Origin: a virus
Virus record (IMG/VR): IMGVR_UViG_3300020129_000184
Coordinates: 1-44,119 of that record
Direction: 5' to 3' (one strand)
Length of the DNA stretch: 44,119 nt
How positions within the stretch are numbered: position 1 is the first letter of the stretch; every line of letters starts with the position of its first letter. The notes beneath the pieces are model-generated. The model was not told the DNA's origin and did no database searches. It saw only the letters and a list, made by a program, of their open reading frames with translations. Position numbers and translations under genes: made by a program. Shown in pieces: positions 1 through 44,119 of this stretch.

Positions 1-6
1 GCTCGC

Positions 7-24
7 TTCGTGCTTTCGCACGAA
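7..24. other. 7-bp hairpin at the packaging end
   Basis: TTCGTGC and GCACGAA pair perfectly around a TTTC loop. It sits about 35 bp upstream of the TerS start and has no T-run, so it does not look like a terminator. Being between HNH and TerS (if the window ends join), it could be part of a cos/TerS recognition site. That role is inferred from position alone. Confidence 0.4.
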
Positions 25-58
25 TCGGCAGGGGGGTTGAAACGAAAAAGGGGGTCCA

Positions 59-541
59 GTGCGCGGCTCGAAACCGAAACCGACAGCCAAAAAAATCCTC
101 GAAGGGAACCCCGGCAGGCGTCCCTTGAACGCGCAGGAACCCCTTTTGCCTGCCGCGACGAGCGACGACGTGCCGCCGGAACTGGCCGACGATCCCGTGG
201 CCAGTCTCGAGTGGCGGCGACTGCTGCCGTTGCTGCAGCGAGCGCACGCGATCACGCTGGGCGATCTCGGATCGTTGATCGCGCTCTGTCAGCAGTGGTC
301 GCGCTACCAGTCGGCGCACAAGCAAGTGCAGATCGATGGCATGGTGGTGAAGTCCGCGAACGGCTACGCGATTCCGAACGCGTTGATCGGCGTGTCCAAC
401 AAGGCGCTGGGGAATTGTCTGCGACTCTGGGCAGAGCTGGGACTCACGCCGTCGTCGCGCAGCCGCGTGACCACGACTCCGGGCGCGTCGTTGCCGGATG
501 ATCCGTTCGCAGAATTCGATCAACCGACCGGGGCGCACTGA
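59..541 (+). CDS. terS: Terminase small subunit, P27 family
   Basis: DNA-recognition subunit of the packaging motor; it binds the cos/pac region and recruits TerL. The 160-residue protein starts with a basic segment followed by the GNPGRRPLN stretch (residues 16-24) typical of the P27-type small terminase, then a helical DNA-binding/oligomerisation region. The GTG start at 59 is preceded by a G-rich Shine-Dalgarno (bases 48-53). Unusually, TerL is not the next gene: about 4.5 kb of integration genes lie between. The stop overlaps the next ATG (TGATG), so the downstream gene is probably translationally coupled. Confidence 0.88.
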   Translation: MRGSKPKPTAKKILEGNPGRRPLNAQEPLLPAATSDDVPPELADDPVASLEWRRLLPLLQRAHAITLGDLGSLIALCQQWSRYQSAHKQVQIDGMVVKSANGYAIPNALIGVSNKALGNCLRLWAELGLTPSSRSRVTTTPGASLPDDPFAEFDQPTGAH

Positions 542-786
542 TGATCCTCGAAATCTACAAGGACAGCCACGGCCAGAAGGGTCACTGCCGGTCGTGTCAC
601 GCGCCGATTGAGTGGGCCGAGTTGACCAGCGGCAAGCGGATGCCGTTCAACTTTCCGATTGTGGTGTCGCGCACGGACGCGCCGGTCTATCGCGGTGCAC
701 GCGTGATCGAGCGCGTCGATACGCTGTTCAACAAAACGCATTTCGCGACGTGTCCGCAGGCGCAGGACTGGAGACGGAACAAATGA
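541..786 (+). CDS. Small zinc-ribbon-like protein
   Basis: 81 residues, starting at the ATG that overlaps the TerS stop. Residues 16-19 form CRSC, and a second His/Cys pair follows near the C terminus (HFATC), giving a plausible treble-clef or ribbon zinc site. Function is unknown; such proteins are common in phage accessory clusters and may bind nucleic acid. Its stop overlaps the next start as ATGA. Confidence 0.7.
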   Translation: MILEIYKDSHGQKGHCRSCHAPIEWAELTSGKRMPFNFPIVVSRTDAPVYRGARVIERVDTLFNKTHFATCPQAQDWRRNK

Positions 787-1022
787 CGAACGACACGAAC
801 CTGGCCGCAGCGTTTTGCGCGTGCGGGGCGCAGTGGCACGGCTACGTGGTGGAACGTGCCGCCGCAATCATCGAGGCGCACCGATCACGCTGGGATCGCG
901 GCGGCGAGTGCGGCCAGATCTCGCACGCGGTGTATGCGCGGCGATTCCGATGCTTGTGTTTGGCGTGCAGCGCGGAGCGGCTCGCGCACCGCCGCGCAGC
1001 GCGACGGCGGATGAGGCGCTGA
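783..1022 (+). CDS. Small Cys-rich hypothetical protein
   Basis: 79 residues from ATG 783, which overlaps the previous stop. A CxC near residue 12-14 and a CLxC later suggest a zinc site, and the C-terminal tail is strongly Arg-rich, consistent with nucleic-acid contact. No family recognised. Translational coupling with its neighbour supports it being real. Confidence 0.6.
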   Translation: MTNDTNLAAAFCACGAQWHGYVVERAAAIIEAHRSRWDRGGECGQISHAVYARRFRCLCLACSAERLAHRRAARRRMRR

Positions 1023-1023
1023 C

Positions 1024-1212
1024 ATGGACATGGACACCGACGTCATCGCGGAAGTGATCGCGGAGATCCGGCGCGTGGAAGCGATCCGGGATCGGGCGCT
1101 GACCGACGAGGAAGTCCGCACGCTGAAGGCTGGCGCGTTTTTCCGACGCGTGGCCCCCGATTGGTTTGACGACGAGGAATCCGATGCCAGCGCGAACAGA
1201 GCGCCCCGTTGA
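1024..1212 (+). CDS. Hypothetical small acidic protein
   Basis: 62 residues, ATG at 1024 directly after the preceding stop. The N-terminal half is predicted as an amphipathic helix (IAEVIAEIRRVEAIRDRAL). No recognised domain. The 3' end overlaps the start of the excisionase-like gene by 29 bp. Confidence 0.55.
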   Translation: MDMDTDVIAEVIAEIRRVEAIRDRALTDEEVRTLKAGAFFRRVAPDWFDDEESDASANRAPR

Positions 1213-1441
1213 TACGCCGTGGCTAACGCCGCGTGAAGCCGCCGCCCGTGCCAAGGTAGGACCGCAGACCGTGTATGACGCGGTGCGGTCGGGGCGGTTG
1301 AAAGCCGCTCGACTCGGTGGCCGCAACGACATCCGGATCCATGTGGACTGGCTCGACGCGTGGATCGGCGCGGCGGTCATCGTCAACCCCGACGCGCCGG
1401 GGGACACGGTCGCGGCCTTCCGCAAACGGCGAAATCCCTAA
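1184..1441 (+). CDS. Excisionase-like helix-turn-helix protein
   Basis: 85 residues. Residues about 14-50 match the winged-helix HTH_17/MerR-like excisionase pattern: WLTPREAAARAKVGPQTVYD followed by a GRLKAARLGGR turn-and-wing. These proteins bind attachment-site DNA or act as regulators, and the integrase lies 1.8 kb downstream on the same strand, so a recombination directionality factor is the simplest reading. ATG 1184 is preferred over the TTG at 1166 because AGGA lies about 8 bases upstream. The gene ends at a TAA that is itself part of an AGCATA operator-like cluster. Confidence 0.72.
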   Translation: MPARTERPVDTPWLTPREAAARAKVGPQTVYDAVRSGRLKAARLGGRNDIRIHVDWLDAWIGAAVIVNPDAPGDTVAAFRKRRNP

Positions 1442-1480
1442 GCATATCGGCCTGATTAGGTAAGCATATGCTTGTATGCT
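1440..1480. promoter_or_regulatory. AGCATA half-site cluster with 12-bp palindrome
   Basis: AAGCATAT occurs at 1440-1447 and again at 1462-1469, exactly 22 bp (two helical turns) apart. The second copy is inside the perfect palindrome AAGCATATGCTT (1462-1473), and another inverted half-site TATGCT lies at 1475-1480. The segment is an AT-rich island in GC-rich DNA between the excisionase-like gene and the 1533 gene. It probably carries a promoter and a binding site for the neighbouring HTH or RHH protein. The sites are seen; their role is inferred. Confidence 0.6.
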
Positions 1481-1532
1481 ATCATCTCTCTGTCGGCTGG
1501 ATTCCCCGGCCGCAGTGAAAGGCAGAGAGCAC

Positions 1533-2255
1533 ATGGCAGCAACAGAGCGACACACCCCGACATGGCGCGACGAATTCCCCGATTACTACGCCGTCCCCGA
1601 CGTCATCGCCACCGATCCCCAGCTCGACGACATGTCGTGGCACAACGACGTATGTCCCAGCTTCACGGCGAAGGGCTACGACAGCAGCAACGACCGCCCC
1701 GACGTGCGGTTATGGGTGGCCGCGCTCAAGATCGAGGATCGCGAGTTTCCCGAACAGCCGCGCCTGATGGTGTCGGACGGCGAGATTGTGATCCGCACGT
1801 GGGACGACGACACCGACGCGGGGCAGGCCGTCGAGCTGCTGCGCGACGTGTGCCGCAAGGCGACGGCCGGTGAGCTGACGCTCGCGGCCACGCTGCAGTA
1901 CCTGACGGACGAGGCGCTGCTCACGTTTGGACGCACGACGCGGCGTTTCAACCCCGACGAGAACGAAGCCGCGATCTACTGGGCGGAACTGCAGCGCCGG
2001 GGACTCGGTCAGGACTGGTCAACCGACGCCATCGTGTCGCGCATGAAGGTGCAGATCGCGGCCGACATCGAGTCGGGCGTGCTCCCCGCCACGGTCGCGT
2101 CGTTTCAGGATCTGCACGACTACGTGGACGCCAACGAGTACGGCGACTTGTGCACGCCGGAATGCCCCTTTGACGCTGGCGACGACGCCGACGCAGGCAA
2201 AGTGAACGCCGCGCAGGACGCCATCGACCAGTGGCTGAAAGGCGGTCGGCAGTGA
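1533..2255 (+). CDS. Hypothetical acidic protein
   Basis: 240 residues from ATG 1533, chosen because AGGCAGAG sits just upstream; the longer frame from 1476 would run through the operator region. The protein is rich in Asp/Glu and ends in an acidic segment followed by an amphipathic helix. I recognise no domain. It is the first gene after the AGCATA operator cluster and overlaps the next start as GTGA, so it likely heads a small operon running to the integrase. Confidence 0.65.
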   Translation: MAATERHTPTWRDEFPDYYAVPDVIATDPQLDDMSWHNDVCPSFTAKGYDSSNDRPDVRLWVAALKIEDREFPEQPRLMVSDGEIVIRTWDDDTDAGQAVELLRDVCRKATAGELTLAATLQYLTDEALLTFGRTTRRFNPDENEAAIYWAELQRRGLGQDWSTDAIVSRMKVQIAADIESGVLPATVASFQDLHDYVDANEYGDLCTPECPFDAGDDADAGKVNAAQDAIDQWLKGGRQ

Positions 2256-2416
2256 TCATCACCCTGACGCTGATCGCGATTGCGATCCTGTTGCTCGTCC
2301 TCGTCCTCGCCAACGACAAAGCGAAGTCCGCCCTGCTCACGACGCTGGCCGTCGTCGGCATGGTGATCGGGCTGGCGGTGTTCGGCTACCTCGTGCAGAG
2401 CGTGGTGGGTCAGTAA
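2252..2416 (+). CDS. Small membrane protein, two TM segments
   Basis: 54 residues from GTG 2252, overlapping the previous stop. Two hydrophobic stretches (ITLTLIAIAILLLVLVLA and TTLAVVGMVIGLAVFGYLV) are separated by a short polar loop with DKAK. Possible inner-membrane protein; in an integration/lysogeny block it could serve superinfection exclusion, but that is only a guess. Confidence 0.6.
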   Translation: MIITLTLIAIAILLLVLVLANDKAKSALLTTLAVVGMVIGLAVFGYLVQSVVGQ

Positions 2417-2628
2417 TGGCGATCAAAATGACTCGCGTCGAGCGCCTGTACTTCGACCTCGATCACCTCGACAACGCGGAGCACATCATCACGCAGACGA
2501 TCAAGGCGGCGGCGGACGATATCGCGGCGAGTGCCGCGAACGATCCCGACAGCCGGATGCAACGGCGCACGGTGCTGGCCGATTGCGCGTTCGATCTGCG
2601 GATGGCCGTGGGCAAGGGGGCGAAATGA
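2416..2628 (+). CDS. Hypothetical protein
   Basis: 70 residues, ATG at 2416 overlapping the preceding TAA by one base. Predicted mostly helical, without recognised motifs. The stop overlaps the next ATG as ATGA. Confidence 0.55.
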   Translation: MAIKMTRVERLYFDLDHLDNAEHIITQTIKAAADDIAASAANDPDSRMQRRTVLADCAFDLRMAVGKGAK

Positions 2629-2870
2629 AGCGCGCCCGACGTATCGCCCACGAAGTCGCGGAAGCCTCGCGAGCGAAGGTGCAGGGGACCAAACCCCGCG
2701 ATCCTCGCGAGCTGGTCGCGACCGCCCGAACCCTAGAGCGATGGCTCGCGAAGCGCCGGAAGGTCCGCAAGGAACTGCGCTTCATCGACCAGCAGATCAA
2801 GCACGAGCGGAAAATGCTCAAGGCGCTGGCCGGGGTCAACTTCGACGACAACAACGGGGGTGCACTGTGA
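2625..2870 (+). CDS. Basic helical hypothetical protein
   Basis: 81 residues from ATG 2625. Lys/Arg-rich and strongly helical (about residues 30-70 read as an amphipathic or coiled-coil helix with KRRKVRKELRFIDQQIKHER). It may bind nucleic acid. The GTGA overlap with the following RHH gene places it in the same transcription unit. Confidence 0.55.
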   Translation: MKRARRIAHEVAEASRAKVQGTKPRDPRELVATARTLERWLAKRRKVRKELRFIDQQIKHERKMLKALAGVNFDDNNGGAL

Positions 2871-3214
2871 GCGCCCCCGCTGTCCGTCGCCGCTCGTTCG
2901 AATTCAGCGCCACTGATCAGACGACCGCGAAGCGGTACCTGCTCAGTGGGATCCCCCCAGCGTTCTGGACCGCCGTCCGCGCCCGTGCACGGCGCGACGG
3001 TGTCGCCGTTCGCACGCTGATCCTCACCCTGCTGCGGCGACACCTCGACGACGAGACGCCGCCGCAGGTGTACGCCGCCGCGCCGGACTTGCTCGCCGCC
3101 GTGCGTGCGGCGGCGGCGGACCTCGACGCGTCGATCCACGGCGCGAAACCCCCGATCCACCCGATCAGGCTGGCGGCGATCTACCGTGTCGCCCTTCACA
3201 AGGCTGGTGAGTAG
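2867..3214 (+). CDS. Ribbon-helix-helix-like DNA-binding protein
   Basis: 115 residues from GTG 2867. Residues about 28-58 (IPPAFWTAVRARARRDG followed by VAVRTLILTLLRRHL) fit the RHH fold: a short strand, helix, turn, helix. Such proteins bind palindromic operators as dimers. Its place three bases before the integrase start suggests a role in integrase or excision control. The C-terminal half is Ala-rich and unassigned. Confidence 0.6.
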   Translation: MSAPAVRRRSFEFSATDQTTAKRYLLSGIPPAFWTAVRARARRDGVAVRTLILTLLRRHLDDETPPQVYAAAPDLLAAVRAAAADLDASIHGAKPPIHPIRLAAIYRVALHKAGE

Positions 3215-3216
3215 TC

Positions 3217-4737
3217 ATGGCAACGAGCGATACGACAACGTGGAAGCGATGCGCGTGCGGTGAAGCACGGTGGAACAAGTGCCGCCACCCGTGGTACATG
3301 GTCAAGTTCGTCTGGGGGACGACGCCGGACGGCACGCCGAAGGGCCACGAGTGCCAGATCAACCGCTGGGCGTTCCTATGCCTGAAGGAAACGATCACGA
3401 CACGCACGAGGGCCGCCGAAGTCGTGGAGATCATTCGCACGCGGATCCGCGACGGCTCGTACCTCACGGCCAAGGAATTCAAATCCCGGCCCGTTGAAAA
3501 AGTGGTGGTCCAGGACGCGCCCGAAAAAAATCTCGCGCAGCTCGTCGCGGACTTCGACGAGCACGAACTGAAACGGAAGTCGGTCAAGAACTGCAGCCTC
3601 AACGTGCAGCGCGATCACCGGTCCCGGCTGACGCGCCTCGTCGAGTATGAGGACTACGGTACCCGTCTGGTCGCGGCGATTAACGCCGACGCGTTGATCG
3701 ACTTCAAACAGGACGAGCTGGACGAGCTGTCCACGTCCTCGTGGCGGCAGTACTACGGGATCTATCTGCGCCTGTTTCACTTCGCGAGGCGGGAGGGGCT
3801 AATCACGGTGCACCCGCTCGACAAGCTCAAAATGGCGACGTGGCAGTGGGACGAGCTACGACGACAGAAGGATCAGCCGCGCACGCAGCGGCTCAAGGTC
3901 GGGCAGCAGGCCAAGCTGCTCCACGCCGCCCTGATCGTCGCGCACTCCAAACGGGTGACCGGCGGCAAGGGCAGCGGGGGCGCGTCGGCGCAGAGCGTGC
4001 GCTTTGCCGCGCAGCGGATGCACGACTTGATTCTGGGGGCGCTCGAAACCGGCGGACGCCGGGGCGAGCTGCTGGCGCTCCGGTGGATGGACGTCGCGTC
4101 CGGTCCCCAGCTGACGCCGAAGGACGAAGTGACCTTCGCCGCACGGGAAACGGGCGCGGCGAAAAAGGGGATCGGCCGGGGGCGGGACGTCCCCATGACC
4201 GACGACTACCGGGAAGTGCTGTTGCGGCGGCGGATCAACAAGCTGACCGGCCAGCCCTACCGCCTGACCGACTACGTGTACGGCATGGAGACGGGCGCAC
4301 GGATCGAGTGCAACAACGCGATTGCGCTGGGGTGGAAACGCACCGTCGTGATCAGCGAAGGCCACACGCCCGAAATCATGGACGGGGGGATGCTCGCGCC
4401 AGCGTCGGCGGCGATCTACCGCCACGCCGATCTGCACTTTCACGACCTCAGGCGGGAGTGCGCGTCGAGGTGGCTGGCGCTGGGGGTGAACATCAAAACG
4501 ATTTCGGTCCTGCTGGGCCACGAGAGCACCCAGACGACCGAGATCTACCTGAACGTGCGAGCGTCGTCAGCCAAGGCTGAGATCAAAGCGTTCGAAGCGA
4601 AGCGCCGGGAACTGGAAGCCGCAGCGGCGGCGGCGGGGTCTGAGCACGGCAAACGTTCGACAAACGACCGGACGCCAGACCCCACGCCGACACGTCCGCG
4701 CCTGATCAAGGGCCGCAAGTCTGGTGATCTCAAGTAG
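3217..4737 (+). CDS. int: Tyrosine site-specific integrase
   Basis: 506 residues; ATG 3217 directly follows the RHH gene. The catalytic core is intact: Arg in GGRRGELLALRW (residues 279-290), HDLRR (H409, R412), LGHES (H435) and nucleophile Y444 in TEIYLNV. An N-terminal Cys cluster (CACG near 12-15, then C22) may form a zinc site, followed by an arm-binding/SAM-like region near 105-200. It catalyses attP x attB recombination. The coding end contains one copy of an 18-bp repeat whose second copy is 261 bp downstream, as expected for arm-type sites near attP. Confidence 0.95.
   Translation: MATSDTTTWKRCACGEARWNKCRHPWYMVKFVWGTTPDGTPKGHECQINRWAFLCLKETITTRTRAAEVVEIIRTRIRDGSYLTAKEFKSRPVEKVVVQDAPEKNLAQLVADFDEHELKRKSVKNCSLNVQRDHRSRLTRLVEYEDYGTRLVAAINADALIDFKQDELDELSTSSWRQYYGIYLRLFHFARREGLITVHPLDKLKMATWQWDELRRQKDQPRTQRLKVGQQAKLLHAALIVAHSKRVTGGKGSGGASAQSVRFAAQRMHDLILGALETGGRRGELLALRWMDVASGPQLTPKDEVTFAARETGAAKKGIGRGRDVPMTDDYREVLLRRRINKLTGQPYRLTDYVYGMETGARIECNNAIALGWKRTVVISEGHTPEIMDGGMLAPASAAIYRHADLHFHDLRRECASRWLALGVNIKTISVLLGHESTQTTEIYLNVRASSAKAEIKAFEAKRRELEAAAAAAGSEHGKRSTNDRTPDPTPTRPRLIKGRKSGDLK
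4650..4667 (+). repeat. 18-bp direct repeat, copy 1 (candidate integrase arm site)
   Basis: CAAACGTTCGACAAACGA, identical to 4911-4928. Internally it is two CAAACG half-units 11 bp apart. It lies within the last codons of the integrase gene. Confidence 0.75.
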
Positions 4738-4910
4738 TTGTAGACTACACTCCGCAAGCGTGGCGTGTCGAAGTTGCCTGCCACGAGGGCAAGGATCAGC
4801 GGGGGGCAGACTATCGCTCCCCGTCGTAACACGCAGAATCAGGCCGTTTTCGTCTCGACACGATAGGAACCTTCTTACACCGTCTCAGCCTGTTTGCTCC
4901 CGCCGCACGA

Positions 4911-4928
4911 CAAACGTTCGACAAACGA
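4911..4928 (+). repeat. 18-bp direct repeat, copy 2 (candidate integrase arm site)
   Basis: Exact second copy of the 18-bp word at 4650-4667, same orientation. The pair brackets about 240 bp that probably includes the attP core. Confidence 0.75.
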
Positions 4929-4991
4929 TCCACGACCACGACCATACCAGCGCCTCTCTGACGCGTCGAGGCGTCCGACGATCAGACACCG

Positions 4992-5012
4992 GACACGAAC
5001 ACCGTTCGTGTC
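4992..5012. promoter_or_regulatory. 9-3-9 inverted repeat upstream of TerL
   Basis: GACACGAAC and GTTCGTGTC are perfect inverted arms around ACC, ending 49 bp before the TerL start. No T-run follows, so an operator is more likely than a terminator. The word CCGGACACGAAC at 4989-5000 recurs at 6826-6837 downstream of the next promoter. Confidence 0.6.
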
Positions 5013-5061
5013 ACCACGGGCCAGCCAGCCAGCGGACGGCCCCGTCTGAGGCATCGCCGCC

Positions 5062-6732
5062 GTGAACGTGATCGACCGGTACGCCGCCGACGTGGTGACC
5101 GGGAAGATCCCCGCCGGGAAGTACCACCGGCTGGCCTGCGTCCGCCACCAACGCGACCGGGACCGGGAAGGCTCGCGGCGGTTCCCCTACCGGTTCGAAC
5201 TGGCGCAGGCGGATCGGTTCTTTCGCTTCGCGCAGGCGCTGCGGCACTACAAGGGCCAATGGGCCGGACAGCCGATCACGCTGCAGCCGCATCAGTGCTT
5301 CCGACTCGGCTCGCTCTTCGCGTGGCGGCACACGCGCACCGGCCTGCGGCGATTCCGCACGAGCTACAACGAAGTGCCTCGCAAAAACGGCAAGAGCCTT
5401 GAGGCCGCCGTGGTCGCGTTGTACGTCACGTTCTTTTGCGGCGAGGGCGGGGCCGAGGGGTACTGCATCGCGACGAAACGCGAGCAGGCCAAGATCGTAT
5501 TCGGGGACGCGAAAAAACTTGTCCAGTCGAGCGGCCTGCGCTCGCGGATCGTCGTGCTCACGGCGAACCTGCACCGCGACGACACCGCGTCGAAGCTCGA
5601 GCCACTCGGCGCGGATCGCGATTCGACGGACGGCCTGAATCCGCAGCTCGTGATCATCGACGAAGCGCACGCCATGAAATCACGCGGCCTGATCGACGTC
5701 ATGGAGACGGCGACGGGCGCTCGTCGCGAACCGATCATCGACTGGATCACGACCGCCGGGAATGATCCGTTCAGCCCGTGCGGCGATCAACACGACTACG
5801 CGTGCAAGGTGCTCGACGGCGTGATCACCGACGACACGCTGTTCTGTTTCATCGCGCACGCGGACCTCGACGACGATCCGTGGCACGAAACGACGTGGCG
5901 GAAAGCCAATCCGAATTACGGCGTGTCGGTGCTGCCGGAGGATCTGCGTGCGCTCGCGACGAAAGCGCAGGCGATGGCGCCGGCGGCGGCGGCGTTCAAA
6001 CAAAAGCGATTGAATCTCTGGGTCAACACGTTGTCGCCGTGGTTGTCGCTCGAAGGCTGGCGGCGGGGGCAAAATGTCTGGAACCTGGACGACGTCGATC
6101 ATCAGCGGTGCTGGATCGGGATCGACATGTCGTCGAAGATCGATCTGACGGCGGTCGTGTGCGTGTTTCCGCCGACCGATCATCGCGAGTCGTGGCGGAT
6201 CGTGCCGTGGTGCTTGACGCCTGAGGACACGCTCGACGCTCGCGCCCACACCGACCGCGTGCCGTACCGCAGCTGGCTGGAGCCGACGCGACTCGGTCGC
6301 ACGCTTCGCACGTGTCCCGGCAACCGGATCGATCAGGACGTCGTGCGCGAGATGGTGCGCGAGGCGGCCGCACGCTTCGACGTGCAGGGGATCGGGATCG
6401 ATCCGTGGAACGCGGGGAACCTCGCGAAGGATCTCCACGATGACGGCTTCCACGTCGTCGAGATTCCGCAAAACCTCTCGCAGATCACTGGCCCTGCGAA
6501 AGATTTCGAGGCGGACGTGCTCGACGCGCTCGTGGATGCGAGCGGTGATCCGCTGATGACGTGGTGCATTTCCAACGCTCGCGTGCAGCGGGACGCGAAA
6601 GACAACATCTACCCGACGAAAAAACAGAGCCGGGGCCGGATCGATCCGGTCATGGCCGCACTACTGGGCCGAAAACTCGCCGCCCTGCCGGGGGAACAAC
6701 CCGCCGAAGATCCTGTCCTCGTCGTCGCCTGA
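5062..6732 (+). CDS. terL: Terminase large subunit (ATPase/nuclease)
   Basis: 556 residues from GTG 5062. HK97/Terminase_1-type motor: an atypical Walker A, PRKNGKS (residues 106-112), Walker B VIIDEAH (197-203, D200/E201), and a C-terminal RNase-H-like nuclease starting at IGIDMSSKIDL with metal-binding D353. It cuts concatemers at cos and pumps DNA into the prohead through the portal. A likely Shine-Dalgarno (CTGAGG) precedes the start. It is separated from TerS by 4.5 kb. The stop is followed by a hairpin and a strong promoter. Confidence 0.95.
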   Translation: MNVIDRYAADVVTGKIPAGKYHRLACVRHQRDRDREGSRRFPYRFELAQADRFFRFAQALRHYKGQWAGQPITLQPHQCFRLGSLFAWRHTRTGLRRFRTSYNEVPRKNGKSLEAAVVALYVTFFCGEGGAEGYCIATKREQAKIVFGDAKKLVQSSGLRSRIVVLTANLHRDDTASKLEPLGADRDSTDGLNPQLVIIDEAHAMKSRGLIDVMETATGARREPIIDWITTAGNDPFSPCGDQHDYACKVLDGVITDDTLFCFIAHADLDDDPWHETTWRKANPNYGVSVLPEDLRALATKAQAMAPAAAAFKQKRLNLWVNTLSPWLSLEGWRRGQNVWNLDDVDHQRCWIGIDMSSKIDLTAVVCVFPPTDHRESWRIVPWCLTPEDTLDARAHTDRVPYRSWLEPTRLGRTLRTCPGNRIDQDVVREMVREAAARFDVQGIGIDPWNAGNLAKDLHDDGFHVVEIPQNLSQITGPAKDFEADVLDALVDASGDPLMTWCISNARVQRDAKDNIYPTKKQSRGRIDPVMAALLGRKLAALPGEQPAEDPVLVVA

Positions 6733-6753
6733 CCCTCAAAAACCCTCGAAATC

Positions 6754-6769
6754 AGGCCGATTCCGGCCT
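6754..6769. terminator. Hairpin after TerL
   Basis: AGGCCG and CGGCCT pair around ATTC, 21 bp after the TerL stop and two bases before the next -35 box. It lacks a T-run, so a rho-independent terminator is not secure. It also includes most of the AATCAGGCCG motif. Confidence 0.35.
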
Positions 6770-6771
6770 AG

Positions 6772-6801
6772 TTGACAAACCCAACGTGTTGGGTTTATGA
6801 T
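6772..6801 (+). promoter_or_regulatory. Sigma70-type promoter with operator filling the spacer
   Basis: TTGACA (6772-6777) and TATGAT (6796-6801) are separated by 18 bp. The spacer is a perfect palindrome: AAACCCAAC and GTTGGGTTT around GT, spanning 6777-6796. A repressor bound here would exclude RNA polymerase. The first gene starts at 6857. This is the best promoter in the window by sequence. Confidence 0.85.
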
Positions 6802-6856
6802 TGTTCTTGTTGGACGGCAATGACGCCGGACACGAACCCGAAAGAGAGAGACGGAA

Positions 6857-7147
6857 ATGATCAAGTTCAACCGCTACCACGTGACGAACGGCACCGTTAA
6901 GGCCAAGTGCTGGTACAACCTCGACAACCGCACCGACCGTCAGCCCTGCGTGACGATCTACGGCAAGGACTACAGCAACGGGCTGGGCGCGATCTTCGCA
7001 GACCTCTACAAGAACGACACCGACTTTCACACGGACTACTTCGACAAGGGCAAGGTGGTGCTCTTCGCGGATCACCCGCTCTACGCCGAAGCTCGCGCCC
7101 GTGTCGAGCAGTTCGCGGCCGACAAGACCGTGAAGGCGGGGGCGTAA
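6857..7147 (+). CDS. Hypothetical protein, first gene of repressed operon
   Basis: 96 residues, ATG 6857 with GAGAGAGACGG upstream. Aromatic-rich beta-type composition (residues about 5-60) with many Tyr/Asp; no known domain. It lies 56 bp behind the palindromic promoter and is the lead gene of a run of small proteins up to 8293. Confidence 0.65.
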   Translation: MIKFNRYHVTNGTVKAKCWYNLDNRTDRQPCVTIYGKDYSNGLGAIFADLYKNDTDFHTDYFDKGKVVLFADHPLYAEARARVEQFAADKTVKAGA

Positions 7148-7351
7148 ATGACCGTGCAGGCCGTGAAAACCGCCGCCGGATACTACCGCGTCGGGAAAGA
7201 ATTCGTCGTTGAGCGCACGGCGGACGGCTGGCGCTGGCACTCGACGGATTACACGCGGGGCGGGGAGTGGCGCTCGACGAAGCGCGAGGCGATGCAGGAT
7301 CTGGACGCGTTTTTGACGGTGTTCGATTTCATGAAAAAGGGAGGACGGTAA
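7148..7351 (+). CDS. Hypothetical small protein
   Basis: 67 residues, ATG immediately after the preceding stop. A short beta-rich domain (YYRVGKEFVVERTADGWRWHS) followed by a helix that reads REAMQDLDAFLTVFDF. Looks like small phage proteins that modulate host functions, but no family is assigned. Confidence 0.6.
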   Translation: MTVQAVKTAAGYYRVGKEFVVERTADGWRWHSTDYTRGGEWRSTKREAMQDLDAFLTVFDFMKKGGR

Positions 7352-7354
7352 GTC

Positions 7355-7681
7355 ATGGCAACGACGATTCGGGAACGGGCGCAGGCGCTGGCCGACAAAA
7401 CGGCCGACGCCTACTCGTGGGACAACTACAGCGGCGACCGGTGGCAGGCGAGCATCGCCATGCTGCTGCGCCGGGGCTACAGCGACCGCGAGGCGGAAGC
7501 GATCATGCGGTCCAAGTGGACGCGCTGGGCGGGGGACATGGCGTCGGGGCGGAAAGGCTACCGCTACGGCCTGACGAACAGCGCCGACCTTGCGCGGTTC
7601 CTCGACAGCATGAAGGCCGACGAGCGAGCGCGGCAGGTTGCGGAGCTGGTCGCGGGAACCTTCGGCACGGGGGAGGTGTAG
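7355..7681 (+). CDS. Hypothetical helical protein
   Basis: 108 residues. The central part (WQASIAMLLRRGYSDREAEAIMRSKW) resembles a small helical domain common in phage accessory proteins: a repeated helix-turn with RGYS/DREAEAIM. No enzymatic motif. GGAGG-type ribosome site is present in GGGAGGACGG upstream. Confidence 0.6.
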   Translation: MATTIRERAQALADKTADAYSWDNYSGDRWQASIAMLLRRGYSDREAEAIMRSKWTRWAGDMASGRKGYRYGLTNSADLARFLDSMKADERARQVAELVAGTFGTGEV

Positions 7682-7683
7682 TC

Positions 7684-7902
7684 ATGGAGCGATTCACATG
7701 GAATCAGGAAACCGGCAACGAGCCGACCATCGCGCAGCTCAAGTCGATGCTGCAGGACGTGTACACGGTGATGAAGGAACAGACCGACGAGAGCGGCGAC
7801 ACGGTCGCGGACGTCAATCGGGAGCTGTTCAACGAGGTAAGCGAGATGCTGGGGTTCGTGGACGCGTGCCAGTTCGCCAGCGGCGAAGTGACCTTCCGAT
7901 GA
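7684..7902 (+). CDS. Hypothetical small acidic protein
   Basis: 72 residues from ATG 7684, which is right after GGAGGTGTAGTC, a strong Shine-Dalgarno. Helical and acidic; no recognised domain. Overlaps the next start as ATGA. Confidence 0.6.
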   Translation: MERFTWNQETGNEPTIAQLKSMLQDVYTVMKEQTDESGDTVADVNRELFNEVSEMLGFVDACQFASGEVTFR

Positions 7903-8066
7903 TCTGCCCTCTCTGCGGCGGCGTCCTTGAGCTGGTCCCCGATGCGGTCGTCGGCGTGCGGACCTTCCCCCGCTACTACGTGCGGGGGCGCGAGCTGCCG
8001 ATTGTCGAAACCCAGCGGCCGGTGCTCGCGTGCACGAGCTGCGAATATGCCGAGGTGCACAAGTGA
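7899..8066 (+). CDS. YgiT-type zinc-finger small protein
   Basis: 55 residues from ATG 7899. Two CxxC pairs (CPLC at 3-6 and CTSC near 46-49) frame a beta-rich core with a PRYYVRGREL turn, the layout of YgiT/MqsA-N-type zinc ribbons. Often antitoxin-like or regulatory, but here no partner toxin is evident. Translationally coupled on both sides. Confidence 0.6.
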   Translation: MICPLCGGVLELVPDAVVGVRTFPRYYVRGRELPIVETQRPVLACTSCEYAEVHK

Positions 8067-8293
8067 TCGACGCGAAAACCATCGTCGAGCGACTGATCGC
8101 GAAAAAATTCCCCGACGCGGGGCGCTTCCTGTTTCAACCGGACGAGCTGGTTCGGCTCGTCCGCGCCGTGCAGCGGGACGCCGTGAACGAATTCCAACGG
8201 CGCGGCGGCAGCGCCACCTCGAAAGCGAAGGCCAAGGCCGCACGCGCCAACGGCGCGAAAGGCGGACGACCGCGTAAGGATTCCAGCGAGTAA
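8063..8293 (+). CDS. Basic-tailed hypothetical protein
   Basis: 77 residues from GTG 8063. A helical N-terminal half is followed by an Ala/Lys-rich helix and a GAKGGRPRK tail like an AT-hook, so DNA binding is plausible. Last gene of the operon driven from 6772. Confidence 0.55.
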   Translation: MIDAKTIVERLIAKKFPDAGRFLFQPDELVRLVRAVQRDAVNEFQRRGGSATSKAKAKAARANGAKGGRPRKDSSE

Positions 8294-8306
8294 CAACCCC
8301 CCCTTG

Positions 8307-8334
8307 ACGGACACGGTAGGATGACCGTGTCCGT
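8307..8334. promoter_or_regulatory. 11-6-11 palindromic operator at the RHH gene
   Basis: ACGGACACGGT and ACCGTGTCCGT are perfect inverted arms around AGGATG. The palindrome ends two bases before the ATG of the RHH gene, overlaps a TTGACG (8304-8309) and contains TAGGAT as a possible -10. This is the typical position for an autoregulated RHH repressor, possibly with a leaderless or very short mRNA. Confidence 0.7.
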
Positions 8335-8336
8335 AC

Positions 8337-8531
8337 ATGAGTGACCGCCCCGTACGACGCATGGGCCGTCCCCCGCTCGACACCCGCCATCCGTCCGTTG
8401 CCGTCAGCACCCGCCTCTCCGCCCCCGACTACGACGCCCTGTGCCGACGAGCGCAACGCGAGCGCGTGAGCGTGGCCGACATGCTGCGCCAGCGCCTGCA
8501 CGCCGCCGACCGCCACGACGACGACACGTAG
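8337..8531 (+). CDS. Ribbon-helix-helix repressor
   Basis: 64 residues. The core VAVSTRLSAPDYDALCRRAQ followed by RERVSVADMLRQRL is an RHH/CopG-like fold (strand, helix, turn with SVADML, helix). An RMGRPP segment near residues 8-13 may add minor-groove contacts. The large palindrome directly before its start suggests autoregulation. GGACACG elements also occur upstream of TerL and at 6828, so it could control those genes too (inference). Confidence 0.75.
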   Translation: MSDRPVRRMGRPPLDTRHPSVAVSTRLSAPDYDALCRRAQRERVSVADMLRQRLHAADRHDDDT

Positions 8532-8584
8532 TTCTGTACTGAAATCTCGACAGCCTGCCGCAACGCTCACACGCTGATCGCTCA

Positions 8585-8803
8585 GTGTGGTGGTGGCGTC
8601 CGCCCTGTTTGCTCCGCGCCGTGCTCGTGAATCTGATCAGCGACCGTGACAGCGCCCTGCGCGGCGTGCTCTGGCAGAGTCGCGGATCGTGGCTGGTGTT
8701 GCGCGACGTCAGCCTGATCAAACCGGACGCCGCTCCGCTCGCCGTCGATGGTGACGTCGTGATCCATCGGGCCAACGTGGCCTTTATTCAGGTGTTCCCG
8801 TAG
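8585..8803 (+). CDS. Small beta-barrel-like protein preceding portal
   Basis: About 72 residues (GTG 8585; a start at 8618 is also possible). The pattern LVNLISDRDSALRGVLWQSRG followed by a conserved-looking VDGDVVIHRANVAFIQV resembles small LSM/SH3-like proteins that precede portal genes in many siphophages. Function is unknown. The stop is followed immediately by the portal ATG. Confidence 0.6.
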   Translation: MWWWRPPCLLRAVLVNLISDRDSALRGVLWQSRGSWLVLRDVSLIKPDAAPLAVDGDVVIHRANVAFIQVFP

Positions 8804-10330
8804 ATGGTCGTGCAGAGTTTCGGCACGCTGACGCGCTACGACGCGAAAGCCGGATCGCTGTCGTCCCCCGCACCGTACCCCTCGCACACGCTGGCCGAAT
8901 TCGGCGGCACGTCCACGTATGCCGCGATCTACGAGTGCCAGCCGAACGTGCGAACCGTGATCGATTTCCTCGCACGCAACGTCGCGCAGCTCGGCGTCCA
9001 CGCGTACCGCCGCGTCAGCGACACCGACCGCGAGCGGATCACGGGCCATCAAGTGATCCAGTGGCTCACCGCGCCGAATCCTGGCTGGACGCAGTACCGC
9101 CTGATCGAAGCGTTGATGAAGGATCTGGGGATCTACTACTCGGCGTATTGGTGGAAGGTCCGCGACGGCAGCGGACGCCTCACCGGCCTTGTGCGGATTC
9201 CGCCTGAGCAGATTTTTCCAGTCGGGTACCTGCTCGTCGAGTACTTCGTGTGGACGTCCCCCGATACGCGCCTCTACCGGCTGGAACCCAGCGAGGTGGT
9301 GTACTTCGGCAACTACTCCCCGACCAATCCGCTGCTGGGGATCTCACCGCTCGAAACGCTGCGCCGGATTCTTTCCGAGGAAGCGGCGGCCGAAGAGTAC
9401 CGCGAATCGTTCTGGAGCAATTCGGCGCGACTGGAAGGCGTGATCCAACGTCCGGCCACGGCTCCGAAGTGGACGCCGGAACAAAAACAATCCTTCCGCG
9501 AGCAGTGGCAGCTGCGCTTCACGGGCGCAGGCAACGCCGGTCAGACGGCGGTGCTCGAGGACGGCATGGAATTCAAGGAAGTGTCGTACTCCGCGAAGGA
9601 TTCCGAGTACGTCGCCAGCCGCAAGCTCACCCGCGAGGAAGTCGCACGCGCCTACCACGTGCCGCTGCCGATGGTCGGGATCCTCGACTACGCGACCTTT
9701 AGCAACATCAAGGAACAGCACAAACAGCTGTATCAGGACTCGCTCGGCCCGTGGCTCGAATACCTCGTGGACGAATTTGCGCGGCAGCTGCTGCCCGAAG
9801 CGACCGATCAGGACCGCGTCTACTTCGAATTCAACATCGCCGCGAAGCTCGCCGGGAGTTTCGAAGAGCAGGCCGGGGCGCTGCAGACCCTCGTTGGTCG
9901 GCCGATCATGACGGCGAACGAAGGCCGCGCCCGACTCAACCTGCCGTCGATCAAGGACGACGCGAGCGCCGACCAGTTGTCGGCTCCGCTGAACACCACG
10001 AGCGGCACGCCGAAGGACGCGGCATACGTCGATCCGACCGTCCCGGCAGCGGCAACCGCCCACGTCGTTCGCGCCTCGTGGAACCGGCAGCGCAAGATCC
10101 TCGACGCGACCGATCCCGCCGACCGTGCCGCCGCCTTCGATCCCGACCGCTGGGATCGCGAGCTGGCGCACGACCTCACCCCGGTCTACCTCGCCGCCGG
10201 TTTCAGCGAATCCGCCGCTGCGCGTGCGGCCTTGACGCTCGCCGGACGCATCAACGCGGATACCCGTGATCGCCTGATGGACCGGGACAACCCCTTTAGT
10301 GCGGATCGGGAGGCACGTTTGTATGAGTAA
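8804..10330 (+). CDS. Portal protein, HK97 family
   Basis: 508 residues. Forms the dodecameric ring at the unique capsid vertex through which TerL pumps DNA. Recognised by the HK97/SPP1-type portal core (about residues 30-390), including the FSNIKEQHKQLYQDSLGPW segment near 300-320 that is characteristic of the family. The C-terminal 100 residues are Ala/Asp-rich and probably lie inside the capsid. Followed by protease and major capsid, the canonical order. Confidence 0.95.
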   Translation: MVVQSFGTLTRYDAKAGSLSSPAPYPSHTLAEFGGTSTYAAIYECQPNVRTVIDFLARNVAQLGVHAYRRVSDTDRERITGHQVIQWLTAPNPGWTQYRLIEALMKDLGIYYSAYWWKVRDGSGRLTGLVRIPPEQIFPVGYLLVEYFVWTSPDTRLYRLEPSEVVYFGNYSPTNPLLGISPLETLRRILSEEAAAEEYRESFWSNSARLEGVIQRPATAPKWTPEQKQSFREQWQLRFTGAGNAGQTAVLEDGMEFKEVSYSAKDSEYVASRKLTREEVARAYHVPLPMVGILDYATFSNIKEQHKQLYQDSLGPWLEYLVDEFARQLLPEATDQDRVYFEFNIAAKLAGSFEEQAGALQTLVGRPIMTANEGRARLNLPSIKDDASADQLSAPLNTTSGTPKDAAYVDPTVPAAATAHVVRASWNRQRKILDATDPADRAAAFDPDRWDRELAHDLTPVYLAAGFSESAAARAALTLAGRINADTRDRLMDRDNPFSADREARLYE

Positions 10331-11306
10331 GCCGCTGCACAACTACGACCACCTCGCGGCGTACGCCGTCACGAATCCGTGGGCGCTGGAGCCGGACATG
10401 CTGGCCGTGGTCGTGTCCATCGTGTCGCGCCGACTGGCAGGGCAGGACACCGCCGCCGACGTCGTCGCGCTCGCGAACGCGCCGAAGCGCGATCTGCTGC
10501 CTGCTGCGCCGACCGGCGTGGCGGTGCTGCCGATGCACGGCGTGATCGCGCCGAAGATGAACATGTTCAGCGAGATCAGCGGCGGCACGACGTTTCAACG
10601 TGCCACCGAACAACTGCGCGAAGCCGTCGCGTCGAAAGACGTCAGCGCCATCGTGCTCGATTTCGATTCGCCCGGAGGCAACGTCCAGGGCGCGGACGAA
10701 TTCGCGCACGAAGTGCTGAAAGCGCGAGCGGTCAAGCCGGTGATCGCGCAAGTCAACTACCGGATGTGCTCGGCCGCGTACTGGGTGGGCGCGTGCGCGA
10801 CGGAAATCGTTGCCGCGCCGTCCGGTGTCGTCGGCGCGATTGGCGTCTACAGCATCCACAACGATCTGTCGAAGGCGCTCGCAGATCTGGGCGTCAAGCG
10901 CACGTACCTCTCGAAAGGGAAATTCAAAGTCGAGGGGAACGAAACCGAACCCCTGAGCGAGGACACCAAATCGCGGTGGCTCGCAGAGCTGGAAGTCCCC
11001 TACAGCAAATTCGTCAACGCCGTCGCGCACGGGCGCGGCGTGTCACCGGCCGCCGTACGTGCGGGGTTTGGGGAAGGCCGCGCCGTGCAGGCCGATGACG
11101 CGCTCGCGCTCGGCATGGTGGACAAGATCGGCACCCTCGACGACACGCTCACCCGTTTGACCACGCCTGCCGCAGCGCCATCGGCGCTCGTGCGAGCGGA
11201 GGCGGCGACTTCGCAGACACCTCCAGAGGTGGACGAGGCACGCGCCACGGATCGCGCATGGCGGACGGATGTCGAGCGGCAACTGCTCACGCTCGCCGTG
11301 GGCTAA
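10323..11306 (+). CDS. Prohead protease, S49/SppA-like
   Basis: 327 residues from ATG 10323, overlapping the portal end by 8 bp. ClpP/crotonase-fold serine protease with DFDSPGGN (residues 113-120), catalytic Ser150 in MCSAAYW, and a Lys dyad partner near K200-K202 (SKGKFKVEG). Predicted to mature the prohead by clipping scaffold and capsid delta domains. The Ala/Pro-rich C-terminal part (270-327) may act as scaffold, since no separate scaffold gene is visible. Confidence 0.92.
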   Translation: MSKPLHNYDHLAAYAVTNPWALEPDMLAVVVSIVSRRLAGQDTAADVVALANAPKRDLLPAAPTGVAVLPMHGVIAPKMNMFSEISGGTTFQRATEQLREAVASKDVSAIVLDFDSPGGNVQGADEFAHEVLKARAVKPVIAQVNYRMCSAAYWVGACATEIVAAPSGVVGAIGVYSIHNDLSKALADLGVKRTYLSKGKFKVEGNETEPLSEDTKSRWLAELEVPYSKFVNAVAHGRGVSPAAVRAGFGEGRAVQADDALALGMVDKIGTLDDTLTRLTTPAAAPSALVRAEAATSQTPPEVDEARATDRAWRTDVERQLLTLAVG

Positions 11307-11327
11307 CACGCGAACAGGACTCGGGCC

Positions 11328-12575
11328 ATGAACATCGCGGTACTACAGGACGATCTGAAACGGAAGCAGGCGGCGGCACTCTCGCTGTTCGAAAAGAACG
11401 CCAAGCTAGCCGACGCGGAAAACCGCGTCACGACCGACGAGGAACGCGCCGCCGTCAAGGCGCTGGTAGACGAGGCCGAGGGGATCAAGGCACAGATCGC
11501 GAAGGCGTCGGCCGACAGCGATCAGCTCGCCGCGATTCAGCGCCTCACGAGCGGCGAAGGACTCACCCCGCTGACCGCCGCCCCGCGCAAAGGGGTGCAG
11601 CGGCTGACGATTGGGCAGCAGTTCGTGCAGTCGGCCGAGTACGAATTCTTTCGCAAGGGCCTGCACCGCGCACAATCGGCGTGGCGATCCCCCAGCGTCG
11701 AGCTGTTCGACACGATGATGGGCGCGACGTTGACCGAAGATCCCGCGTCCGGCGGGGCGCTGGTCCTGCCGCAGTACCTCCCCGGCATCCAGCCGCTGCA
11801 CTTCCGGCCGCTGCTCGTGGCGGATCTGTTCGCGCAAGGTACCTCGACCTCCAACGCCATCGCGTACATGCGGGAAAAAACCTTCACGAACGCCGCCGCG
11901 CCCGTCGCGGAAGCTGCCGCGAAACCCGAAAGCGCGATCACGTTCGAAGCGGTGACCACGCCCGTTCGCAAGCTCGCGCACTGGCTCCCCGTCACCGAAG
12001 AGATGTTGGAGGATGTCGCGCAGATCGCGAGCTACATCGACGCTCGGCTGCGGCTCGGCGTGCAGCTCGTCGAGGACGATCAGCTGCTGAACGGATCGGG
12101 CGTTGCGCCGAACCTGCTCGGCGTGCTCGCCACGCCGGGACTCGGTGCGCCCGTCGCGGTGGGTGTCGCGCCAGCGACTGCGGCCGATGCGATCTTCGCG
12201 CAGATGATGGCGCTCGCGTGGTCCTCGTTCCTGATGCCGGACGGGATCGTCATGAACCCCGCCGACTGGGGGCAGATCGCGCTCACGAAATCCTCGACCG
12301 GCGAGTATCTCGGGGGCGGCCCCTTCACGGCCGCAGTCACCCCGACGCTCTGGGGTCTGCCCGTCGCCGTGACGCCGACGATGGTTGCCAACACGGCGCT
12401 GGTCGGCGCGTTCAAAACGGGCGCGCAGTTGTTCCGGCGCGGCGGGATCCGCGTCGAAGCGAGCAACAGCCATCAGGATTTCTTCATCAAGAACCTCGTC
12501 GCGATTCGCGCTGAGGAACGGCTCGCCCTCGCGGTCTATCGTCCGGCGGCGTTCGGCACGGTGACCGGCGTCTAA
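11328..12575 (+). CDS. Major capsid protein, HK97 fold
   Basis: 415 residues. A charged helical N-terminal delta/scaffold region (about 1-85, DDLKRKQAAALSLFEKNAKLADAENR in part) precedes the HK97 fold (E-loop, A and P domains; ASGGALVLPQYL near 140, LNGSGVAPNLLGVL near 255-268). Expected to be cut after the delta region by the upstream S49 protease. No Lys-Asn crosslink pair could be verified by eye. Confidence 0.95.
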   Translation: MNIAVLQDDLKRKQAAALSLFEKNAKLADAENRVTTDEERAAVKALVDEAEGIKAQIAKASADSDQLAAIQRLTSGEGLTPLTAAPRKGVQRLTIGQQFVQSAEYEFFRKGLHRAQSAWRSPSVELFDTMMGATLTEDPASGGALVLPQYLPGIQPLHFRPLLVADLFAQGTSTSNAIAYMREKTFTNAAAPVAEAAAKPESAITFEAVTTPVRKLAHWLPVTEEMLEDVAQIASYIDARLRLGVQLVEDDQLLNGSGVAPNLLGVLATPGLGAPVAVGVAPATAADAIFAQMMALAWSSFLMPDGIVMNPADWGQIALTKSSTGEYLGGGPFTAAVTPTLWGLPVAVTPTMVANTALVGAFKTGAQLFRRGGIRVEASNSHQDFFIKNLVAIRAEERLALAVYRPAAFGTVTGV

Positions 12576-12633
12576 CCACGGCCGCACGCGGGGGTACCGC
12601 CGTACCTCCGCGTGCACCGTTCAGAGGTAGGCC

Positions 12634-12873
12634 GTGCTTGCAAGATATCGATTTGATCCCGGCCCGTGTCCCGTGGACGACGCGCCGCACACGACATGCA
12701 CGACAGCGGACGCGGTGACCAGTCATCTGCGCCCGACGCAAGCGGTGACCGTGGCCGTGCCGCGTCCGTTCTGGATGCGAAAACCTGGCCCCGCCGAATC
12801 GCCAGCGCCGCCGAGTGGAATCGTCGTCTCGCCGCCGTTCACGACCTCGAGCTACCGGAGAAAAAAGCGATGA
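12634..12873 (+). CDS. Small Pro-rich protein after capsid
   Basis: 79 residues from GTG 12634 with GAGGTAGG upstream. Pro/Thr/Ala-rich with little secondary structure, reminiscent of small decoration or head-fibre-like genes that follow capsid genes, but no family recognised. Its stop overlaps the next ATG as ATGA, supporting translation. Confidence 0.5.
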   Translation: MLARYRFDPGPCPVDDAPHTTCTTADAVTSHLRPTQAVTVAVPRPFWMRKPGPAESPAPPSGIVVSPPFTTSSYRRKKR

Positions 12874-13526
12874 CGTTCGTCAGCAGCAGCGGCTGGCTGA
12901 TGGGGACGTGCGTCCCGGTCGGCGGTCACTGGGCAGCGCGGCAAACGCAGGACAACTGCGGCGAAACGATCAACGACGACAACGTGCTGACGGTGGACGA
13001 ACTGCGCGAGCGCGCCCACATCGAAGAGTCGGACACGCTGCTGAAAAGCTACATCAGCGCGGCTCGCCTGCAGGTTGAACGCGACACGGGGTGTGCGCTG
13101 CCGCAGCAGACCGTGGCGGTGGTGTACGAGCGCGTCGATTCGGGGATCTACCTCGTGCCGATGCCGCCGACGCAGAACATTCTGACGGTGCAGTACATGG
13201 ACAGCGATGGGCTGGTGACATCGCTCGTCGTCGATGACGTCGTGCAGTACCTCGACGCCGTCTCCATGCCAGCGCGGCTCGTCTGGACGCCGACCGCCTT
13301 TCAGGGGCTGAATCCCTCCATGCCGGGAGCCGCGCTGCTGCTCACCGTCACGGCAGGCTGGACGAAAGAGACGCTGCCGCCGCTGCTCAAGTTCGCGGTC
13401 GGCCTGCTCGCCTCGCATTACCTGACGGTCGGCCGCGACCTCGTGAGCGTGGACTCGACGCCGGTCGCGATGCCGATGGGCTACGAGGCCGCGATTGCCC
13501 CGTACCGGCTGGAGCTGGTCGCGTGA
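12870..13526 (+). CDS. Head-tail connector, gp6-like
   Basis: 218 residues from ATG 12870 (GGAG upstream). Contains the helical bundle of HK97 gp6/SPP1 gp15 connectors: LTVDELRERAHIEE then LLKSYISAARLQVERDTG (about 47-80), beta strands, and a C-terminal LLKFAVGLLASHYL helix. Forms the first ring below the portal. Overlaps the following adaptor gene as GTGA. Confidence 0.85.
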   Translation: MTFVSSSGWLMGTCVPVGGHWAARQTQDNCGETINDDNVLTVDELRERAHIEESDTLLKSYISAARLQVERDTGCALPQQTVAVVYERVDSGIYLVPMPPTQNILTVQYMDSDGLVTSLVVDDVVQYLDAVSMPARLVWTPTAFQGLNPSMPGAALLLTVTAGWTKETLPPLLKFAVGLLASHYLTVGRDLVSVDSTPVAMPMGYEAAIAPYRLELVA

Positions 13527-14467
13527 CGCTGGGACTCCGCACGCGCATCGGCGCACGACCGCACAAGGTGATGGTGCACAACCCCGGCACGCTGCAGCCG
13601 GACGGCGACGGCGGCTACGTCAACGTCCCCAGCGTGTCGCCGCTGCCGTGGTGGGTATCGATCACGTCGGCGCAGGCCAGCGATCTGCAAAACGCCGAAG
13701 CCGGGACCGTGCTCGCCACCAAGGTGCACATCGTGCGCGGCCAGTACCGGGGCGACATCACGACCAAGTCGCAGCTGGCCTTCACGGATCTGGACGGCAA
13801 AACGCGCACGTTCGACATCGACGGGATCGACAACACCGAACAGCGCAATTTCGAGCTGGTCCTGAGCTGCACCGAACTGGAGAGTCCACCGGCCCCGCCC
13901 CCGGCCCCGCCGAACGTCCTCGACGATTTCAATCGGGCGGACGAGTCACCACTCAGTAAGGGCGGTCAGTGGCAAAAGCCGGGGCAGTTCGATCTGCCGT
14001 TGCAACTGGTCGGCAACATGGCGGGGTTCCCCTCGATTGGGCAGGGCGGATCGTTTTGGATGACGCCCGTCGCCGGGGATTTCGAGATCTCCGCGACGAT
14101 CAGTGTGCTGCCAGACACCGGCAACAACAGTCAATTCGGGCTGGCGCTGTTGCCCGACGCCACCAATCGCGGCTACATGGCGTGCGTGATGGTGAACAAC
14201 GTCCCGCCGCAGGTACTGCTCGATCAACCGAGTGGCGCTCGGCCGAGTGCCGTGATCCCCGGCGTCGTCGCGGAAGGGGACGCCGTCGCGCTCTCGCGCA
14301 TCGGCCAGACCTACACGATCAAGCTGCGCCTTGACGGCGTGTGGAATCCGCTGCTCGTTGTGGACGATCCGTCGATGGCGGGACCGCTCTACCCCGGCTT
14401 GTGGATCCAGAACTACGTCGCGTCCGCGCTGACGCGCCTCGACGATTTCACGCTGGTGACGCAATGA
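13523..14467 (+). CDS. Head-tail adaptor fused to concanavalin-like jelly roll
   Basis: 314 residues from GTG 13523. Residues 1-118 fit a phage head-tail joining protein (adaptor/stopper; beta barrel with PWWVSITSAQASD). A Pro/Ala linker (122-130) leads to residues 132-314, a LamG/concanavalin-type beta sandwich beginning LDDFNRAD and including GDFEISATISVL and a final TRLDDFTLVTQ strand. Adaptors normally end near residue 110-120, so the second domain would project from the neck, perhaps to bind glycans. The fold assignment of the second domain is from pattern only. Confidence 0.75.
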   Translation: MTLGLRTRIGARPHKVMVHNPGTLQPDGDGGYVNVPSVSPLPWWVSITSAQASDLQNAEAGTVLATKVHIVRGQYRGDITTKSQLAFTDLDGKTRTFDIDGIDNTEQRNFELVLSCTELESPPAPPPAPPNVLDDFNRADESPLSKGGQWQKPGQFDLPLQLVGNMAGFPSIGQGGSFWMTPVAGDFEISATISVLPDTGNNSQFGLALLPDATNRGYMACVMVNNVPPQVLLDQPSGARPSAVIPGVVAEGDAVALSRIGQTYTIKLRLDGVWNPLLVVDDPSMAGPLYPGLWIQNYVASALTRLDDFTLVTQ

Positions 14468-14901
14468 GTGCTCACGTGGAAATCGAGGGACTCGACGATC
14501 TGATCGCGGAGCTGCGAAAGCTGCCGCGAGATCTGGCCGACGAGGCGACCGTGATCGTCGAGCGTGCGGCGACGACCGCCTTCAATCAGATCAGCGTCAA
14601 CTACAGCCGCCACTGGCGCACGGGCGAACTCGCTACGCACATGCGCCAGACCGAACAGCGGAGCACGTTTGGCGCGGACGTCCTGGTCAAGAACACATCG
14701 AAGCTCGCGTACCTCGCGGAAAACGGCACGCAGGCACGGCACTACATCACGCACAACGGCGTGCGCCACGTCAACGGCCGGATGCCTGCGCTGCACGCGT
14801 TCCAGCCGCCAGTGGATCGCAACCAACAGCGGATGTACGACGAATTCCGGCGACTGCTCCAGCGGCACGGCATGGAGGTGAGCGGCGATGCCACCACCTG
14901 A
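14464..14901 (+). CDS. Tail-completion protein, HK97 gp10-like
   Basis: 145 residues from ATG 14464 overlapping the previous stop. The N terminus VEIEGLDDLIAELRKLP is the hallmark of HK97-gp10/minor tail proteins, followed by RHWRTGELATHM and YLAENGTQARHY. It acts at the neck between head and tail tube. Confidence 0.85.
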   Translation: MSAHVEIEGLDDLIAELRKLPRDLADEATVIVERAATTAFNQISVNYSRHWRTGELATHMRQTEQRSTFGADVLVKNTSKLAYLAENGTQARHYITHNGVRHVNGRMPALHAFQPPVDRNQQRMYDEFRRLLQRHGMEVSGDATT

Positions 14902-15316
14902 TTCCTCCAACATCGACAGCGCCGTGATTGCGCGGCTCGTGAACGATCCGCCGCTGCTCGGCATGATGCCGGACGGCGTGTTTTTCGACGAAGCGAACCC
15001 CGGCGCGACTCGGTTTGTGATCGTGTCGCTCGTCGAGGAATTCGATCAGCCGACGTTCTCGAAACGGACGATTGAGGAAGTGGTCTACCTGATCAAAGCC
15101 GTGGCGCTGTCCACGACCGGCGGCGACGTGAAGGGCGCGGCGGCCCGGATCGACGCGCTCATGGAGGACACGAAGGCGCTCAACGCGGCGGGATTCAACA
15201 TCCTCGCGTCTACGCGCATCGAGCGGCTCCGGATCACCGAGGTGGACGAAGTCAACGAGGACTTGCGGTGGCAGCACCGGGGCGGTCGGTACCGCATCCA
15301 AGCCGCCCCGCTGTAA
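14888..15316 (+). CDS. Tail terminator-like protein
   Basis: 142 residues, overlapping gp10 by 14 bp. The arrangement of an N-terminal helix, strands (RFVIVSLVEEFDQP, EEVVYLIKAVAL) and AAARIDALMED helix matches DUF3168/tail-terminator proteins that stop tube growth and join head to tail. The position between gp10-like and tube genes agrees. Confidence 0.75.
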   Translation: MPPPDSSNIDSAVIARLVNDPPLLGMMPDGVFFDEANPGATRFVIVSLVEEFDQPTFSKRTIEEVVYLIKAVALSTTGGDVKGAAARIDALMEDTKALNAAGFNILASTRIERLRITEVDEVNEDLRWQHRGGRYRIQAAPL

Positions 15317-15421
15317 CCCCTTCGACGGGGTGCGACAGGGTGTGACCGGCGTTAAGGCGACGGGACCGAACCCAAGGGGCGACCGACCGGGGACCGAGTA
15401 GCACGGCAGGGGTGGAGCAGC
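15317..15421. other. Intergenic gap with small hairpin
   Basis: 105 bp between the tail terminator and a glycosyltransferase. CCCC and GGGG (15317-15330) pair around TTCGAC right after the stop codon. Otherwise no promoter or gene is apparent. Confidence 0.4.
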
Positions 15422-16519
15422 GTGGAAACCGAAGAGCAACCGACGCGACCGTTGCGGGTGTTGCTCGTGCATCCGGGTGCGTCGTGGTCAACCGCTGACG
15501 TCTACGACGGCCTGCTGTACGGCCTGCGGTACCACGGCATCACCGTGATCACCTACCGGCTCGACACCCGGATTGAGTACTCGCAGCGGGTGCTCAACTT
15601 CCACTGGCGGCAACGCCGCAAACAGGATCCCAGCCTGCAGCGCCCGTCCCCGGCCGACATCGTCTACCACGCCGCCTCCGACGCCGTCGTGATGGCGCTG
15701 CGCGAACAGGTGGACGTGGTGCTGATCGTGTCGGCCATGTTGCTGCACCCCGATCTGCTGGTCGTGATGAAACGGGCGCATCTGCCGGTCGTGATCCTGT
15801 TCACCGAATCGCCGTACGACCACGCGAAAGAAAAAACCGTGGCCGCGCTCGTCGAGGGCGCGTGGACGAACGAGCGGAGCGTGGTCCAGGATTTCCGTCG
15901 CGTCAATCCCAACGTCACGTACCTGCCGCACGGCTGGCACCCGCACAAACATTTCCCCGCGCCCGACCGCCGCGAAGGCTTCCCGTCGCACGATGTGCTG
16001 TTTGTCGGTTCCGCGTTTCCGGAACGCGTGAAGCTGTTCAGCGCCATCGACTGGACCGGAATCGATCTGGCGATCTACGGCGCTGGCTGGGATCTGCTGC
16101 CGCCGGACCTCGAGCGCACGGCCCTGCGCGGCACGGTGATCACCAACGAGGACGCCGCCGCGCTCTACCGCCGCGCCAAGATCTGCCTGAGCCTGTACCG
16201 GCAGCACACCACCGACACCGACGATCCGATCTACGCCGAGTCGCTGAGTCCGCGAGCGTACGAACTTGCGGCCTGCGGGGCGTTCCATCTGAGTGAACCG
16301 CGAGCGGAAGTGGCCGAGTACTTCGGCGCTCGCGTGCCGATCTTCACGTCGCCGGCCGAAGCTGGCGATTTGATTCGCACGTGGCTGGCCGACGACGACG
16401 GCCGCGCCCGTGTCGCCGCCGAACTTCCGGCCTGCGTGGCCGAGGCATCGTGGATCAACCGGGCGACAACCGTCATCGGGGATCTGGCACGACTGCTACG
16501 GATCAACGTCGCTGCGTGA
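15422..16519 (+). CDS. CgeB-like GT-B glycosyltransferase
   Basis: 365 residues from GTG 15422. An N-terminal Rossmann half (LRVLLVHPG) and a C-terminal half with VTYLPHGWHP, HDVLFVGSAFPERV (190-205), LAIYGAGWDLLP and SLSPRAYELAACGAF (about 275-292) give the CgeB/glycosyltransferase-1 pattern, where the last motif holds the nucleotide-sugar binding Glu. Placed between tail-terminator and tube genes, so it probably glycosylates a virion protein; host surface modification is the alternative. Confidence 0.8.
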   Translation: METEEQPTRPLRVLLVHPGASWSTADVYDGLLYGLRYHGITVITYRLDTRIEYSQRVLNFHWRQRRKQDPSLQRPSPADIVYHAASDAVVMALREQVDVVLIVSAMLLHPDLLVVMKRAHLPVVILFTESPYDHAKEKTVAALVEGAWTNERSVVQDFRRVNPNVTYLPHGWHPHKHFPAPDRREGFPSHDVLFVGSAFPERVKLFSAIDWTGIDLAIYGAGWDLLPPDLERTALRGTVITNEDAAALYRRAKICLSLYRQHTTDTDDPIYAESLSPRAYELAACGAFHLSEPRAEVAEYFGARVPIFTSPAEAGDLIRTWLADDDGRARVAAELPACVAEASWINRATTVIGDLARLLRINVAA

Positions 16520-16540
16520 TCGCAGCGGAAGGGGAAAGCG

Positions 16541-16945
16541 ATGCCGCCATATGCCGGACGACGAGGCGCGGTCTACATGTCCACGACGCTTGCGGGTGTC
16601 GCCTCACCCGTATTCAAGCTCCAGAAGTGGAGCCTGAATCGTGCGACCGACAAGATCGACATCACGTGCTTTTTGGATCTCAACAAGGTGTACGTGCAGG
16701 GACTCGCGGATCTCAAAGGCACCTTCGAGGGACTCTGGGACGAGACGGAAACGAAACCGTTTGCCGGATCGGAATCCGCGAGCGGCTGCAACCTGTTCCT
16801 CTACCCCTCGCTCGACGCGCCCGGAGAGTACTGGAAGGGGCCAGCGTGGCTCGACATGTCGATGGACGTGGACGTCAACGGGGCCGTGAAGATTTCGGGC
16901 AACTTCGCGGCGGCCGGAAGCTGGACGCACACGTTCAGCTCGTAA
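16541..16945 (+). CDS. Major tail tube protein
   Basis: 134 residues, ATG 16541 preceded by GGAAGGGGAAAGCG. Beta-rich protein with WSLNRATDKIDITCF and LKGTFEGLWDE, the pattern of short siphovirus tube proteins in which a beta sandwich forms hexameric rings. The position before the chaperone and tape measure is canonical. Short for a tube protein but within range. Confidence 0.8.
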   Translation: MPPYAGRRGAVYMSTTLAGVASPVFKLQKWSLNRATDKIDITCFLDLNKVYVQGLADLKGTFEGLWDETETKPFAGSESASGCNLFLYPSLDAPGEYWKGPAWLDMSMDVDVNGAVKISGNFAAAGSWTHTFSS

Positions 16946-16949
16946 CGCG

Positions 16950-17228
16950 ATGAGCGTCCACATGCGCGGAGCACGGGCGGAACTGGTCTGCGTGTACCAG
17001 CGCACCGCCCTGCTCCGCGATTGGACGATGCACACGTTGCCCAACAGCGACCGTGTGCAGCTCACCGCGACCATCGAAAGCGCGGACGGCCATCGGCTGT
17101 CGCAGCGACCGCTGACCGTCATCGTGCAGCGACCACCGGGGCGGAAGCCGTGGCGCTGGCCGGTTCTCGAGCTGCAGATCGCGGCGTCGGGGCAGTCGCT
17201 GACGGCGACTCTCGGGCCGCAGGAGTAA
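16950..17228 (+). CDS. Hypothetical tail-region protein
   Basis: 92 residues, ATG four bases after the tube-protein stop. Predicted beta-rich with basic Pro-rich loop (RPPGRKPWRWP). No family recognised; the position suggests a tube-associated or assembly factor. Confidence 0.55.
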   Translation: MSVHMRGARAELVCVYQRTALLRDWTMHTLPNSDRVQLTATIESADGHRLSQRPLTVIVQRPPGRKPWRWPVLELQIAASGQSLTATLGPQE

Positions 17229-17232
17229 CGCA

Positions 17233-17643
17233 ATGCGATCTCGTTTCGTGGTCCCCGGCATGGTGCGGCTCGCCTTGACCGAGGGCAATTACATCCACAT
17301 CAAGCGACAGCTCAACGTGGGCGAAGAGCGGCGCGCGTACGCACGCATGGTCAAAACGATGCTCGTCGGACAGGCGGCGGAAATCGATCCGGAGCTGGTC
17401 GGCAAAACGCGCATCGCAGAGTACGTGCTCGGGTGGGAGGGGCCAGGTTTTGTGATGCCGGACGGGACGCCGGTCGAATTCTCCGAGGCCGCGTTGATGG
17501 ATCTCGACGCGGAGACGTTCAACGAAATCGCGGAAGCCATCGTGAAACACGAAGCGGCCGAAGCGGCCAAGCGAGACGCGGAAAAAAACGCGGCGGGTGG
17601 CGTGATCGCGTCCGGTCAGATTTCGCCATCTGCAAATACATGA
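17233..17643 (+). CDS. Tail assembly chaperone (gpG-like)
   Basis: 136 residues. Between the tube and tape-measure genes, as lambda gpG and its relatives are. Helical and acidic, ending in an Ala/Glu/Lys helix. A canonical -1 slippery heptamer A AAA AAC lies in the zero frame at 17583-17589, 18 codons before the stop. After a -1 slip, translation would continue to 17738, adding 49 residues for a gpGT-type product of about 168 residues. The gpG part is thought to coat the tape measure and the GT part to recruit tube protein. Confidence 0.88.
   Translation: MRSRFVVPGMVRLALTEGNYIHIKRQLNVGEERRAYARMVKTMLVGQAAEIDPELVGKTRIAEYVLGWEGPGFVMPDGTPVEFSEAALMDLDAETFNEIAEAIVKHEAAEAAKRDAEKNAAGGVIASGQISPSANT
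17583..17589 (+). other. Programmed -1 frameshift heptamer
   Basis: AAAAAAC in the frame A AAA AAC (codons Lys-Asn at 17584-17589). It is inside the chaperone gene, before the open -1 frame that ends at 17738. This is the same logic as lambda G/GT. Efficiency cannot be judged from sequence alone. Confidence 0.85.
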
Positions 17644-17738
17644 ACTGGACCCCGGCCGACATCGAGGCACTCACGCCCGACCAGTACGACGAGCTGATCG
17701 CGTGGATCGTGGAAACGCAGCCGAAGCACGAGGACTGA
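17640..17738 (+). CDS. Chaperone T extension (-1 frame)
   Basis: The downstream portion in the -1 frame encodes MNWTPADIEALTPDQYDELI and a short tail. It is reached by frameshifting from 17589, not necessarily from its own ATG at 17640. WTPADIEALTPDQYDEL resembles the short T-domain often seen behind chaperone genes. It ends 4 bp before the tape-measure ATG. Confidence 0.8.
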   Translation: MNWTPADIEALTPDQYDELIAWIVETQPKHED

Positions 17739-17742
17739 TCAC

Positions 17743-20700
17743 ATGGGGCTGACCGGACGATTTACGGCCGACTTCTCGGTGTTCAACGACGCCGTGCAGC
17801 AGGCGACGGTCAAGCTGCAGGGATTCGAAGCCGAATCGAAAAACGTCGAGCGCCAGCTGAACAAGATGGGCGAGGGGTTCAGCGGCAACGCGATCCGCCA
17901 GCAGGCCACGCTGCTGACAAAGGCCATCGGGGATCTCGAGGGGGCCACCAAGCTCACTACCGACGAACAAAAACGCGCCAACGCGGTGCTGACGGAAGCC
18001 ATCGCGAAGTACAACGCGCTCGGCATTCAGGCTCCGGAGGACGTGAAAAAACTGCAGGCGCAGTTGCAGGGCCTGATTGGCACTCAGAAGGACGTCGCCG
18101 CCTCGACGTCGTCGTGGCTGAGTGAAGTCGGAAAGATCGCCGCAGGCGTGAACGTCGCGGGGCTGTTCAGTCGCGCAGGCGCGGCCGCCCTCGACTACGC
18201 AAAAGACATCGTCGTCAGCGCCAGCGCCCTGACCGACCTCGCCGCGAAAACCGGCCTATCGGTGGAGATGCTGCAGCGCCTCGATTACGCCGGGAAACAG
18301 GCCGGGGTGACCGTCGAGGATTTCGCGCAGGCGACCTTCAAGCTGGGCGCGAACATCGACGGCGGGGCTGGCAGCGTGCGAGACGCGGTCAACAAGCTGG
18401 GCCTGTCATGGCAGGCGCTCAAGGCGCAATCCCCCGAACAGCAATTCTCAGCGGTCATCGCCAAGCTCGAAAGCATGACCAACACGCAGGAGCGCAACAA
18501 GCTCGGGATGGAGCTGTTCGGGAAGTCGTTCGCCACGATTGCCCCGGCCATCGTGAAGGGGTTCACCGACATGGCGAATTCCGCCAGTGTCGCGAGCACA
18601 GCGCAAGTCGAGGCGATTGATCGCGCTGGCGATGCGTGGGATCGGTTCTGGAAAGACCAGCACAACAAAGTGACGTCGTGGCTCGGGGAGCAGATCCTCG
18701 TGCAAGAGGCGATCACCAAGTGGCAGAACACGCCGGAATTCGATCTACTGAAAAAGACGACGGACACCGGCCCCGAATTTCGCAAGCGCCTGCTCGGCCT
18801 GGACAACGCGAAAGATATCGAGCTGCCGAAACCCGAAGCGCCGAAAGCGCCGGTCGATGACAGCTTCGCCGCGCAGCTCGCCGCCGCGCAGACCGGCTAT
18901 CGCAATCTGACCGCCGCGCAAACCGCGAATCTCGCGGCGGCCTTCGCCCTCAACAAAACGAACGACGAGATCAACAAGTCGATGGGCCTGAGCGTGGCCG
19001 TGATCGACCTCGCGAAAAAAGCATGGACGACCGCGACCGACGAACAGAAAAAGTATCAGGCCGCGCTGAAAGAGATTGCGTCGGCTGGCGACTCGACGAC
19101 GGCGACCTTCAACAACCTGAACACCGCCACGCAGACCACCGGCCTGCGGCTGCTCGCGGCGGGGATCCCGATCACCACCGTGGCGACGGGACTCAAGCTC
19201 ACCGAGGTGCAGGGGAAGGCGCTCGAAAACCAGTTCAAATTCCTCAACAGCGTCACCGACGCCACCAACAAAAACTTTGCGAGCAACCACCAGATCATGG
19301 GGCTGATGACGCCCCGGTATGGCGAGCTGCACACGGCGGTGACCGGCGTCAACGACGACAACACGAATCTGGCTTCGACGGTGATCGATTCCGGCACCGC
19401 GATGATGGGGTTCGCGAATCAGGCCGCGTACACCGCCGGGAAAACGAAGGAACTGCAGGCAGGACTGAAGGCCGTCCGCGAGGAATCGGGAGCCTTCGGG
19501 GACGCGCTGGCGACCGCGCTCGGCAACATCCCCGACACGCTGGCGCGTGCCTTCGAAGGGGGCGGCGATCTGGAGGGCGCATTCGCGTCCATCGGAACGC
19601 AAGTCGGGACGACGTTCGCCGGACACTTCACCGCCGGGATCAAGTTCGGGATCTCCAAGGGCGCGGAAGGCGAAGAGGTGCAGTCGTTCGGCGGCAAGCT
19701 GCTGACGAACCTCGCGCAGGGCGGGATCAGTGCCGCCATCGGGATCGGCGTGTCGATGCTGACGAAGTTCCTCGCGGGAATCGGAGGACCGTCCAAGGAC
19801 GAACTGGCCGCACGCGACACGTTCTCGAAACAGTTCGCCAGCGCCGAGGACGCGATCAAAACAGTCGGCGCGGCCTACGCGAAGATGGGAAAAGACGGCG
19901 TCGAGGCGCAGACCGATCTCAAGCGCCTGCTGGATGCCACGCACGTGTCGGCACAAGCGGTCGGAGACGCGCTCGACATCATCAACAAAAAAATGGCCGA
20001 GGGAGACGCGAAGGCGAAGCTGTTCGCGGACAGCATGGCCGCGTTTCAGAGCAACGGCGCGTCGGCGTTCAACGCGATGGCGACGTCGCTGGCGTACGAC
20101 CAGACCTCACTGCAGGCACTCGGATCCACGGCGGTGACCACGTTTGCCACGCTCGTGGCCGGGGGGATGTCGCAGTCGGCCGCGCTCGCCGCTGTCGCGC
20201 CGGGACTGGAACAGCTCAAAGCCTCGTACGACGCGCTCGGCCTGAAGGTCGCAGATGCCGGACTCAAGGCGCTGCTCATGCAGTCGCAGATCGCGAAGGA
20301 CAACCCCGCGCTGATCGCCGGGATCGACGGGCTGGCGTCGTCGATGAGCGCGCTCGCTGGCATGGGGATGTTGAACGCGGACACGTTCGGCAACATGGAG
20401 ACGCTCGGCACGCAGATGTACCGGCGGCTGCAGTCCGAGGCGGCGGCGGCGGGTGGCTCGACGAAGGACGCGCTGCTGCCGATGCAGGGGTTCCTGCAGG
20501 ACGCCGCCGAACAGGCGAAAAAACTGGGGATCCCGATTGACGACAACACGCAGATGTTGATCGACCAGTCGAAGGAACTCGGCATCTGGCACGAGGCCGG
20601 GAAGTCCGCCACCGACGCCCTCACCGACAGCATGGCCGCGCTCGTGAACGAAGTTCAGAAACTGGTCGATACGCTCAACGCGATCCCGACCAACATCAAC

Positions 20701-21015
20701 ACGAACGTCTCGGTCACGGGACCATCGACCAACGCGAACAACTACGCGAACGGCGGGGTCGTCGAGCAGCCGAAGTACTTCGCCGGCGGCGGTTCGGTCG
20801 TCGCGTATATCCCGAAGGGCAGCGACCGCGTCCCCGCGATGCTCACCCCCGGCGAGCGCGTGCTCACGCAGCAGCAACAGCGCGAAATGGACGGCGGCTC
20901 GGCGGTGCTCGAAAACACCACGACGATCATGCTCGACGGGCAAGTGCTGTATTCGCAGATGGAGCGGAAGCAGCAACAGAACCTCTTGATCCGGCGGAAG
21001 TTGAGCGCGGCCTGA
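17743..21015 (+). CDS. Tape measure protein
   Basis: 1090 residues, the longest gene. Sets tail length and is ejected with DNA. N-terminal long coiled-coil region (to about 125), helical segments with small-residue-rich hydrophobic stretches (GGISAAIGIGVSMLTKFLAGI near 655-680) and a typical C-terminal signature, YANGGVVEQPKYFAGGG followed by VPAMLTPGERVLT (about 1005-1045). Standard coupling predicts a tail of very roughly 160 nm (about 0.15 nm per residue). Confidence 0.95.
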   Translation: MGLTGRFTADFSVFNDAVQQATVKLQGFEAESKNVERQLNKMGEGFSGNAIRQQATLLTKAIGDLEGATKLTTDEQKRANAVLTEAIAKYNALGIQAPEDVKKLQAQLQGLIGTQKDVAASTSSWLSEVGKIAAGVNVAGLFSRAGAAALDYAKDIVVSASALTDLAAKTGLSVEMLQRLDYAGKQAGVTVEDFAQATFKLGANIDGGAGSVRDAVNKLGLSWQALKAQSPEQQFSAVIAKLESMTNTQERNKLGMELFGKSFATIAPAIVKGFTDMANSASVASTAQVEAIDRAGDAWDRFWKDQHNKVTSWLGEQILVQEAITKWQNTPEFDLLKKTTDTGPEFRKRLLGLDNAKDIELPKPEAPKAPVDDSFAAQLAAAQTGYRNLTAAQTANLAAAFALNKTNDEINKSMGLSVAVIDLAKKAWTTATDEQKKYQAALKEIASAGDSTTATFNNLNTATQTTGLRLLAAGIPITTVATGLKLTEVQGKALENQFKFLNSVTDATNKNFASNHQIMGLMTPRYGELHTAVTGVNDDNTNLASTVIDSGTAMMGFANQAAYTAGKTKELQAGLKAVREESGAFGDALATALGNIPDTLARAFEGGGDLEGAFASIGTQVGTTFAGHFTAGIKFGISKGAEGEEVQSFGGKLLTNLAQGGISAAIGIGVSMLTKFLAGIGGPSKDELAARDTFSKQFASAEDAIKTVGAAYAKMGKDGVEAQTDLKRLLDATHVSAQAVGDALDIINKKMAEGDAKAKLFADSMAAFQSNGASAFNAMATSLAYDQTSLQALGSTAVTTFATLVAGGMSQSAALAAVAPGLEQLKASYDALGLKVADAGLKALLMQSQIAKDNPALIAGIDGLASSMSALAGMGMLNADTFGNMETLGTQMYRRLQSEAAAAGGSTKDALLPMQGFLQDAAEQAKKLGIPIDDNTQMLIDQSKELGIWHEAGKSATDALTDSMAALVNEVQKLVDTLNAIPTNINTNVSVTGPSTNANNYANGGVVEQPKYFAGGGSVVAYIPKGSDRVPAMLTPGERVLTQQQQREMDGGSAVLENTTTIMLDGQVLYSQMERKQQQNLLIRRKLSAA

Positions 21016-21016
21016 G

Positions 21017-23392
21017 ATGCCGCCGCTCCCGATTGACATCGGCCAAGGCTTGCAGTGCCGCGCAGGCATCGGGCGCGCAGGCGCGTACCGTGCGGGGTAC
21101 TTCACGCAAAACGTGGGCGTCACTATCGGCGGCACCGATTGGACGTCGGCCATCGAACTCGGCACGCTCACGATCAACCAGCACCTGAACGATCAGCCCG
21201 ATACGTGCTCGTTCGTCATCAAACCAAAAGCCGGATTTGTGCCGCAACCTGCGGCAATCGTGTCGATCTCGCTGGGCGCGTCGAGCAATCCGATCTTCCG
21301 GGGGCAGATCCTGCGGCTCACCGAACAGTGGATCAAGTTGATCGACGGTCCAGCCAGGATGTACCGCGTCGAGTGCATCGATGGATCGTTCTTGTTCGAT
21401 TCGCAGTTGCCGGTCCTCGCGCACTATCAGAACATGTCCGCCACCGCCATCGCGGCGGCGGTGATGCAGACCTACTGTCCGTATCACTTCCGCGACAGCA
21501 TCGATCCGTCGCTGCCGACCGTCACCGATTTTCCCGTCACGAACGAACTCCCGACCGCCGTCCTGCGGCGACTGGTGAACTTGATCGATGGCGGGTACTT
21601 CGCGGACGCGTACTTCAACGTGCACCTGTTCGGCGTCGGCGGGGACAACAGTCCGAAGGCCGGAACGAAGCCGCAGGCCATCTCGCTCACGCCGCAGTCG
21701 TTCGCGAACAGTCCGCGCTCGCTCACTGAGTTTGCGCTGACCGGCGACACGAGCCAGATCCGCACCCGCGTGATCGTGGAAGGCAAGAGTACGCAGCTCG
21801 GCATCGGCACGCCGTCCGGCAGCTCGTCGCTCGTCGTGGAAGCGTCTACCACCGTGGATATTTTCGTCGTGGGCGGCGGGGGCGCAGGCGGCACCAGTTC
21901 GGTCGGCGGCGGCGGCGGCGGCGGCGGTGGGTTCGGCATCTGGTCGCTGACTCTCGGGACCGGCACGTATCACGTGTTCATCGGCGCGGGTGGCGTAGCC
22001 CCCGGTGGCGACGGCGGGGAATCCAGCTTCTACGGACTGGCGCGTACGGGCGGCGGTGGGGGCGCGAACGGCGCAGGGCCGGGACGACCGGGGGGGTGCG
22101 GCGGCGGGGGCAATGGTTCATCGGACTCCGCGCCGTTCTCGCCGTGGCCGGGGGGAGCCGGGGCGAGTGGTCAAGGGTACGCCGGGGGGCGCGGCGGCTT
22201 CGAACCGGCCGGGGCGGTCGGCGGCGGCGGCGGCGGGGCTGGCGGGGCTGGCGCGAATGCCGGTGTCAACGGACCAGCCGGGGGCGGCGGCTTGGGCGTC
22301 CTCTGGAATGCCTCCGGAACGAACCTGTATTACGGCGGCGGCGGCGGTGGCCGTGGTCCGAGTGGCAGTCCTCCCGGCGGTGCGGGTGGCGGTGGCGCGG
22401 CCGGTGTGGCTGGCGTGAACGGCTACGGCGGCGGCGGCGGGGCGGGGGCGGCTGGCGGATCAGGCGTCGTGATCTTGAGCTACCCAGACGGCGCGATCAA
22501 CGCGACGGGCGGCACGATCACGCACGTGGGCGGTAAGACGATCCACACGTTCACGGCGACCGCCGATTTCATCGTGGCGGCCGTCGTGCTCACCAGTCCG
22601 CCGCCGCTCGTGACCGATCTCCCACTCGTGGACGCCACGCAGATCGATCCGAATCCCGGCACCGTGCGGATGGGGTTCCAGCTGTTCAACTACCTGAAAA
22701 CCGCAGGGCCGGTCGTGCCGTCCGGCGCGAACCCTCCGGGCAGCAAGCTGACCGCTGACGCCGCCGCCAACGCGACCGTGATCAACGTGTTGAACGCGTC
22801 CAGCGTGTTCACGGTGTCGCCGGGGTGGGCGTACTGCGGCGGTCAGTACATCCGGTTCACGGGCGCGAGCGCCACGCAGCTGACCGGGATCCCGGCGCTC
22901 GGATTCGGGGCGATCACGAACCCGTTGAGCAACGGCAGCGAGATCACATGGGCGAGCACGATTGTGATCGCGAACGCTCCCGGCGTGTTGATCGATCCGC
23001 CGATCACGGCGAATGAAACCGTGGTGCAGCGGATTCAAGTCGAGGACGCGAGCGCCCAATCGGCGCTCGCCGCTATCGAAGGCGGTAACGGCGTGCACGT
23101 GCATTACATCTCGGACGGGCGGCTGTCGCTCGCCGGGATGCAAAGCCGCGCCAACGCGGAGCTGTCTGACTTTCGCACGATCTTGCGATCTGCGACCTGG
23201 ACGACGTACGACCAGAACGCCGAACGCGGACGACTGCAATCGATCACGGCGGCAAGCGTGTCGTTCACGCTGCTGATCACCAGTTGCACGATCACCTTTC
23301 CCAAAAAGAATTATCCGGCGCGGCGGCAGTGCGAAGGGACGACCGTGCGGACGGCGGCGCTGCTCGATGCCGTCGTGACATCCACGACGTAA
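21017..23392 (+). CDS. Tail hub/baseplate protein with glycine-rich insertion
   Basis: 791 residues. Residues 1-275 and about 525-791 look like one beta-rich hub (gp27/Dit-Tal-like; NLIDGGYFADAYFNVHLF; later IQVEDASAQSALAAIEGG). Between them, from about 280 to 490, is a block that is mostly Gly (VDIFVVGGGGAGG at its start, SGVVILSYPDG at its end). This is the Gly-rich adhesin-like module found in phage tail tips, comparable in composition to polyglycine-II sheets of S16-type gp38. It may be the receptor-binding part. The insertion shows local GGC/GGG codon repetition. Confidence 0.78.
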   Translation: MPPLPIDIGQGLQCRAGIGRAGAYRAGYFTQNVGVTIGGTDWTSAIELGTLTINQHLNDQPDTCSFVIKPKAGFVPQPAAIVSISLGASSNPIFRGQILRLTEQWIKLIDGPARMYRVECIDGSFLFDSQLPVLAHYQNMSATAIAAAVMQTYCPYHFRDSIDPSLPTVTDFPVTNELPTAVLRRLVNLIDGGYFADAYFNVHLFGVGGDNSPKAGTKPQAISLTPQSFANSPRSLTEFALTGDTSQIRTRVIVEGKSTQLGIGTPSGSSSLVVEASTTVDIFVVGGGGAGGTSSVGGGGGGGGGFGIWSLTLGTGTYHVFIGAGGVAPGGDGGESSFYGLARTGGGGGANGAGPGRPGGCGGGGNGSSDSAPFSPWPGGAGASGQGYAGGRGGFEPAGAVGGGGGGAGGAGANAGVNGPAGGGGLGVLWNASGTNLYYGGGGGGRGPSGSPPGGAGGGGAAGVAGVNGYGGGGGAGAAGGSGVVILSYPDGAINATGGTITHVGGKTIHTFTATADFIVAAVVLTSPPPLVTDLPLVDATQIDPNPGTVRMGFQLFNYLKTAGPVVPSGANPPGSKLTADAAANATVINVLNASSVFTVSPGWAYCGGQYIRFTGASATQLTGIPALGFGAITNPLSNGSEITWASTIVIANAPGVLIDPPITANETVVQRIQVEDASAQSALAAIEGGNGVHVHYISDGRLSLAGMQSRANAELSDFRTILRSATWTTYDQNAERGRLQSITAASVSFTLLITSCTITFPKKNYPARRQCEGTTVRTAALLDAVVTSTT

Positions 23393-23405
23393 AGGGAGAA
23401 TTCCG

Positions 23406-24218
23406 ATGCCCATCGATCCCCGCAAGGTCGATATCGACGATAGCGGCGACAACCTCTCGGGCACGCCGCACACCAATGCATGGCTGCAGGATCTGCAGGA
23501 CCGCATCGACAAGGCGCTGGCGATGGTGTTCGTGACGGACGGCCCGACCGGCAACGTCAACAATTATGCCTTCGCAAAACACGCCGAAGTGCGGTGCTGG
23601 CAATGGGGCGGCACGGCAGATTTGACGCTGACGGGCGTAGCAGGCGGTCAGAGCGGTGACGTGCTCGTCATTAAAAACGTCAGCAGTGGCAAAGTGATCC
23701 GCCTGCCGTACCTCAGCGCATCCTCGCTTCAGATCAATTCGTTTTATAACCCCGTCTCGTCAGGCCCCACGCCAGTGGCCCCGCACGGCTGGGTGACCTA
23801 CGTGCACAACGGATCGTCGTGGGTACTCATCAACCACCAACAAGGCGAGCCAATCACGCCCGTGTTTAACGCGGCTAATTTTCTCGCTGCCGGTGGGCCG
23901 TGGACCGTTAGCGCCGGTCAAGTGGCCGCCTGTCAGTACACGGTTGTTGGCAAACTCTTGATGTTCGTTCTGACAATCACCGGCTCCAACATTGCCGCCA
24001 CGGCCAGCTCGCTCGGCATCCTCAACGGCGCATATGGTGGCTTCACCATCACCTTAGCAAGTTCGACACCGGCCGTACCGCAACTGTGCTACATGACGAC
24101 GTGGACGAACACGCTAACGCAATACGGGTCTGATCGAATCCTCCTCTACCTCCCGACAGGATCGTTTCCGGCCGCTGGGATCAACGTCTATTTAACGCTC
24201 ACGATCCCGATCACGTAA
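23406..24218 (+). CDS. Tail fibre/tip protein
   Basis: 270 residues, ATG 23406 with AAGGGAG upstream. N-terminal PIDPRKVDIDDSGDN helix region followed by beta-rich C-terminal domain with many Thr/Ser/Gly. Codon usage is less GC-rich than the neighbours (for example TTTTATAACC, CATATGG), hinting at recent acquisition or host-range diversification. Specific receptor unknown. Confidence 0.65.
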   Translation: MPIDPRKVDIDDSGDNLSGTPHTNAWLQDLQDRIDKALAMVFVTDGPTGNVNNYAFAKHAEVRCWQWGGTADLTLTGVAGGQSGDVLVIKNVSSGKVIRLPYLSASSLQINSFYNPVSSGPTPVAPHGWVTYVHNGSSWVLINHQQGEPITPVFNAANFLAAGGPWTVSAGQVAACQYTVVGKLLMFVLTITGSNIAATASSLGILNGAYGGFTITLASSTPAVPQLCYMTTWTNTLTQYGSDRILLYLPTGSFPAAGINVYLTLTIPIT

Positions 24219-24240
24219 CCAACGAAAAGGAGATCCCGTT

Positions 24241-24534
24241 ATGTCTGTTGGGCTACCCGTCACCAAGCAAGAGATCGATACGCGATCTGGCGATCTGGCG
24301 CGGTCGTTTCAGAAAAACTTCGATGACGTGATCACGTTACAGGGTTATCTCGCGGCCACCGTCGATGCCGATCTAATTGCGCTGGGCTACACGGCCAACG
24401 AGGTGGCGATCCTCAAAACGTCGCTGGCCGACCTCGCGCAGCTCGGGACGATCTGGACCGGCGCGGCCGCCCTGCCGGATCCGAAAGATTTCCGGACCTT
24501 CGTCCGGCAGCTCTGGGGCGTGGGTTCGTTCTGA
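24241..24534 (+). CDS. Hypothetical tail-associated protein
   Basis: 97 residues with a strong AAAAGGAG ribosome site. Helical: LARSFQKNFDDVITLQGYL and ALGYTANEVAILKTSLADLAQL suggest a helical bundle. Similar small genes follow fibre genes in other siphophages. Overlaps the next start as TGATG. Confidence 0.6.
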   Translation: MSVGLPVTKQEIDTRSGDLARSFQKNFDDVITLQGYLAATVDADLIALGYTANEVAILKTSLADLAQLGTIWTGAAALPDPKDFRTFVRQLWGVGSF

Positions 24535-24902
24535 TGGCGGACATGCAACCGATCCCGGTGGACGTCCAAGGGTTGCCGTCGTGGCTTCGGGCGGCGGTGT
24601 TCCTTGGCGTGCCTAGCGTGATCGCGTTGTTCCTCGTGTACGTGCTCACCACGCAGATGTCGGAACGGATGACGCGCATGGAACAAACCCAGCAACTACA
24701 GGGGCAGATGATCGCGGGGCTGAAGGATCTCAGCGACGAGCTGCACGACGATCACGCGCTGATCCGCGCCGACACGAAAGATAACCGCGAGCACTACGAC
24801 GACATCGCAGCGCGGATCGACCGGCTGATGCGGCGGGTGTGCTTGGTGGTCGCACGCAGCAACGAAGAACGGAATGTGTGTCTCGGAAAAACCGGGGAGT
24901 GA
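24534..24902 (+). CDS. Membrane protein, holin-like candidate
   Basis: 122 residues. One clear TM helix (about 18-41, LRAAVFLGVPSVIALFLVYVL) followed by a long charged coiled-coil with Met/Gln-rich start. The topology (short N-tail, one TM, coiled-coil) fits some class III holins and i-spanins. It lies at the start of the likely lysis/tail-tip segment. No endolysin is clearly recognisable nearby, so the role is tentative. Confidence 0.5.
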   Translation: MADMQPIPVDVQGLPSWLRAAVFLGVPSVIALFLVYVLTTQMSERMTRMEQTQQLQGQMIAGLKDLSDELHDDHALIRADTKDNREHYDDIAARIDRLMRRVCLVVARSNEERNVCLGKTGE

Positions 24903-24907
24903 AGCCG

Positions 24908-25048
24908 ATGCCGAACATGAGCGAAATCCTGGCGGTGCTCGCGGAAGTCAACAAAGTCATCGCGGGACTCAACGAGATGGGCGTGAAGGTGACCGGCAAC
25001 ATCGACCTCGCCACGCTGCTCAAGCTGCTGAACGTCAATGCTGCCTAA
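24908..25048 (+). CDS. Small hydrophobic helix protein
   Basis: 46 residues from ATG 24908. Two amphipathic helices (MSEILAVLAEVNKVIAGLNEM and LATLLKLLNVNAA). Overlaps the next frame's possible start. No function recognised. Confidence 0.45.
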   Translation: MPNMSEILAVLAEVNKVIAGLNEMGVKVTGNIDLATLLKLLNVNAA

Positions 25049-25082
25049 GGGGATCCGGTGGCTGTTCGAAAGGATCAGGACC

Positions 25083-26423
25083 ATGACTGAGAAAAGCGCG
25101 GCACCCATCGAATTCAACATCAGCGCGGTGGACACCGCCGGGGCGCTGATCACGAAGCCGCTCGTGATTCGGATCGACGCCGGACTGAGCGGCACCGTCC
25201 GCGCCACCAATCCGGCGAACTTCTACAACGGGCCACCGCTCGAGCACGCATGGATCGGGGACGTCTCGATCATCGCGGACGGATACGCCCCGTGGACCAG
25301 TGGTGCGAACCCGCAGATCACCTTCAAGGATCACACGATCAACTTCGTCGCCACGTTGCACCCAAGTTTTAAGCAGGCCCCTGTACCCGTGATCGTACGG
25401 GGGCCTTTGCTGCCGTTTCCGGAGCCGGTCAATTACTACTGCGATCTGCCGTGGACGCCGCCGCAGGATCGCAACTACCTGCGCGGCGACTTCTGGGGCG
25501 TGAAGATGCCGGGAGCGCCACAAGTCCCCGGCGTCGGCCGGAAGTACGAACGCATTTTCTCGTGGTTCCTCGACCGGTACCCCGACGACTTCCAGCGGGA
25601 GTACCTCACGACGTACGGCGGCTACGGCTACACGCACTTTTTGCTGTCGGTCGGGGACAGTCTCGGACCCCCGGAGAATCCCGGCAAAACGCCGGGAGCC
25701 GGACGCACGCTCGATCAGTTCATCCAGACGTGCGCCCTCGTGAAAAAGTACGTCAAGTACTGCCACGTGCGATTGGGATCGAAAGATTTCCAGCCGCACT
25801 ACATGACGGCGCAGCAGTGGGCCGACTACGCGGATCCGATCATGGACGCGCTCATCGCGGCGAAGGTCGTCGATGAATTCTCACTGGCGTGGGAAATGAA
25901 TTTGTGGAACACGCCAGGACAACCGCTGATCGACGCGCTGCGCCACTGCGGCCAGAAGGCGCACGCGGCGGGGCTGACCAGCTGGCAGCACTTCTCCCCG
26001 CACTATACGAGCTGGTTCGCAGACGGCGATCCGCGTGGTCGCTTCGGCTGGTACGACGATCTCGCGAACGACGTGGACGGAATCAACTACCAGACGATGG
26101 GGCCGTCGTGGTCCCCGCAGATGTTGCAGGCGCGCATGGTGGATACGCTCTGGCAATTTGGCGAACGCGGCAACGACTACCTGTTTCGGCTCGAGGAAGA
26201 TCTCGCGTTCTGGATGTGGGACACCGACACGGTCACCGTGCAAGTCGATGACGCGGTCGATGCGAACGGCAATCCCGTCCTCACTCAGGTGAGCGTCACG
26301 CCTGAGGATTGCAACGTACGCGGGTACGTGGGGTGCTGCAGCATCGACGACGTCAAACACACGACCGCGAAAATCTGGGGCTTCGGCAATGGGGGCCGGA
26401 TGCCGGACGGCTCGCGACTTTGA
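25083..26423 (+). CDS. Putative TIM-barrel glycoside hydrolase-like protein
   Basis: 446 residues from ATG 25083 (AGGATCAGGACC upstream); a start at 25038 would add 15. The N-terminal about 105 residues form a beta domain. Residues about 125-400 show a barrel-like alternation with Trp/Tyr clusters (YGGYGYTHFLLSVGD, VVDEFSLAWEMNLWN), where the Glu of WEMN could be an acid/base. Sequence is compatible with a polysaccharide-degrading tail protein or a lysis enzyme. No precise family is claimed. Confidence 0.55.
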   Translation: MTEKSAAPIEFNISAVDTAGALITKPLVIRIDAGLSGTVRATNPANFYNGPPLEHAWIGDVSIIADGYAPWTSGANPQITFKDHTINFVATLHPSFKQAPVPVIVRGPLLPFPEPVNYYCDLPWTPPQDRNYLRGDFWGVKMPGAPQVPGVGRKYERIFSWFLDRYPDDFQREYLTTYGGYGYTHFLLSVGDSLGPPENPGKTPGAGRTLDQFIQTCALVKKYVKYCHVRLGSKDFQPHYMTAQQWADYADPIMDALIAAKVVDEFSLAWEMNLWNTPGQPLIDALRHCGQKAHAAGLTSWQHFSPHYTSWFADGDPRGRFGWYDDLANDVDGINYQTMGPSWSPQMLQARMVDTLWQFGERGNDYLFRLEEDLAFWMWDTDTVTVQVDDAVDANGNPVLTQVSVTPEDCNVRGYVGCCSIDDVKHTTAKIWGFGNGGRMPDGSRL

Positions 26424-26436
26424 AAAGGACACGCAC

Positions 26437-26871
26437 ATGACACTGACCATCGCGGACAACCTCTACACGTGGACGCTCACGTTCGCAGACGGATCCTCGC
26501 GCCCCGTGATCGGCTCTTCGATGCAAACCGTGATCGGCGGCAACTTTCCATCGCCGGTCACGAGCGCCGTCCGAGGACCGGCCTTTACGACGGACGGGCC
26601 ACCGCCGGTCGCCGGTTCCCTCTCCCCGGCGACGGCCGTCATCGGGGGCGCGAATTTCACGCTGCACGTGATCGGGACCGGCTTCAAGCCGGGAGCCGTG
26701 ATCGTGTTCGCAGGCGTGGACGAGCCGACCACCTTCGTCTCAGCCACCGAACTGACGACGCTGGTCAACATGTCCGTCTGGCATGGCCCCGACGCGCTGC
26801 CGGTCAGCGTGCGCTCGCTCGCAGGGCAGGAAAGCAACAAGCTGACGTTTACGTTCACCGCCACCGAATGA
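26437..26871 (+). CDS. IPT/TIG-domain protein
   Basis: 144 residues from ATG 26437 with AAAAGGAC upstream. After an N-terminal strand pair, residues about 55-140 follow the Ig-like IPT/TIG pattern: SLSPATAVIGGANFTLHVIG then GFKPGAVIVFAG, and a final KLTFTFTATE strand. Such domains occur on phage surfaces as carbohydrate-binding accessories. Sits between two predicted carbohydrate-acting proteins. Confidence 0.75.
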   Translation: MTLTIADNLYTWTLTFADGSSRPVIGSSMQTVIGGNFPSPVTSAVRGPAFTTDGPPPVAGSLSPATAVIGGANFTLHVIGTGFKPGAVIVFAGVDEPTTFVSATELTTLVNMSVWHGPDALPVSVRSLAGQESNKLTFTFTATE

Positions 26872-26880
26872 GGCAGGGCC

Positions 26881-28191
26881 ATGAGTGATTCCGACGCGGC
26901 GAAAGCGCACATCATGGACGCGCAGCACTCGCTCGATCTGGCGCTGCTGGCGCTGGAGGGCGACACCCCGCCGATCCCGCCGGACGGCGACGTCATCACG
27001 GTCCCGGCCGGAACGCCGATCCAGCCGGTGCTGGACAGTGCGCCGGACGGTAGCACCGTCGCCATCGAAGCCGGAACGTACGCCGGGAGTCTCGTCCTCC
27101 GGAAGCCGGTCACCCTGCAGCCCGTCGCGCCGGTCCCGAACGGCCGCGCCACGGCGGCAGGGTGCGGCGTGATCATTGTCGGCGGGACCGACGACGACGC
27201 CATCACCGTCACGGCGGACGGCGTGACGTTGTGCGGCCTGACCGTCAAAACCTCGCATCAGAATCGCCAGCTCGTGGCCGTGACCGGCACCAACGTGGTG
27301 ATCGACCGCTGCAGCCTGCTGGGCGATCCGGCGTTCGGCTGTCATCGCGGCATCATGCTGAACGGCGCAGGGGCGCTCGTGACGCAGTGTCACGTGGACA
27401 ACTGCTTCGACTTCGGCCGCGACACGCAGGCGATTTCCGGCTGGGACGGTAGCCGCGACATCGTGATCGAGGATTGCTATCTGGAAGGCGCGGGGGAGGG
27501 CGTGATGTTCGGCGGCGGCGACTCGACGAGTCCCGACCGGATGCCGACCAACATCCGGATCGCGAACTGCACGATCACGAAAAACCCTGCGTGGTACGCG
27601 CAGGGCGTCCAGATCAAGAACGCGCTGGAGCTGAAGTGCTGCGTGGATTTCGAGATGACGAATTGCATTTTGGAATACGGCGGCACGGCCGAAGGGCAGG
27701 GCGCGTACCTGATGCTGCTCAGTACGCGCAACCAAGATGGGTCCGCGCCCTGGACGACGATCCAACACGTGCGGATCACGCACTGTCATTTCCGCCACGG
27801 CGGGGCCGGGATGAAAATTCTGGGCCGCGACGATTCACAAGAGTCCGTCCCGATGACCGACGTCGTGCTGGATCAAGTGATGTTCTCAGATCTCAATCCC
27901 GATCAGTACGGCGGCGATGCGCGAGGCATCACGTTCATGGGCGCACCGGACGCCGTGCGGATCGAAAACGTCACCATCGAAGCGACTCGACTCGGCACGA
28001 CCATGTACCTGATTCCGGAGCCGGGGTACCCGACGAATCTCGTCCTCCGCAATGTCAAGCTGCCGCCGTCTGATTACGGGATGAAGATCGACGGCGGCGG
28101 GGCTGGCGCAGCGGCGTGGCAGGACGCCATGCCGGATGCGGTGATCGAGCTGACGCCGACCGATACCGGGGCGACTGACTATCCGCAGTGA
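26881..28191 (+). CDS. Right-handed beta-helix (pectate-lyase-like) protein
   Basis: 436 residues. After a short helix, VPAGTPIQPVLDSAPDGSTV (about 41-60) introduces stacked short strands with Asn/Cys ladders (CGLTVKTS, IDRCSLLGD, VTQCHVDNCFDFG, IRIANCTITKNP, MTNCILEYGG, ITHCHFRHGG), typical of the parallel beta-helix of tailspikes and pectate lyases. Likely binds or depolymerises host capsule or LPS. Catalytic residues not identified. Confidence 0.82.
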   Translation: MSDSDAAKAHIMDAQHSLDLALLALEGDTPPIPPDGDVITVPAGTPIQPVLDSAPDGSTVAIEAGTYAGSLVLRKPVTLQPVAPVPNGRATAAGCGVIIVGGTDDDAITVTADGVTLCGLTVKTSHQNRQLVAVTGTNVVIDRCSLLGDPAFGCHRGIMLNGAGALVTQCHVDNCFDFGRDTQAISGWDGSRDIVIEDCYLEGAGEGVMFGGGDSTSPDRMPTNIRIANCTITKNPAWYAQGVQIKNALELKCCVDFEMTNCILEYGGTAEGQGAYLMLLSTRNQDGSAPWTTIQHVRITHCHFRHGGAGMKILGRDDSQESVPMTDVVLDQVMFSDLNPDQYGGDARGITFMGAPDAVRIENVTIEATRLGTTMYLIPEPGYPTNLVLRNVKLPPSDYGMKIDGGGAGAAAWQDAMPDAVIELTPTDTGATDYPQ

Positions 28192-28409
28192 CGAAGCTCT
28201 GCGCCCTGATCGCGGTGGTGTGGGCTGGCGGGTGCGCGTCGATTGCGCCGGCGGTCCCGCGATTCGTCACCGTCTACGAGCAGGCCACGGGGTACTGCCG
28301 CATTCACATCGTGCGCGACACCCGCACGACGGCGTGCTTCGTCACGTTCAAGTGCGCGCATCAGCCGGTCGTCGCGCTGGCCGCTGCGCCAGACGTCTGC
28401 GTCCCGTGA
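28188..28409 (+). CDS. Small putative lipoprotein (spanin-like candidate)
   Basis: 73 residues from GTG 28188. A short basic start, hydrophobic LCALIAVVWA and AGGC at about 13-16 resemble a lipobox, although the -3 position is Ala instead of Leu. The mature part has several Cys and could be disulfide-bonded. It may be an outer-membrane spanin subunit, which would imply a Gram-negative host. Confidence 0.45.
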   Translation: MTKLCALIAVVWAGGCASIAPAVPRFVTVYEQATGYCRIHIVRDTRTTACFVTFKCAHQPVVALAAAPDVCVP

Positions 28410-28423
28410 AAGGAACAAGGATC

Positions 28424-28567
28424 ATGAACATGTTGACCGTTACCGTCATCCTCTCGCTGGCGGCGTTCCTCGTGACGATTGCCGCCGCGATGGGCAAAGC
28501 GCCGTTGTGGGTCGCCGTGATTCTGCTCTGCCTGCTCGAGCTGCTTCGGGCGTTGCCGGTGAAATGA
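28424..28567 (+). CDS. Small two-TM membrane protein
   Basis: 47 residues from ATG 28424 (AAAGGAACAAGG upstream). Almost entirely hydrophobic with two adjacent TM segments (LTVTVILSLAAFLVTIAAAM and WVAVILLCLLELLRAL). Compatible with a small holin or pinholin. Overlaps the following gene as ATGA. Confidence 0.5.
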   Translation: MNMLTVTVILSLAAFLVTIAAAMGKAPLWVAVILLCLLELLRALPVK

Positions 28568-29133
28568 TCTCGTTCATCCTGCCGACCACGGGACGAGCGA
28601 GCCTGCAGCGCACGCTTGACAGTATCGACGGCCGCCCCGGCGATGAAATTCTCGTCGTCGGGGATCCCCGTCGCATCACGATCACGCGCTACGCCTGCCG
28701 CGTGCAGCTCTTGCCCTGTCCGCTCGGTCACGACTGGGGCAACACCGAACGCAACTACGCGATGGCCGTCGCGAGCAATCCGTACCTCGCCTTCATCGAC
28801 GACGACGATTGGTACGCGCCCGGAGCACGCGCCCTCATGGCTGACGCGATTGCGCGGAGTCCAGGACGGCTCGTGATTTTCAGCATGGAATATCCGAACG
28901 GCACGATCTTGTGGCAAGAACCCGTGTTGCGCTGCGCGAACGTCGGCACGCCGATGCTACTCGTGCCGAACGATCCGACGCGGCTCGGCCGCTGGCCGCA
29001 GGGCGTGTACGAGGGGGACTGGGGATTCTTGTCGCAGTGCCGATTCCCGCCGGATCAAATCGTCTGGCGGCAAGAGGTGATCGCGCAGATCGGCCGCAAC
29101 GCCGGTCAGGTGCTCAGTGCACCGGACCCTTGA
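28564..29133 (+). CDS. GT-A family-2-like glycosyltransferase
   Basis: 189 residues. MISFILPTTGRASLQRTLDSI is the typical GT2 start; a DXD-type metal site occurs in LAFIDDDDWY (about 78-87). It would transfer a sugar from a nucleotide donor. With the GT-B enzyme at 15422 the phage carries two glycosyltransferases. Its 3' end overlaps the convergent minus-strand gene by 20 bp. Confidence 0.82.
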   Translation: MISFILPTTGRASLQRTLDSIDGRPGDEILVVGDPRRITITRYACRVQLLPCPLGHDWGNTERNYAMAVASNPYLAFIDDDDWYAPGARALMADAIARSPGRLVIFSMEYPNGTILWQEPVLRCANVGTPMLLVPNDPTRLGRWPQGVYEGDWGFLSQCRFPPDQIVWRQEVIAQIGRNAGQVLSAPDP

Positions 29134-29395
29134 CCGGCGGCGGCTGGACCGACAGCCGCAGGCCGTCCCCGTCCGGCATGACGACGAGCACGCCCGTCTG
29201 GCCGTCGTCGGTGGTGACGTGCAGTTCGCCGGTCGTCACGCGCCGAACGAAGTCGTTCCCGATGGCCTTGAGCGCCTCGCTGCGCTCGACGAGGGATCGC
29301 CGCTCCCGGCGCAGCCGGAACATGTGGTAGCTGTTCAACACGACCAGCGCCCCGTTGACGACGATCACGATCCAGCCGATCACGTACGTGCTCAT
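29114..29395 (-). CDS. Single-TM membrane protein (lysogeny operon, last gene)
   Basis: 93 residues. N-terminal TM helix (about 3-22, YVIGWIVIVVNGALVVLNSY), a basic/charged helix, then a small beta-rich domain. Last gene of the leftward repressor operon, so probably expressed in the lysogen; superinfection exclusion is a reasonable guess. Overlaps the upstream gene as ATGA. Confidence 0.65.
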   Translation of the reverse strand: MSTYVIGWIVIVVNGALVVLNSYHMFRLRRERRSLVERSEALKAIGNDFVRRVTTGELHVTTDDGQTGVLVVMPDGDGLRLSVQPPPVKGPVH

Positions 29396-29733
29396 GGTTT
29401 CGGCAGCAGTGTCTCACGAACGCGAGCGCACATCGCTTGGTGACCCCGGAACGCGTCGTCTCGCGTGGAGTACCGGTCCATCTCGCCGTCGAGCACGCCG
29501 CCGAATACGAGCGTCTCCCAGAGGATCGGCGGTCCCTGTCCAAAAAAGTTGTGATTGATCGAGAGGAACACGGTGGAGATCATGATCGTCGTCTCGCCGC
29601 TTTCGTCCTTGTCCTGCGCGAGCACGAGGCTGCGATTCCGTCGCGCCTGTTCCCACCACGTCGCCCATACCACCACATCATCGACGCCCTGCGGTTCGCC
29701 GTGCGCGTCGAGGATGTAGTAGTGGTGGGTCAC
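29392..29733 (-). CDS. Conserved-looking phage hypothetical protein
   Basis: 113 residues. The pattern VFLSINHNFFGQGPPILWET followed by GEMDRYSTRDDAFRGH resembles a frequent uncharacterised phage/prophage family with an ILWETxVF...DRY(S)T core. No catalytic motif. Coupled by ATGA overlaps to both neighbours. Confidence 0.7.
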   Translation of the reverse strand: MTHHYYILDAHGEPQGVDDVVVWATWWEQARRNRSLVLAQDKDESGETTIMISTVFLSINHNFFGQGPPILWETLVFGGVLDGEMDRYSTRDDAFRGHQAMCARVRETLLPKP

Positions 29734-29945
29734 GTCACCTCGCTGACTCCGACGCGATGGGGCAGGCCGTCCGAGATCACCCGCGCGTACGGCCCCTGCA
29801 CGATCACCGATTCCGGTTTGATGCCGGCGGCGCGGAGGACGTCGGTGATCTCATCCTGCACCGTCGCGGCGTCGGTGAACATGGACCCCGCGACGGTGAA
29901 CACGTAGCACGTCGATCCGACGTTGTAGAGTACCACCCAGTGCAC
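29730..29945 (-). CDS. Hypothetical small protein
   Basis: 71 residues. Beta-alpha-beta character (WVVLYNVGSTCYVFTVAG, then helix VQDEITDVLRAAG). No recognised family. Part of the leftward operon. Confidence 0.6.
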   Translation of the reverse strand: MHWVVLYNVGSTCYVFTVAGSMFTDAATVQDEITDVLRAAGIKPESVIVQGPYARVISDGLPHRVGVSEVT

Positions 29946-29947
29946 GG

Positions 29948-30604
29948 CTAGCCTGCCGACTTCCGCGTGTCCACGACGAACGCCTTCCCGGTGCGGTGAT
30001 ACAACCCGCTCCGCAGCTTCGTCAAGTACCCCCGGTGCACGAGGGGGCCGAGGGCGCGGATGTTGAAGCCGTTGGCCCTGAGCACCGCCGTGCCGTCCTG
30101 CGGTTCGTTCGCGAACAGCGCCAGCATCTGCGCCGTCACCGCTCGCCGTTCGCTGTTCTTGTTCGGCGGCGGCTTCGGCTTGCCCTTCCCCTTGGCGCTG
30201 ATCGCCGCACGGCCTGCGGCGGTGATGTCGTACGTGGCGGGGGATACCCGCGTGATCGTTCCCGCTCGCACGTGCCGCAGGATCGACGACGCCATCGAAC
30301 CCGCCCCTTTCAGCCCGATGCCTTTCGCCAGCGCGTTGACGTGCGTCGGCCCGTGCTTCTGGAGGTACGGCAGCATCTTGGCGACCGCCGATCCCGGTTT
30401 CCCCGTGGGCAGCGCCGTGATCACGGTGGCATCGTGTGCGCCGTGAGGGCTGGATCCATTTCGCAGTTCGGGGCGCAGGAACTGCGGGGGGCCGGTGAAC
30501 AAGTCGGGGAACTCGTGATATTTTTCCAGCAAGTCGGCTTCCTGCGCCTTCAACGTCACGCGTAGCCCGATCTTCGCCAGCTCGTACATCTCGTCGCGTT
30601 TCAT
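29948..30604 (-). CDS. Winged-helix-like protein
   Basis: 218 residues. Residues about 75-128 (MLPYLQKHGPTHVNALAKGIGLKG... RHVRAGTITRVSPATYDIT) and about 160-215 both read as winged helices, each ending in a basic beta hairpin; a KGKGKPKPPPNKN linker separates them. Likely DNA-binding regulator or repressor of late functions within the lysogeny operon. Family not assigned. Confidence 0.6.
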   Translation of the reverse strand: MKRDEMYELAKIGLRVTLKAQEADLLEKYHEFPDLFTGPPQFLRPELRNGSSPHGAHDATVITALPTGKPGSAVAKMLPYLQKHGPTHVNALAKGIGLKGAGSMASSILRHVRAGTITRVSPATYDITAAGRAAISAKGKGKPKPPPNKNSERRAVTAQMLALFANEPQDGTAVLRANGFNIRALGPLVHRGYLTKLRSGLYHRTGKAFVVDTRKSAG

Positions 30605-30607
30605 GGA

Positions 30608-31063
30608 TCAGTCCTTTTCAGAGTCAGAGGGGGGACCGGCTCGCCGGGGTTTGCGCTTCCGTTGGCGGGGCAGCTGGGCGACTCGCCGCGCCCGATTTTT
30701 GATCGTGATGTAACTGCGCTCTTCGTTGTGGACCTTCGTCAGGTTGTATCCGTGCTCACCGAGGATCGCCAGCGCCAACGCGTACGCCGTCGTCCCGATG
30801 CCCTTGTAGTTGCCGATCTCGCGGATGTGGTCCTTCAGCGAGGCCAGCGACGTGATCCGCATCTCCGCGCAGACGCGATTCAACGTCTGCGCGGCCACGG
30901 GGTGCGGACACCCCAGCCGACCGAGATGCCAGCGATCCCAGTGCAGCGTGCCGATGTTGAGGATCATGATGTGTTCGCGCTTCGCGAACGTGACGCCGAG
31001 GATGTCCGTCCACCGGTCAGGGACGAACAGCCGACCGATGCGGGGGGCAGCAGGATCGGCCAT
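30608..31063 (-). CDS. Hypothetical protein with HhH-like segment and basic tail
   Basis: 151 residues. The stretch SLASLKDHIREIGNYKGIGT followed by a helix resembles a helix-hairpin-helix with a G-x-G turn, which binds DNA backbone. The C terminus is very basic (PRQRKRKPRR). Possible DNA-binding protein in the lysogeny operon; function unknown. Confidence 0.58.
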   Translation of the reverse strand: MADPAAPRIGRLFVPDRWTDILGVTFAKREHIMILNIGTLHWDRWHLGRLGCPHPVAAQTLNRVCAEMRITSLASLKDHIREIGNYKGIGTTAYALALAILGEHGYNLTKVHNEERSYITIKNRARRVAQLPRQRKRKPRRAGPPSDSEKD

Positions 31064-31066
31064 CGC

Positions 31067-31216
31067 CTACTTTCTCGCTTTCGATTTGTTCTTGTTGTTG
31101 GTGACCGCCTTCGCGACGGTGTCGAGCGCCACGCGCTCGTCGAGGACGTGCCGAGTGTGTTTATGTTTCGATTTCTGCATCCGTCTGTTCTTGCCCTTCC
31201 CCCGTGCCGGTGGCAT
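31067..31216 (-). CDS. 49-residue highly basic protein
   Basis: 49 residues, stop at 31067-31069. Starts MPPARGKGKNRRMQKSKHKH and is Lys/Arg/His/Asn-rich throughout; GGAGGG about 11 bases upstream is a strong ribosome site. It fits snugly between the repressor gene and the 31063 gene with 3-7 bp gaps. Probably nucleic-acid-binding; easily missed because of its size. Confidence 0.62.
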   Translation of the reverse strand: MPPARGKGKNRRMQKSKHKHTRHVLDERVALDTVAKAVTNNKNKSKARK

Positions 31217-31223
31217 ATTCAGA

Positions 31224-31706
31224 CTACCCTCCAGACTGCGCGAGCCGACGAGGACGGGCGGCGGCTTCGCGCTCTTCGGCCGCTCGTTGGATCAGGAACG
31301 CTATCGACGCCCTGACGTTAGTCTGCAGTGTGCGGTAGTCCTTGATCATTTCCAGCTCGGCTCCGGTCACGAGGCCGTGGCCGACGACGTCGGAGCCGAA
31401 CTGCCGGACGGCGTGATTGCTGGTGATGACGCGGAGCACGTGCACGTAGCGGTCGTGTCCCGCCATTTCCAGAATCAGCCACGGCTCGACGCCGCTCGCG
31501 CACGAGAGGCGCAGGCATGTCAACACGCCGGGAGGGACGTCGCGGCGATTCGGACTCATGACGCGACTGAGCTGCCCCGGCGTCAGTCCCGCTAATTTCG
31601 CAAAGGCAATGCACGAACCGCCGTGGTCATCGACCATCTTGGTGACCAGCCGCGTCAGCGGCGTCTCGATTTTGTGCTGCTTCGTCCGGCGACGTTGGCG
31701 AGCCAT
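31224..31706 (-). CDS. CI-like HTH repressor
   Basis: 160 residues. A lambda-repressor-type HTH lies near residues 30-62: GSCIAFAKLAGLTPGQLSRV, with the S/T-PxQLSR recognition-helix pattern. The C-terminal half (VEPWLILEMAGHDRYVHV...) is not a Lon/LexA-like autoprotease domain, so SOS cleavage is not evident. Divergent from the Cro-like gene across a 194-bp control region. It heads a seven-gene leftward operon. Confidence 0.78.
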   Translation of the reverse strand: MARQRRRTKQHKIETPLTRLVTKMVDDHGGSCIAFAKLAGLTPGQLSRVMSPNRRDVPPGVLTCLRLSCASGVEPWLILEMAGHDRYVHVLRVITSNHAVRQFGSDVVGHGLVTGAELEMIKDYRTLQTNVRASIAFLIQRAAEEREAAARPRRLAQSGG

Positions 31707-31779
31707 CGCGGCAGCTTATGGCGAGATCCAGCCTTGTTGCAAGAATTAGTTAATAGAGTGTGCAAAACAGTTGAGGTGC

Positions 31780-31809
31780 TTGACGGCGGGGAATCCGTTT
31801 GCCTACAGT
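31780..31809 (+). promoter_or_regulatory. Rightward early promoter (PR-like)
   Basis: TTGACG (31780-31785), 18-bp spacer, TACAGT (31804-31809). It drives the Cro-like gene and the recombination genes beyond. Two inverted repeats lie just downstream. Confidence 0.65.
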
Positions 31810-31820
31810 CACGCCTTCGC

Positions 31821-31848
31821 GTTGCCGTCGCAACAACGGCCACGTTGT
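31821..31848. promoter_or_regulatory. Overlapping operator palindromes
   Basis: GTTGC-CGTC-GCAAC (31821-31834) overlaps ACAACG-GCCA-CGTTGT (31833-31848). Both are perfect inverted repeats with 4-bp centres located 12-40 bp downstream of the PR-like -10 box, where a CI/Cro pair would act. Confidence 0.6.
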
Positions 31849-31900
31849 CAAAACTGGACCGCTCGGGTTTTTCCTCGTTTGCCGTTCTGGGGTGTTCGTC

Positions 31901-32167
31901 ATGTTGCTGCCGGAACTGATCGCGCTCGACGACTACCGACTGGCGCACAACTGGAGCTGGTTCGATCTCGCGCTCGACATGGAAAAGATCGGCGTGCAGA
32001 TGTCGCCCAGGACGCTGCACTATTTGTGTCGCCGCGCCCACCGGGACGCGATGATCCGCGACCTCACGCTGAACAAGATCCGGACGTTCCTCAAGCGAAA
32101 AAAGATCCGCGTCCCGGCGAAGGCGAAGGCGCAGCGGCCAGCGGTCAAGGTGGCGCTGCACGTGTGA
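31901..32167 (+). CDS. Cro-like small HTH protein
   Basis: 88 residues from ATG 31901 (a GTG at 31892 is also possible). YRLAHNWSWFDLALDMEKIG followed by QMSPRTLHYLCRRAHRD looks like an HTH, with a basic KFLKRKKIRVPAKAKA tail. First gene rightward from the control region, opposite the CI-like gene. Overlaps the next small ORF as GTGA. Confidence 0.65.
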   Translation: MLLPELIALDDYRLAHNWSWFDLALDMEKIGVQMSPRTLHYLCRRAHRDAMIRDLTLNKIRTFLKRKKIRVPAKAKAQRPAVKVALHV

Positions 32168-32274
32168 TCTGGCTCCGGCGATTCTGGCGGCGGCGATTCC
32201 CGGCGCAGGCGATGTGGATGTCGGAACGGTGGCGCGGCGATTTTCTCTACCGATCAGGACGGGGGGACGTATGA
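32164..32274 (+). CDS. 36-residue Arg/Trp-rich peptide
   Basis: 36 residues from GTG 32164: starts MIWLRRFWRRRFPAQ, five Trp in all. The GTGA overlap upstream and ATGA overlap with the RecT-like gene downstream suggest it is translated as a coupling or leader peptide. No known function; amphipathic Trp/Arg composition could associate with membranes or nucleic acid. Confidence 0.45.
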   Translation: MIWLRRFWRRRFPAQAMWMSERWRGDFLYRSGRGDV

Positions 32275-33056
32275 ATCCAACGACACCCACGACCGACAAG
32301 CGCCTTGATGTCGTCGGGACCGAGGGCGGCAAGGCCACGGTGGAGACGACGACCGCGCTGGCCCCCGCCCGACCGGAGGACAAGGACAGAGCCAAGGTAC
32401 CGGTGCGGATGGGCGTCATGCCGACGAACGTCGAGGAAGGCTGGCGACTCTCGCGGATGCTGGCCGAATCGGAAATGGTCCCGAAGGCGTTCCGCAACAA
32501 ACCCTCCGACGTCCTCGCGGCGATGCAGCTCGGCGCGGAGGTGGGATTCGGTCCCATGCAATCGCTCGCCAGCATCGCGGTCGTGAACGGCCGCACGAGT
32601 ATCTGGGGCGACGGCCTGCTGGCGTTGATCGTCGCGTCGTCGCTCTATCAGGACCATGACGAATTTTTCGAAGTCGGCGGCCAGCGCCGGGACGGCCTGA
32701 CGCTCGACGACATGAAAGCCGACACGACCGCCGCCGTCTGCACGTTCACCCGCCGCAACAAACCGATCCCGGTCACACGGCGCTTCACGGTCGGACAGGC
32801 GAAAAAGGCGCTGCTCTGGGGCAAGGAAGGCCCGTGGACGACCTTTCCCGACAGAATGTTGCAGATGAGGGCGCGAGCGTTCGCCGCTCGTGACACGTTC
32901 CCCGATCTGCTGCGCGGCATCCACACCGCCGAGGAAGCACGCGATCTGCCGCCGGTCGTCGTCGATCAGCGCGAAGTCCGCCGGATCTCCGAGAGCCGCG
33001 CCGACTTCATCGACCGCGAACCGGACACCCGTCACGACGAACCTCCCGCAGCGTAA
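32271..33056 (+). CDS. RecT-family single-strand annealing protein
   Basis: 261 residues from ATG 32271. The RecT pattern is visible: VLAAMQLGAEVGFGPMQSLA then SIAVVNGRTSIWGDGLLALI (about 80-125), and TFPDRMLQMRARAFAARDTF near 193-212. RecT proteins coat single-stranded DNA, form helical or ring filaments and anneal complementary strands, working with an exonuclease such as the PD-(D/E)XK protein two genes on. It lies about 2.1 kb upstream of the pentamer array in the same orientation. Confidence 0.88.
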   Translation: MNPTTPTTDKRLDVVGTEGGKATVETTTALAPARPEDKDRAKVPVRMGVMPTNVEEGWRLSRMLAESEMVPKAFRNKPSDVLAAMQLGAEVGFGPMQSLASIAVVNGRTSIWGDGLLALIVASSLYQDHDEFFEVGGQRRDGLTLDDMKADTTAAVCTFTRRNKPIPVTRRFTVGQAKKALLWGKEGPWTTFPDRMLQMRARAFAARDTFPDLLRGIHTAEEARDLPPVVVDQREVRRISESRADFIDREPDTRHDEPPAA

Positions 33057-33068
33057 GGGGACGCGGCT

Positions 33069-33308
33069 ATGTGGACGGACCCCGATCATCCGTGGGAGCG
33101 CATCATTGCCGACGAGACGGCGCTCGACCACGCCCGTGCGAAAGCGCGGGGACTCCGGGCGATGGAGATCACCAATCTCGTGCTCTGCGCCCTCGACGGT
33201 CACGCGCTCGTGAGCGATCCGGCGCAGGCCCGTGTCGTGATCTGGACCGCCGTCGCGGAATCGCTGTACGGCCTTGCCGCCGTGGACATGCCGAGGATGC
33301 CGCGATGA
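33069..33308 (+). CDS. Hypothetical protein in recombination module
   Basis: 79 residues, starting MWTDPDHPWERIIADETALD. Helical; the segment after residue 30 (ITNLVLCALDGHALVSDPAQ) has no recognised motif. ATGA overlap with the nuclease gene. Confidence 0.6.
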   Translation: MWTDPDHPWERIIADETALDHARAKARGLRAMEITNLVLCALDGHALVSDPAQARVVIWTAVAESLYGLAAVDMPRMPR

Positions 33309-34075
33309 CGATCCCGGCACTCGTCCTCGAGGCCAGCCGATTCGATCCGGCGTTGTTCACCTTCGATCCGACCGGCCACGTCTACAAGTACGACGGCCAG
33401 CCGATCCGCTCGGTCACGCAGATCCTGAAAAAGGTCGGCCTGATTCCGCCCTTCGAAGATTTCGTCCCGCCGTACGTGCTGGGTCCGGCGCTCGCACGGG
33501 GGACAGCGGTCCACCGCGCCATTCACTATTGGAACGAGCGCGATTTGAACCTGCAGGAATTCGACGCGACCTTCCCAGAGTGGGCGGGGTATCTGCGCTC
33601 GTGGATCCGGCTGCTCGATTCGGGACGGCTGCAGACGTTGGCCTGCGAGCAGCGCGTGATCTCGCTGGCTCCGCGCTTCGCCGGCACACTGGATTGGATC
33701 GGCACGTTCGACAACCACGCCGCCATCCTCGACTATGCAACCGGCGATCCAGAGGACGTCTGCAAACATTTGCAGCTGGCCGCGTACGTGCTGGCCGCTC
33801 GGGCTACCGCTCTGGTCAGTGCGGGATCCGGATTGCTCAAAACATTTTTCGAGCGGCACAACCATATTCGCCGTTTCGCAGTAAGGTTGTCCCGGTCGGG
33901 TGGTCTGCCGCAGCTGACCGCCTATGATGATCCCCGCGACTTCAGCAAGTTCCTGCTGATCGCGGAGTCCGTCAACGTCGTGGATATCGAGCGCCCGAAA
34001 TCAATCACGTGGAACTGGAGAGCTGATCACACAACCACCGAGGAGGAGCAGTCATGGCAAAGCGTGCACCCGTAG
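33305..34075 (+). CDS. PD-(D/E)XK nuclease-like protein with Lys replaced by Ala
   Basis: 256 residues from ATG 33305. Matches the RecB/Cas4-like nuclease fold: GTAVHRAIHYW (H70), E115 in ACEQRV, GTLDWIG (D130), then ILDYATG where the usual D-x-K motif reads D143-Y-A145, and QLAAY (157-161). The invariant Lys of this motif is Ala (codon GCA). Either the enzyme is inactive, or another residue substitutes (K154 in CKHLQL is nearby). By location it should be the exonuclease partner of the RecT-like protein. Confidence 0.78.
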   Translation: MTIPALVLEASRFDPALFTFDPTGHVYKYDGQPIRSVTQILKKVGLIPPFEDFVPPYVLGPALARGTAVHRAIHYWNERDLNLQEFDATFPEWAGYLRSWIRLLDSGRLQTLACEQRVISLAPRFAGTLDWIGTFDNHAAILDYATGDPEDVCKHLQLAAYVLAARATALVSAGSGLLKTFFERHNHIRRFAVRLSRSGGLPQLTAYDDPRDFSKFLLIAESVNVVDIERPKSITWNWRADHTTTEEEQSWQSVHP

Positions 34076-34791
34076 TCGAACCCGCAACACCCGCCCCGCC
34101 GGTCGAATCCAAATCTCCCGCGCAGCTCTGGACGTACTACGATGTCGTCTGGGATTTTCTCACCAGCGTGTGCGGCAGTACTCCCGCCGATCCGGAAATC
34201 GTCGAAGCCTGGTTGAAGGCCCGACAGCCTCGCGTGAAACCCGCAGGCGCGTTGTCCATCGAAGAGATCAACGAGGAAGTCCTTGCCAGCATCGAGCGCG
34301 GCGAAGGCGAACCCGATCAGTCGTACAGCCTGCTCGTGTTCCAACACGATCCGCAGGGCCACTGTGTGATGCGGTACTCCACGATTCGAGCGCACATCAA
34401 GGATTGCGCTCGCGTCCTGTCCGCCCAGTTCATCGGGCGCGTGCAGGGCGAACGCGCCTTTAGTACCAGAGTGATCAACGGCGTGTACCTCGATCCGAAA
34501 CGGTACTGGATTCCGCTGGAGCGGCCGGACGGCACGATGATCACGAAGCCGGACGGCGCTCGGGACAAAGCGGTGCACGTGCGCGGTCCTCGTGGGGAAA
34601 CGCTGAACGCGTTGAAACGGATCGAATTCATCGAGCCGCCCTGCCGGATGCGATTCACCCTGCAGGTGCTCGGCCGATCAGTGTCGGAGACGGATCTCGA
34701 TCACGTGTTCTCGTACGGGAGTGTTCACGGCTATGCCGGCGAGCGCAGCGACGGGGAGGGCCGCTATGAATTCCAGATCACGCGGCGCTGA
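34054..34791 (+). CDS. Phage protein reminiscent of RAMP/Cas7 proteins
   Basis: 245 residues from ATG 34054, with an excellent GAGGAGGAG ribosome site. The shape GSTPADPEIVEAWL, a HDPQG turn, STIRAHIKDCARVLS, VRGPRG and a C-terminal GSVHGYAGERSDGEGRYEF recalls a widespread uncharacterised phage family whose Gly-rich end (GxG...GxGRFE) resembles RAMP/Cas7 RNA-binding proteins. This likeness is from memory of the pattern and needs a structure search. It sits directly upstream of a small helical gene and the 2-kb pentamer array. Confidence 0.5.
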   Translation: MAKRAPVVEPATPAPPVESKSPAQLWTYYDVVWDFLTSVCGSTPADPEIVEAWLKARQPRVKPAGALSIEEINEEVLASIERGEGEPDQSYSLLVFQHDPQGHCVMRYSTIRAHIKDCARVLSAQFIGRVQGERAFSTRVINGVYLDPKRYWIPLERPDGTMITKPDGARDKAVHVRGPRGETLNALKRIEFIEPPCRMRFTLQVLGRSVSETDLDHVFSYGSVHGYAGERSDGEGRYEFQITRR

Positions 34792-34807
34792 TCGTCGAGG
34801 CGGATCG

Positions 34808-35125
34808 ATGCTCCGCGAGAACGCCCCGCAGTTGCGGACGGCGGAAAAATTGATCGAGAAGCACGAGCAGATCGCGGACGCACTGGAGCACGGATCGATC
34901 ACGCCGAAAACGGCGGAGCAGCTCAATCAATCCCTGAAAGGGATCGTCGGGATCGAGCGGCTCGGCATGTCGTACCTCAAGCTGGCGCTGGCCTTCGGGA
35001 AAAAAGCGCCGGTCCCGCGCACGCCGATCCTGCGGTCGATGATCGGTCTGCCGGTGGAACTGTCGCCGCACGATGGCGAACAGGTTCGGGCGCTGTTGCC
35101 GGACGGCGGCGACAGCAAGAAATAG
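34808..35125 (+). CDS. Small helical hypothetical protein before the array
   Basis: 105 residues from ATG 34808, with GAGGCGG upstream. RTAEKLIEKHEQIADALEHG and TAEQLNQSLKGIVGIERLGM suggest a helical bundle, followed by a Pro-rich segment. The array described next begins within about 25 bp of its stop codon, so the two may be co-transcribed. No recognised family. Confidence 0.6.
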   Translation: MLRENAPQLRTAEKLIEKHEQIADALEHGSITPKTAEQLNQSLKGIVGIERLGMSYLKLALAFGKKAPVPRTPILRSMIGLPVELSPHDGEQVRALLPDGGDSKK

Positions 35126-35150
35126 CACGGGGCCGCTCGCTGCCGATGCC

Positions 35151-37168
35151 GGTGGCGAGCGGTCAGCAGCGGGGTGACGTCGAGTAGTGCCGCGCACCGG
35201 GGTGGTCAGTCGTCGAGTGGTGTTCGGAGGCGTGGCGATGATCGTCGCGAGGCGCGCTGTCGTCGAGTGGCGTACTCGTTCTGGACCGTAGTGCGGTGGA
35301 CCGGGGATGGGATGCCGTCGAGGTGCGTGGCGAGCGGTGGTGCCCTGACGTGTTGCGGCGGCGAGTAGTGGCGTGGCGTGGTTCGTGGTGAGGCGTCGTG
35401 GTTGCGGCGTCGAGATGCGGAACGAAGCGCGCTGAACAGGCGCGGCGTGGAGTGCTGTCGAGGCGCGTAACGATGGGCGGCGTGCGGTGGTGCCGTGTCG
35501 TCGAGTTGCGTGGAGTAGTGGTCCCGTTCTGCCGTCGAGACGCGAACTGCAACGGGGTGACCGGGGGCGTACTGCCGTCGAGTTGTGCAGTGACTCGTTG
35601 TGACTGGTCCTGAAGTGTCGTCGAGTTGCGTAGTGTAAGGGCCGGTCGTGTCGTCGAGGCTTGTGGCGTGGCGTAGCGAAGCGAAGTGGTGTCGAGGGCT
35701 GCGGGGGCCTGTTGCGCCTTGTGCTGCTAGGGCCTGAGGTGCCGTCGAGAGCTGTGGAGTCGCGTAGGGTTTTGTTCGGGCTTGTCGTGGCGTCGAGCCG
35801 CGTTGTGCCGTGGCGTGAGGTGAGGCGGTGCGTTGCGTTTCGTCGCGACGTGATCGGACGTCGAGCAGCGAGCAGGGGTGATGTGAGCGGGGGACGCCGT
35901 GCGGGGTGGTGCCGTCGAGTTGTGAGTGGGCGTGTCGTGGGGCGGGGTGATGCGGCGTGTCGTCGAGTTGTGACTCGTCACGAATCGTCGTGCCGTCGTG
36001 GTGAGGTGCCGTCGAGTCTCGTGGCGTAGCGTAGTGGCTTTGTCGTGCCGTGCAGGGCCGTCGAGAATCGAATCGATCCGGAGCGAGTCGTATCGGAGTC
36101 GAGGTGCGCTCTGTTTCGCGGGGGCGTGTAGCGATCTGCCGCCGAGGGGCGATCAGGGATGCCAAGGGATGCGGGGCCGTGGAGTCGAGTAGTGACGCGA
36201 TGGCGTGGCGTGGTGAAGCGTCGTCGAGAAGCGAACGGGATGGGTGCGCCGGGGATTGTTTCGATGTGCCGTCGAGCCGTGGAGCGAGTCGCGCTGTTGT
36301 CAGCTGGCGTGTTCCGTCGTGACGTCGAGCATCGAGATGACTGGGCGTGTCGTGAAGTCGAGTTGTGTAGGGCGGTGTCGCGAAGTGATGGGATAAGCGG
36401 TGGCTCGTTGTGTCGTCGAGAAGTGGCCGGGACTGCGGGGATCTGAAGTCGAGAGGTGGAGCGGCCTTGTGGTGGCGTGGTTTGCCCTGCTGTCGAGATG
36501 CGTAGCGGGGCGACGTGGTGCGAGGGGCCTTGTCGTCGAGAAGTGTAGTGACTGGGTGCGAGGTGCCGTGTTGTCGAGTCTCGTCGTGAGGGGAGTTGTC
36601 GTGTCGCGGTGCGACCGAGGGACGATCAGCAGCGGTCAGGCGTGATCGGTTTCGTCGTGCAGTCGAGGGGCGATATTCATTGCGCTGAGAAGATTCGGCG
36701 TGCGGTGACGTCGAGGGACGAGCAGTTGTGGTGAGGTTCGGTGTGCAGTCGAGTAGCGTCGTGGCGTCGTCTGGCGTGGCGTGCAGTCGAGAGGTGACCG
36801 GGGACGTCCGGACCTGACGTCGAGGGGCGGCGTGGTTTGCCCTGTCATGACATGACGCGGTTTGACGTCGAGTAGTGGAGCGTGGCGAATAGGATCGTTC
36901 GGCGGTGCGGTGACGTCGAGGCGTGCGGTGAAGGGCAGTGCCGGGATTCGTCGCGTGGTGTCGTGTCGTCGAGGGGCGAGCAGTGTCAGGACGTGACGTC
37001 GAGTAGTGATGCGGCGCGATGTGTTCTGCCGTGGCCGTCGAGAATCGAATCGATATGCCGGGACTCGTTGCGGGGTGTCGTGTCGTCGAGAAGCGATGTG
37101 ACGTGGCGTGAGGCGCGACGGCGTGGCGTCGAGCAGCGTGGAGCAGTGATCTGTCGTGTAGTGAAGTG
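35151..37168 (+). repeat. Pentamer-phased GTCGAG array (novel element)
   Basis: About 2 kb without a convincing gene, running from just after the 34808-35125 stop to the start of the next gene. GTCGAG occurs 42 times on the plus strand, from 35179 to 37128, with degenerate copies at 35360 (GGCGAG) and 36141 (GCCGAG); I saw none in the opposite orientation. Of 43 spacings, 31 are 5n+3 (33, 38, 43, 48, 53, 58 or 68), nine are 5n+4, three are 5n, none 5n+1 or 5n+2. Inside each unit the bases fall into blocks of five that almost always end in G, often as NNGTG or NNGCG: TCGAG-(NNNNG)n-NNG. The plus strand is G/T-rich (35881-35940: G 32, T 13, C 10, A 5). Single-base insertions explain the 5n+4 cases. 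Function unknown. Confidence 0.95.
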
Positions 37169-37174
37169 GACTCT

Positions 37175-37888
37175 ATGGATCTCAGTCCTGAAGTAGCGCG
37201 GACGGCCGGAAGCGAGCTGGCGGAAATCTCCATCTCGCTCGTCCGGCAGCTCGACACCGACCTGACGATCCACGACGTCATGCAGCTGGAGCACGCCGTT
37301 GAACGCCGCCAGCAGCTCGGCACGCAGATCGCTCGTGTCGAAGCGTTTTTCGAGGAACCGATCAAGGCCGCCCACACCACACATAAGCTGCTCTGCGACC
37401 GCCGCCGGGAAATCATCACGCCGTTGCAGGTATTCGATCAGCGGCTCGTCGCCGCGATCAGCGAATTTAAATCAGCGGCCGACCGCGAGCGCGAAGCACG
37501 CGAACGCGAGCAGGCCGATCAACAACGCCGCGACGAGCAGGCGCGTGCCGCTGCCGAAGCCGCCGCGCTGGAATCCTCCGGCGAGCCAATCCTGGCCGAG
37601 GCCGTGATCGCGGAATCAATTGCGCGGCCGATGCCGGTCGTCGCGTTGCCGGACGTCACGCGGGTCAGCGGTCTGCAGTTCCGGCGGTACTTCCGCTGGC
37701 GCGTGGCCGGGGGACCGAACGAGATCAAGCTGACGCCGCCGCTCGTGCTCGCACGGGCGCTCCAGCTGGTGCCGCGAGAATTCCTCTGCCTCGACGAGAA
37801 AAAGCTCACGAAGTACGCGGCGGCGATGCAAGGCTCCGCGAAGGTTGCGGGGATCGAATTCTATTTCGTGGATACTCCGGTTCGATGA
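37175..37888 (+). CDS. Coiled-coil protein after the array
   Basis: 237 residues from ATG 37175 (GTG 37166 also possible). Two helical regions: VMQLEHAVERRQQLGTQIAR and a long charged coiled-coil near 95-135 rich in Arg/Glu/Ala, then a C-terminal alpha/beta domain (about 160-237, FRRYFRWRVAGG...). Such proteins occur in phage recombination/replication clusters, but no family is certain. No clear Shine-Dalgarno precedes it because the pentamer array runs up to its start. Confidence 0.7.
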   Translation: MDLSPEVARTAGSELAEISISLVRQLDTDLTIHDVMQLEHAVERRQQLGTQIARVEAFFEEPIKAAHTTHKLLCDRRREIITPLQVFDQRLVAAISEFKSAADREREAREREQADQQRRDEQARAAAEAAALESSGEPILAEAVIAESIARPMPVVALPDVTRVSGLQFRRYFRWRVAGGPNEIKLTPPLVLARALQLVPREFLCLDEKKLTKYAAAMQGSAKVAGIEFYFVDTPVR

Positions 37889-37895
37889 ACAGTTT

Positions 37896-38087
37896 GCCGG
37901 ACGGTCCTCCGCTCGTCGTCTCTCTGGGAACCAACGGGATTGCCATGACCCCTTGGGAGGGACGACGACGGCCCGTCCGGCACGCACACACGGTCCCGCC
38001 GGTTGCAGTCCGGCAGCGCGATACCAGACGCGGCAGATTGCCGCGAGGACGTGCCGCGTAAACGGGGGCCAGATCCCCACGGGACCG
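37896..38087 (+). ncRNA. Predicted structured RNA/leader of the cold-shock gene
   Basis: Domain 1: GCCGGACGG (37896-37904) pairs with 37973-37981; inside it CGTCGTCTCTC (37914-37924) pairs with 37957-37967 and CCAACGGG (37931-37938) with 37949-37956, leaving a 10-base loop. Domain 2: CGGTCCCG (37991-37998) pairs with CGGGACCG (38080-38087), enclosing CCGG/CCGG (37999-38013), CGCGGCA/TGCCGCG (38029-38045) and GGGG/CCCC (38064-38078). It lies between two plus-strand genes and ends 25 bp before the cold-shock start, like the long cspA-type leader, which acts as an RNA thermosensor. A free-standing RNA is the alternative. Confidence 0.6.
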
Positions 38088-38112
38088 CCAACACGGCGAG
38101 AGAGGCGACAGT

Positions 38113-38334
38113 ATGGGACGGCAGGGCAACACCATGACCGGCACGATCAAAACGATCATCGCGGACAAAGGCTTCGGGTTCATCCTCGCGGACGGATCCA
38201 ACGACGAATTCTTTTTCCACACGAGCGGCTGCATCGGCTTGCGGTTCGACGAGCTGCAGAAAGGCACGCGGGTGCAGTTCGTCGCCGGGACCGGCGCGAA
38301 AGGGCCACGAGCGGAAAGCGTGCAGCTGATCTAA
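38113..38334 (+). CDS. Cold-shock domain protein
   Basis: 73 residues; ATG 38113 is favoured by GAGAGAGGCG upstream (ATG 38134 is also possible). OB-fold CSD: GTIKTIIADKGFGFI holds RNP1 (K19-F23), and DEFFFHTS holds RNP2 (32-38). Binds single-stranded RNA/DNA and melts secondary structure. In this position it could act on its own structured leader or on the neighbouring repeat transcript (inference). Confidence 0.9.
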   Translation: MGRQGNTMTGTIKTIIADKGFGFILADGSNDEFFFHTSGCIGLRFDELQKGTRVQFVAGTGAKGPRAESVQLI

Positions 38335-38349
38335 CGGTTTCGACGGAAC

Positions 38350-38392
38350 GCAACGCGGCACGGACGTGAGTCCGTTCGTGCCGATGGGTTGC
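38350..38392 (+). other. Extended hairpin after the cold-shock gene
   Basis: GCAAC...GTTGC outer stem; inside, GGCA...TGCC with a TTCG bulge; and CGGAC-GTGA-GTCCG capped by a GNRA-type tetraloop. It is 15 bp after the stop and before a gene with a doubtful start. No T-run, so probably an mRNA-stabilising or regulatory RNA element and not a terminator. Confidence 0.5.
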
Positions 38393-38417
38393 AGGTAGAA
38401 CGACCCACACACGCGAA

Positions 38418-38822
38418 TTGGTCGGCAGGTTTTTGTGGTCCCGACTCTGCGACACGTTTCCCGATAACAAGAAAATCATCGCCGCCGGCGATCAGCTGGG
38501 CAAGCATGGCCCTGCGCTGGCGATCACGATGTACGTCGTCGCACTCGTCTGGAGCAATCGTCAGCTCACAGATGGATTCCTGCCGCTGGCCGTTGTCAAG
38601 CAATTTCATCAAGTCGAGGATCCGCAGCGAGTCGCGAAGGCGCTCGTGGCGGCGAAGCTCTGGGACGCGGCCGAGGGCGGCTACCAGATCCATGACTTCG
38701 CGGATTGGAATTTCACCGCCGCGCAAGTGCAGGCGAAACGGCTCGAGGATCGCGAGCGCAAAAAGAAAAACGGCCACGTCGGCGGCAAGGTGAGCGGGAG
38801 GATTCGACATGGCGTCCGTTAG
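38418..38822 (+). CDS. Replication-type protein N-terminal domain (start uncertain)
   Basis: About 134 residues if TTG 38418 is used (TTG 38433 also possible; AGG lies close upstream). LWSRLCDTFPDNKKIIAAGD followed by LAITMYVVALVWSN and GYQIHDFADWN resembles the winged-helix N-terminal domain of phage replication-initiation proteins. It ends at a TAG; the same frame then stays open to 38927 with Arg/Ser/Pro-rich codons typical of the C-terminal tails of such proteins, so it may be truncated. Confidence 0.65.
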   Translation: MVGRFLWSRLCDTFPDNKKIIAAGDQLGKHGPALAITMYVVALVWSNRQLTDGFLPLAVVKQFHQVEDPQRVAKALVAAKLWDAAEGGYQIHDFADWNFTAAQVQAKRLEDRERKKKNGHVGGKVSGRIRHGVR

Positions 38823-38916
38823 GATTCCGGTCGGAGTCCGTTCGGAATCCGCGTGGACTCCGCAGCTTTTCCGGTCGGCTTCCGAAGCACCCGTCCCGTC
38901 CCGTCCCGTGTACGTA

Positions 38917-38966
38917 CAACTAGCTAGTTGGTACAACCAGCTGCTTTCGTACCGTACGGAGCTGGT
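38917..38966. promoter_or_regulatory. Palindrome cluster
   Basis: CAACTAGCTAGTTG (38917-38930) is a perfect palindrome; ACCAGCT (38936-38942) and AGCTGGT (38960-38966) form inverted arms enclosing CGTAC-C-GTACG (38948-38958). GGTACAA occurs twice in the same orientation (38930-38936, 38964-38970). Together these suggest a protein-binding or replication-origin site behind the replication-type gene. Confidence 0.5.
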
Positions 38967-38981
38967 ACAAAGAATTAGAGC

Positions 38982-39000
38982 CTCGCTGCGCGAGTATTTT
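38982..39000 (+). terminator. Weak terminator-like hairpin
   Basis: CTCGC-TGC-GCGAG followed by TATTTT, two bases before the next ATG. The stem is short, and being at the start codon it could instead mask the ribosome site of 39003. Confidence 0.4.
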
Positions 39001-39002
39001 CG

Positions 39003-39308
39003 ATGAACGCGCAGACGACGGAAACAAATGCGGCGCGACTCGCGGTGCTCGTCCGCGAACTGCTGGCCCGTGAAACGTTCGACACGCTGGCCGATCTGAC
39101 GGACGCGCTCAAGCACCGATGTGTACGTCTGCGGTTGCCGTGCGGTCCCGACGACGTGACCGCCGCGTACCGGCTCGTCGGCAGCAATCGCGCCCTCGTC
39201 CAGGACGCGCCGAAATTTGAAATCGAATCGCGACACGACGACGTGCGACCGCTCACCCGCGACGAGGCACGAGCGATCCTGCACCGGCTCCGCGTGACGC
39301 CGAGGTAA
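39003..39308 (+). CDS. Hypothetical protein
   Basis: 101 residues. Helical N-terminal half (ARLAVLVRELLARETFDTLADL) and an Arg-rich end (RDEARAILHRLRVTPR). No recognised family. First of a group of small genes leading to RusA. Confidence 0.6.
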   Translation: MNAQTTETNAARLAVLVRELLARETFDTLADLTDALKHRCVRLRLPCGPDDVTAAYRLVGSNRALVQDAPKFEIESRHDDVRPLTRDEARAILHRLRVTPR

Positions 39309-39311
39309 CCG

Positions 39312-39521
39312 ATGGACGACGACTACGACGCCGTGATCACCCGCCGCAGCGACGAGTATCGCCGTCTGGCGATGACGGTCGCGCCGATGCTGCTCGTCGC
39401 GCAGTATCCGGCGGCGGCACTCTTCGAAATGCTGATGGACGCCTACCGCGACGGCGCACACGACATGCACGCGCAGGTTAAGACCGTGTTGGAGACGCCG
39501 ATCCCCGGAGTCGAACCCTGA
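39312..39521 (+). CDS. Hypothetical small protein
   Basis: 69 residues; acidic start (MDDDYDAVITRRSDEYRRLA) then hydrophobic helices. No motif. The stop overlaps the next ATG. Confidence 0.55.
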   Translation: MDDDYDAVITRRSDEYRRLAMTVAPMLLVAQYPAAALFEMLMDAYRDGAHDMHAQVKTVLETPIPGVEP

Positions 39522-39736
39522 TGGAACCGCTCACGCGCCTGAATCTGGATTTCATCCGGTGCATGGCCCTGAACTGCTCGACGCCGCACCCGCACCCGTT
39601 GCTGCTGCACGCGGTCTGTCACCCGCGTGCGCGGTTGGAGGTGGATTACTTCGCCGGGGTGCTGACGTTCCGGTGCGCTCGGTGTCAGGACATGGTCGCG
39701 CAGATCGCCGTGGCCGAAGGGCGGCGGCCGTCGTGA
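39521..39736 (+). CDS. Small Cys/His-rich zinc-binding-like protein
   Basis: 71 residues. CMALNCSTPHPH near the start, CHPRARLE in the middle and CARCQD near the end give a possible treble-clef. Likely DNA/RNA binding, function unknown. Confidence 0.6.
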   Translation: MEPLTRLNLDFIRCMALNCSTPHPHPLLLHAVCHPRARLEVDYFAGVLTFRCARCQDMVAQIAVAEGRRPS

Positions 39737-39810
39737 TCGTCGAGCTGATCCTCGTGGCCGTCGTCGTGGTCGTGGCCGCGCTCGTGATTGCGGAATGGCG
39801 GCGGGGATGA
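39733..39810 (+). CDS. 25-residue single-TM micropeptide
   Basis: From GTG 39733, overlapping the previous stop as GTGA and the RusA start as ATGA. Reads MIVELILVAVVVVVAALVIA then EWRRG: one transmembrane helix with a basic cytoplasmic tail. Too short for routine annotation but precisely coupled on both sides. Confidence 0.5.
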   Translation: MIVELILVAVVVVVAALVIAEWRRG

Positions 39811-40283
39811 TTCGCTTCACCGTCTACGGGATCGCGAGCGGCATGGGGTCCAAACGGGCCTTTGTGCCGAAGGGCTGGAAGCGCCCGATCATCACCGACA
39901 GCAATCGCAATCTCAAAAGCTGGCAGAGCCTCGTGGCCGACGCCGCCTCGCAGGCGATTGCGAATCGGCCCGACTGGCAGATCCTTGAGGGCGGCGTGCG
40001 GCTGTCGCTGGAATTCTTTTTGCCGCGCCCGAAGTCGCTCGCGAAAAAGATCACCGCGCATCTCAAAGCGCCGGACACGTCCAAGCTCGTGCGGAGCACC
40101 GAGGACGCCATGTCGGGGATCGTCTACCGCGACGACTCGCAAGTGATCGAGCTGCTCGCGACGAAAGCCTACACCGGCACAAACGATCCGCCGCACGTCC
40201 ACGTGCGCGTCGAGCCGACGTCCGGCATCGAGCGCGTGTCCGTCCCCGCCGCTCCGCTGCCGCTCTTCGGAGGGCCGTCGTGA
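39807..40283 (+). CDS. rusA: RusA-like Holliday-junction resolvase
   Basis: 158 residues from ATG 39807. The conserved acidic cluster is present: APDTSKLVRSTEDAMSGIVY followed by RDDSQVIEL (D90, D100, D109/D110), with Lys in KAYTG. Resolves recombination/replication junctions before packaging. The adjacent DNA methyltransferase overlaps as GTGA. Confidence 0.88.
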   Translation: MIRFTVYGIASGMGSKRAFVPKGWKRPIITDSNRNLKSWQSLVADAASQAIANRPDWQILEGGVRLSLEFFLPRPKSLAKKITAHLKAPDTSKLVRSTEDAMSGIVYRDDSQVIELLATKAYTGTNDPPHVHVRVEPTSGIERVSVPAAPLPLFGGPS

Positions 40284-40951
40284 CGCCGTACTACGAGCAC
40301 GCCGGGATCACGATCTACCACGCCGACTGCCGCGATCTGATCGAGGACTGGGAAGGGCTGCGGACGAAAACGTTCGATCTGCTGCTCACCGATCCGCCGT
40401 ACGGGATCGACACGTGGTCCGCGAACACGACCGGCGGATTTATGAGCGTCCAGGCCGCTCGTGAAATTCGCGAATGGGATCGCTGCCCTGAGGCGGCGTT
40501 GCTGCGCCGGTTGATTGCGATCTCTCGCGTGTCGGTGATCTGGGGCGGCAACTATCTGGCGGACATACTCGGCCGCTCACGAGCGCCGTTGATCTGGGAC
40601 AAGGCGCACCGGGGGATGCATTTCGCAGACGGCGAAATGGCGTGGACGAATTTCGACTGGGGAACGATGCGGATCTTTTCGCTGCGCCTCGTGGACGGCG
40701 ACACGAAGGGAACCGGCATCCGGCTGCACCCGACACAAAAACCCGAAGAGCTGATGATTTGGTCGATTCGGCAAGCGAAGAATCCGCAGCTCGTGCTCGA
40801 TCCGTTCATGGGATCCGGCACGACGCTGGTCGCGTGTAAACGCCTGCGCCGGCGCTGCGTCGGAATCGAGATTCAGGAACGCTACTGCGAAATCGCCGCG
40901 CAACGCCTCGCGCAGGAAGTGCTGCCGCTCGAGCTGGAGGCGACGTCGTGA
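40280..40951 (+). CDS. DNA N6-adenine/N4-cytosine methyltransferase
   Basis: 223 residues from GTG 40280. Motif IV DPPY (38-41) precedes motif I DPFMGSGTT (174-182), the beta-class order, followed by VGIEIQERYCEIA. Likely protects phage DNA from host restriction; no cognate restriction enzyme is recognised. The recognition site cannot be read from sequence. Confidence 0.9.
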   Translation: MTPYYEHAGITIYHADCRDLIEDWEGLRTKTFDLLLTDPPYGIDTWSANTTGGFMSVQAAREIREWDRCPEAALLRRLIAISRVSVIWGGNYLADILGRSRAPLIWDKAHRGMHFADGEMAWTNFDWGTMRIFSLRLVDGDTKGTGIRLHPTQKPEELMIWSIRQAKNPQLVLDPFMGSGTTLVACKRLRRRCVGIEIQERYCEIAAQRLAQEVLPLELEATS

Positions 40952-41484
40952 TCCCGTATCTCATCGCGCACGTGATCACGCTGACGCCGTCCGAACTGTT
41001 GATCGCTGGCACGGTCGGCGTGTCGCGGTATGTCGAGAATCTCCGCACGCACCGACACCCCGGCCGCGCCGACACCGGCCGCAACACCGTGACCGGTCAT
41101 CTGCTGCACACGCACATCGACGGCGCGTGCGGCGAAGCGGCCTTCGCGAAGGCGATGGGCGTCTACTGGAATGGCGACGTCGGGGACATGTACGCGCCAG
41201 ACGTCAACGGCTGGCAAGTCCGCACGACGACGCGCCTCGACGGCAAGTTGATCATCCGGCACACCGACGCCGACGAGGCGCGACACGTGCTCGTGCGCGG
41301 CCGTTGTCCGGCGTTCCAGATCGTCGGCTGGATCGAAGGCCGGATCGCGAAGTCACCCGAATGGCTGGAGAGTCCCGCCGGACGACCGGCGGCGTGGTTC
41401 GTGCCGGACACCGCGCTGCACCCGTTCGCGCTCTACCGGGATTCCGAGCCGCCGCCGCCGTTGTTCGATGACTGTCCGTACTAG
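40948..41484 (+). CDS. Putative PD-(D/E)XK-like phage protein
   Basis: 178 residues from GTG 40948, overlapping the methyltransferase end. HIDGACGEAAFAKAMGVYW, then DVNGWQVRTTTR, resembles a recurring phage protein with a nuclease-like core (GxxGExAxAKxL...D.xxxQVR). Whether it is an active nuclease is uncertain because the D-x-K motif is not clear. Its place behind a methyltransferase would suit a companion nuclease. Confidence 0.5.
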   Translation: MIPYLIAHVITLTPSELLIAGTVGVSRYVENLRTHRHPGRADTGRNTVTGHLLHTHIDGACGEAAFAKAMGVYWNGDVGDMYAPDVNGWQVRTTTRLDGKLIIRHTDADEARHVLVRGRCPAFQIVGWIEGRIAKSPEWLESPAGRPAAWFVPDTALHPFALYRDSEPPPPLFDDCPY

Positions 41485-41496
41485 GGGAGGGCTGAC

Positions 41497-42021
41497 ATGT
41501 TTGCACCTGACACGCCGATGACGCTCACCGATGTGACCTTCACGACCGAAGTCGAGGACGAAGAGACGCGGCGGATCGTCGTCTGCACGTTCGCGATTGC
41601 GCCGTTCACCTCGTCGCACGCCGACGAGCTGAACATCCGATCCGTGCTCTTCGACATTGCCACCGGTTCGCTCAAGCCTGCCGTCGCGGCGGTCACCGCG
41701 TTGATCAGCCCGGAGGATCAGCGGCTCACGTTCGCCATGACGCCCGACCAAGGGGATCGCCGGATCGTGTTGCCCAACGTCCGCATCGAGCCGAAGCTGA
41801 AGGCCAAGATCAAACACGACCGCGAGCCTGCCGTGTGCGAGGCGCTGATCAAAATCAGCTTCAGTTACCCGACCGCCGATCAACTGCTCTACATCGCCAA
41901 CGGTGTCAACGATACGCATTACCTCACGTTCGAACCCGAACAGCTCGATCTGCTCACGGCCGAGGACGACAACGAATCGATTCGCAAGGGGCGCTCCCAT
42001 GCCGCAGCCACGACGCACTGA
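41497..42021 (+). CDS. Hypothetical protein (small beta-rich)
   Basis: 174 residues, GGGAGGGC ribosome site. Beta-rich first half (LTDVTFTTEVEDEETRRIVV), KIKHDREPAVCEALIKISFS near the middle. No recognised family. Confidence 0.62.
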   Translation: MFAPDTPMTLTDVTFTTEVEDEETRRIVVCTFAIAPFTSSHADELNIRSVLFDIATGSLKPAVAAVTALISPEDQRLTFAMTPDQGDRRIVLPNVRIEPKLKAKIKHDREPAVCEALIKISFSYPTADQLLYIANGVNDTHYLTFEPEQLDLLTAEDDNESIRKGRSHAAATTH

Positions 42022-42205
42022 CGACCTCGACCAACGCAACGCGGACCACGCGACCGAGATCTACCTGCTGATCGGCGCACCCGAAGCCGTCGCCCTCACG
42101 TGCGGCTTCGTGCCGCTCACCGTGCGCGAGCAGGCGCGAGCGGCCATCGACTGGGAACACTGGGCGAGCCGTCGTCCTCGACGACGGAACGGCGGCCGAC
42201 GATGA
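41999..42205 (+). CDS. Hypothetical small protein
   Basis: 68 residues from ATG 41999, overlapping the previous 3' end. Acidic helical start and Arg-rich C terminus (SRRPRRRNGGRR). Function unknown. Confidence 0.5.
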   Translation: MPQPRRTDDLDQRNADHATEIYLLIGAPEAVALTCGFVPLTVREQARAAIDWEHWASRRPRRRNGGRR

Positions 42206-42333
42206 AACGCCTGCCGCTCTACTTCTGGCTGTTCGCGTATTGCCCGGAGCCACTGCTGCCGCTGCTGAAGTGTTTCCCCCGGCGCTGGCGTGCGCGGCAG
42301 ATCCAACAGTTCCTGACGGGTGGCAAACGATGA
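42202..42333 (+). CDS. 43-residue membrane-associated peptide
   Basis: From ATG 42202, coupled by ATGA overlaps on both sides. MKRLPLYFWLFAYCPEPLLP then basic RRWRARQIQQ: aromatic amphipathic, possibly membrane-associated. Confidence 0.48.
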   Translation: MKRLPLYFWLFAYCPEPLLPLLKCFPRRWRARQIQQFLTGGKR

Positions 42334-42560
42334 CGATCACCGAAGCGGCCAATCGTGCGCGTGAAATCTGGGGCGCTGGCCGATTCTTTTCGGTGCAGCT
42401 GCGGCAGGACGGGGGCGCGGACGTCACACTGCTGCGGACGTTCCTCGCCAGCGACGTACGCGGTCGCACGTTCACGGCGCATCGTCTGAGCGCCAGCGGT
42501 CGGCCGATCTGTCACGTCGATTGCGAATCGCTCGTCGTCCAGGACGCGACGAAATCGTGA
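42330..42560 (+). CDS. Hypothetical protein
   Basis: 76 residues from ATG 42330; overlaps the methyltransferase start as GTGA. Beta-strand-rich with Arg/His. No recognised family. Confidence 0.55.
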   Translation: MTITEAANRAREIWGAGRFFSVQLRQDGGADVTLLRTFLASDVRGRTFTAHRLSASGRPICHVDCESLVVQDATKS

Positions 42561-43672
42561 GCGCGTACTACAACGAAAACGATCCCCACATGGCCGCGTG
42601 GATCCGTCAGTTGATCACACAGGGAGCGTTGCCGGATGGCGAAGTCGATACCCGATCAGTTGTCGATGTTCAACCCGACGACGTCCGAGGATTCGATCAC
42701 TGTCACTGGTTCGCCGGCATCGGCGGATGGGCGCACGCGCTTACCCTTGCTCGATGGCCTGCCGCTCGACGCTGCTGGACCGGCAGCTGCCCCTGTCAAC
42801 CGTTCAGCGTGGCGGGACGAGGCGCGGGTACCGACGATCCCCGCCACGTTTGGCCTGCGTGGTTTTCGCTCATCCGCGAGTGCCGACCTCCAGTCGTGTT
42901 TGGTGAACAGGTTGCGAGCGGTGACGGATTGTACTGGCTCGATCTTGTTCTCGCTGACATGGAAGGTGCTGAGTACGCCATCGGGCGCGTCGTGCTCCCT
43001 GCTGCGTGCGTCGGCGCTCCGCACGGGCGACACCGCCTCTACTTCGTGGCCGACGACCACCGGCCGCGACGGGACGAGCAGTCGGCGGCACGGCTACATG
43101 GACAAGGGCCATCCGGGGACGACACTCCACGACGCGGCACTGCTGGCGAGCTGGCCGACATGTCAGACGAGGGACGGGAATCGAGGCGGACAAGCGAAGC
43201 GCACGACGACCGGCCGCAGCAATCTCGACGACCACGCGATGCTGGCGGGAGCGTGGCCGACGCCGATAGTCCCGAACGGCGGACGCTCGTCGAACCCGGA
43301 GACGATGACCGCCACGGGACAGACGACCGATGGACGGAAGCACACCGTGACGCTCGAGCACGTGGCGAAGTTCGCGACATGGGCGACACCAACACCCCGC
43401 GATCACAAGGACGGCGACTGCACGACACAACTGGAACAGGGGACGATCCCGATCAACGCGCTACTCGGTCGGCAGGCGTTGCTGACTTCTGGAACGAGGC
43501 CGAGTGGATCCCCTGCCTCGACGGGCGGTCGCGGCCAATTGAACCCGGAACATTCCCGCTGGCTCATGGGGTACCCGCCCGTGTGGTCAAGTTGCGCGGC
43601 TACGGCAACGCAGTTGTTGCGCCACTCGCGGCGATCTTCGTGAGCGCGTACATGGAGCTGGAACGGTGGTGA
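42557..43672 (+). CDS. DNA cytosine-5 methyltransferase
   Basis: 371 residues from GTG 42557. Motif I FAGIGGWAHAL (52-62), motif IV CPCQPFSVAG with catalytic C80, motif VI as GEQV (usually ENV), motif VIII GAPHGRHRLYF, and the C-terminal GYGNAVVAPL. The target-recognition segment (about 180-330) is Asp/Arg-rich with repeated (V/L)AD-x-D-like units. In another frame the same DNA encodes a 335-residue open frame with WPTP-like repeats (separate entry). Protects phage DNA or supports regulation. Confidence 0.9.
   Translation: MSAYYNENDPHMAAWIRQLITQGALPDGEVDTRSVVDVQPDDVRGFDHCHWFAGIGGWAHALTLARWPAARRCWTGSCPCQPFSVAGRGAGTDDPRHVWPAWFSLIRECRPPVVFGEQVASGDGLYWLDLVLADMEGAEYAIGRVVLPAACVGAPHGRHRLYFVADDHRPRRDEQSAARLHGQGPSGDDTPRRGTAGELADMSDEGRESRRTSEAHDDRPQQSRRPRDAGGSVADADSPERRTLVEPGDDDRHGTDDRWTEAHRDARARGEVRDMGDTNTPRSQGRRLHDTTGTGDDPDQRATRSAGVADFWNEAEWIPCLDGRSRPIEPGTFPLAHGVPARVVKLRGYGNAVVAPLAAIFVSAYMELERW
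42636..43643 (+). CDS. Overlapping frame with WPTP repeats inside the C5-methyltransferase gene
   Basis: 335 residues, ATG at 42636, in a different frame from the methyltransferase. It begins MAKSIPDQLSMFNPTTSED and contains LTWKVLSTPSG, SWPTTTGRDG, SWPTCQTRDG, AWPTPIVPNG, TWATPTPRDH, and ends LNPEHSRWLMGYPPVW then Ser/Arg-rich. I recall proteins with exactly this SWPTP...LNPxxSRWLMGYP layout annotated as hypothetical or methyltransferase-linked in other phages, which suggests both frames are conserved. Translation is not shown by the sequence. Confidence 0.5.
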   Translation: MAKSIPDQLSMFNPTTSEDSITVTGSPASADGRTRLPLLDGLPLDAAGPAAAPVNRSAWRDEARVPTIPATFGLRGFRSSASADLQSCLVNRLRAVTDCTGSILFSLTWKVLSTPSGASCSLLRASALRTGDTASTSWPTTTGRDGTSSRRHGYMDKGHPGTTLHDAALLASWPTCQTRDGNRGGQAKRTTTGRSNLDDHAMLAGAWPTPIVPNGGRSSNPETMTATGQTTDGRKHTVTLEHVAKFATWATPTPRDHKDGDCTTQLEQGTIPINALLGRQALLTSGTRPSGSPASTGGRGQLNPEHSRWLMGYPPVWSSCAATATQLLRHSRRSS

Positions 43673-43676
43673 TCCC

Positions 43677-44045
43677 GTGTCACACGCCCCGCTGCGCCCT
43701 TGTCCACACCCCCACTGCGGACGCCTTGTCCGAGGTGGTGGCCCGTGCTCGTCGCACCAACGAGCGACACGCACGCAACGCGGCTACAGCAAGGCGTGGA
43801 TCACCTACAGCCACGCCTTCCTGCGTGAGCACCCGTGGTGCGGGGACCGTGCGTACGGTGCACCGCTCACGACCGACAGCCGCTGCCGTGCACTCGGCCT
43901 GCGAACCCCCGCCACGCAGACCGATCACATCGTCCCCCACCGGGGAGACGTGGCCCTGCTCTGGGACGCAACGAATCACCAAGCGTTGTGCAGCTCGTGT
44001 CACTCCCGAAAAACAGCGACGTTCGATGCGCGATTCAATCGGTGA
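43677..44045 (+). CDS. HNH endonuclease
   Basis: 122 residues from GTG 43677. C9/C14 and C24, then HNH core: DHIVPHRGD (83-91), N100-H101, CSSC (105-108) and HSRKT. In HK97-like phages an HNH protein next to the terminase is needed for cos cleavage and packaging. Together with TerS at the other end it argues that the window ends are adjacent in the genome. Confidence 0.9.
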   Translation: MSHAPLRPCPHPHCGRLVRGGGPCSSHQRATRTQRGYSKAWITYSHAFLREHPWCGDRAYGAPLTTDSRCRALGLRTPATQTDHIVPHRGDVALLWDATNHQALCSSCHSRKTATFDARFNR

Positions 44046-44119
44046 ACACCAAACAACGCACGAGCGATCACATGGGGGTAGGGGGCATCAAAAGGCTAGC
44101 TAAGTGTTCTGTGGGGAAC
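44046..44119 (+). other. Candidate cos region (right part)
   Basis: 74 bp after HNH without a gene. Contains GGGGGTAGGGGG (44074-44085) then CATCAAAAGG. I recall similar G-run motifs downstream of HNH genes before TerS in other phages, but cannot verify it here. The cos nick cannot be located. Confidence 0.4.

Follow-up and report, generated by a model that had tools for sequence, protein, structure and literature searches.

The window, that is, the whole 44,119-base stretch of viral DNA analysed here, is a virus record of the temperate siphophage type with TerS, integrase, TerL, portal, protease and capsid genes; the integrase gene (3217-4737) separates the gene for the small terminase subunit from that for the large one. 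The region of interest is a row of features on the plus strand. It comprises genes for a RecT-like annealing protein (32271-33056; Pfam RecT, E = 8.8e-6; PHROG 561, E = 8.6e-40) and a PD-(D/E)XK exonuclease (33305-34075; PF12705, 3.2e-6; phrog_298, 6.7e-17), separated by a small open reading frame (33069-33308), then the genes for two proteins designated P245 (34054-34791) and H105 (34808-35125), a strong hairpin (35131-35164), a long array (35157-37168) and a gene for a coiled-coil protein of the phage recombination module (37175-37888; phrog_10477, 2.1e-8). The order and common strand given in the preliminary description were borne out, with the addition of the small reading frame, which was absent from its row. 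The RecT and exonuclease genes were treated as neighbours outside the system described below, and the coiled-coil gene as a neighbour. Further downstream (39795-43643) are genes for a RusA-like resolvase (39795) and two DNA methyltransferases (40280 and 42636). A 737-residue open reading frame on the minus strand (35206-37419) was set aside as a gene, its length being ascribed to the scarcity of CTA, TTA and TCA on the plus strand.

P245 had been described as reminiscent of RAMP proteins, and structure prediction upheld that impression. The AF2 model (pLDDT 78.6, pTM 0.69) was searched with Foldseek; the top matches were all Cas7 proteins of type III or type VII systems (E = 1.7e-7), and 127 matches fell below 1e-3. 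Comparison with Cas7 of type VII/Csm3 gave a Z score of 14.1 over 167 residues at 5.5 A, and with Csm3 alone 13.2 at 2.9 A over 148 residues, which places the predicted fold among the Cas7-fold RAMPs (Z about 14). Neither Pfam nor PHROG contained a matching family; a search of GenBank phages returned one weak match and a search of plasmids none. The C-terminus (HGYAGERSDGEGRY in the window) is nearly invariant among homologues (YGxxHGxxxERxxGxGxY) and in our reading fits the glycine-rich loop of RAMP proteins.

The H105 model was entirely helical and a fold search with it gave no match. Homologues were present in 31 of 55 non-redundant P245 loci and in none of the searched loci that lack P245, and H105 is likely to be an accessory protein (a candidate vap) of the system. 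Between its stop codon and the first array unit, the segment 35126-35185 folds at -32.9 kcal/mol (z = -2.15), and the hairpin may serve as a leader or processing signal.

The array (456 bits) is built of units with the grammar NCGAG, then (NN-G/N-Y-G)n, then a terminal NNG. In the window each unit has 4-15 pentamers, mostly 5-9, and G occupies position 3 in 62% of pentamers. The word TCGAG occurs 43 times on the plus strand of the array, its complement CTCGA not once, and 27 of the 42 spacings between successive copies are 3 mod 5. The preliminary description took TCGAG for a nucleation word; its recurrence is real, and it is better described as a separator between guides. Dynamic-programming parsing resolved 416 blocks, 364 of them pentamers with G at position 5 in all but four (360/364), together with 37 trinucleotides that nearly all stand immediately 5' of the following TCGAG. 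The parse score of 347 compares with a mean of 102 (sd 17, maximum 162) for 100 third-order Markov copies; copies of lower order did not exceed 162 either. Lag-5 excess was at least 0.096 inside the array and at most 0.047 in 825 windows outside it, and GC skew reached +0.28 to +0.37 in the four windows of 500 bases covering most of the array, with the rest of the cluster near zero. Since conservation is of syntax only, the array was missed by tandem-repeat software. No match was found among GenBank phages by blastn, and Rfam gave nothing for 30-40 kb at E up to 1, with no hammerhead seen. Nor was any recurring structured 3' tail seen, and three window units folded like their own shuffles.

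The array was then sought in other viruses, in loci designated here by L numbers. A DNA-pattern scan of viral contigs, made without P245 as a query, returned 55 stretches, 14 of which carried an array of the same type beside a P245 homologue. With a P245 profile as query, viral contigs then yielded 64 loci and a Phycisphaerales MAG one; removal of ten duplicates, addition of the window and the MAG and omission of L046 left a set of 55 non-redundant loci. An adjacent array of at least 30 bits lay on the same strand in 47 of these 55 loci and on the opposite strand in none, and L046, outside the set, likewise has both P245 and an array. Contig GC at array loci ranged from 0.34 to 0.69. Of the eight loci below threshold, three are affected by contig ends (L126 and L127 stop inside the P245 gene, L090 shortly after it), L074 has an array of 23 bits, L118, L119 and L125 have arrays that are visible but AT-rich, and L117 retains a remnant only.

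Pooled over the family arrays, 4,280 pentamers were near uniform at positions 1 and 2, with G at position 3 in 48%, T or C at position 4 in 91% and G at position 5 in 98%. The array of L106 is without flaw, with 179 pentamers, 23 trinucleotides and zero irregular blocks. Identical P245 genes were mostly accompanied by identical arrays, those of L111 and L112 differing by one unit and one base, while for P245 pairs that were 79-86% identical no long alignment of their arrays was obtained. Four loci (L084-L087) have four to seven separate arrays along one contig, one of which adjoins P245. On the Phycisphaerales MAG chromosome (L128:10600-10900), P245 is accompanied by an array in which the separators are ATCGGCG instead of NNG-NCGAG.

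The remaining stretches from the pattern scan were of several kinds. About 18 of the 55 were rejected as 15-nt coding repeats that imitate the pattern; in L017, L018, L045 and others these repeats are open in frame as pentapeptides. L025 proved to be the end of the P245 contig L065. An array of the same kind was seen at L058:3444-3650, on a 9.8-kb contig from which P245 is absent; upstream of it (2120-3082) is a ParB-like gene by our reading of the open reading frame. Other period-5 arrays, with TC/CC-NN-G pentamers, were seen at L014:5751-8075 (with recurring AAGTTTATAAGAAA stretches), L023:6954-7565 and L063:9348-11520, and are perhaps another type of gapped-guide array. The rest of the stretches had no array at 30 bits. 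Separately, L021:3826-6225 was noted to hold a long array, rich in GC, in which the words TTGCG and TATG recur in units of about 24 nt.

Phage RAMP proteins with pentanucleotide GGY/NN guide RNAs have been reported under the name VIPR (Viral Interference Programmable Repeat), the guides reading DNA with one base skipped per NN, a rule that was tested by experiment (bioRxiv 2026, PMC13142463); a literature search found VIPR reported in that preprint only. Its one-nucleotide-skip rule led to a decoding test of the family arrays. Guides from non-redundant arrays were reduced to their NN letters and slid, with one target base skipped, over all loci (3.2 Mb). The first run showed an excess at period 3. 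With the arrays masked, 4 of 152 guides had a match below 1e-10 when letters 1-2 were read at period 3; other periods at these letters and three shuffles gave none, and other letter pairs gave none except one case (letters 3-4, period 3). When the NN of the terminal trinucleotide was included, 5 of 214 guides fell below p = 1e-10 and four below 1e-11, whereas six shuffled sets gave zero at both levels; by our arithmetic about 0.14 of 214 guides would be expected below 1e-10 by chance. For the other 209 guides the 3.2 Mb of sequence contained no match below 1e-10. Two window guides were also searched for exactly in 2.9 million viral contigs, without a hit. A match of 14/14 letters between a window unit and the exonuclease gene of L057 was set aside, being about at chance level by our arithmetic.

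In all five best groups the skip fell on the third codon position of the target gene; where a longer stop-free frame lay on the other strand, the reading frame used was that of the named gene. A sixth group of matches (L068, p = 1.2e-10) was not wobble-phased, the skip falling at codon position 1 of the plus-strand frame. The terminal trinucleotide agreed with the next codon of the target in four of the five groups (L072, CCG; L075, ACG; the window, ACG; L094, GAG or GAA); for L068 it matched in one of the five relatives listed at 19/20.

The targets of the five best guides are conserved sites within coding sequence of other phages: P245 genes, genes for major head proteins and one ParB/methyltransferase gene. 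A guide of L072 matched a head gene of L189 at 22/22 letters and one of L075 a head gene of L170 at 21/22. A guide of L068 matched the capsid gene of many relatives at 21/22, so named because the homologous site in the window lies in its capsid gene. The window guide at 35798-35860 has a probable target in a ParB-like/methyltransferase gene of three related phages (L234, L253 and L254) at 23/26 letters, that is, with three mismatches. The head and ParB names come from annotation of the target loci other than L253.

The fifth guide, from L094, reads CA.GG.TA.GC.GG.GA.CG.AG.GA.GG when decoded; these are the letters at codon positions 1 and 2 of HGYAGERSDG, a peptide that we read as the glycine-rich loop of P245. 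It matched at 20/20 letters the P245 genes of the window, L066, L067, L069, L071/L035 and L079, or at 22/22 with the trinucleotide; in the window the site is at 34726-34758 on the plus strand and also has the GA of the terminal trinucleotide. With up to two mismatches allowed there were 34 such places, contigs present as two loci being counted twice. The P245 gene of L094 itself encodes the same peptide through AGA TCC and is three letters off its own guide, a single case that suggests self-escape by codon choice. Self-escape was not clear for L068, in which the phage's own capsid site matched its guide at 18/20, the same as the window's capsid site (12489-12518, minus strand).

Taken together, the Cas7 fold of P245, its linkage to the array in 47 of 55 loci, the skip-decoded guides in excess of shuffles and the wobble phasing of the skips argue that the array very probably consists of tandem guide RNAs for P245 in a VIPR-type system. 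Points on the other side include the GYG/NN scaffold, the absence of a visible 3' tail and the majority of guides without a match. As a working model, the array would be transcribed, along with P245, and one P245 subunit would bind each pentamer through the G-Y-G scaffold, so presenting each NN for pairing with DNA; binding would, by analogy, repress the rival gene. The phage would thereby act against its competitors, with rivals' copies of this very system among the targets. Expression, processing and activity of the array are presumed in this model.

It is improbable that the array RNA instead serves a P245 filament passively, as scaffold or sponge, with free NN letters and no guide role. 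The near uniformity of the NN positions and the many guides without a match in 3.2 Mb would suit such an RNA, but it leaves unexplained why five guides have decoded targets, exact or nearly so, at p<1e-10 and with wobble skips, when shuffled guides yielded none.

Less probable still is that the array, phased to a 5-nt footprint, serves the RecT-like annealase as a recombination hotspot or as a loading site on single-stranded DNA. The RecT gene does lie a few genes upstream, and the RecT footprint of about four to five nucleotides cited in the preliminary description has a true precedent, LiRecT being reported to bind DNA at 5 bp per monomer (PMC9772228). However, profile searches of 53 P245 loci, the window among them, which averaged about 13 kb and had limited flanks such that distant copies could be missed, matched RecT in three, two of them weakly, the exonuclease in two and the coiled-coil protein in three, with the window in each count. 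Conversely, no array was found in seven loci selected for RecT or in one selected for the coiled-coil protein, and among relatives selected for TerL or portal an array was present in 1 of 151 loci, that one on a P245 contig. Since RecT is rare in P245 loci and arrays are rare near RecT, TerL and portal genes, RecT appears to be a neighbour by phage gene order and not a partner. The co-occurrence anticipated earlier thus holds for P245 and the array but not for RecT, the exonuclease or the coiled-coil protein, and in the sequence searched arrays do occur without these neighbours, the very situation that the preliminary description had named as counter-evidence. A RecT hotspot also fails to predict decodable guides; a gapped guide code accounts for the phasing that had been said to suit a protein filament, and the 5-nt period fits the other suggestion made at the time, a fixed step of a Cas7-like protein along the transcript. 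The system in the window is best read as a variant form of VIPR and not as a recombination hotspot. Finally, a decayed pentanucleotide microsatellite without function, which the period of 5 and local repeats of pentamers such as GCGTG might suggest, is scarcely credible given near-uniform positions 1-2 beside 98% G at position 5 and linkage to one gene across contig GC of 0.34 to 0.69.

A gapped RNA guide code has been proposed as older than CRISPR, and these results lend it independent, purely computational support from a further clade that uses a different scaffold. With arrays of this size, phage-phage warfare may be readable from sequence, in that who targets whom can be decoded, and the guide directed at the glycine loop of P245 suggests that this weapon is turned on the copies carried by rival phages.

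Short phased motifs with one copy per protein subunit are known from DnaA-trios and TRAP binding sites; these differ from the present array in having no guide role, and the proteins are unrelated. Cas7/Csm3 of type III and type VII CRISPR-Cas systems share with P245 the fold (Z about 13-14) and the glycine-rich loop, and those systems share the multi-unit guide array, but here the step is 5 nt rather than 6 nt and the guide letters are confined to NN. The array has neither the long identical repeats nor the contiguous spacers of CRISPR-Cas, and no Cas genes were recognised among the scanned open reading frames.

The closest likeness is to type II VIPR of SUSP1, for which pairing with DNA and repression of rivals were shown by experiment (PMC13142463). 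Both have a phage-encoded minimal RAMP, a small accessory gene (here the candidate H105), pentanucleotide repeats with hypervariable NN, a one-nucleotide skip on the codon wobble (seen here in computed matches) and targets in rival phages as well as other VIPR systems. Of the features that define VIPR, P245 has, in its model, the RRM core and G-loop of a virus-encoded RAMP; the locus has the minimal layout of vipr, vap and long intergenic repeat, if H105 is the vap; and computed matches point to one-nucleotide-skip recognition of targets in competing mobile elements and other VIPRs. The repeat has the period of 5 and the NN with a G/N-Y-G scaffold, compared with GGY/NN in SUSP1; a "related consensus" is mentioned for some VIPR types (PMC13142463). 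SUSP1 has 9-16 YNNGG repeats and a conserved structured 3' tail in four RNAs of about 100 nt (PMC13142463), whereas here no tail was seen and each guide ends in NNG and is set off from the next by NCGAG, with 43 separators in one 2-kb array. Comparison of P245 with the candidate SUSP1 Vipr, itself chosen by position and repeats, gave no significant sequence similarity (hhalign of the P245 profile, E = 0.18). The clade may be a distinct VIPR type, a proposal to which we give slightly less than an even chance as a whole; it would be marked by the GYG/NN scaffold, arrays of dozens of guides delimited by NCGAG, the extra terminal trinucleotide, an arms race at the glycine-loop motif of rivals' vipr genes and self-escape by an Arg/Ser codon swap (AGA TCC for CGN AGY).

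What the first reader, a model, noticed from the sequence alone, without database searches (positions are those of the whole stretch)
35151..37168. A 2-kb array with 5-nt phase, 42 GTCGAG words, and 5n+3 unit lengths
Seen directly: plus-strand units read TCGAG-(NNNNG)n-NNG, n about 5-12, with G closing nearly every pentamer across roughly 370 pentamers. Unit lengths are 33, 38, 43, 48, 53, 58 or 68; the few exceptions are +1 or +2 variants. Coding sequence has a period of 3 and tandem repeats copy whole units, so neither explains free variation at four positions with a fixed fifth. A reader with a 5-nt step, on RNA or ssDNA, would. Established analogy: TRAP binds NAG triplets with a repeat step of about 5 nt. 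I know of no described phage element with this grammar.
Basis: seen in the sequence. Interest (0 to 1): 0.96.

Follow-up and report, generated by a model that had tools for sequence, protein, structure and literature searches.

The report
Phage guide-RNA array with RAMP protein
This soil phage carries a 2-kb array of about 42 short guide-RNA-like units, each a row of five-letter words in which two letters are free and three are a fixed frame, next to a CRISPR-like (RAMP) protein; it looks like a divergent relative of the very recently described VIPR systems, with which phages switch off genes of rival phages.

Summary
The array at 35154-37168 is phased every 5 nt (G at position 5 in 98.5% of 203 pentamers; phased-G statistic 169 versus a maximum of 26 in 500 dinucleotide shuffles), with 42 GTCGAG anchors and mostly 5n+3 spacing. 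It is not TRAP-like and not an ordinary gene. It lies directly downstream of a gene (34054-34791) whose AlphaFold model matches CRISPR RAMP proteins (Cas7/Csm3, E=5e-7). Searching IMG/VR with that protein alone gave 61 loci, and 53 have such an array beside the gene. A sister class of arrays next to a second RAMP family matches the solved Vipr protein of phage SUSP1. That makes the family VIPR (bioRxiv 2026.04.26.720920): pentamers whose two free bases pair with target DNA under a one-base skip. I tested that rule on relatives of the window array. Two guides match targets 20/20, only with a one-base skip on codon wobble positions: one hits the vipr-like gene of rival phages, including this window's own, the other a prohead-protease gene. 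The window's frame (NN then S-Y-G) and RAMP family differ from the published GGY/NN type: a new variant of a known kind. Targets of the window's own guides remain only suggestive.

The parts
34054..34791 (+). vipr-like gene, 245 aa, RAMP (Cas7/Csm3) fold; 'c0' family
   Evidence: AlphaFold model pLDDT 78.5; Foldseek PDB top hits are CRISPR RAMP subunits, 8z4j_J E=4.7e-7, 109 hits E<=0.001; BFVD hit 'Cas system-associated RAMP superfamily protein' 1.4e-10; next to an array in 53 of 61 protein-found loci
34726..34755 (+). site in this vipr-like gene (codons HGYAGERSDG, glycine-rich loop) matched 20/20 under the 1-nt skip rule by a guide in another phage array (L209)
34808..35125 (+). small conserved ORF, 105 aa, between the vipr-like gene and the array: candidate accessory (vap-like) gene, no Pfam match
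   Evidence: tblastn homologues in the same position in about 20 distinct contigs, 40-72% identity; Pfam none
35154..37168 (+). array of 47 anchor-delimited units (42 GTCGAG, 4 GGCGAG, 1 GCCGAG); unit = anchor TCGAG + (NNSYG)n + NCG; proposed vrRNA guide array
   Evidence: same grammar beside c0 genes of relatives
35792..35859 (+). unit with 12 dinucleotides (CC TT CC GC AG AG GT TT TT TC AC AT); best candidate target is a ParB-N/DNA-methyltransferase fusion gene of related phages (20/24 and 21/24, skip base on wobble); gene not found in the window
   Evidence: suggestive only
35206..37419 (-). 737-aa open frame on the opposite strand: a by-product of the grammar, not a gene
   Evidence: the reverse grammar (C R S N N) hardly permits stop codons in any frame; anchor spacings fall in all three frames (17/14/10)

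Best explanation
The region is a VIPR-like RNA-guided system. The 34054-34791 gene encodes a RAMP-fold (Vipr-like) protein; the array downstream is transcribed on the + strand, and each anchor-delimited unit (TCGAG-(NNSYG)n-NCG, n about 5-12) serves as one guide. Protein subunits line up on the RNA, one per pentamer, holding the fixed S-Y-G bases, while the two free bases of each pentamer pair with DNA as NN-skip-NN-skip, one target base being skipped per repeat, usually a codon wobble base. The likely result is repression of genes of competing phages, including their vipr genes. Shown here: grammar, gene-array linkage, RAMP fold by prediction, and the one-base-skip match in two relatives. Inferred: transcription, processing, one subunit per pentamer, repression, and the targets of the window's own guides.
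For: Phased grammar far above shuffles. Class A arrays found by DNA pattern lie beside a c0 gene where the contig covers it. In the reverse test, 61 loci found by c0 protein alone include 53 with an array adjacent on the same strand, 50 downstream and 3 upstream. The c0 model matches CRISPR RAMPs. The sister c1 profile hits the solved SUSP1 Vipr, 36pp_D, E=2.3e-8, and the c1 model is also a RAMP. The VIPR paper gives pentamers with NN as guide and a 1-nt skip (PMC13142463). Target test in class A: the L209 guide matches 20/20 the vipr-like gene of L203, L251, L341, L346, L350 and the window; the L303 guide matches 20/20 a Peptidase_S78 prohead protease in L322. No skip 0, 2 or 3 hit reaches 20/20, and 10 order-shuffles of each guide reach at most 17. 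In both cases the skipped base is codon position 3. Two copies of one guide in L303 differ only at frame positions 3-4 and by loss of one whole pentamer. Guides of L203 and L367 share seven NN pairs while their frame letters differ.
Against: c0 and c1 are not linked by sequence: hhalign probability 0.9%, and the c0 profile does not find Vipr in the PDB. The fixed triplet is S-Y-G rather than GGY. Units have 5-12 pentamers against 9-16 published, and no structured 3' tail was found (fold z-scores 2.0 and -0.3; no Rfam match). Across all guides the excess of matches over shuffles is small (0.09, se 0.045). An exact scan of IMG/VR with the window's longest guide found nothing. No expression data.
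Confidence: 0.88

Rival explanations
1. TRAP-like regulation: the RNA is a binding site for a ring protein that reads a triplet every 5 nt, and the two free bases are mere spacers.
For: Same step and the same triplet-plus-two layout (TRAP spacing from general knowledge).
Against: The free positions spell exact targets in relatives; guide content turns over between phages while the frame stays; the linked protein models as a RAMP, not a TRAP ring; units carry anchors and vary in length.
Confidence: 0.04
2. The RAMP protein uses the array RNA as an assembly scaffold or decoy (for example anti-CRISPR or packaging), without base pairing to targets.
For: RAMPs bind RNA with a fixed step; no target was established for the window's own guides.
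Against: Two 20/20 target matches at one-base skip in coding frame, none at other skips or in shuffles.
Confidence: 0.06
3. A coding or decayed pentamer satellite: a repeat protein gene on the minus strand or a degenerate microsatellite.
For: A 737-aa open frame on the minus strand; autocorrelation at lag 5.
Against: Anchor spacings fall in all three frames; tandem-repeat search finds no array there; neutral decay would not keep G at 98.5% beside free neighbours; linkage to a RAMP gene in 53 of 61 loci.
Confidence: 0.02

Closest known systems
VIPR (Viral Interference Programmable Repeat; Vipr + vrRNA), bioRxiv 2026.04.26.720920 / PMC13142463
   Same: Phage-encoded; single RAMP-fold protein; neighbouring non-coding array of pentamers with three fixed and two free bases; free bases match DNA with a one-base skip on codon wobble; targets are other phages including their vipr genes; small accessory ORF.
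   Different: Frame is NN-S-Y-G (invariant G just before NN) instead of NN-G-G-Y; vipr-like protein not detectable by sequence with the class B/SUSP1 family; one long head-to-tail array of 47 short units delimited by an 8-nt NCGTCGAG junction, no structured tail seen. The paper speaks of seven types with 'GGY/NN or a related consensus' and of staggered arrays; its supplement could not be read here, so this may already be one of them.
Class 1 CRISPR-Cas (Cas7/Csm3 backbone with crRNA)
   Same: RAMP-fold RNA-binding protein with guide RNAs; fixed-step base skipping.
   Different: No CRISPR repeats, no cas genes, 5-nt frame built into the RNA instead of 6-nt kinks on a contiguous spacer.
TRAP (MtrB) and its (G/U)AG-NN RNA targets
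   Same: Triplet plus two-base step of 5 nt.
   Different: No base pairing, different protein fold, triplet not (G/U)AG, spacers carry no information.

Membership tests
VIPR | Vipr protein with RAMP fold (RRM core, G-loop) | tested here: met
   c0 AlphaFold model to CRISPR RAMPs E=4.7e-7, 109 hits <=0.001; invariant glycine-rich C-terminal motif HGxxxERxxxxG
VIPR | Sequence relation to a known Vipr | tested here: inconclusive
   Sister family c1 hits SUSP1 Vipr 36pp_D E=2.3e-8; window family c0 does not; c0 versus c1 hhalign probability 0.9%. The paper itself notes that RAMPs share little sequence.
VIPR | Non-coding pentamer array with three fixed and two hypervariable bases beside the gene | tested here: met
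VIPR | Fixed triplet literally GGY (paper: 'or a related consensus') | tested here: inconclusive
   Window and class A are S-Y-G; literal GGY not met; supplement with related consensuses not readable
VIPR | NN positions match target DNA with a one-base skip | tested here: met
   Met for class A relatives L209 and L303, 20/20. For the window's own guides inconclusive: best 20-21 of 24
VIPR | 9-16 repeats per vrRNA followed by a structured 3' tail | tested here: not met
   5-12 pentamers per unit, 8-nt junction, no unusual fold. The paper describes this for type II and reports other array architectures, so it need not define the whole family.
VIPR | vrRNA expressed and co-purifying with Vipr; DNA-binding repression | not testable with these tools
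   needs RNA-seq, pulldown, reporter
VIPR | Accessory vap gene | tested here: inconclusive
   Conserved 105-aa ORF between gene and array in a window-type subgroup, no domain match
CRISPR-Cas array | Direct repeats of about 24-48 bp separated by spacers, with cas genes | tested here: not met
   No tandem or long direct repeats there; neighbouring genes are not cas
TRAP target | (G/U)AG triplets and a TRAP-fold protein | tested here: not met
   Triplet is S-Y-G; linked protein is RAMP

The most novel reading that the evidence does not exclude
The c0 systems are a VIPR type outside the seven published ones, with a different code register (invariant G before the free pair, SYG frame) and long head-to-tail guide arrays split by an 8-nt NCGTCGAG junction that acts as processing signal or cap, used by related soil phages against one another's vipr and capsid genes.
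Probability: 0.4. Interest if true: 0.8.

Novelty: new variant of a known kind. Interest (0 to 1): 0.68.

Why it matters
It shows independently, from raw sequence, that the VIPR kind of gapped RNA guide is common in uncultivated phages and exists with another fixed frame and a very distant RAMP. That widens the family from which CRISPR backbones may descend, gives a second code for engineering, and supplies large natural guide sets (47 units here) for reading out which phages fight which. The exact match of one phage's guide to the vipr gene of others, this one included, is direct sequence evidence for guide warfare between such systems.

Tried and rejected
RecT filament loading site: RecT lies upstream (32214-33056), but what recurs beside the arrays in other contigs is a RAMP gene, so dropped. 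Rho/rut site on the C-rich minus strand and TpG flexible-step DNA: neither explains anchors, RAMP linkage or target matches. Minus-strand protein of 737 aa: the reverse grammar hardly permits stops, so an open frame is expected. Pentapeptide-type coding repeats give lag-5 hits in many contigs; removed by their 15-nt identity. The right-hand gene 37166-37888 is not part of the system: it has homologues only in L248 and in L360, where it lies upstream. Close pairs of arrays to watch single substitutions: pairs were either identical or unalignable. Excess of matches over shuffles across all guides: weak; only exact long matches carry the case. First DNA patterns were too loose. A 24-base exact scan for the window's longest guide gave none; a relaxed one returned only the ParB-methyltransferase family used to relax it, one of its three contigs at 21/24.

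Full report
OBSERVATION. The window is a whole IMG/VR virus record of 44,119 bases, a tailed phage with integrase, terminase, portal, capsid, tape measure, RecT, exonuclease and methyltransferases. Between 35154 and 37168 the plus strand carries 42 exact GTCGAG words and five variants; 31 of 46 spacings are 3 mod 5. With the phase set only by the anchors, position 5 is G in 98.5% of 203 pentamers, position 4 is C/T in 82%, position 3 is G in 61%, and positions 1-2 are nearly free. Dinucleotide shuffles never come near: 169 phased G runs against at most 26 in 500 shuffles. The finding stands.

RELATIVES. Pattern scans and neighbour analysis showed that such arrays are widespread in IMG/VR in at least two grammar classes. 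Class A, that of the window, is NN-S-Y-G with 5n+3 junctions and G[TCG]CGAG anchors. Class B is G-K-Y-NN with 5n+4 junctions. Class A arrays lie directly beside a gene of one family (c0, window 34054-34791), class B arrays beside a second family (c1). As an independent check, IMG/VR was searched with the c0 protein profile alone: of 61 loci, 50 have a pentamer array immediately downstream and 3 immediately upstream, all on the same strand; a few of the rest are cut by contig ends. Among 80 terminase relatives of the window, arrays appear only in contigs that carry c0, though many of these contigs are fragments.

WHAT THE PROTEIN IS. No Pfam, PHROG or NCBIfam family covers c0. Its AlphaFold model (pLDDT 78.5) matches CRISPR RAMP proteins in the PDB: type VII Cas7, Csm3, Cas7-11, best E 4.7e-7, with 109 hits at or below 0.001. 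The c1 model does the same, and the c1 profile finds the solved 'SUSP1 Vipr protein' with E=2.3e-8. This led to the VIPR paper (PMC13142463): a phage RAMP protein with RNAs of tandem pentamers, GGY fixed and NN variable, recognising DNA by the NN pairs with one skipped base per repeat, used between phages.

TEST OF THE CODE IN THE WINDOW'S OWN FAMILY. Guides were cut from all arrays, read as the two bases after the invariant G, and matched against 3.9 Mb of fetched phage DNA with arrays masked, with 0-3 skipped bases. Two class A guides match 20 of 20 bases, only with one skipped base. The L209 guide matches the codons for HGYAGERSDG in the glycine-rich loop of the vipr-like gene of several phages, and the window's own copy at 34726-34755. 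The L303 guide matches a prohead protease gene (Peptidase_S78) in L322. In both, the skipped base is the third codon position, on the sense strand in one case and antisense in the other. Order-shuffled versions of the same guides reach at most 17 of 20. Two copies of one guide within L303 differ only at frame positions 3 and 4 and by one missing pentamer. Arrays in L203 and L367 share seven NN pairs while the frame letters differ. The overall excess of matches over shuffles is small, as expected if few true targets are in the small database, so the case rests on the exact matches.

TARGETS OF THE WINDOW'S GUIDES. None is established. The longest unit (35792) best fits a ParB-N/DNA-methyltransferase gene of related phages, 20 of 24 and in one contig 21 of 24, antisense with the skip on wobble; tblastn finds no copy of that gene in the window. 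The guides do not match their own genome better than shuffles.

HOW IT PROBABLY WORKS. The + strand array is transcribed and yields units of the form TCGAG-(NNSYG)n-NCG; RAMP subunits line up on it, one per pentamer; the NN pairs read DNA as NNxNNx; bound genes of rivals are repressed. Grammar, linkage, predicted fold and target rule are shown by computation; transcription, processing, stoichiometry and repression are inferred from the VIPR paper. A conserved 105-aa ORF at 34808-35125 is a candidate accessory gene.

KNOWN OR NEW. It works like VIPR and most likely belongs to that family in the wide sense. It differs from the published type in frame (S-Y-G against GGY, with the invariant G before rather than after the NN pair), in a protein that sequence search does not connect, and in long arrays of short units without a structured tail. 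The preprint mentions seven types with related consensuses; its supplement was not readable here, so I rate it as a new variant of a known kind and leave open whether it is an eighth type.

Noticed in passing
L397 2110-2290, L398 3131-3270, L399 3265-3300 and 4028-4155: Isolated phages Quico (M. smegmatis), ODay (Gordonia) and Cy-LDV1 (Cylindrospermopsis) carry YNNGG arrays beside a hypothetical protein homologous to the c1/Vipr family (family phrog_4652). Quico grows on a laboratory strain and would be a handy test system.
   Followed up: partly
L181:2362-3136, L163:10509-11018, L175, L156, L198, L134, L150, L176, L201: Class B arrays (G-K-Y-NN, 5n+4 junction, GCGG|TCNAG anchor) beside c1/Vipr genes, one in a 376-kb contig; a conserved gene of about 170 aa (c2) is near many of them.
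   Followed up: partly
L138:8324-10845 (-): A 2.5-kb class B array next to a PD-(D/E)XK nuclease gene; no RAMP gene was seen on the held stretch.
   Followed up: no
L355:5082-17479 (same phage as L151, L356-L358): One phage with four separate class A arrays, one of them beside an ERCC4-domain protein.
   Followed up: no
L247:33-1213: Pentamer-phased stretches on both strands in about 1.2 kb with inverted content (GTCCAG / GACTGG), unlike the one-sided arrays.
   Followed up: no
L259:10682-11312: The only c0 locus found in the genome collection (84,980 bacterial and archaeal species) is in a Dehalococcoidia MAG (31% identity), also with an array downstream.
   Followed up: partly
window 35206-37419 (-): The reverse complement of the grammar hardly permits stop codons in any frame, so gene callers may annotate long false proteins over such arrays.
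   Followed up: yes
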